Virus record (IMG/VR): IMGVR_UViG_3300044295_000022 | Span: 1 to 26,497 of that record | Length of the DNA stretch: 26,497 nucleotides | DNA from: a virus | Direction: 5' to 3' (one strand) | Part shown: positions 1-26,497 of the stretch, one piece after another | How the letters are laid out: every line of letters begins with the position of its first letter | Position numbering within the stretch: the first letter of the stretch is position 1 | Notes under the pieces: model-generated | The model's input: only the letters and a program-made list of their open reading frames with translations | Told to the model about the DNA's origin: nothing | Database searches by the model: none | Made by a program: the position numbers and the translations under genes

Positions 1-1
1 T

Positions 2-334
2 GAACTCAAACGCAGATTCAACGTCACCACACTGGATGACGATCGAGCCATCGAGCGATGGAATGCTGGACAAGTCAGGCTACTGGCCGTCCATCCAAAG
101 TCAGCCGGGCACGGGCTTAACCTCCAGCATGGCGGCTGTTACATGGTGTTTCTGTCCCTGCCGTGGAGTTTGGAGCTGTACGAGCAGACCATTGGCCGTC
201 TGCACCGCTCAGGCCAGACACACCCTGTGTGGTGCTACGTCATGCTGACCAACAAAACCATCGACGAGAAAATCTTTGCTGCGCTGCACGACAAGCGTGC
301 GGTGTCGGACATAGCCATGGAGAGTTTGAAATGA
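2..334 (+). CDS. SNF2-family DNA helicase/ATPase, C-terminal fragment
   Basis: The reading frame is open from the left edge and ends at TGA 332-334, leaving 110 C-terminal residues. It contains the last helicase motifs of an SNF2-type superfamily 2 ATPase: a motif V-like stretch (SAGHGLNLQ, about residues 34-42) and a motif VI-like stretch (EQTIGRLHRSGQ, about residues 60-71) with the arginine-finger region. Proteins of this family couple ATP hydrolysis to movement on double-stranded DNA; in phages they usually lie among replication or early genes. The ATPase half (Walker A and B) lies outside the window. Its stop codon overlaps the next start (ATGA), so it heads a translationally coupled run of small genes. 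The family call is firm; the substrate and role in this phage are inferred. Confidence 0.9.
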   Translation, partial: ELKRRFNVTTLDDDRAIERWNAGQVRLLAVHPKSAGHGLNLQHGGCYMVFLSLPWSLELYEQTIGRLHRSGQTHPVWCYVMLTNKTIDEKIFAALHDKRAVSDIAMESLK

Positions 335-567
335 AATTCCGCAAAAAGCCTGTGGTCATCGAGGCCACGCAGTGGTTTAAGGATGGCGACCATCCTGCTG
401 TTAGAAAACCGCCGGCAAACTGGGATACCGGCGAGTGTGGTTGGGTTGACACGCTTGAAGGCGGCCATGTTGTCACTCCCGGCGACTGGATCATCACAGG
501 CGTGAAGGGTGAACACTACCCATGCAAGCCTGACATCTTTGAAATGACATACGAGTTAGCAGAATGA
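331..567 (+). CDS. Small conserved phage protein (PGDWIITGVKGEHYPCKPDIF motif type), function unknown
   Basis: This 78-residue gene starts at the ATG that overlaps the helicase stop codon. Its C-terminal half has the motif PGDWIITGVKGEHYPCKPDI followed by FEMTYE, which I recognise from a widespread family of short phage proteins often annotated as hypothetical. The N-terminus (MKFRKKPVVIEATQW) is also typical of that family. No catalytic residues, membrane segment or signal peptide are visible. A longer in-frame start at 163 would run inside the helicase gene and is rejected. The stop overlaps the next gene by ATGA. No function can be assigned. Confidence 0.85.
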   Translation: MKFRKKPVVIEATQWFKDGDHPAVRKPPANWDTGECGWVDTLEGGHVVTPGDWIITGVKGEHYPCKPDIFEMTYELAE

Positions 568-803
568 ACACAGTCAAAGACCGCATCAAGGCTACCAAGG
601 CCCAACTGCGGATAGCCGTGAGGCATTACAACCAGGCGGAGCGATTGATGTTACGCCTAACCAACCAACTGATCGACTTGGAACGACGATATGCACTACA
701 ACTGGAGAGAGCTAAACAAAAAGCTGAACTTACTGAGCGAGGACGAGGTGCTGGCGCTACTGAACGCCGAGCGCGTCGGTCTGCGCCGCGTCACCTTTCT
801 TGA
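564..803 (+). CDS. Small coiled-coil-like protein, unknown function
   Basis: A 79-residue gene that starts with ATG overlapping the previous stop (ATGA). The first 54 or so residues are charged and helical (MNTVKDRIKATKAQLRIAV onwards), consistent with a coiled coil. The last 37 residues run over the start of the next gene in another frame and become arginine- and alanine-rich, as expected for a frame constrained by the overlapping gene. The 113-base overlap is unusually long. Either both frames are translated or the tail of this one is a by-product. I do not recognise the family. Confidence 0.6.
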   Translation: MNTVKDRIKATKAQLRIAVRHYNQAERLMLRLTNQLIDLERRYALQLERAKQKAELTERGRGAGATERRARRSAPRHLS

Positions 804-879
804 GCGGCTGCACCAGCGCTACACGGCGCTGCGCACCGCCCGCGAGCGTGTGGAACTGTTACAGGAGGCAACAAAGTGA
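691..879 (+). CDS. Small conserved phage protein, 62 aa, unknown function
   Basis: The protein begins MHYNWRELNKKL and continues with an acidic stretch (SEDEVLALLNAE) and a basic helix (RRVTFLERLHQRY). This N-WRELNKKL...EDEVL pattern looks like a real protein and resembles short phage hypothetical proteins I have seen. The start overlaps the upstream gene in the +1 frame by 113 bases. A purine-rich stretch (GGAACGACG) lies just before the ATG and could serve as a ribosome binding site. The protein is predicted to be entirely helical, with no motif that names a function. The stop overlaps the GTG start of the next gene. Confidence 0.75.
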   Translation: MHYNWRELNKKLNLLSEDEVLALLNAERVGLRRVTFLERLHQRYTALRTARERVELLQEATK

Positions 880-1046
880 AGAAAGTTAAACTGGTCGTCC
901 CGCCCTTGCCTGAGCCCGTACGACCGAGCATCTTGGACCCGAATTTCAAATACACACCAGCAGCAGCGACCGACGTGCAAGCCACGTGGCGCCGCTTTGG
1001 ATGGAAACCCTTGGAGAAGAAAAATGAAAATGACCGTGGAGTTTGA
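876..1046 (+). CDS. Short conserved phage protein with GTG start (TDVQATWRRFGW type)
   Basis: This 56-residue gene starts at GTG 876-878, overlapping the previous stop (GTGA), and ends at TGA 1044-1046. The product has a lysine-rich N-terminus, a proline-rich stretch (VVPPLPEPVRPSILDP) and the segment AATDVQATWRRFGWKPL. The combination of a TDV-x-x-T/W-x-R-x-GW motif near the C-terminus is common among tiny phage proteins of unknown function. Its last 23 bases overlap the next gene in another frame. The tight coupling on both sides supports it as a real gene despite its size. Confidence 0.7.
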   Translation: MKKVKLVVPPLPEPVRPSILDPNFKYTPAAATDVQATWRRFGWKPLEKKNENDRGV

Positions 1047-1230
1047 TTACCCCAATGACGAGGCGAAGATTCGCCGCATGATGATGGCTGAGACGGCGAT
1101 CGAGGCGCTGTTCGAGATCAAGCGCGCCGTCACCTCGCAGCCGCAAAACAAGCTGGCCATGGCTAACATTTTGGACGAGGTGCGTGACCTGGCCGGGCAT
1201 GCGCTGCACGCCTGCGGGGAATTGGAATGA
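1024..1230 (+). CDS. Small acidic helical protein, 68 aa, unknown function
   Basis: Starts at ATG 1024, seven bases after a GGAG ribosome binding site at 1013-1016. A second in-frame ATG lies at 1030. The upstream ATG at 997 has no such site and is less likely. The product (MKMTVEFDYPNDEAKIRRM onwards) is rich in helix-forming residues and contains HALHAC near its end. No known domain is recognised. It ends in ATGA overlap with the zinc-ribbon gene downstream, so the two are probably co-translated. Confidence 0.7.
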   Translation: MKMTVEFDYPNDEAKIRRMMMAETAIEALFEIKRAVTSQPQNKLAMANILDEVRDLAGHALHACGELE

Positions 1231-1409
1231 ATTGCCCGGTCTGCAACGTCTGGACTGAAGTCAAAGAGACGCGCAACCGAGGCAACTACGTCTACCGCCG
1301 GCGCTGCTGCGCCAACGAGCACTGCTTCACAACCGAGGAGCGGTTCGTTGTCAAGCGCGGTGCCAAGGCCGAGTGCGATGCACCTAGCAAACGTGAACGG
1401 AACGATTGA
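1227..1409 (+). CDS. Zinc-ribbon protein resembling Ogr/Delta or the NrdR zinc ribbon
   Basis: A 60-residue protein with four well-placed cysteines: C3-x2-C6 and C28-x4-C33, with an extra C27. The spacing C-x2-C-x21-C-x4-C is very close to the C-x2-C-x22-C-x4-C finger of the P2 Ogr/Delta late-gene activators. The stretch CFTTEERFV after the last cysteine resembles both Ogr (ATFITYE) and the NrdR zinc ribbon (RFTTYER). The ATP-cone domain of NrdR is absent, so a stand-alone DNA-binding or late-transcription role is plausible but unproved. It starts in an ATGA overlap and sits last but one in the small-gene run facing the late operon. Confidence 0.7.
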   Translation: MNCPVCNVWTEVKETRNRGNYVYRRRCCANEHCFTTEERFVVKRGAKAECDAPSKRERND

Positions 1410-1411
1410 CC

Positions 1412-1696
1412 ATGACTGACTTTTACTCTTGGAACCCAGAGAACCTGGCCAAGTTTGCCACGGAGGCCAACGCCAAGATGGCCGAGCAGCACGACCGCAT
1501 CCAACAGTTGCAGTGCGAGCTGAAAGACGCGATTGAGGCGTACCGGGCGGTGCTCAGGACATCAGAAGGTCGCCCACTCGGCGAGCCCAACCTTTTGCAA
1601 AAGCCGGCCAGTTCGGTAATGTCGTCAGGAACACTAGGCGCTGTCCAAGGAAGCGGCGCAACAATCCATCTGGCTGCTGCTCCGACAAAGCCTTGA
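1412..1696 (+). CDS. Small helical protein, 94 aa, convergent overlap with lysozyme gene
   Basis: I choose ATG 1412; a TTG two codons upstream overlaps the previous stop and is an alternative. Residues 1-47 (MTDFYSWNPENLAKFATEA onwards, then a heptad-like EQHDRIQQLQCELKDAIEA) look like a genuine helical protein. The remaining 47 residues are encoded opposite the 3' end of the lysozyme gene on the other strand and are low in character (Gly, Ser, Ala, Pro). The last genes of the two converging operons therefore overlap by 143 bases. The N-terminal half is probably real; the natural C-terminus may be a run-on into the lysozyme region. Confidence 0.6.
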   Translation: MTDFYSWNPENLAKFATEANAKMAEQHDRIQQLQCELKDAIEAYRAVLRTSEGRPLGEPNLLQKPASSVMSSGTLGAVQGSGATIHLAAAPTKP

Positions 1697-2030
1697 TTGT
1701 GCGCGGACCAATGACGCCGTCGTCCTTAACGCCTAGCGCCCGCTGGAGCCAGCGGGTGGCTTGGCCAGGGCCTGAGTTGACTGCGCTGTCAAAGACCGCG
1801 TATCGCACTGCTGGAGGCAGCGAATCCGCTTGGACGGCATCCCAGTACTTGCGTTTGTAAACAGCCTTGGCAAAGTCAAGGGGCAGCTCACGCATGGACC
1901 CGCTGTATCCGTTCTCTCTGGCAACTTGCTCAGTAACGCCATAACGGGTCGCACCGCCGGGATCATCTTTGTCGTTGCTGTAGTCGCCCTCGAACCCGAT
2001 CAGCTTGTCAAACGCTGTGTCGAAGTTCAT
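1554..2030 (-). CDS. Endolysin: GH108-type N-acetylmuramidase with C-terminal peptidoglycan-binding domain
   Basis: The 158-residue protein matches the glycosyl hydrolase 108 layout. An N-terminal catalytic segment (GFEGDYSNDKDDPGGATRYG, residues 12-31) holds the expected catalytic glutamate at residue 14 and the D-x-GG-x-T-x-x-G signature. A C-terminal peptidoglycan-binding_3-like part contains KDDGVIGPRTIKAL (about residues 101-114). It would cleave the glycan backbone of peptidoglycan for host lysis. There is no signal peptide, so it should need a holin; a holin-like gene lies directly upstream with a TGA/ATG overlap. It is the last gene of the leftward late operon, and its 3' end is antisense to the final rightward gene. 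Confidence 0.93.
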   Translation of the reverse strand: MNFDTAFDKLIGFEGDYSNDKDDPGGATRYGVTEQVARENGYSGSMRELPLDFAKAVYKRKYWDAVQADSLPPAVRYAVFDSAVNSGPGQATRWLQRALGVKDDGVIGPRTIKALSEQQPDGLLRRFLGQRLVFLTTLPNWPAFAKGWARRVGDLLMS

Positions 2031-2194
2031 TTGTCAGGCGTTGCAACACCGATCAAGCCAGCGACGGCCAGGCCAACAGAGATGATGGCGTCGGCCAGCG
2101 CGGGGGCGACGGGTACGCCAATGGCGGTCAGCAGCAGGATAAAGCCGCGCCAGGTGGAGGGCTCTTTCATGCGTTCGAGTACGTATGCTTTCAT
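2027..2194 (-). CDS. Holin-like small membrane protein, 55 aa
   Basis: Reading the minus strand from ATG at 2194 gives 55 residues ending at TGA 2027-2029. The protein has a short charged N-terminus (MKAYVLERMKEPSTWRG) and then one long or two short hydrophobic segments (residues 17-51, FILLLTAIGVPVAPALADA onwards), with a short polar tail. Size, topology and position directly before the endolysin fit a holin that releases the lysozyme into the periplasm. Both ends overlap neighbouring genes by four bases, so translation is coupled across the lysis cassette. The exact holin family is not certain. Confidence 0.8.
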   Translation of the reverse strand: MKAYVLERMKEPSTWRGFILLLTAIGVPVAPALADAIISVGLAVAGLIGVATPDK

Positions 2195-2412
2195 CGGTCA
2201 GCCTTTCCGTCTAGTTTGTCAAAAATACGCCCGAGCATTTCGCGGACGTCCTTCATGTCGTTGCGATAGTCATCGCGGGCGACATAGTGTGTTGGCAACG
2301 CACGCACGTCGTTGTCCAAACGATCAATGGCCATGTAGATGCGGTTCAAAGTCCAGCCGCCGAAAAACCCGGCGACCGCCACAGCGATGTTGAAAAGTAC
2401 TTGGTAGTCCAT
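2191..2412 (-). CDS. Membrane-anchored coiled-coil protein of the lysis cassette
   Basis: A 73-residue protein with one N-terminal membrane segment (about residues 6-24, LFNIAVAVAGFFGGWTLN) followed by a charged helical region likely to be a coiled coil (YVARDDYRNDMKDVREMLG). Such proteins, resembling XhlA or DUF2730-type proteins, are often found next to phage holins and may be a second holin, an antiholin or a holin partner. It is too short for a typical Rz i-spanin and no lipoprotein o-spanin is visible nearby. Its stop codon overlaps the holin start. The role in lysis is inferred from position. Confidence 0.75.
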   Translation of the reverse strand: MDYQVLFNIAVAVAGFFGGWTLNRIYMAIDRLDNDVRALPTHYVARDDYRNDMKDVREMLGRIFDKLDGKADR

Positions 2413-2415
2413 AGT

Positions 2416-4338
2416 TCATCGGGCTAGTGCGTTTTGATTTTGCTGTTGAGGAGCGAGCATGTTGGCAATCGCAGGCGTCACATAGGCTGCGCGCGCTGGC
2501 GCTGCTGCCGCTGTTGCAACAGCTTGACGACGCGCTTGTTGGCGCATAGCAGCCTCCAAGGCGTCGGCAGCTTTGCCGGGAAACAGCATTTCTTGCGCAA
2601 CTTCGATGGCCACGCTTTGATCGATGCGCCCACGCAAGCGACGCCAAATGTCGTTGGCCACCGTCGTAACACGGTTGATCATGTTGGGCAACGCTGTCTC
2701 ACCAGCAATAGCCTCTGCGGCGCGGGTAACGTCCATTTCTTTTTTGATTGGGCCTCGGGCCAAGGCTTCGCTTTTAGCTTGCCGCGCTAAATCGTCGCGC
2801 ACAGCATGCAACGATTTAAGAGCTTCAGGATCGCTCTTAAACATTTCTTCTAGCGTTGCGTATCGCGTTTCGCCCGTAGCTTTTTTGATGGTTTGTGGCG
2901 CCTGTTCTAGCGCGGTCGCATAGCCAGTGGCGCGCAAACGTGCTGTTTCTTCACCCAGCGCCGGCGTCAGCTTGCTTTCCAAGAACTGACCGACTTGCAT
3001 TTGATTGATTGGCTCGCTCATTTTGGCAAAAGTTTCGCGCGCTTGTTTGTACGCGGGATTCTTTTCTGTCTGCTCTGCCCATGTCAAAAACTCGTTACGA
3101 GTTTTGCCAATTGCGCGGGCTTCCGCAGCACCAATACCAAATGTGGCGGGGTCTTTGGTCAGGTCATCAAACGCTTGTTTAATAAAATGGATGCTTGTAC
3201 CTGGCAATTGCGCAAAAGTAGCTGGCGTAACTGTTTCCGCTAATGGACGCCCTGCCTCATCTACTAGCGCAGACGGGACGCGTTGTTCGGGCACGGTTTT
3301 GCCTATCTGGAACGGAATGTCGCGTTCAGCCGCTAATCTAGCGGCGCGCGCCATTACTTGATCCATCGAGGGACGTTGCAGCAAAGACGTAAATTCGCTA
3401 TCTACTTTGCTTAATGTTTGATCTGCCGCTTTGTACATTGGCGAAGTTACGCTTGCGCGCGCTTTTTCTGCTGCGGCAACATCTTCCAGCGTTTTTCCAA
3501 CTTCTTGGACCGCGCCTCGCAACGCAGCTTTTTGCGCTGCCTCGCGGCCTTTGTATTCCGTCTCCAACACGCCGGCAGCGGACTTGCCCATTTTTTGAAA
3601 ACCGACAACGCCGGTATCTGCTGCGGCCTGCGCAGCGGTCGGGATGCTGCCGGGCACTATCTCCTGCGCAGCGCGTAGCGCGTTGACAATCTCAGGACCT
3701 TGGCCTTCCGCCGCGCGCATGTACAACGCATTCTTGGGATTGAACATAGCCTCGGCGACATTGCCAACCGCACCAAGCGGGTACTTGGCCACGTTGACAG
3801 CGACGCCAACGGGCGCCAAAGGGTTAGTCAATCGGCCCGCAGTGGCCGCAACTTTAGATACGGCAGGCGCCGCACGTGCGGTTGCCGCTGCTCCGCCCGT
3901 CATCAAGGTAGAAAAGTCTGCTGCAACGCTTGCCGGATCAGTAGCCAACGCTTCTTTGAAACCTTCGATTGATCCATACCGTTTGGCATATTCGCCGCCC
4001 ACAGCGTTCGCCGCTTCGACTGCGCGCTTGGCGGCAGCTGGATTGGTGTCGAACTGATTGATGAAGTCGCGAACAATTGTAGGCGTGATGTTTTGCAACG
4101 CGCCAGCACCGACGTCGAGCAATCCTTGAGCGGTTTGCACTGGGCTTGTGATAGCTTGCGCCATGCCGACATACAGATTTTTTAAGCTGCTTGGGGCATT
4201 GGTGTATGCCTCTTTGGCCACGTCCGACCATGATCGACGCGGGCCGGGTATACCGCCAGTCGCTACGGGCGCAGCGTCGAACTGATCAAACGGATTGGCC
4301 GCAGGCGCGTCAAACTGGTCAAACGGATTGGTCGCCAT
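2416..4338 (-). CDS. Putative internal virion / DNA-ejection protein, 640 aa
   Basis: A long, alanine-rich, largely helical protein in the position of the P22 ejection proteins (after the neck genes). The N-terminus carries two copies of an NPFDQFD motif (residues 4-10 and 15-21) followed by a small-residue linker. The centre contains amphipathic and hydrophobic Ala/Gly-rich stretches such as LTNPLAPVGVAVNVAK, and long charged helices follow. No lytic transglycosylase or protease motif was seen. Proteins like this are released from the capsid to form a conduit across the cell envelope for DNA. The start codon overlaps the stop of the upstream gene (TAATG). The role is inferred from context and protein type rather than a diagnostic motif. 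Confidence 0.7.
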   Translation of the reverse strand: MATNPFDQFDAPAANPFDQFDAAPVATGGIPGPRRSWSDVAKEAYTNAPSSLKNLYVGMAQAITSPVQTAQGLLDVGAGALQNITPTIVRDFINQFDTNPAAAKRAVEAANAVGGEYAKRYGSIEGFKEALATDPASVAADFSTLMTGGAAATARAAPAVSKVAATAGRLTNPLAPVGVAVNVAKYPLGAVGNVAEAMFNPKNALYMRAAEGQGPEIVNALRAAQEIVPGSIPTAAQAAADTGVVGFQKMGKSAAGVLETEYKGREAAQKAALRGAVQEVGKTLEDVAAAEKARASVTSPMYKAADQTLSKVDSEFTSLLQRPSMDQVMARAARLAAERDIPFQIGKTVPEQRVPSALVDEAGRPLAETVTPATFAQLPGTSIHFIKQAFDDLTKDPATFGIGAAEARAIGKTRNEFLTWAEQTEKNPAYKQARETFAKMSEPINQMQVGQFLESKLTPALGEETARLRATGYATALEQAPQTIKKATGETRYATLEEMFKSDPEALKSLHAVRDDLARQAKSEALARGPIKKEMDVTRAAEAIAGETALPNMINRVTTVANDIWRRLRGRIDQSVAIEVAQEMLFPGKAADALEAAMRQQARRQAVATAAAAPARAAYVTPAIANMLAPQQQNQNALAR

Positions 4339-5786
4339 TATTGGCCTCCAAGAATACGCGCTGCTGCGCCTGCGCCATATTTTGCGTCAAACTGTGCGGC
4401 CATGCCGGGATTGGATCGCAAGTACTGCACGGCAGCGCCGGGAATAGCAGGCGTTGTCGCAGCTGTTGGCGCGGTGGTCGGTTTTGGCGGCAATGTAATG
4501 GTCGGTTTGTATGGGAATTTGACGCCGCGCCCCTCTGCGCTTGCGGCTTCTTCGTTGTACAGATCGACTTTCTGACGAATGCTGTCGCCAAATACATCCA
4601 ACACGCGAGGCAACGCGCTGGGGTCTGTTCCAATGCTGCCCAAAGCCTGTTGCAATGCTGCTTGCTGTTGTTGCGAAGGTTGCGAATCCAGCTTTTTGAG
4701 GTTGTCCATGATGCCCAAGAACAGGCGCGAACGCAATTCCTCGGCGCTTTGAACACCTTTGGTATCAATGTTGGTTCCCAAACGGTTGTTGAGGAAACTG
4801 GCGGCCTGAAGCATGGTGTCGCCGCCTGCGCCCATAAACCCTTTGGCTTGAGGCACAAGTTTTTTTGCTTCTTCAATGTTTTGCAGCACAGTAGGAGCTT
4901 GTTTGAGTGCGCCGTATGTCTGACGCATTTCTTTCATAAACTCTTTTTGCGCTTCTTCGCTTGCCGGCAATTGCGTGTTGACAGACATGACCTGACGTGC
5001 GGCACTAGCAGCGGGCTTGAGTTGCATGAAGTCTGTAAACGTGCCTCTGTAGCCTTGATTTTTCTTGGCGTATTCGTATTCTTTGATGTCGCTGGTTTCT
5101 GGAGGTGCCTCATACATGACGCGTCCAGTGCCAGTAACCAAACGACCACCAACTGTGTGCGCCTTAGTTACTTCTGCAAGTTGCGTTTTCAGCATGTCAA
5201 CCATGTTTTTAGCGCCAGGCGCCGTGGAATTTCCAAATAAAAGAATTTCACGTCGTAGTTGATCTGGCGTCTTTTCAGTAGCCGCCAACGCATTGGCCGC
5301 AGGCGCAGCGGGTTGTGCAGGCGCCAACGCATTTACCGGAGCAGACGCAGCAGGCTCAGGTGCTACGCCAAACGTGCCCGATCCCAGCGCGCCAGGCTGT
5401 GCAGGCGCCGTTGGCGCAGCGGCGGGCGGCGCAGCGGTCCCAGGCGTAGCACCAAATAGCTCTGGATAGAACTGACGACCAAGTTTTTCAAATTTGGCTT
5501 GCTCATCCAGCTTCTGCGTCAGCTCCACACCTTGCATGAAATGTTTGGGCGACTTCAACAGCGTAGCCGCCAACGTGCGCAAGTCAGGATTGCCCCCTTT
5601 AGCCATCAACTCCTGTTGCAACTTTTGCATCTCAAGACGATCATTCTTAAGGTCTTCTAGCTGCATCTGCGCAACTTCGCCTTGACGTTGTGCGGCTTGA
5701 ATCTGGGTGACTTGCGCAAGTTGGTTCATCGGGTTCGGAACCTCAAGAGGCCGAACTTGCAAAGCGATGTTTGGATCGATGGGCAT
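4338..5786 (-). CDS. Putative internal virion / DNA-ejection protein, 482 aa
   Basis: Starts with ATG after a clear AAGGAG site. The N-terminal 90 residues form a glutamine-rich helical region (LAQVTQIQAAQRQGEVAQMQ), followed by a flexible Ala/Pro-rich linker (about residues 115-175) and a helical C-terminal half. This pattern, and its place between two other ejection-type proteins, suggest one of the three proteins injected ahead of the genome by P22-like phages. The stop overlaps the start of the 640-residue gene, giving close stoichiometric coupling. No enzymatic motif is visible. Ejection function is inferred. Confidence 0.7.
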   Translation of the reverse strand: MPIDPNIALQVRPLEVPNPMNQLAQVTQIQAAQRQGEVAQMQLEDLKNDRLEMQKLQQELMAKGGNPDLRTLAATLLKSPKHFMQGVELTQKLDEQAKFEKLGRQFYPELFGATPGTAAPPAAAPTAPAQPGALGSGTFGVAPEPAASAPVNALAPAQPAAPAANALAATEKTPDQLRREILLFGNSTAPGAKNMVDMLKTQLAEVTKAHTVGGRLVTGTGRVMYEAPPETSDIKEYEYAKKNQGYRGTFTDFMQLKPAASAARQVMSVNTQLPASEEAQKEFMKEMRQTYGALKQAPTVLQNIEEAKKLVPQAKGFMGAGGDTMLQAASFLNNRLGTNIDTKGVQSAEELRSRLFLGIMDNLKKLDSQPSQQQQAALQQALGSIGTDPSALPRVLDVFGDSIRQKVDLYNEEAASAEGRGVKFPYKPTITLPPKPTTAPTAATTPAIPGAAVQYLRSNPGMAAQFDAKYGAGAAARILGGQ

Positions 5787-5795
5787 GTGTGCTCC

Positions 5796-6848
5796 TTAAC
5801 CCATTGCGTAGGGGTTGCGATAGCCCGACTGACGCAAGGCGTTGGCCAGGTCAGAACTGGCCATATAGTTCAGGCCCGTGCCCAGCGCACCAGTCAACGC
5901 GTTGGCTTGGCCCACTTGACCAGCTGCCTGTGCTGCGCCGATGTTGGTCAGACCTGCGCCAGCCTGCGTGCCGTATTGGCCAGCTGCTGCGGCCAATGCG
6001 TTCGTGGCGCCGGTGCCGTAGCCGGCCAGCGTCTGCTGCGCGCTCAGGCGGTTTTGGTAGTCCTGAATGTAGCGGTTGCGAGCAGCGTTGTACTCTTGGC
6101 TGCCCATCTCTTGGCCAAATCGCTCTAGGTTCTTGCCGGTGCTGCCGGACAACAAACCGCCGCGTGCAGCTGCACTGCGCTCCAGCGCCTTCTGGCCTTC
6201 GGACAGACGGAACGCATAGCCAGGGTCTTGGTACATCTCGTTCATCGTGAACGGTTTGTATTCGCTAGAAATCTGCTCGACCTTGGGCAGCGCGCGCAAG
6301 CCCGCCTGGCGCCACGGCTCTTGCAGACCTTGCTGTTCCTTGTACATGCTGTACAGCAACTGGTTGGCTTGGCTTTGCGCCTCGGCTTGCGTTGTGGCCG
6401 CTTTCTGTGCGGCGTTGGCGCCGAACATACCGCTGGCCAGAATGGCCGCAGGCGTCAAGTATTTGGTCAATGAGCCGCCAGCACCGCTCAACAACCCTTG
6501 GCTGGTTGTGCCCGCGCCATTAGCGATGGCCTCAAACTCCGCCGCGCTGATCTTGCCGGCGTTGAAAGCATCGACTGCTTGTTGGCCCGTCACGCCTGCG
6601 CTGCTGCTGCCGCCAAACAGACCGGCAACTTTGTCGTAAGCTGCACCATAGTTGTCAAGGTTCCCGGCCACGCCGCCGCCAACGCCGGTGCCCAGCATAG
6701 CTAACTGGCCAACAGTTGAGTTAAGTTGGTTTTTAGAACCTTCACTAACCAAATTTTTGGTTACAAGGGCCGAGCCAGGCAAAATATAGTTGCCAGCCAG
6801 CACCGCGCCTGACTCAAGCGTGTCGCGTAACTCTGTCCAGAAGCTCAT
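5796..6848 (-). CDS. DNA transfer (ejection) protein, 350 aa
   Basis: The 350-residue product begins MSFWTELRDTLESGAVLAG and has an Ala/Gly-rich membrane-active-looking middle (about residues 134-150). The conserved block YQDPGYAFRLSEGQKALERS followed by AAARGGLLSGSTGK (about residues 205-240) marks a DNA transfer or injection protein family very common in podoviruses. The C-terminus is again Ala/Gly-rich. In virions such proteins are stored in the head and leave before the DNA to help it cross the envelope. The start overlaps the stop of the 112-residue gene (ATGA). This is the best-recognised of the three ejection proteins here. Confidence 0.82.
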   Translation of the reverse strand: MSFWTELRDTLESGAVLAGNYILPGSALVTKNLVSEGSKNQLNSTVGQLAMLGTGVGGGVAGNLDNYGAAYDKVAGLFGGSSSAGVTGQQAVDAFNAGKISAAEFEAIANGAGTTSQGLLSGAGGSLTKYLTPAAILASGMFGANAAQKAATTQAEAQSQANQLLYSMYKEQQGLQEPWRQAGLRALPKVEQISSEYKPFTMNEMYQDPGYAFRLSEGQKALERSAAARGGLLSGSTGKNLERFGQEMGSQEYNAARNRYIQDYQNRLSAQQTLAGYGTGATNALAAAAGQYGTQAGAGLTNIGAAQAAGQVGQANALTGALGTGLNYMASSDLANALRQSGYRNPYAMG

Positions 6849-7183
6849 TGTGTCACCTCGCGACCGCTGGCGCGGATGTTGATGGCGGATGCCGTTCCTG
6901 CAATTGTAGAGATGAAGCCGCCGGGTGCCAAGACCTGGCCGACAATCTCTGGGAATGTGTATGTCTCAGACGGCTGAAGCGTCTTGGTTTTGACGATCAA
7001 GTTCTGGTTGCCCGCCGTGTCGGCGCCCGTGACCAAGTTGACGCTGATCGTCGCCGCAGCCGTGTTGTAGTTCGTGGCCGTGAACTTGTCGATGATCGTC
7101 GTGACGCCTGACGAGGTGTACTGCGTCGTCTGACTGTTCTCAGCAATCTTGGCCGGGATAAGTACGTTGACGGTGATGGTCAT
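6845..7183 (-). CDS. Small beta-rich phage structural protein, 112 aa
   Basis: Begins MTITVNVLIPAKIAENSQTT and is rich in Thr, Ser, Val and Asn, with a beta-strand pattern and no charged helices. A GGAG site seven bases ahead supports the start. The composition suggests a beta-sandwich virion component such as a decoration, connector or fibre-associated protein. It lies between the fibre-like 431-residue gene and the ejection genes, with a four-base overlap to the latter. I do not know a characterised homologue; the structural role is inferred from composition and neighbours. Confidence 0.65.
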   Translation of the reverse strand: MTITVNVLIPAKIAENSQTTQYTSSGVTTIIDKFTATNYNTAAATISVNLVTGADTAGNQNLIVKTKTLQPSETYTFPEIVGQVLAPGGFISTIAGTASAINIRASGREVTQ

Positions 7184-7187
7184 GGTC

Positions 7188-8483
7188 TTACTCCAAAAGT
7201 AGTATGTTGTTCGGGGTGTATTGCGTCATTATCCAGTTTGTACCGTCTGACACAAGCGTCGCCGTGTCGCCGGCTACGTTGGCCAGGATGGCCGTGCCGG
7301 CTGCGCCGCCGGCGATTGGCACGACATTACTGGATGCTGACACAAGTGTCTGCGCCTGGTAATTCTGAAAGTACAGCGCGCGTCCGGTGTTTGTGCTGGC
7401 GGTCGGCAGCGTGACCGTGCAACTGGAACCGGACTTGTTGTTGATGATCCACGTCTCGTTAGCCGCCACGCTGAAGTTGGCCGTCTTGGTGACGGGTGCG
7501 CCACCGGCGCCCGCGATCACCGACGCCGGCGTGACGTTGGTCCAGTAAGTCCCGTTGTACTGGGTCAAATCATTGGTCGCCAAAGTACCGAACTGGACGT
7601 TGCTGTCCGTGCCGCCCAACGTAGAGCCCGGCGTTATGCGTATGCTCATTGAGCCGCTGCCAGCCGTCGCCGCGTTGATGACCTCGCCCATGTAGGTTTT
7701 TTGATTTGGGGCTGACGGCTTGACTTTAGTCATTGACCCAACGTACGCCGGGTTGTAGTACAGGGCATCGCCATCGGCCCACGTCTCACCAACACTGCTG
7801 CCGGTTGTGTTGAACCCGCGCAATGTGCCGCTGACTTGAATCAAACCAAAACCGTTGAGCGCGATCGATTCGGCAGCTACACCGACGATCTGATTGGGGT
7901 CCGCCAACGCCAACGGCGTGGGTGCTACCGTAATGACGCCCGACGCGCCCACAGAACCAGTGTGATAACAAACTTGGCCCTTGGTTACCGCGCTACTGGC
8001 TTTGACGTACACATACTCAGATTCGCCGATGCGAATCAGCACGTTGGCTGTTGCCTGCAACCCAAGCGTCGTACCGCCGTCCCAGGCAAGCGTGCCCACG
8101 TCAGGCGGGACAAAATCCGGTGTAGTGTCGAACGTCACCCACGGCAAAAGCGCCTGTTGGAGCTGCGCCATGGTGCCAAGCTCCGGCTGCGGCACCATCT
8201 CCAGCCCGTTGACTTGCTTTTGCAGCTCTGCCGTTTGTGACACCAACGGCGAATCGCTGGGATTGATCGTCGGAGTGCTCGGATCAAATGAAATCGACTC
8301 CAACTGGATAGGCGGCGGTCCAAGCTGAAGATCGGTCAGCGACGTGAAGTTAGTGCCGCTACCTGTTAGGCGAAACAAGCTGAGGAAAAATCGATACCAC
8401 TCACGCGACATCAACCCCGTGCGCTGATCAATCAGCGGCACGCGAGGCGGCGTGATATTCGTGGCATTGATGAAGTCAGGCAT
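7188..8483 (-). CDS. Fibre-like virion protein, 431 aa
   Basis: The N-terminus contains PRVPLIDQRTGLMSREWYRF (residues 13-32), a segment I recognise from proteins next to P22-like neck genes, followed by a hydrophobic-aromatic helix (FLSLFRLTGSG). The middle (about residues 145-285) is a beta-rich domain with many Gly/Thr. The C-terminal part has a trimeric-fibre-like pattern (ATNDLTQYNGTYWTNVTP) and a final beta domain. It overlaps the gp10-like gene by eight bases. It could be a neck appendage, a tail-needle replacement or a fibre anchor; no gp26-like tail needle is visible elsewhere, so this is one candidate for that position. Confidence 0.65.
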   Translation of the reverse strand: MPDFINATNITPPRVPLIDQRTGLMSREWYRFFLSLFRLTGSGTNFTSLTDLQLGPPPIQLESISFDPSTPTINPSDSPLVSQTAELQKQVNGLEMVPQPELGTMAQLQQALLPWVTFDTTPDFVPPDVGTLAWDGGTTLGLQATANVLIRIGESEYVYVKASSAVTKGQVCYHTGSVGASGVITVAPTPLALADPNQIVGVAAESIALNGFGLIQVSGTLRGFNTTGSSVGETWADGDALYYNPAYVGSMTKVKPSAPNQKTYMGEVINAATAGSGSMSIRITPGSTLGGTDSNVQFGTLATNDLTQYNGTYWTNVTPASVIAGAGGAPVTKTANFSVAANETWIINNKSGSSCTVTLPTASTNTGRALYFQNYQAQTLVSASSNVVPIAGGAAGTAILANVAGDTATLVSDGTNWIMTQYTPNNILLLE

Positions 8484-9906
8484 TCGTTCCGCTCGCTAGT
8501 AGCTCGGCGCCCATGATGGCGACTTTGACCGGGTCAGTGGCGGATACCTCGTAGACACGATCGCGCAGCTTCAGCGTCATACCAAGGCGGCGCCAAAACA
8601 CGCGGCGATAGTACTGGCCAATCTTACCCATGCTAGACCAATGTTCGTTGGACCACGTATGGCCGCCATCGTCTGACCAACGCAGCATGACCTGCGGATC
8701 GCTGCCTTGGCCATCATTGAGGCCCACGCCTGACTCGCAGTTGAGTTGCAGGCTGTGCTGCGCGGTGCGCTTCAAGTTGTTCTGGCCAGTTGGCAACGCG
8801 CGCCACGACCGCAGCCATTTCTGGATGCTGCCGTTGTCCGAGTAGACGTCCAGATCAAAGGCGTAGATGTTGCCGTTTTCAAAATCGCCCACGACGATCT
8901 CGTTGTTGAACGACATTTGGCAGTTGCTGCGGTGGCGCGTGAACTCACCGGCGTTGAAGCCCGCGCGCTCATGCCAAGCATTGGTGGCGACGTCATAGAC
9001 CCAAGTCGTGTTGGCGCTGGGGAAGTTGAGCACGTAGAAAGCGTGGCCGTCCTGCTGGTAGGTATAGGCCACTGCGTCGCCCATGTTGGCGTACTGCTGG
9101 ATGTGCCATTCGACCGCATGGGTAGAAACCCTAACACCTGTGTAGCCGTTGGCTCGGTAAACGATGCCACGGCCACGGGCGTCGGCGCCTAGCCAAAAGA
9201 TGCCGTTGTCTAGCTTGGCTACGGAGTACGGCGCGATGCAGCCGATCTCGTTAAACGCGCCTTGGATACGCTGAAGCGGGAAGTCTTGCAAGCCAGCGTC
9301 GTACCAGACCTCGACGCTGTTGGTGCCAAAAAGCCACGCCTCGCGGTGGTCAACAATCAGCGAAACCAATCCGTCAGGCGAGCCTTCGGCGCTGGCAAAG
9401 TCCAGCGGGTCCACAGACAGGCCATCAAAGAGCGCAGTAACCCAGACCTTTTGGCTGTTGGGCTCGTTGAAAACGAAATAGCCATCGAGATACCCCACAG
9501 TGACAGCGCCCGGATAGTCCGGGTCGGTGATGGGTGCAAACACGTCCGTGTTGGCGTTGTAGATGTAGCCGGGACCGTTGGCCGCGATGAACAGCTGTGT
9601 GCCGTTGTCGGACATGCTGACAGGCCCGGTGCCCGCCACCGTGCCCTTGGCGGTAGCATTCCAGCTGCTGTCAATCTTGTAGAACGTGTTGCCGCTGACC
9701 GCGTAACCGTAGTTGCCATACGTCCACAAGCCGCGCACAGGCCCGACGCCAAGCGTGGCCAGCAGCGTCAGCCCTGGGCAGCGTTGCAAGAACCCCGGCT
9801 CTTGGCCGCCTTCAGGAATGACCTCGGGAAACAGATTGACCATGCGCGCGTCCGCAGCGTTGACGCTACGAGCGACGTAGGTCGAGCCAAGGATGGGCGT
9901 CTTCAT
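8476..9906 (-). CDS. P22 gp10-like packaged-DNA stabilisation / neck protein
   Basis: The 476-residue protein is close in length to P22 gp10 (472 residues) and begins MKTPILGSTYVARSVNAADA followed by RMVNLFPEV, the typical start of this family. The rest is beta-rich with repeated aromatic and glycine positions (for example YGNYGYAVSGNTFYKID), consistent with a beta-propeller-like fold. In P22, gp10 binds below gp4, seals the portal after packaging and forms the platform for tail parts. Here it overlaps the gp4-like gene by one base (ATGA), the same gene pairing as in P22. Assignment is strong. Confidence 0.9.
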   Translation of the reverse strand: MKTPILGSTYVARSVNAADARMVNLFPEVIPEGGQEPGFLQRCPGLTLLATLGVGPVRGLWTYGNYGYAVSGNTFYKIDSSWNATAKGTVAGTGPVSMSDNGTQLFIAANGPGYIYNANTDVFAPITDPDYPGAVTVGYLDGYFVFNEPNSQKVWVTALFDGLSVDPLDFASAEGSPDGLVSLIVDHREAWLFGTNSVEVWYDAGLQDFPLQRIQGAFNEIGCIAPYSVAKLDNGIFWLGADARGRGIVYRANGYTGVRVSTHAVEWHIQQYANMGDAVAYTYQQDGHAFYVLNFPSANTTWVYDVATNAWHERAGFNAGEFTRHRSNCQMSFNNEIVVGDFENGNIYAFDLDVYSDNGSIQKWLRSWRALPTGQNNLKRTAQHSLQLNCESGVGLNDGQGSDPQVMLRWSDDGGHTWSNEHWSSMGKIGQYYRRVFWRRLGMTLKLRDRVYEVSATDPVKVAIMGAELLASGTNA

Positions 9907-10622
9907 CAGTAGTTACCGGCGTAGATGTTGAAGCGCTGGCGCGTGGCGATCAGCGAGTACGGCATGGACATCACGTCATCCGGGTTGTTCACGCGCTTCA
10001 AGTCGCGCTTGGATGTCATGGCAATGCGTTGCACTTGCGGGCTGGGCTCAACGCCAAACTCGGGGGCAAACTCCATGGCCAGGTTGTACGTGAACGCCCG
10101 CAGGTAGCCCGGCGGGTAGTACAGCACTGTGGACAAATCAGCGGGCTTATCCAGCTCCTCGACGCTGATAAAGTGCCATTCCAACAGACGGGTGGGGCGC
10201 GGGTAAATGAACATCTGGACGTCGGGAAACGTCATGTTCACAAAAATCACTTGCGGGTAGGTGGACGTTACGGTCTTGACCGCGATGCCGTCATACTGTT
10301 GCTGGTTGATGAACTTGATGCCAAACGACACGTTTGTACCGGGATCACGGTAGTAGGTGGCGTCGTCGAAATAGACGGGGCGATTGCCGACGAAGTCGCC
10401 GGTGGGGCCCAGCGTGCGCGAGATTTCGCCCACAGGCCAGTTGAACACTTGATCTTGAGTGCTGAACACCGACAGTCGTTCGGTGTTCCAGCTGTCGATC
10501 ATCTGATTTAGCGCCATCAGACAATCTTGCGACGTGGCAGCTGAGGGCGTCTCGCCTTCAGCCAGGATGCCCAGCAACCGCAAGGCCCGGTTAATTTGCT
10601 CGCCAGCGGTGTAGGTTGCCAT
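9906..10622 (-). CDS. P22 gp4-like tail accessory / head-completion protein
   Basis: A 238-residue protein starting MATYTAGEQINRALRLLGIL, followed by a helical segment (ALNQMIDSWNTERLSVFS), typical of the P22 tail accessory factor gp4 family. It is longer than P22 gp4 (166 residues), as many homologues are. The protein binds the portal after packaging, extends the channel and stops DNA loss; gp4 of P22 also has cell-wall-degrading activity, but no catalytic motif can be confirmed here. The gene lies directly before the gp10-like gene with a one-base overlap. The C-terminal end (NIYAGNY) is family-like. Confidence 0.9.
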   Translation of the reverse strand: MATYTAGEQINRALRLLGILAEGETPSAATSQDCLMALNQMIDSWNTERLSVFSTQDQVFNWPVGEISRTLGPTGDFVGNRPVYFDDATYYRDPGTNVSFGIKFINQQQYDGIAVKTVTSTYPQVIFVNMTFPDVQMFIYPRPTRLLEWHFISVEELDKPADLSTVLYYPPGYLRAFTYNLAMEFAPEFGVEPSPQVQRIAMTSKRDLKRVNNPDDVMSMPYSLIATRQRFNIYAGNY

Positions 10623-10631
10623 GTGCGCTCC

Positions 10632-10847
10632 TTATTCGGTCGTAACTTCTTCCATGGGCGTGGCCGGTGCGCGGCGTGCCCTACGCTTAACTTCCAGCGC
10701 GTTTACCGGAGCCGCTTCTTCGACTGCAACCGAAGGCGTATCAGGATTGTAGCGAGTCCAGCCGTTTTGTTCATCATAAACAGCTTCTTCTTCCATCGTC
10801 GCCATCTTGGCGCCGTGGATGGGGTGGGTCATGTAGATTACAGGCAT
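10632..10847 (-). CDS. Small phage protein of the head region, 71 aa
   Basis: The product begins MPVIYMTHPIHGAKMATMEE and includes DEQNGWTRYNPDT, then a charged C-terminal tail rich in Ala, Arg and Glu. The pattern YMTHPxHG...GWTRY is familiar from short phage proteins found near capsid or neck genes, but no function is established that I know. The gene has no visible Shine-Dalgarno sequence; only the bases CTTAAATC separate its ATG from a strong UUCG hairpin. Translation may be weak or depend on the upstream gene. Confidence 0.7.
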   Translation of the reverse strand: MPVIYMTHPIHGAKMATMEEEAVYDEQNGWTRYNPDTPSVAVEEAAPVNALEVKRRARRAPATPMEEVTTE

Positions 10848-10855
10848 GATTTAAG

Positions 10856-10875
10856 AACGGGGCCGAAGCCCCGTT
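10856..10875 (-). terminator. UUCG-tetraloop hairpin between the 97-aa and 71-aa genes
   Basis: On the minus-strand transcript an 8-bp perfect stem AACGGGGC / GCCCCGTT encloses the loop TTCG, closed by C-G, which is the very stable cUUCGg tetraloop. It lies three bases after the TAA of the 97-residue gene and eight bases before the next ATG. No clear U-tract follows (CTTAAATC), so it may be a leaky terminator, an RNA 3'-end stabiliser or a translation block rather than a full terminator. Confidence 0.6.
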
Positions 10876-10878
10876 TGG

Positions 10879-11172
10879 TTAAGCAACCACAGGATACTGC
10901 CACTTGGTGCCGTCCGAAATGAACAGCTTACCAGTGCCAGTTGCGTTGGTCGTTGTCGCCAGAGAGCCAACAGGAGCCGTGGTGGTGGTCGAGTTGGCAG
11001 TGATGGCGGTCGTCAGAAAGTACAGGCTGGCCGTGGCGTTGCCGGCGGCTGCTGTACCCGTGGTGGTGACGCTGGTGGCCGACACCGCAGCCAGAGTCGA
11101 AGTACCCGTAACGGTCAACGAATCAAATTGCGGGTCAGCGTACGCAACGCCTACTGCTTTGGTATTGGGCAT
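10879..11172 (-). CDS. Small Thr/Ala-rich structural protein, 97 aa
   Basis: Begins MPNTKAVGVAYADPQFDSLT and is dominated by Thr, Ala, Ser and Val, ending with a KLFISDGTKWQYPVV segment typical of phage fibre or spike ends. A strong AAGGA site six bases before ATG supports the start. The pattern suggests a short fibre or head-decoration protein whose N-terminus binds the virion and whose end forms a small beta knob. It sits two genes after the coat gene and is flanked on both sides by tetraloop hairpins. Function is inferred. Confidence 0.72.
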   Translation of the reverse strand: MPNTKAVGVAYADPQFDSLTVTGTSTLAAVSATSVTTTGTAAAGNATASLYFLTTAITANSTTTTAPVGSLATTTNATGTGKLFISDGTKWQYPVVA

Positions 11173-11186
11173 GATGTGTCCTTAAG

Positions 11187-11208
11187 AATGGGAGCCGAGG
11201 CCCCCGTT
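11187..11208 (-). terminator. Imperfect YNMG-tetraloop hairpin between the 137-aa and 97-aa genes
   Basis: In the minus-strand RNA the arms AACGGGGGC and GCTCCCATT pair with one mismatch and one G-U wobble around the loop CTCG, which fits the stable YNMG tetraloop class. It begins six bases after the stop of the 137-residue gene and is followed by CTTAAGGA, whose AAGGA is the ribosome binding site of the next gene. The layout matches the hairpin at 10856-10875. Confidence 0.5.
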
Positions 11209-11213
11209 CAAGT

Positions 11214-11627
11214 TTAGGCCACGCGGTACAACGACCAAGTGCCGTCGCCGGTTTTACGGGCGCGGAACAGTTGGGCGGTGCCAGCGGTAGCCACGACGGT
11301 CATCAGACCGACCAGCGTCCAGCCCGTGCCAGCCACCAGCGTGATCACGCCAGAGCTAGAGCCGTCCACGTTCACCACGGACATGTCAAAAGACACGCCT
11401 GGCTTGGTGGCGGAGGGCAGAGCTGCTTCCAGATCAGCCACGGTGGGCAGCGTGTAGCTGGCAGCAGACGTGCCGGGCGAGCCCAGCAGGATGCCGTTCA
11501 GCACTTGCGCAGCGGTCAGCGTAGCGGTGACGGTTGCAGTTGCGGGAGCGGGGATGACTTTGAATTGCGCTTCGTTGAGGTTGCCATCACCAATCTGATA
11601 GCCGCCAGAACCATTAGGGAGAGCCAT
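11214..11627 (-). CDS. Putative head decoration or head-fibre protein, 137 aa
   Basis: The protein begins MALPNGSGGYQIGDGNLNEA and is beta-rich, with the segments TATLTAAQVLNGILLGSPG and SYTLPTVADLEAALPS, then a C-terminal sandwich-like part ending RARKTGDGTWSLYRVA. Its place directly after the coat gene and its composition are typical of head-fibre or decoration proteins that bind the outside of the capsid. An AAAGGA site seven bases before ATG supports strong expression. It resembles annotated head-fibre proteins, but I cannot confirm a family without a search. Confidence 0.72.
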   Translation of the reverse strand: MALPNGSGGYQIGDGNLNEAQFKVIPAPATATVTATLTAAQVLNGILLGSPGTSAASYTLPTVADLEAALPSATKPGVSFDMSVVNVDGSSSGVITLVAGTGWTLVGLMTVVATAGTAQLFRARKTGDGTWSLYRVA

Positions 11628-11655
11628 GATAATTTCCTTTCAAATTTAAGACGTT

Positions 11656-11678
11656 GAAAGGGGCCGAAGCCCCGTTTC
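11656..11678 (-). terminator. UUCG-tetraloop hairpin directly after the coat gene
   Basis: The minus-strand RNA can form GAAA-C-GGGGC / GCCCC-TTTC around a TTCG loop, with one bulged C. It starts three bases after the coat stop codon and ends in a short pyrimidine run (TTTC) before AACGTC. It could end part of the transcripts after the abundant coat message or protect its 3' end. The core is identical to that of the hairpin at 10856-10875. Confidence 0.6.
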
Positions 11679-11681
11679 AGA

Positions 11682-12890
11682 TCAGCCCCACAGGCGGCAA
11701 GCCATCTGCGGACGAATCGTGCTGTAGCCGTACAGCACATCGATACGACACGGCATGCGGTCGTTGTTGATATCGTACTGGCGGACAACACGCAGGCTGA
11801 TGCCGTTGTGCACGGCACGGGCTGCCATGTCCACGCCTTGGGGCAGGAGCAGGTCAGCGGTAGCGAACGTGATGGCGTCCTTGTGGTAGACCAAGTTTTG
11901 AGCGTACTGGCTGGAAGCAGCGCCCACAAACACGACGGCTTTGCTGGTCTGGGGCAGCACGTCCACGGTGGCCAGGGCATGGTTAGCCGAGTACATCGGG
12001 GCAACGGTGATGCTACCAGCGCCAGAGCCGTTCAGGGTCACGTCGGCCAAAGCCACGAACTGGAACAGCGAGCCGGTGGACTCACGGGTCTGCGGGTTCA
12101 CAGCGTAGCAGTCAGCCACGGTGAACACGTCGCCGGCCTTGACGGTGCCAGCAGCACCAGCGCCGGTGATGGCAATGGTGGTAGCGCCTTCGCTGGTCAC
12201 AGCGGCAGAGGTGGTGCCGCCAGTAGCGGTACGCGAGCCGGTGGTGAACTGCTTGATCGACTGAGACATGTTGATCTCGTCGAAGCCCAACACGCCCACG
12301 CCCATCATGCCGTTCTTGAACTGCTTGCTGATGGTGTCGGTCGGGTTGAACAGGCCCTTCATGCCTTCGACCAAACCAGCGTTGGCAGCCGGGTTGACGG
12401 TGGCGTAACGGGGGTTCATCACAGCTGCGTTTTCGTTCAGCTTCTGTTGAGCTTGCAACAGAACGAGCGAAGTGGCGGGCGTGGTGCCAGGCGTACCAAC
12501 GGAGTTACCGATGGTTTTGTAGGCGTTGGCGACGTCAGCGTCAATGCTGGAGGCCAGCTGGCTGATACGAGGCTTCAACACACGCTCTGCGAAGTCGTCC
12601 AACTGCATGGTCAATTCGGCAGAGGTGAAGTTCACGCCGATGTGCTTTTGAGAAGCAACAGTCAGGGTCGTGTACTGTTCGTTGTCGTCCTGGGTTTGCA
12701 AGGCGGCGCCGTCAGTCACCAGAGCGCGGTCCGGCAGGCGGATACGCAGGGTCGAACCAATCTTGGCGCCTTCGACAGCGAAGCTGTCGTCGTACTGACG
12801 GTTCACGTTGCGGGTGAGCACCAGGTTGTTCTCCAGAATTTCCAGAGCCTTCCGGGTGATCATGTCAATGGTAAGAATGCTGTTAGACAC
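11682..12890 (-). CDS. Major capsid (coat) protein, P22 gp5-like
   Basis: A 402-residue coat protein. The start is GTG at 12890, seven bases after an AAAGGA site; the upstream TTG at 12896 sits almost on that site and is rejected. The N-terminus (MSNSILTIDMITRKALEILE, then NNLVLTRNVNRQYDD) is the hallmark of the P22 coat protein family, whose members build T=7 procapsids with an HK97-type fold. An inserted beta-rich segment (about residues 220-290) is where the P22 I-domain would lie. It follows the scaffold gene by 18 bases, the usual order for co-assembly. Confidence 0.93.
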   Translation of the reverse strand: MSNSILTIDMITRKALEILENNLVLTRNVNRQYDDSFAVEGAKIGSTLRIRLPDRALVTDGAALQTQDDNEQYTTLTVASQKHIGVNFTSAELTMQLDDFAERVLKPRISQLASSIDADVANAYKTIGNSVGTPGTTPATSLVLLQAQQKLNENAAVMNPRYATVNPAANAGLVEGMKGLFNPTDTISKQFKNGMMGVGVLGFDEINMSQSIKQFTTGSRTATGGTTSAAVTSEGATTIAITGAGAAGTVKAGDVFTVADCYAVNPQTRESTGSLFQFVALADVTLNGSGAGSITVAPMYSANHALATVDVLPQTSKAVVFVGAASSQYAQNLVYHKDAITFATADLLLPQGVDMAARAVHNGISLRVVRQYDINNDRMPCRIDVLYGYSTIRPQMACRLWG

Positions 12891-12908
12891 GGTCAAGTCC
12901 TTTCAAAA

Positions 12909-13700
12909 TTAGCGGGTCATCTGTGCTTGCAGCTTCTTTATCTGGCGTGCACGTTCCGCTTCAATCCACTGCGAGTCAGTCATGGTCTTCGTTGAACGAG
13001 GATCAGTCGTGTCGTATTGCAGATTTCCACTGGTACGTGCCGATGCCGGGGAAAGCGGCGCAGGCGCGGACGTTGTTTTTACGACAGGAGGATTTTCGGC
13101 CACTTTGGCTTCAATCTTCCCAATCTCTTTGGCTTGCAGGAGGGGCGACAACCGGGAGATGCGCTCGGCTTCCTTGACGTTAACACCTAGGTAATATGCT
13201 ACCTCGGGGCCGACGTCGGACGCTTTGATCGTTTCAGCCATCACCGTTGTGATCGGAAGGTTCGGGTTGTAGGCGACTTGCTGGAAGTCGGCATACTTGT
13301 CCCGAGCTTTTTCCTCTCGCTCTAGGTGGGCGTCTTCGATAGCAGCAAGCTGCTTTTGAAGTTCCTGCTGCTGCACCAGCTTTTCAGCCTCGGCTCGTAT
13401 GAACTGGGCATACGCCTGGGGGCTTTCAAACTGATCAGCGGTAGGCACTTCAGCAGGCACGGCTGGCGCAGGCGCCAACTTAGCTTGTTGCTCACGTTCC
13501 CATTTACGCTGTTCTCTTGCAAGTCGTTTGCCGATCATTGCATCGATTTCGGCCTGCGTATAAGTTTTTTCCGCTGGCTTTTCTTCGGTTGCAGTCTCGA
13601 CGACTTCCGGCGCTGTTTCTGCTATCTCGGGAGTGGCCGTCACTTCCGGTGCGGGCGCGGAGTCTACTTCCGCTAAGGGCTGTTGGACTTCTTCAGTCAT
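12909..13700 (-). CDS. Scaffolding-like protein, 263 aa
   Basis: The start is placed at ATG 13700, seven bases after AGGA; an in-frame GTG at 13733 lies inside a hairpin. The first 45 or so residues are acidic and rich in Glu, Pro, Ala and Val, then come charged helices (IGKRLAREQRKWEREQQ; LEREEKARDKYADFQQ) and a basic C-terminal tail (RARQIKKLQAQMTR). An acidic N-terminus, helical centre and basic C-terminal helix that binds coat protein is the P22 scaffolding plan, and the gene stands directly before coat. It would guide procapsid assembly and leave before packaging. Sequence similarity itself was not tested. Confidence 0.85.
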   Translation of the reverse strand: MTEEVQQPLAEVDSAPAPEVTATPEIAETAPEVVETATEEKPAEKTYTQAEIDAMIGKRLAREQRKWEREQQAKLAPAPAVPAEVPTADQFESPQAYAQFIRAEAEKLVQQQELQKQLAAIEDAHLEREEKARDKYADFQQVAYNPNLPITTVMAETIKASDVGPEVAYYLGVNVKEAERISRLSPLLQAKEIGKIEAKVAENPPVVKTTSAPAPLSPASARTSGNLQYDTTDPRSTKTMTDSQWIEAERARQIKKLQAQMTR

Positions 13701-13719
13701 TTCCGATTCCTGAGAATCC

Positions 13720-13736
13720 CTGGTGAACCGCACCAG
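13720..13736 (-). promoter_or_regulatory. Small hairpin in the leader of the scaffold gene
   Basis: The sequence CTGGTG / CACCAG forms a perfect 6-bp stem with a 5-base loop, 20 bases before the scaffold ATG. It lies just downstream of the larger hairpin at 13750-13784, so the scaffold-coat leader holds two stem-loops in about 65 bases. It could affect translation or RNA decay. Confidence 0.4.
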
Positions 13737-13749
13737 TACGGGATTGTTT

Positions 13750-13784
13750 GATCTTACATCCGTTTTTCAGTCGGATGCAAGATC
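13750..13784 (-). promoter_or_regulatory. 13-bp stem-loop between the spike and scaffold genes
   Basis: Arms at 13750-13762 (GATCTTACATCCG) and 13772-13784 (CGGATGCAAGATC) pair over 13 positions with a single non-Watson-Crick pair, around a 9-base loop. It sits four bases after the stop of the beta-helix spike gene. No U-tract follows on either strand, so it is not a standard intrinsic terminator. A weak promoter-like pair (TTGCAT and TAAGAT, 18 bases apart on the minus strand) overlaps the stem. Processing site, attenuator or operator are all possible. Confidence 0.6.
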
Positions 13785-13787
13785 GGG

Positions 13788-15305
13788 TTAAGCAAGATTC
13801 GCCATAGCTTTCCAAGTTCCGGGCGTTCCCGCCACGGTACACATCCAGCCAGCGGGTTGACCTGATGTGGCATTGCTTTTAAATACAACATCACCTTGCG
13901 CCCATGTTCCTGTGGTCGGGGCCGCAGAAGCAGTGGTCACAACTTTTGTATTTACATAAATGCCTTTGTCTTCAAATACGGAATAAAGATTCGACACAAA
14001 CTGACCTTGTGTCCCAATACCAGATTCGTAATACAGCGCATTGGCATTTGATCCAGCAGCGGCAGGGTCGCCTTGGGCTGTAAGGGGGTCAATAAGTTTG
14101 AACGTCGAATCAAATCCTGTAGCCGCATCAGCTTGAAACTGAAAAGCGTAGTAGCAACGGTCGGTAGAACCGATTGTTGAATCATATTTAACTGAAGGGT
14201 TGACAACCACCACGTTACCCATCGAAGCTGTCATGCTGGCGCTGGCAGTAAACTGAAAAGCACCAGTGTTTTGAGATAGTGCAGTGCGTCCGGGGTTAAT
14301 TGCTGTCGGTCGGTTCAGAAAAACTTGAAGCCCCGTTCCTGCGTTATCTTCCATTGCAAACGCATTTGCTTGGTTGTTTACCCAAACAGGATTGTTTACA
14401 ACCAAATATCCACGGGTTGCACCCGGTTGACCGCTGTAAACAAATCCATAACCACTGTCAAAATCTTTATGGTTATTCACAGTCATTTGGTACAGATTGT
14501 CGGTCAGAGCGACTGCATTTAAATCAATTCTGATGCCAGCGCCGACGTTTGACGATGTGATTAAATTGTTAATCGTAATGTCACGAACCCAATCAGCAAC
14601 GTCATCAGGTTCAATGTCAATGCCTGCCATTGGCGCAGTACCGAAACCACCGCCCGGTTTGTAGCCTGTGCCACGCAACTCACAATCATTCATCACAACA
14701 TGATTGCCTGAAATTAAGCTAATTCCTTGGCGGCGGTTGCTCTCACAGATTACGTTTTCCAAAAACACATATTCACTGGCCGTGTTTCCACCAGAAGCAT
14801 ACGAACGGGAAATTAAAATCCCATCGCCCCAACCTTGTCGGTAAGTCATTCCAGATGATTTGAACCATTGAGCGCCAGCAAGCCACAAGCACATGCCACC
14901 TTCACCAAGGCTACCTGTGTGGGTTGTCCAGTCGCCGGTAATGAAACCTTTACCTGTTACGGACACATATTCAGCGTCTGCGACCAAGAACACAGCATAC
15001 GATTGCGTGTTACCCGTATTTGCCAAAACAAGTTCAGCGCCGTCCGCAAAATTCACGTTGATGTTGTCTTTTAATACAACAGCAACAGCAGCACTACCAG
15101 ACGCCGGGTTGGTGGTTACAGTCGCAACAGGGTATTGACCATAGGGGATATACACAACGCCGCCGCCAGCAGCATAAGCAGCATCAACAGCAGCTTGGAT
15201 TGCAGCGGTGTTCACTGCACCTGTTGCGCTTTCAGAAGCGCCGTAATCAAGAATGTTGAACGGAGCGCCGTTCACCATTGAATAAGTTGCTTTGGTCAAA
15301 CTCAT
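13788..15305 (-). CDS. Beta-helix tail spike-like protein, 505 aa
   Basis: Start chosen at ATG 15305, six bases after AAAGGA; the earlier in-frame TTG overlaps that site. After a short leader (MSLTKATYSMVNGAPFNILD) comes a pectate-lyase-type entry (YGASESATGAVNTAAIQAAV, about residues 20-40). A long series of Asn/Gly-rich beta-helix turns follows, with right-handed parallel beta-helix character. The end (WMCTVAGTPGTWKAM) is a common spike C-terminus. Such proteins bind or cut surface polysaccharide. It lacks the head-binding domain seen in the 695-residue tailspike, so it may attach through that protein or the fibre. Substrate unknown. Confidence 0.8.
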   Translation of the reverse strand: MSLTKATYSMVNGAPFNILDYGASESATGAVNTAAIQAAVDAAYAAGGGVVYIPYGQYPVATVTTNPASGSAAVAVVLKDNINVNFADGAELVLANTGNTQSYAVFLVADAEYVSVTGKGFITGDWTTHTGSLGEGGMCLWLAGAQWFKSSGMTYRQGWGDGILISRSYASGGNTASEYVFLENVICESNRRQGISLISGNHVVMNDCELRGTGYKPGGGFGTAPMAGIDIEPDDVADWVRDITINNLITSSNVGAGIRIDLNAVALTDNLYQMTVNNHKDFDSGYGFVYSGQPGATRGYLVVNNPVWVNNQANAFAMEDNAGTGLQVFLNRPTAINPGRTALSQNTGAFQFTASASMTASMGNVVVVNPSVKYDSTIGSTDRCYYAFQFQADAATGFDSTFKLIDPLTAQGDPAAAGSNANALYYESGIGTQGQFVSNLYSVFEDKGIYVNTKVVTTASAAPTTGTWAQGDVVFKSNATSGQPAGWMCTVAGTPGTWKAMANLA

Positions 15306-15315
15306 TTCTGTTCCT

Positions 15316-16527
15316 TTAGACAAAATACGTTAGTGTTCCAGTCAGGCTGAACGTGCTGGATACATGAGTACTGCCAAATGTCCCATTTGTTGCGTCTGTG
15401 TTTGCTGCCGTAATTACGCCGACGCGGAATTGACTGGCAGAGTAATAGAACGCGACAGCATTAACCAACGCTGTACCACTTGGGTTGTACCAGTTGATTG
15501 CGCCGGTAATTGTGGATGACATGTTGAATGGAATACCGCCGATTCTAAAGTCGCCCGATGCGGTGTTTTTTGTACCCGCAACAGTAAAAACAATCGTCAC
15601 TTGCCGACCAACACGGGTGTACGTTCCATTTTGTGTGGTGTAAGTCACAGCGCCGCTGGTTGAAGGCGTGATCGTAGGCGTCCAAGTGCCCTCCTCATAC
15701 CAGTTCAGCAACTGGCTGGTCATGCCCGCTGCGCCGGTGTTGGCGGTGAAGTTGATGCCTTTGGCTGCTGTGCCTTGAACTAAATTGCCACGGTTAAAAG
15801 TTACATCGCCAGTTGAGCCAATTCCTAAACTTTGCGTTCCAGAAGTCCATGCGCCAAGGGAATTAGTCCCAGGAATACAACCCCAAGCGTTGTCAGCCAA
15901 CGCATCCGATGAGAAAAATGCAGAATCCGATGCTGTGTATATGTAGCCAGTAGCCCCACTTGCACGACCAAATGCAGCAACCACGCCGCTAGATGCGCCA
16001 CGGGTTACATGAAGCAAATATGATGGTGTAGCGTTTCCAATACCCAAACGATGATTTGTACCATCCCAAAAGAAATTAGCGTTGTCTTGTGAATAAACAC
16101 CTGATGCGCCAGCGTAAACAACTGAACCAGCAGTAAATGCTGTCGCTGTTCCTGTCCCACCATTTCCAACAGGCAAAGTACCTGAGACGTGCGTTGCAAG
16201 GCCAATTTTGCCCCATGATGGGGCTACACCCACACCACCCGAAATAAGCGCGTTGCCGGTCGCAACATCGGCCAGTTTAGACAGCGCCGTAGTGGTGCTG
16301 GCATAAAGCAAGTCACCAACAGCAAAAGACGATTGGCCTGTGCCGCCACTGGTTGCAGGCAACGGTGAGCCAGTCAATGTCAAACTATCGGCGCTGATCG
16401 CGCGGCCTGCGGTCAAATTTGCAACGCTGACTTGCTTGGTGGTGCCGCTTTGGACAATCGGCAATACCTCAGTCCCCGCCAGCGGCGTGGTCGCTGCGGT
16501 CAGTGCTGAGATTTTGGTGTCGGCCAT
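15316..16527 (-). CDS. Tail fibre protein, 403 aa
   Basis: The N-terminus (MADTKISALTAATTPLAGTE followed by VLPIVQSGTTKQVSV) is a recurrent phage fibre/structural start. Two GGTG-centred fibre repeats follow (LPATSGGTGQSSFAVGDLLY and LPVGNGGTGTATAFTAGSVV, about residues 56-140), then a globular part with LGIGNATPSYLLHV. The C-terminal domain begins with YEEGTWTPTITPSTSG, a common receptor-binding fibre end. It would be a trimeric host-contact fibre. It lies between two beta-helix spike genes with short gaps of about 10 bases. Good recognition as a fibre; receptor unknown. Confidence 0.8.
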   Translation of the reverse strand: MADTKISALTAATTPLAGTEVLPIVQSGTTKQVSVANLTAGRAISADSLTLTGSPLPATSGGTGQSSFAVGDLLYASTTTALSKLADVATGNALISGGVGVAPSWGKIGLATHVSGTLPVGNGGTGTATAFTAGSVVYAGASGVYSQDNANFFWDGTNHRLGIGNATPSYLLHVTRGASSGVVAAFGRASGATGYIYTASDSAFFSSDALADNAWGCIPGTNSLGAWTSGTQSLGIGSTGDVTFNRGNLVQGTAAKGINFTANTGAAGMTSQLLNWYEEGTWTPTITPSTSGAVTYTTQNGTYTRVGRQVTIVFTVAGTKNTASGDFRIGGIPFNMSSTITGAINWYNPSGTALVNAVAFYYSASQFRVGVITAANTDATNGTFGSTHVSSTFSLTGTLTYFV

Positions 16528-16539
16528 GTTTTGTTTGCC

Positions 16540-18627
16540 TTACTGGATGGTGTACGAAAAACTACACGGCGCTAATGATTTTGTGCCTGAAGTTGTGAAT
16601 CCATCGGCGTTCGCATTTAGATACACGTTTAATGTTCCGTCTGTTGCCACAGAAATCATGCCCCATTGATAAGAACCACCATTATTTTGAACTCTTACAG
16701 GTGCGTACCTTGTAGACGCGGGCAAACAATCTTGAAAAATTGATTTTTGTGCCGCAAAAATAAACGACGCGGAATTTGATGTTCCAGTGATTGCTGGCAT
16801 AGTCACCGTAACCATATTCCCTGTTTTAACAATACCAACATAACCACTTGGTGCAGTTCCAGAAAAACCAACATCTGCACTTGATAGCTCGTAAATTTCT
16901 CGATAGTCGTCAAGCGTGTTTGTGTTAGTCGAAAGATTGGGTAATCCATTAAATGTTAGCCCAACACCATTCGTGGCTGGCGCAGTTCCAACCCCAATCG
17001 TGTTGTTAACCTGAAAACTACCAATGTAAACATCAGGGTGCGTTGGCTGAGTTGCGGTATTTTGAATTTTTACCTGACCGCTTGCCGCCACATTCGTAAT
17101 GAAATTCTCTGAAACTATGCCGCCAATAATGTTTGCGTAGGCTGGATGTACACCGGCAACAGCATAAACAATGTTTCCGTCAAAATAGTTGTTCTGAATA
17201 ACGGCGTTGTAAACTTTTCCAGTTCCGCCAATCGCGTATGGATGGTATGTGGTGCGAACAGAAATGTTGTTGGTTATGGTGACATTTTTAATGTCATAAG
17301 TCGTACCGATCTGAACGATTGGTAATGTCAAAGCACCACCAGAAAATTCCATCCAATTGTTACTTATGTGAAAACCGGCAGAACCCGAGCCATCAATTAC
17401 TATGGCTCGTCCATCCCCACCTTGGATGATGTTGCCCGTAATGTTGATTTCCGTGTCATTACCATAGCAAGATATGCCTGTTGCGGCAGCATCACCGCCC
17501 AATACGTTGATCAAGTTATCGGTGATGTTAATGATGTTGGCTTGCTTTGACGCCGCCATAAAAATTGCATGTGAGTTGTCCGTAAACTCGCAATTTTCGA
17601 TACTGCATCCATAAACAAACCCACCAACGGAATTGGTGAAATTAACACCTTTTGAAAGCGTTGAAAAAATAACTTTTGAAACGGTAACACCAATTGCATC
17701 GGTGATATTTACGCCTATGCCGACATTGGAAGAATTGCTGATTTTTAAATTGCTAATTGATCTTTTAACGTATCCAGTTGTTTCAATTACGTTTCCAGAT
17801 AGCCCCGTAAAAATAATTTCAGATGCGGGGCCATCGCCGTACAAACTACAACTTATGACATCTAATTGATCGCTTACGGAGTACGTTCCCGTGGGCATAT
17901 AAACTGCACCTGCGCCGCTATTCAAAGCCGCTTGAATCGCAGCAGTGTCGTCTGTCACACCGTCACCCACAGCGCCAAAATCTTTGACGCTGACGGTTTG
18001 CGCCAGTTTGGCTTCAACGTTGGTCGCCACAGACCCCGTGAACGGTGGGTCATAGGTCACTTGCGACGCGTCCACAGCGCCAGCACCTTGCTGCTGCGTG
18101 GTCGTGAACTTGACCTCTGCGCCCACATGCAGGCCGCTGTTGAAGGTCACCGAAGTGCTACTGGTTTCTGTGTAAGCATATTGAGCGCCAGGGCCGTACT
18201 GGTTCACGCCATCCACAAACACTGACAAGCTATTCGTACCTGGCGCGTAGCTGATGCCAAGGTTAAACACAGTCTGACCGGCAGTGGCCGTGACAATCTC
18301 TTGTTGATTGGTATACGCCACCGCGTTGCTGTTGATGCCGGTAATGTTGTCGTAGGTGGCGATCAGCACGTCGTTGCTGTCTTTGAGCACGAACTTGTAG
18401 ATGACGCCATCTGTCAACCAGATTTCACCGCTACCAGGCACACGGCCAGCGGCATCGAGCACCACAGGATTAGACCACGCCGTAGTGCCCTGGGAGGTTG
18501 TGTACGTTGCCACAGGCGTGGTTGTGCCGGCAGCGTAGGTGTACAACTTGCCGCCAGTCAGCACGGCGCCCGTGCTGGTGAAGAATTGGGCCGCAACGCC
18601 GCCCACGGGAGAGAGATTGACGGCCAT
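16540..18627 (-). CDS. Tailspike: head-binding domain plus pectate-lyase-type beta-helix, 695 aa
   Basis: Residues 1-100 have the virion-binding fold typical of modular tailspikes (GGKLYTYAAGTTTPVATYTT; ending in VLDAAGRVPGSGEIWLTDG). A beta-rich linker follows to about residue 205. From residue 211, TVSVKDFGAVGDGVTDDTAA starts a pectate lyase superfamily 3 right-handed beta-helix that continues with many Asn-rich turns (ITGNIIQGGDGRAIVIDG). The protein probably depolymerises or binds host capsule or O-antigen. A GGAG site six bases before ATG fits the start. The beta-helix part is visibly AT-richer than the N-terminal part, pointing to domain exchange. Confidence 0.88.
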   Translation of the reverse strand: MAVNLSPVGGVAAQFFTSTGAVLTGGKLYTYAAGTTTPVATYTTSQGTTAWSNPVVLDAAGRVPGSGEIWLTDGVIYKFVLKDSNDVLIATYDNITGINSNAVAYTNQQEIVTATAGQTVFNLGISYAPGTNSLSVFVDGVNQYGPGAQYAYTETSSTSVTFNSGLHVGAEVKFTTTQQQGAGAVDASQVTYDPPFTGSVATNVEAKLAQTVSVKDFGAVGDGVTDDTAAIQAALNSGAGAVYMPTGTYSVSDQLDVISCSLYGDGPASEIIFTGLSGNVIETTGYVKRSISNLKISNSSNVGIGVNITDAIGVTVSKVIFSTLSKGVNFTNSVGGFVYGCSIENCEFTDNSHAIFMAASKQANIINITDNLINVLGGDAAATGISCYGNDTEINITGNIIQGGDGRAIVIDGSGSAGFHISNNWMEFSGGALTLPIVQIGTTYDIKNVTITNNISVRTTYHPYAIGGTGKVYNAVIQNNYFDGNIVYAVAGVHPAYANIIGGIVSENFITNVAASGQVKIQNTATQPTHPDVYIGSFQVNNTIGVGTAPATNGVGLTFNGLPNLSTNTNTLDDYREIYELSSADVGFSGTAPSGYVGIVKTGNMVTVTMPAITGTSNSASFIFAAQKSIFQDCLPASTRYAPVRVQNNGGSYQWGMISVATDGTLNVYLNANADGFTTSGTKSLAPCSFSYTIQ

Positions 18628-18644
18628 GTGTTACTCCATCAAGA

Positions 18645-19133
18645 TCAAGCGCTCAGAGCGGCGACTTTGTCTTGGAATGCTTTAACGCGGGTTTCGTGAG
18701 CTGCAACTTGTGCGGCCAACTCAGCTCGCTGTTGATCGATGTCGGCTTGCGCCTTAAACTGTGCAGCCTCAGCAGCTTCAGCGGCTTTTTCGCGTGCACT
18801 GACGGCCTTCTCGCGTGCAGCCAGCTCTTTGTTGGCCGCCACGGCGTCGTTCACCATGCGCTTGGCGTCTGCGGCGTCGGCATCAGCCGCAGCCTTGATC
18901 TCGTCAGCAGTACGCTTGGCATCTGCTCGCACGGCCAGGGCCTCGGCTTGTGCAGCCTCCAGCTCGGCCTTAGCCTTAGCACGGTCGGCCACGGCGCTTT
19001 CGACAGCGCCAATTGCACCTTGGCGCTTTGCCAGCTCATCACGCACTTGAAGCAGCTGCACCAAGTCCTTGGGCAGTTGCTTGGTGATGTACTCGATGGG
19101 GTCGGCTGCGCCTGTATCGTTGGAGATGTTCAT
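18645..19133 (-). CDS. Coiled-coil virion-associated protein, 162 aa
   Basis: The start at ATG 19133 follows GAGG by five bases; the longer frame to 19220 runs into the upstream gene and is rejected. Residues 1-45 (MNISNDTGAADPIEYITKQL onwards) are followed by an almost unbroken Ala/Glu/Lys heptad region (about 50-160), including KELAAREKAVSAREKAAEAA. It has no Pro or Gly there, so a long coiled-coil rod is likely. It precedes the tailspike gene by 17 bases and could be a rod linking receptor proteins to the virion or an assembly helper. No family is recognised with certainty. Confidence 0.72.
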   Translation of the reverse strand: MNISNDTGAADPIEYITKQLPKDLVQLLQVRDELAKRQGAIGAVESAVADRAKAKAELEAAQAEALAVRADAKRTADEIKAAADADAADAKRMVNDAVAANKELAAREKAVSAREKAAEAAEAAQFKAQADIDQQRAELAAQVAAHETRVKAFQDKVAALSA

Positions 19134-19143
19134 GTCGGCCTCA

Positions 19144-19449
19144 TCAAGAGTAATAGGTGATGTTGAGCTTGGCGCCGCCAGTTTGCTCAATAAACTGAAT
19201 CTGGTTGATGTCGCCGTCATATTGCAGCGTCACACCAGCAGCCAAAGGCATCCCGACGCTGGCCGTGGGAGCCACGCCATCATCGCGCCAGCGCACAGCC
19301 TGGGCTTCAGGGGTAATGATTGCAATTCGCGGTGACCCAGCCAGGCCGCTCAAGTCTTTCTGAGGCACGGTCAACTTGGTAGCCGAACTTAGGCTGGTGA
19401 TCTGCTGGTAGCCCAGCACCGAGGTAATTGCTTTGAGGTTGATTGCCAT
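19144..19449 (-). CDS. Small conserved phage structural protein, 101 aa
   Basis: Begins MAINLKAITSVLGYQQITSL, with a second conserved-looking block EAQAVRWRDDGVAPTASVGM and the ending IQFIEQTGGAKLNITYY. I recognise this block from small phage virion proteins, usually annotated hypothetical; the fold looks all-beta. AAGGAG six bases before the ATG is an excellent ribosome binding site, suggesting high expression. The start overlaps the stop of the 22-residue-repeat protein. A minor capsid, decoration or tail-tube role is possible but not shown. Confidence 0.75.
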   Translation of the reverse strand: MAINLKAITSVLGYQQITSLSSATKLTVPQKDLSGLAGSPRIAIITPEAQAVRWRDDGVAPTASVGMPLAAGVTLQYDGDINQIQFIEQTGGAKLNITYYS

Positions 19450-20333
19450 CAGAATCTCCTTCGTTCAGTGAACGATCTTAACTTAAGAAAGTACTCCGCA
19501 ACAGTGGGTGCTGGTTGGCCCCCAATGACGATTGCCGCATCTTGCCCGACCGTTGAGTACGCGCCTGAAGCACCAGTGAGGACTCGATCAAGTGTGATTG
19601 AAGCCGACTCACCTGTGACGCTGTACGTACCATAGCCACACAAAATGTTGCGAACATACGAAATTGTCGCATTTTGGCCGGTCGTTGCATAGCTGCCTGC
19701 ATCGGCGGCCAAAATCCGCGATTTGTTGAGGTTGGCCGTTTGGCCTGCCGTAGTGTACGTGCCCGCGCTGCCCGCAACAACTTTGTTGCGCAGCACGATG
19801 GCCGTTTGCCCTGTGACTGCGTAGCTGCCGGCTTCGGCTGTGATGCTGTGCCCGCGCTTGAGCGTGGCTGGCTGGCCTGTAATGGCGTAGCTGCCAGCAT
19901 CGGCTGCGATGGCCTTTGATCGGTAGACGCCAGCGGTTTGGCCTGTCGTGCTGTAGCTGCCAGCACTGGCAGGCAAGACCTTGCTGCGGGTGATGTCGGC
20001 TGATTGGCCTGTTGTGCTGTAGCTGCCAGCTGCGGCTGAGAGCGCTTTGCTGTGTAAGACGTCAGCAGACTGGCCGCTGACAGCATAGCTGCCTGCGGCT
20101 GCTGAGATGGCCTTGTCTCGATAGATGGAGGCTGCTTGACCGCTGAGTGAATATGTCCCGTAAGCCGCAGTGAGTGAGCGGTTTTTGGCGACAACCGCAG
20201 TTTGGCCCGTAACCGTGTACGAACCCGCTGCGGCAACAACGATGTACTCAAGTGGTTCAAGGTCTAAACGCCCTCCATCCTCCTGAACAAGATAGGAACC
20301 ATCCTCACAAAGAAGATAGGCCACTACCCCCAT
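19449..20333 (-). CDS. Protein of ten 22-residue beta-repeats, 294 aa
   Basis: After an N-terminal block (YLLCEDGSYLVQEDGGRLDL, residues 6-25) the protein consists of ten repeats of exactly 22 residues (37-256) plus a partial eleventh, each with the core GSYxxTGQxA followed by four to five variable residues, a basic residue and a hydrophobic pair. The strict spacing suggests two short strands per repeat in a solenoid or stalk. A short C-terminal tail (EYFLKLRSFTERRRF) may be the anchor. No ribosome binding site is visible before the ATG, so translation likely depends on the upstream gene ending two bases earlier. A virion adhesin or stalk role is inferred. Confidence 0.8.
   Translation of the reverse strand: MGVVAYLLCEDGSYLVQEDGGRLDLEPLEYIVVAAAGSYTVTGQTAVVAKNRSLTAAYGTYSLSGQAASIYRDKAISAAAGSYAVSGQSADVLHSKALSAAAGSYSTTGQSADITRSKVLPASAGSYSTTGQTAGVYRSKAIAADAGSYAITGQPATLKRGHSITAEAGSYAVTGQTAIVLRNKVVAGSAGTYTTAGQTANLNKSRILAADAGSYATTGQNATISYVRNILCGYGTYSVTGESASITLDRVLTGASGAYSTVGQDAAIVIGGQPAPTVAEYFLKLRSFTERRRF
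19566..20225 (-). repeat. Ten 66-bp tandem coding repeats
   Basis: This is the DNA of the ten 22-residue repeats. Neighbouring units share long identical tracts, for example the words CTGTAGCTGCCAGC near 19950 and 20016, 66 bases apart. Sequence drift between units is mostly in the variable positions of the protein repeat. The array could change in copy number by recombination or slippage. Confidence 0.8.
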
Positions 20334-20335
20334 GT

Positions 20336-20734
20336 TTAAGTCGCTTGGAAGACCCCGTTGGTGCCATCCAGCGTCACAGTGACAGTTTCACCCGCAGCAA
20401 CAGTCTGCGAGCTGCCGTAGTCCCAGTAGCCCACGTTGGTGCTCGTTGTCGAGTCCACCAGCACGGCGTATTGGAACGTAAACCCAGCCCCGCTGGCCGT
20501 CCAGGCCGTGGGGCTTGACAGCACCAGCTTGTAGGTGCCGCCTGTTTGTGTGGAGCTGACCGTAGCGGCTGCATTGCCGCCGGTCGTGTAGCCGTTTCCG
20601 TTGGCCGTTTCCGTGATGGTGCCGGCAGCCTGGTTGACTGCCGTGGCCAACTTGATCACCCAAGCGTCAGACCCTGAATTGATGTTCTCAAACAGGTACT
20701 CAATCGCCGGTGTAAATTTATTGTATGAGGCCAT
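20336..20734 (-). CDS. Beta-rich small virion protein, 132 aa
   Basis: Begins MASYNKFTPAIEYLFENINS, then a Thr/Gly/Ser-rich beta pattern (TITETANGNGYTTGGNAAAT) and the ending VTVTLDGTNGVFQAT. The N-terminus, with FVEDL-like YLFENI, is reminiscent of proteins placed near phage portal or decoration genes. Strands with short polar turns suggest a beta-sandwich. It has an AAGG site nine bases before the ATG. The next gene begins two bases after its stop. A decoration or stalk-base role is inferred. Confidence 0.7.
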   Translation of the reverse strand: MASYNKFTPAIEYLFENINSGSDAWVIKLATAVNQAAGTITETANGNGYTTGGNAAATVSSTQTGGTYKLVLSSPTAWTASGAGFTFQYAVLVDSTTSTNVGYWDYGSSQTVAAGETVTVTLDGTNGVFQAT

Positions 20735-20745
20735 GGCGGTCTACC

Positions 20746-21111
20746 TTATGCCAAAAATTTGAGCTTGTACAGCGTGGTCAAATACAACTCGACGATGTTG
20801 TCAATTAACTGCTGCAAAGAGGTGTCGGTCTTTTCGCAAACGTCGTAACGCATCTTTTCGATGTCGGCAAGCGAATCTTCCAAGAACTCAATAATGTTAG
20901 TCGTTTTCTTCGCGGACATCAAAGAAATTGGGCCAATCAGACCGTGTCGGCCTTGATAGGCTTCGGCAAACGCGTCTGCATGGTCGATGATGCCGTCATA
21001 GAAAGCATTGAGCGCCATGTGCTTAGAAAAACTACGCGTGTTTAGGTGGACTGAATGGGCCACGTCACGGGCCAAAAACAGTGTGCCTACAAAGTCGGCT
21101 GCGGTGCTCAT
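20746..21111 (-). CDS. DUF5856-like / ferritin-like helical protein, 121 aa
   Basis: The protein begins MSTAADFVGTLFLARDVAHS, continues VHLNTRSFSKHMALNAFYDG and contains HADAFAEAYQGRHGLIGPI. I associate this pattern with the phage family annotated as DUF5856, sometimes called Dps- or ferritin-like because of its helical bundle and placed His/Glu residues. The C-terminal half (IEFLEDSLADIEKMRYD) is helical too. Metal binding or DNA protection is only a suggestion. The start overlaps the portal stop (ATGA), so it is translated together with the portal. Confidence 0.7.
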   Translation of the reverse strand: MSTAADFVGTLFLARDVAHSVHLNTRSFSKHMALNAFYDGIIDHADAFAEAYQGRHGLIGPISLMSAKKTTNIIEFLEDSLADIEKMRYDVCEKTDTSLQQLIDNIVELYLTTLYKLKFLA

Positions 21112-23279
21112 TGGGGCATTCCTTCAGGTTGTGCGGGCTCGGCCATCATCGGAGCGCGCAGCGCGCCTTCGCCGGGCACCAAATCGCCCGTGTCGATCGC
21201 CGCATGGATAGTGCCCATGACGATGTCTTGAATCTGTTCGGGTGACATGCTGGCCTGCACCGCGCTGATACGTTTGGTTTCGGCGTCGTAGGCTTTGACC
21301 TGCGCCTCGAAGCTCTTGATCATCAGATCGCGAGACTCCATCGAGCTTTGGACGTTTTGCAGCATGTTGAACATCTGCTCCATCTCGGCGGCCATGGCCT
21401 GAATCTGCTTGTTGGCAGCTTGCAGGGCTGGATCGTCTTCGTTTTCCAGCAGCTTCGGGTCGATCATCTTCTTCAGACGCTCGGCCAGCTCATCCGCGCC
21501 CGGCCAGTCCATGTTCTTGACGAACAGGTCGCCCGCAGCCGTCCACAAGGCCGGGTTGCCTTGCAGAATCTGGCTCATCGCGTCCATGGCTTCCTGGCGC
21601 TTGGTCAAATAGCTCGGGCCGGTGGTCACGATCACGTCGTACACACCCACAGACGGGTTGTAGACCTTCTCGATGATCACGCCGCGCTCGTCGCGAATCT
21701 CCTTTACTGGCTCCATCTGATCGGGGTTAATCTTGGCCATGCTGGTTTCGCCATCCACGCCAATGATGCGAGCAATGCGCTGGGTGTCGTAAATCTTGGG
21801 GATCAGATCGACCAACTGGCGCCCGACATGGCGAATGGCGCGTGCCAGGTTGTCAACGAAGTGGTACGTACCCACGTCCGCCTGACGCTCGCGTGCCAAG
21901 ATGGCACGGCCCGAGCGCTCGTTGCTTGTGGCACCGAGGCTCGAATCGTACTGCCCTGTTGAGGCTTTAATGTCGTCCGCAGCGCCCATTTTGGCCTGAA
22001 TGAGGCCGGTTTGAGGCAGGGGCGGGGGTGCACGCTGGGGCAGAGGCAAAACATTGCCAGCGCCGTCTGTAACGTCTGGATTGACCTCCAAATACGGCCA
22101 GTTGGTCGTGTTGGCGGTCTTCCACTGCATTTCGTAGCCCTCGAACTGGCCACCGTAGCCAATGAAGGGAGCTTTGGGCGCCAAGGCCAGCATCTCTGCC
22201 TCTTGGCTCACCCAGTAGTTGTACATGCGCTGGGCGTCTTTGGCGTTGCGGATCAGCCCGCTGATGTATATGCGGCCATCGACCTCGAATTCGTTACCGA
22301 CCACGCGCACGATGGGGATGTACTTGCCGGCCCAGTCGGTGCGCTCAAGGATTTCATAGCCGTTGGTCTTGCACCAGACGACTTTCTTAACCTCGACCTT
22401 GCGCTTGCGCAGCGGTTTGCCGTACAGCTTGGCCAAGCTCTTGTCTTCTGGCGAATTGGCGTAGGCCGTGATGTTTCCGACGTACAAATGCAGATCGCGC
22501 GTAGTTATTTCGTAGTAGTAATAGTCCGCGATGCGGATGGTATCCTCGTTCAGCCACTGGCTGATGCCTTGGTCGCCCACGCCCAGTGTTTGCATGGTCG
22601 TAATGGGCGTGGCGTTGGGGAACATCTCCTCGTATTCACGGTGCGTGATGTCCTCGGTCACAAAGCACCATTGCGCGTCTGCACCGCATGGGTCTTGGAT
22701 CAGCGGGTCCATGTAGACGCTGAAACTATTGCGGATGCGCCCAATCTTAATGTCTTGCTCGAACGTGCGGTCGTTGCAGTACTCGGTGTACAGGCGAATG
22801 TAACCTTCGCCGTACGTTACCTGGTTCTCGCACGCGGTGTCGTAGGCCACGTCAGCGTCGCTGATGTACTCAATGTGACGGATCATGCCATCAAACACCT
22901 CGGCCACCTCGACGTCCGCGTTGTCGTCAGCTGGGATGACCTTGGCTGATGGCCGGTTCTGGCGCTGGTCGTTTGTGACCTGGCGCACGTGCTGCGGCAG
23001 CTTGTTGATGGTCAGGCAGGGCCGCGCATTGATTGTCTGGCCCTGCACCGCGCCACGGGTAGCCAGCACATCGGCGGGCCACTGCCACTGGTTGTCGGGC
23101 GAGCCGGCCATAAAGCGCAGATCATCCAGCTCGTCCTCGCGGCTCTCGGACGTGGCCGAGATGGCCATGGACATGCGCGTGCGCGCGAGGGCCAGGACGT
23201 CTGCGTCGCTTTTGTCTTTGGCCGACCCACCGACAGCAACTGCGGCTGCGGCGTCGATGCCGGTGTAGTCTGCGGCCAT
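21108..23279 (-). CDS. Portal protein, P22 gp1-like, 723 aa
   Basis: A 723-residue protein (P22 gp1 has 725) located after the terminase genes. The N-terminal region has ESREDELDDLRFMAGSPDNQ and W, then PCLTINKLPQHVRQVTNDQR and QNRPSAKV, both typical of the P22-type portal family. The C-terminal region (about residues 620-690) is a long helical barrel-like stretch (QIQAMAAEMEQMFNMLQNVQ). The portal forms the dodecameric ring through which DNA is packed and ejected. The ATG lacks a Shine-Dalgarno sequence and follows the previous stop by one base, suggesting coupled translation. Recognition of the family is strong. Confidence 0.93.
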   Translation of the reverse strand: MAADYTGIDAAAAVAVGGSAKDKSDADVLALARTRMSMAISATSESREDELDDLRFMAGSPDNQWQWPADVLATRGAVQGQTINARPCLTINKLPQHVRQVTNDQRQNRPSAKVIPADDNADVEVAEVFDGMIRHIEYISDADVAYDTACENQVTYGEGYIRLYTEYCNDRTFEQDIKIGRIRNSFSVYMDPLIQDPCGADAQWCFVTEDITHREYEEMFPNATPITTMQTLGVGDQGISQWLNEDTIRIADYYYYEITTRDLHLYVGNITAYANSPEDKSLAKLYGKPLRKRKVEVKKVVWCKTNGYEILERTDWAGKYIPIVRVVGNEFEVDGRIYISGLIRNAKDAQRMYNYWVSQEAEMLALAPKAPFIGYGGQFEGYEMQWKTANTTNWPYLEVNPDVTDGAGNVLPLPQRAPPPLPQTGLIQAKMGAADDIKASTGQYDSSLGATSNERSGRAILARERQADVGTYHFVDNLARAIRHVGRQLVDLIPKIYDTQRIARIIGVDGETSMAKINPDQMEPVKEIRDERGVIIEKVYNPSVGVYDVIVTTGPSYLTKRQEAMDAMSQILQGNPALWTAAGDLFVKNMDWPGADELAERLKKMIDPKLLENEDDPALQAANKQIQAMAAEMEQMFNMLQNVQSSMESRDLMIKSFEAQVKAYDAETKRISAVQASMSPEQIQDIVMGTIHAAIDTGDLVPGEGALRAPMMAEPAQPEGMPQ

Positions 23280-23280
23280 G

Positions 23281-23463
23281 TTATTTGATGCGGTTCAGGA
23301 CCTTGGCAACGGTGGCTTTGACGTTGACTGAGCCGTCGTTGCAATTCTTTAGCCCAGACATTGCGCCAGCGTTGGTCGGCGTGTTGCGAGCTGGCATGCC
23401 AGCGCCTGACATCTTGGGCTCGCGGGCGTTTAGCTTGCTAATGGGTTCGAGATGCTTGCTCAT
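23281..23463 (-). CDS. Small basic phage protein, 60 aa, unknown function
   Basis: Begins MSKHLEPISKLNAREPKMSG and is rich in Lys, Asn, Gly and Met with little predicted order (MPARNTPTNAGAMSGLKNCN). An AAGG site six bases before the ATG supports it. It overlaps the stop of the next upstream gene by ATGA and ends just before the portal start. It belongs to a cluster of four tiny basic proteins between terL and portal. Such basic disordered proteins may bind DNA or serve in packaging, but nothing in the sequence proves it. Confidence 0.7.
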   Translation of the reverse strand: MSKHLEPISKLNAREPKMSGAGMPARNTPTNAGAMSGLKNCNDGSVNVKATVAKVLNRIK

Positions 23464-23612
23464 TTCTTGCCTTTCGGTGCAGATTTGTGCGCTGCCGCAC
23501 GTTTGGTGGCGTATGCGATGGCCACGGCTTGCTTTACGGGCTTGCCGGCCTTGACTTCAGCTTTGATGTTCTTGCGGAACGCCTCTTTGCTGGTGGATTT
23601 TACAAGCGGCAT
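23460..23612 (-). CDS. Very basic small phage protein, 50 aa
   Basis: Reading from ATG 23612 gives MPLVKSTSKEAFRKNIKAEV followed by KAGKPVKQAVAIAYATKRAA and a lysine-rich tail ending at TGA 23460-23462. The segment KPVKQAVAIAYATKR is a recurrent motif of tiny phage proteins near the terminase or portal genes. AAGGGA lies before the start. It is helical and strongly positively charged, suggesting nucleic-acid contact. Four-base overlap with the next gene supports coding. Confidence 0.75.
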   Translation of the reverse strand: MPLVKSTSKEAFRKNIKAEVKAGKPVKQAVAIAYATKRAAAHKSAPKGKK

Positions 23613-23614
23613 GA

Positions 23615-23770
23615 TCACTTTCCCTTTTTAGCCGTTTTGGCCGATTCTTTGAACGCTTTGGCGGTCGGTGCACCCTTGGTGCCCGGCTTTCGCATTTTCT
23701 CGCCGCTGCCGGCTTTGATGCGCTCTTGCTTGGCGTGGATGTTAGCGTAAAGTCCAGGTTTTGTGGCCAT
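23615..23770 (-). CDS. Very basic small phage protein, 51 aa (GLYANIHAKxxRIKAGSGEKMRKPG type)
   Basis: From ATG 23770 the protein reads MATKPGLYANIHAKQERIKA, then GSGEKMRKPGTKGAPTAKAF, and ends at TGA 23615-23617. This is a familiar short phage and prophage protein pattern with the block GLYANIHAK...RIKAGSGEKMRKPG...APT. Function is unknown. It is lysine-rich and probably disordered or DNA-binding. It lies two bases after the 50-residue gene's start region and two bases before the 86-residue gene's end, in the same tight operon. Confidence 0.78.
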   Translation of the reverse strand: MATKPGLYANIHAKQERIKAGSGEKMRKPGTKGAPTAKAFKESAKTAKKGK

Positions 23771-23772
23771 GA

Positions 23773-24033
23773 TCAGCACTTCCAGCGTTTGAGTGAGGCC
23801 TTGGCGCGCTCGGCGTCGCCTTTGGCGTGTTTGACAACACCCTCCATGCGTGCACAGAAGCTGGCTTTACGCCCTGCGTCGGCCTTGGTCTTAGGGTTGG
23901 GAGCTGGCGCCTTGAGGTTGGAGCCCGTCTCGCGGTTGTATTTCTCGCGGCCTTTGGCGGTCAAGCCGGCGCCTTTGGACACAGGCAGTTTTTCCCCGCG
24001 CCCAACGCTTAAAGATACGCCTTTTTTAGCCAT
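23773..24033 (-). CDS. DUF6321-like small basic protein, 86 aa
   Basis: The product begins MAKKGVSLSVGRGEKLPVSK, with GLTAKGREKYNRETGSNLKA and NPKTKADAGRKASFCARMEG. This layout (KGAGLTAKGR-KYN...TGSNLKAP-P...RKxSFCARM) is a well-conserved phage protein I associate with DUF6321. It is basic, with two Cys (FCARM and terminal KC). GGGAG five bases before the ATG gives the start. It directly follows terL, so a packaging-related role is possible; no activity is known to me. Confidence 0.8.
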   Translation of the reverse strand: MAKKGVSLSVGRGEKLPVSKGAGLTAKGREKYNRETGSNLKAPAPNPKTKADAGRKASFCARMEGVVKHAKGDAERAKASLKRWKC

Positions 24034-25560
24034 TTACGCTCCCATCCAGCCGGTGGATACAGTGCTTGGTCCGTATGAGCGGGCCACGCGGGTCGGTTCG
24101 CGGTACTCTCGGTGTGCCACTGGGAACGCAAACGTCACGGCGATGGCGTCTGCTGCGTCCGGTGAGGCTAAACCGCGAGCTTTCATGTCTTTCTTGCTCT
24201 CCAAGAAGATTGTGCCCCGCGAATCGGGCTTCATCATAGGCGAAATTAGATCAGTTTTTAAGAATCTGTCAAGCGGTATGCTGGCAGTTTTCAGCCATTC
24301 GCGCATGTCGCCCCACATTTCCGCTCGTTTGTTGCCGTACATGATCGGATTCTTGGCTTTGTTGCCAAAATTCACCCCTCTGACCTTGTAGCGCTGCTCT
24401 TTCAGCCGGTCCACGATGCCAGCCCCCAGCCCGCCTTCGTCGATCACCACCATCGCCGGCTTGTACTCCTCGATCACGTCGATGACGTGCCCCACCACGG
24501 TCATGGTGTCGTCGCCTCGGTGGCGCAAGAGCTTCACAATGTCACGCCCTTGCCGGATAGCGATCACGGTTGCGTCCGCCCCGAAGCGTGCCGGGTCCAC
24601 GCCCACCACGATTGGTGCTGAGTTGTCCTTGTACTTCGGTCTTGCCATGGCGTCGTCCACCACCGCCGCGCCAATGAACTGATCGTCACCCTCGTTGGGG
24701 AACTGACCGTAAACCTCGACGTGCGCCTGAGCTGAGTCGGGGCCGTATTCCTCGATGATCTGGTTGTAGGTCTGCTTGTCGGTGCCCTCGACCGTGCGCG
24801 CGTCCACGATCTTGGTTGTCCAGAACCCGCGCTTGCTGTTGAACGCCTCGTAGAAATACCCCGTGTTGCGCCGTGGGTTGCTGAAGGCCATCCAGAATCG
24901 GTTGGGCGTGTTCTCTGTGAAGAAGCCGCTGGTCACCGCCCAGATGGCGTCATCAATACCGCTGGCTTCATCAAAGATCACCATTACACCATCGAAGTTG
25001 TGCACCCCCGCGTAGGCGTCGGGGTTCTCCGCCGACCACAGCCGTCCCTCGACCGACCAGTAGCGCGTGCCCTTCTTCAGGTCGCGCTCGACCAGCTCCG
25101 TGATCCACTTGGCCGGCATCACTCGGGTGGCGCTGACCTCGAACCAATGGCTGTTGATGGACATCGCCAGCCACTTCGTAATCTCGGCCCAAGTGATTGA
25201 GCGCAGCTGATTTTCTGAGTTGGCCGACACGATGGTCGTCGAGCCGATGCGCGTGGACAGCATCCAGATTGTGATCCAACTGACCAGCGCCGACTTCCCG
25301 ATCCCGCGCCCCGAGCTCACCGCCAGTCGCAGGGTGTCGTAGTCGATCTTGCCGTTGTTTGCCTTGATGTGGTCGGCGATGTTTTGTAACACCTCGCGCT
25401 GCCATTTGCGCGGGCCTTGGAAGTGCTCCAGCGGCGTGCCCGCCTGCCCCCACGGATAGACGAACATGACGAACGCCAGTGGGTTGTCCTTGAGGGCCGG
25501 GCTCCATAGCCTGGCCATCAGTTCTTGTTCGTCTTGCGCGCTGTAGCGAGTAGTCTGCAT
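24034..25560 (-). CDS. terL: Terminase large subunit (packaging ATPase/nuclease)
   Basis: The 508-residue protein has the complete terminase layout. The ATPase part holds Walker A SGRGIGKS (residues 83-90), Walker B VMVIFDEA (192-199) with catalytic Glu, and a coupling-motif-like SNPRRN (227-232). The RNase H-like nuclease part shows VGVDPARFGADATVI (D322), VVIDEGGLG (D374) and SPDAADAIAVTFA (D468, D471) as the acidic metal-binding residues. It would pump DNA into the procapsid through the portal and cut it. TerL start follows the terS stop by three bases and the possible micro-ORF stop directly (TAATG); only a weak GGA precedes it, so coupling is likely. Confidence 0.96.
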   Translation of the reverse strand: MQTTRYSAQDEQELMARLWSPALKDNPLAFVMFVYPWGQAGTPLEHFQGPRKWQREVLQNIADHIKANNGKIDYDTLRLAVSSGRGIGKSALVSWITIWMLSTRIGSTTIVSANSENQLRSITWAEITKWLAMSINSHWFEVSATRVMPAKWITELVERDLKKGTRYWSVEGRLWSAENPDAYAGVHNFDGVMVIFDEASGIDDAIWAVTSGFFTENTPNRFWMAFSNPRRNTGYFYEAFNSKRGFWTTKIVDARTVEGTDKQTYNQIIEEYGPDSAQAHVEVYGQFPNEGDDQFIGAAVVDDAMARPKYKDNSAPIVVGVDPARFGADATVIAIRQGRDIVKLLRHRGDDTMTVVGHVIDVIEEYKPAMVVIDEGGLGAGIVDRLKEQRYKVRGVNFGNKAKNPIMYGNKRAEMWGDMREWLKTASIPLDRFLKTDLISPMMKPDSRGTIFLESKKDMKARGLASPDAADAIAVTFAFPVAHREYREPTRVARSYGPSTVSTGWMGA

Positions 25561-25634
25561 TATTTACGCGTCCACAGCAGATCGATCGCCCACAACGCCA
25601 CGATCAGCAACAGGCATAAGTACAGGACTGTCAT
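25560..25634 (-). CDS. Possible 24-aa membrane micro-ORF overlapping the end of terS
   Basis: In the frame offset from terS, ATG 25634 opens a 24-residue reading frame (MTVLYLCLLLIVALWAIDLL, then WTRK) that stops at TAA 25560-25562, overlapping the terL ATG as TAATG. A GAGGG ribosome-binding-like site lies eight bases upstream. The predicted product is one hydrophobic helix with a basic end, the layout of a small membrane peptide. It may instead be chance in a frame overlapping terS, so confidence is low. If translated, it would bring ribosomes exactly to the terL start. Confidence 0.35.
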   Translation of the reverse strand: MTVLYLCLLLIVALWAIDLLWTRK

Positions 25635-26058
25635 TGGATTGACCCTCAAGTTTGTTGACCGCATCCACCACATCGGCGAGGTTGATGACGCGGCGCTGCG
25701 CTTCCGCTAACGCCGCCGTGATGCTGATCTGCTGGTTCACATCCACACTGATGGCCTGTTTGGCCACCCAGCCGTGGACGTTTTGCAGTATGGCCAACGC
25801 CGCTTTGGCGTCACCCATCTTGGCTGCTTTGTGCAGCTCGGTGCTCATCTCCAGCTCGCCATCGGCGCGGCCTTTGGTGGCGGCCAGCTCGGCGATGGGG
25901 TCCAGCTGCGTTAGGCGTCGGTATTCTTCGGGCAACATGCCGGCGGCCAGCGCCAGCGTGTCACCTTTGAGGCCGAGCTTGGCGGCCTCATAAATGCGGT
26001 TAAGCGTCGCTTCGGTCGCTTTGACCTCGCGGATGGTCAACGGTAATGACTTGAACAT
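25564..26058 (-). CDS. terS: Probable terminase small subunit
   Basis: The 164-residue protein lies directly before terL, the usual place for the small subunit. An N-terminal helical part (LTIREVKATEATLNRIYEAA, then KGDTLALAAGMLPEEYRRL) has helix-turn-helix character fit for binding the packaging site, and the middle (KAAKMGDAKAALAILQNVHG) is helical for oligomer formation. The C-terminus is polar. AGGGA before the ATG supports the start. The 9-bp repeat array lies upstream and could be its binding site, as TerS proteins recognise pac or cos DNA. The call rests on position and helix pattern. Confidence 0.78.
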   Translation of the reverse strand: MFKSLPLTIREVKATEATLNRIYEAAKLGLKGDTLALAAGMLPEEYRRLTQLDPIAELAATKGRADGELEMSTELHKAAKMGDAKAALAILQNVHGWVAKQAISVDVNQQISITAALAEAQRRVINLADVVDAVNKLEGQSNDSPVLMPVADRGVVGDRSAVDA

Positions 26059-26101
26059 GGCGTTCCCTGCGCGTTATGCGTGTGCTGGAAGTGTAGCGTG
26101 T

Positions 26102-26128
26102 TTGCAAAAAATAAAAAAGTTTTTGCAA
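26102..26128. repeat. 9-bp perfect inverted repeat with A/T tract
   Basis: Arms TTGCAAAAA (26102-26110) and TTTTTGCAA (26120-26128) are perfect inverted copies around the 9-base spacer ATAAAAAAG. The site is about 45 bases upstream of the terS start, between it and the 9-bp word array. It could be an operator for a dimeric regulator or bent DNA at a promoter. Confidence 0.6.
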
Positions 26129-26316
26129 CCCCTCCGCGCCGGGACCGACCGGCCCCAGGGCCCTACCCGGGGGCCTGAATTCATTACGCAAAACTGACAG
26201 CAAGCCTTGGGTCACTTGGGTCATGGCCATGCGCGCCAGGCAGCCACATGGCCGCATGCCTTGGGTCATTTGGGTCATGCGTTTGCATGTGCATGCGCAC
26301 ACCGGCCAGGCCATGG

Positions 26317-26341
26317 CGCGCGGCCGCGCGGCCGGCCGGCC
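26317..26341. repeat. Adjacent GC-only palindromes
   Basis: Positions 26317-26330 (CGCGCGGCCGCGCG) are a perfect 14-bp palindrome and 26330-26341 (GGCCGGCCGGCC) a perfect 12-bp one. They lie between the second and third word clusters of the 9-bp array. Confidence 0.8.
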
Positions 26342-26350
26342 ATTGGGTCA

Positions 26351-26398
26351 TTTAGGTCATTTGGGTCATGCGTTTTCTTTTGACCCAAATGACCCAAA
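26351..26398. repeat. 18-bp inverted repeat formed by opposed word pairs
   Basis: Two direct copies at 26351-26368 face two inverted copies at 26381-26398, giving an 18-bp inverted repeat with one mismatch around a 12-base spacer. A second, nested inverted repeat (TTTTCTTTTG at 26373-26382 and CAAAAGAAAA at 26395-26404) overlaps it. The two cannot form together, so the DNA or RNA could switch between structures. Confidence 0.75.
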
Positions 26399-26416
26399 AG
26401 AAAAGGGAAGAGGCAT

Positions 26417-26438
26417 CCAGGGAATTCCCTGGCGCGCC
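26417..26438. repeat. 16-bp palindrome followed by an 8-bp palindrome
   Basis: Positions 26417-26432 (CCAGGGAATTCCCTGG) are a perfect 16-bp palindrome and 26431-26438 (GGCGCGCC) a perfect 8-bp one. They lie just before the last word cluster of the array and could be a dimer-binding site or a cleavage site. Confidence 0.8.
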
Positions 26439-26497
26439 GGGTTTTGGGTCATTTGGGTCATTGGGTCATCAAATTTAAATCGGCGCGGCTCAATTTG

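Follow-up and report, generated by a model that had tools for sequence, protein, structure and literature searches.

A short word repeated twelve times stands next to the packaging genes of a virus, and this raises the question of what such an array does and which protein it serves. We analyzed the full 26,497 nucleotides of IMG/VR record IMGVR_UViG_3300044295_000022 (the window) and compared its array with those of related phages.

The repeat array in the window

The initial annotation had described twelve 9-bp words upstream of terS, ten direct and two inverted, and our word search agrees. At no more than one mismatch, TTTGGGTCA occurs twelve times within 263 bp (window 26206-26468), with 10 copies on the plus strand and 2 on the minus strand (26381-26389 and 26390-26398). 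It had also listed one mismatched copy and one copy of 8 bp. There is indeed an 8-bp step at the end of the array, where the last copy (26460-26468) shares one base with its neighbor, but six copies carry a mismatch and only six are exact (starting at 26269, 26360, 26443 and 26452, and the two minus-strand copies at 26381 and 26390). The first base is C in the copies at 26206, 26215 and 26260 and A in the copy at 26342, and the copy at 26351 is TTTAGGTCA. With the word shortened to TTGGGTCA, 11 copies are exact. The whole window holds 15 matches to TTTGGGTCA against 6.2 expected, and 0 of 100 shuffles reach 15; its densest 263 bp hold 12, whereas none of 60 first-order Markov simulations of the window gives more than 4. 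The copies abut head to tail without a spacer, and their period of 9 bp is slightly less than one helical turn, in keeping with the earlier description. The features are collected in Table 1.

Table 1. Coordinates of the array and of neighboring features in the window
Feature	Position	Strand	Basis or remark
Word pair CTTGGGTCA CTTGGGTCA, words 1-2	26206..26223	+	Word search; same place as the terS-proximal words of relatives
Word pair CTTGGGTCA TTTGGGTCA, words 3-4	26260..26277	+	Word search
Word triplet ATTGGGTCA TTTAGGTCA TTTGGGTCA, words 5-7	26342..26368	+	Word search
Inverted word pair TTTGGGTCA TTTGGGTCA, words 8-9, 12 bp from words 5-7	26381..26398	-	Word search
Word triplet TTTGGGTCA TTTGGGTCA ATTGGGTCA, words 10-12, last step 8 bp	26443..26468	+	Corresponding block faces the AT-rich element in relatives
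Start of AT-rich element (AAATTTAAAT...), contig end	26469..26497	none	First 29 bases present
terS, gene next to the array	25564..26058	-	Not the cognate protein by covariation
terL, used for finding relatives	24034..25560	-	PHROG match
GC-rich element GGGTAGGGCC...GCGGAGGGG...TTTTTT between array and terS	26098..26180	-	Conserved independently of the word
DNA helicase, C-terminal end, at the left contig edge	2..334	+	Protein matches

Two overlapping open reading frames (ORFs) run over the array (26000-26314 on the minus strand and 26223-26495 on the plus strand), and neither has a PHROG match. The gaps between word pairs in relatives (12, 34, 39, 70, and about 100 bp) keep no reading frame. 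As far as this can be tested, the stretch is non-coding, as had been proposed. An Rfam search over the window gave no match. The nearest word lies 147 bp upstream of terS, and read toward terS the arrangement is <<<(44)>>(12)<<<(64)<<(36)<<, with arrowheads for words and gaps in base pairs.

The window is a fragment of a P22-like podophage, in which terS precedes terL and portal and coat genes of P22 type. The terS product has no PHROG or Pfam match; the gene is named by its position and by an annotated homologue in phage DSL-LC05. The contig breaks off at the AT-rich element, 29 bases after the last word, and a contig search with the last bases of the window found none carrying the missing part of the genome. 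The contig has no primase-helicase gene; the missing early region, which includes this gene in relatives, would fall between the left contig edge and the array. Elsewhere in the window, a virion-region protein of approximately 20-residue tandem repeats (AAAGSYAVTGQxA...) is encoded at 19449-20333 on the minus strand, and a small protein with an NrdR-like zinc ribbon, under the Pfam cut-off, is encoded at 1227-1409 on the plus strand.

Arrays in related phages

A search with TerL found 80 contigs at 83-88% identity; the nearest annotated genomes are MW202483 (79%) and phage DSL-LC05 (68%). Many of these relatives carry 9-bp head-to-tail repeats at the same site upstream of terS, with a word that varies from phage to phage: TTTGGGTCA, TGTGGACAA, TGTAGGCAA, TGTTGGCAA, TGTCGGCTA, TGTAGTCAA, and others. 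A pattern search for the word dimer of the window returned at least 120 stretches. Adding the results of two more searches and of a scan through bacterial genomes to the loci already found brought the set to 197 non-redundant loci. Over this set, a period of 9 accounts for 4145 tandem pairs, compared to 471-1053 for each of the periods 6-8 and 10-15, an excess of about fourfold or more. Several loci are without a clear array, and we excluded from the tests those weak arrays in which word calls are unreliable (for example, L260, L238, L246, L247, and L342).

Relatives with clear arrays share a common pattern toward terS, >>(70)>>(AT-rich ~100)<<(34)>>(12)<<(39)<<<. The AT-rich element is about 100 bp long, with AT maxima of 74-84% per 50 bp, and is followed by a facing word pair. 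Words 5-7 and 8-9 of the window together match the conserved >>(12)<< element. By this comparison, the array of the window appears to be the terS-side half of the relatives' arrangement, and the facing pair past the AT-rich element is expected beyond the contig end.

The array also keeps its place, as the initial annotation had suggested checking: in 134 of 134 measured relatives, loci selected for having an array, it starts 178-1186 bp from terS. It lies between leftward early genes and rightward terS, and its neighborhood with terS reflects genome order rather than recognition by TerS. GC skew, the other check suggested there, gave no consistent switch at the array in ten long relatives; the signal is weak, inconsistent, and uninformative as a sign of an origin. 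A search of the open-access literature with two of the word dimers found no paper, and within the papers searched the earlier remark that no described phage is known to have this motif is correct as regards the word itself. Two loci with primase-helicase relatives, L343 and L345, are on contigs of a Rhodoferax metagenome-assembled genome (MAG), a hint of betaproteobacterial hosts, although the binning may be wrong.

The primase-helicase wing and the word

Nearly all array loci encode a primase-helicase of about 764 amino acids, 1.3-3.8 kb from the array. Its Pfam match is DUF5906, with RepB_primase in addition in L152. A full-length model (mean pLDDT 74, pTM 0.38) has a PrimPol plus SF3 fold and best matches the C-terminal region (CTR) of the NrS-1 protein (Z 21.8, 279 aligned); the SaPI5 primase-helicase and PriRep1 also match, and the N-terminal part resembles PrimPol domains from phage S-2L and RepB'. 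A sequence search of solved structures matched NrS-1 alone (E 2e-10, residues 459-661). In phage pairs with different words, the last 45 residues of the protein are notably divergent. The C-terminal 155 residues are predicted to form a winged helix (mean pLDDT 79). Searched alone against the sequences of solved structures, this domain gave nothing convincing. By fold it matches, for the most part, winged helices from diverse families, with low scores (Z up to 6.4; Foldseek E above 0.1), and the P4 origin-binding domain is not among the matches listed.

Strands 108-113 and 122-126 of the C-terminal model flank a loop with residues that covary with the word, which places these residues in the wing of the predicted winged helix. 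The loop corresponds to residues 716-733 of L031 and reads G-W-V-D-L-G-R-V-A-S-G-D-F-Q-S-K-K-H in TTTGGGTCA phages; in the alignment, the stretch G-R-V-A-S-G-D-F-Q-S-K-K-H varies along with the word (Table 2).

Table 2. Wing residues and the array words found with them
Wing	Word
VAS[G/S/A]	TTTGGGTCA or ATTGGGTCA
KSR..D	TGTGGACAA
KSSLHD	TATGGACAA
ASREYQT	Mostly TGTTGGC..; also TGTGGG.CA and TGTAGGTCA
SSREFQT	TGTCGGCTA
TSREFP or TSREYP	TGTAGTCA.
ASRAHST	TGTAGGCAA
HSR..N	TGTGTG.CA

We placed all words on a common scale by similarity to three reference words, a choice that fixes rotation and strand, not bases. On this scale, residue 726 and base 2 agree in 140 of 143 loci, 92 with Arg and G and 48 with Gly, Ser, Ala, or His and T or A. 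The three exceptions are L011, L203, and L277. The word call of L277, a locus that also has TGTTGGCCA and TGTTGGCTA, is probably wrong, and L203 is so distant that its loop cannot be aligned with certainty. L011, with the wing GLLKSRAHTT and a TTTGGGTCA array in 9-bp steps, is the one clear exception to the code and is a recombinant, a mis-assembly, or a real relaxed case. The same wing (or GLLKSRANTT) is found in L131, L137, L140, L144, L151, L161, L166, L173, and L187, where words like TGTGGGTCA and TGTGAGTCA stand upstream of terS with a spacing of mostly 10 bp, not 9.

We then compared all columns of the primase alignment, built from 119 full-length loci (30.7 effective). Base 2 is best explained by residue 726, with a normalized mutual information of 0.79; residue 720, in the same loop, follows at 0.54, and the next column outside the loop reaches 0.47. 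Residue 726 is the best column for base 7 too, residue 724 is the best for base 6 (0.74), and base 4 is weakly explained by primase columns. With two exceptions set aside, residue 726 and base 2 have a phi of 1.0 in 117 full-length loci. On a tree built from the primase body without its C-terminal part, base 2 and residue 726 each change 7 times, with agreement in all 6 of the independent pairs that are supported (p 0.031). Base 6 and K724 agree in 7-8 of 9 independent pairs (p 0.008-0.016); L126, L167, L188, and L229, some with mixed words, go against the trend with K724 and G at base 6. The primases of L218 and L334, whose words are TGTAGGCAA and TGTGGACAA, respectively, are nearly identical: of about 755 residues, 30 differ, and 20 of these lie beyond residue 690, within the last 65 residues; it looks as if the C-terminal part and the array were exchanged together.

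As controls we took TerS, TerL, PolA, SSB-like, DUF2800, portal, DUF7227, and two small proteins, and none of them reaches the score that the primase has on the same loci. For base 2, TerS, TerL, PolA, SSB-like, DUF2800, and portal reach 0.35-0.44, compared to 0.84-0.90 for the primase. DUF7227 and one small neighboring protein reach 0.78-0.80 in sets of about 13 effective loci, in which the primase reaches 1.00. TerL was rejected as the cognate protein on its weaker association. Comparison among relatives shows the location, the architecture, and a tight word-to-wing covariation, and the array word follows the C-terminal wing of the primase-helicase, not TerS. Since word and wing covary, specific recognition of the words by the wing is strongly implied.

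A putative iteron origin and its alternatives

The array is very probably the iteron part of a phage replication origin, with each 9-bp word bound by the winged helix of the phage primase-helicase as a self-loading SF3 initiator. The initial annotation had named a replication initiator among the possible ligands, and that suggestion is strongly supported, with the protein encoded outside the window. Because the contig ends before the primase gene, we infer the cognate primase of this phage from relatives that share its word. The non-coding region carries short direct repeats, and an AT-rich element adjoins them in relatives, its first 29 bases being in the window. An initiator with primase and SF3 helicase is encoded nearby in relatives, its gene absent from the window contig; the repeat-specific C-terminal DNA-binding domain is seen by comparison, as a predicted winged helix whose wing covaries with the word. 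In the mechanism that we propose, the primase-helicase (PrimPol domain, SF3 helicase, and C-terminal winged helix) would bind each word through its winged helix, with the wing loop reading the bases that differ between phages. Base 2 would be read by residue 726 (Arg with G) and base 6 by residues 724 and 729 in combination. At the word pairs that face each other on either side of the AT-rich element, two helicase rings would load head to head; the loaded rings would open this element and prime new strands, and replication would start there. This mechanism is drawn by analogy with the SaPI Rep and P4 alpha proteins, and physical binding, ring loading, melting, and use as the origin are inferred.

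The array could instead be a pac site, where headful packaging would begin once TerS had bound the words. In headful phages pac is often close to terS, and the distance to terS in all measured relatives counts in favor of this. Nevertheless, TerS pairs that are 95-99% identical stand beside different words (L068/L160, L337/L208, and L226/L329), and this reading is therefore contradicted. The best TerS column reaches 0.41 for base 2, compared to 0.85 for the primase on the same loci, and no TerS column tracks the word as well as the primase wing does. TerS was rejected as the cognate protein on these grounds, and the suggestion of a TerS site in the initial annotation is contradicted with it; we consider packaging from the array very unlikely. 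A conserved element that is independent of the word also lies closer to terS than the array. This GC-rich element, GGGTAGGGCC...GG.GCC...ACGGAGGGG...AAACAATTTTTT, is found in the 170 bp before terS of relatives whatever the array word, and it would be a better candidate than the array for a packaging site or a terS leader.

A second alternative is an operator array for a transcription regulator, either a repressor or an activator, of divergent early and late promoters, and not an origin. The position between leftward early genes and rightward terS fits such a role. However, among the leftward genes compared (DUF7227 and two small proteins), none follows the word as closely as the primase wing does on the same loci, even if the scores of DUF7227 and one small protein come near with few effective loci. 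An operator in place of an origin is improbable, slightly less so than a pac site; a dual role of the array in origin function and autoregulation is possible. The least credible reading treats the words, above all TGTGGACAA, as altered forms of the DnaA box TGTGGATAA, to which host DnaA or a phage protein with DnaA domain IV would bind. In L155, L164, and L345, the TGTGGACAA-type word is a single base from this bacterial box, and MW202483 encodes a DnaA_C protein (PF08299), which made DnaA domain IV our first suspect. Yet PF08299 is found in 1 of 36 records only and is absent from the other 35, words such as TTTGGGTCA differ from the box at three positions, and it is the primase wing that the word follows. 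The TGTGGACAA words may descend from host DnaA sites or compete with them.

The proposed iteron origin has counterparts in known systems. In SaPI, Rep helicases use their C-terminal domain to bind iteron origins that lie downstream of their own gene, and two hexamers apparently take part (PMC7581432). SaPI replicons (Rep/PriRep1) and SCCmec Cch2 share with the present case an SF3/D5-like initiator helicase, C-terminal origin recognition, and short direct repeats downstream of the gene (PMC7581432). In contrast to SaPI and SCCmec, the putative origin here is beside terS, at the distance from the gene given above, the elements are P22-like podophages that encode their own PolA-type polymerase, the 9-bp words abut without a spacer, and many word types occur with matching wing residues. 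P4 alpha combines primase, helicase, and a winged-helix DNA-binding domain in one protein that binds origin repeats (PMC4234260); the domain combination is the same here, where binding of the repeats would be the counterpart. The P4 primase is of the Toprim type (PMC4234260), whereas the present one is PrimPol-like, with its RepB' and S-2L PrimPol matches. The NrS-1 primase-polymerase is the best fold and sequence match of the helicase and C-terminal region. Its Tail was reported as a new fold, and the available part of its description contains no iteron origin or specificity wing (PMC7102993). Initiator domain and iterons change together between related geminiviruses, in the rolling-circle Rep (PMC12548392), and between related PLE satellites, in RepA_N (PMC8263062), as word and wing do here; those initiators are unrelated to the present one.

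It is conceivable, if on balance doubtful, that many mutually exclusive origin types occur within a single gene order and are kept separate by a small number of wing residues, which follow a simple residue-to-base code and are exchanged when the C-terminal domain recombines together with the array. Conflict, in the form of origin-stealing satellites, origin-targeting nucleases, or exclusion between co-infecting phages, would drive this diversification. The winged helix at the end of PrimPol-helicases has been suspected of origin recognition, with the recognition helix and wing as likely contacts (PMC5862659). More than 100 natural origin/protein pairs now point to named wing residues for named bases. 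Most likely, part of a protein-to-DNA recognition code can be read from sequence alone in this freshwater phage family. Recognition becomes testable by single exchanges, the pairs suggest naturally distinct combinations of origin and initiator, and the code may offer a way to predict the origins of uncultured phages from their sequence.
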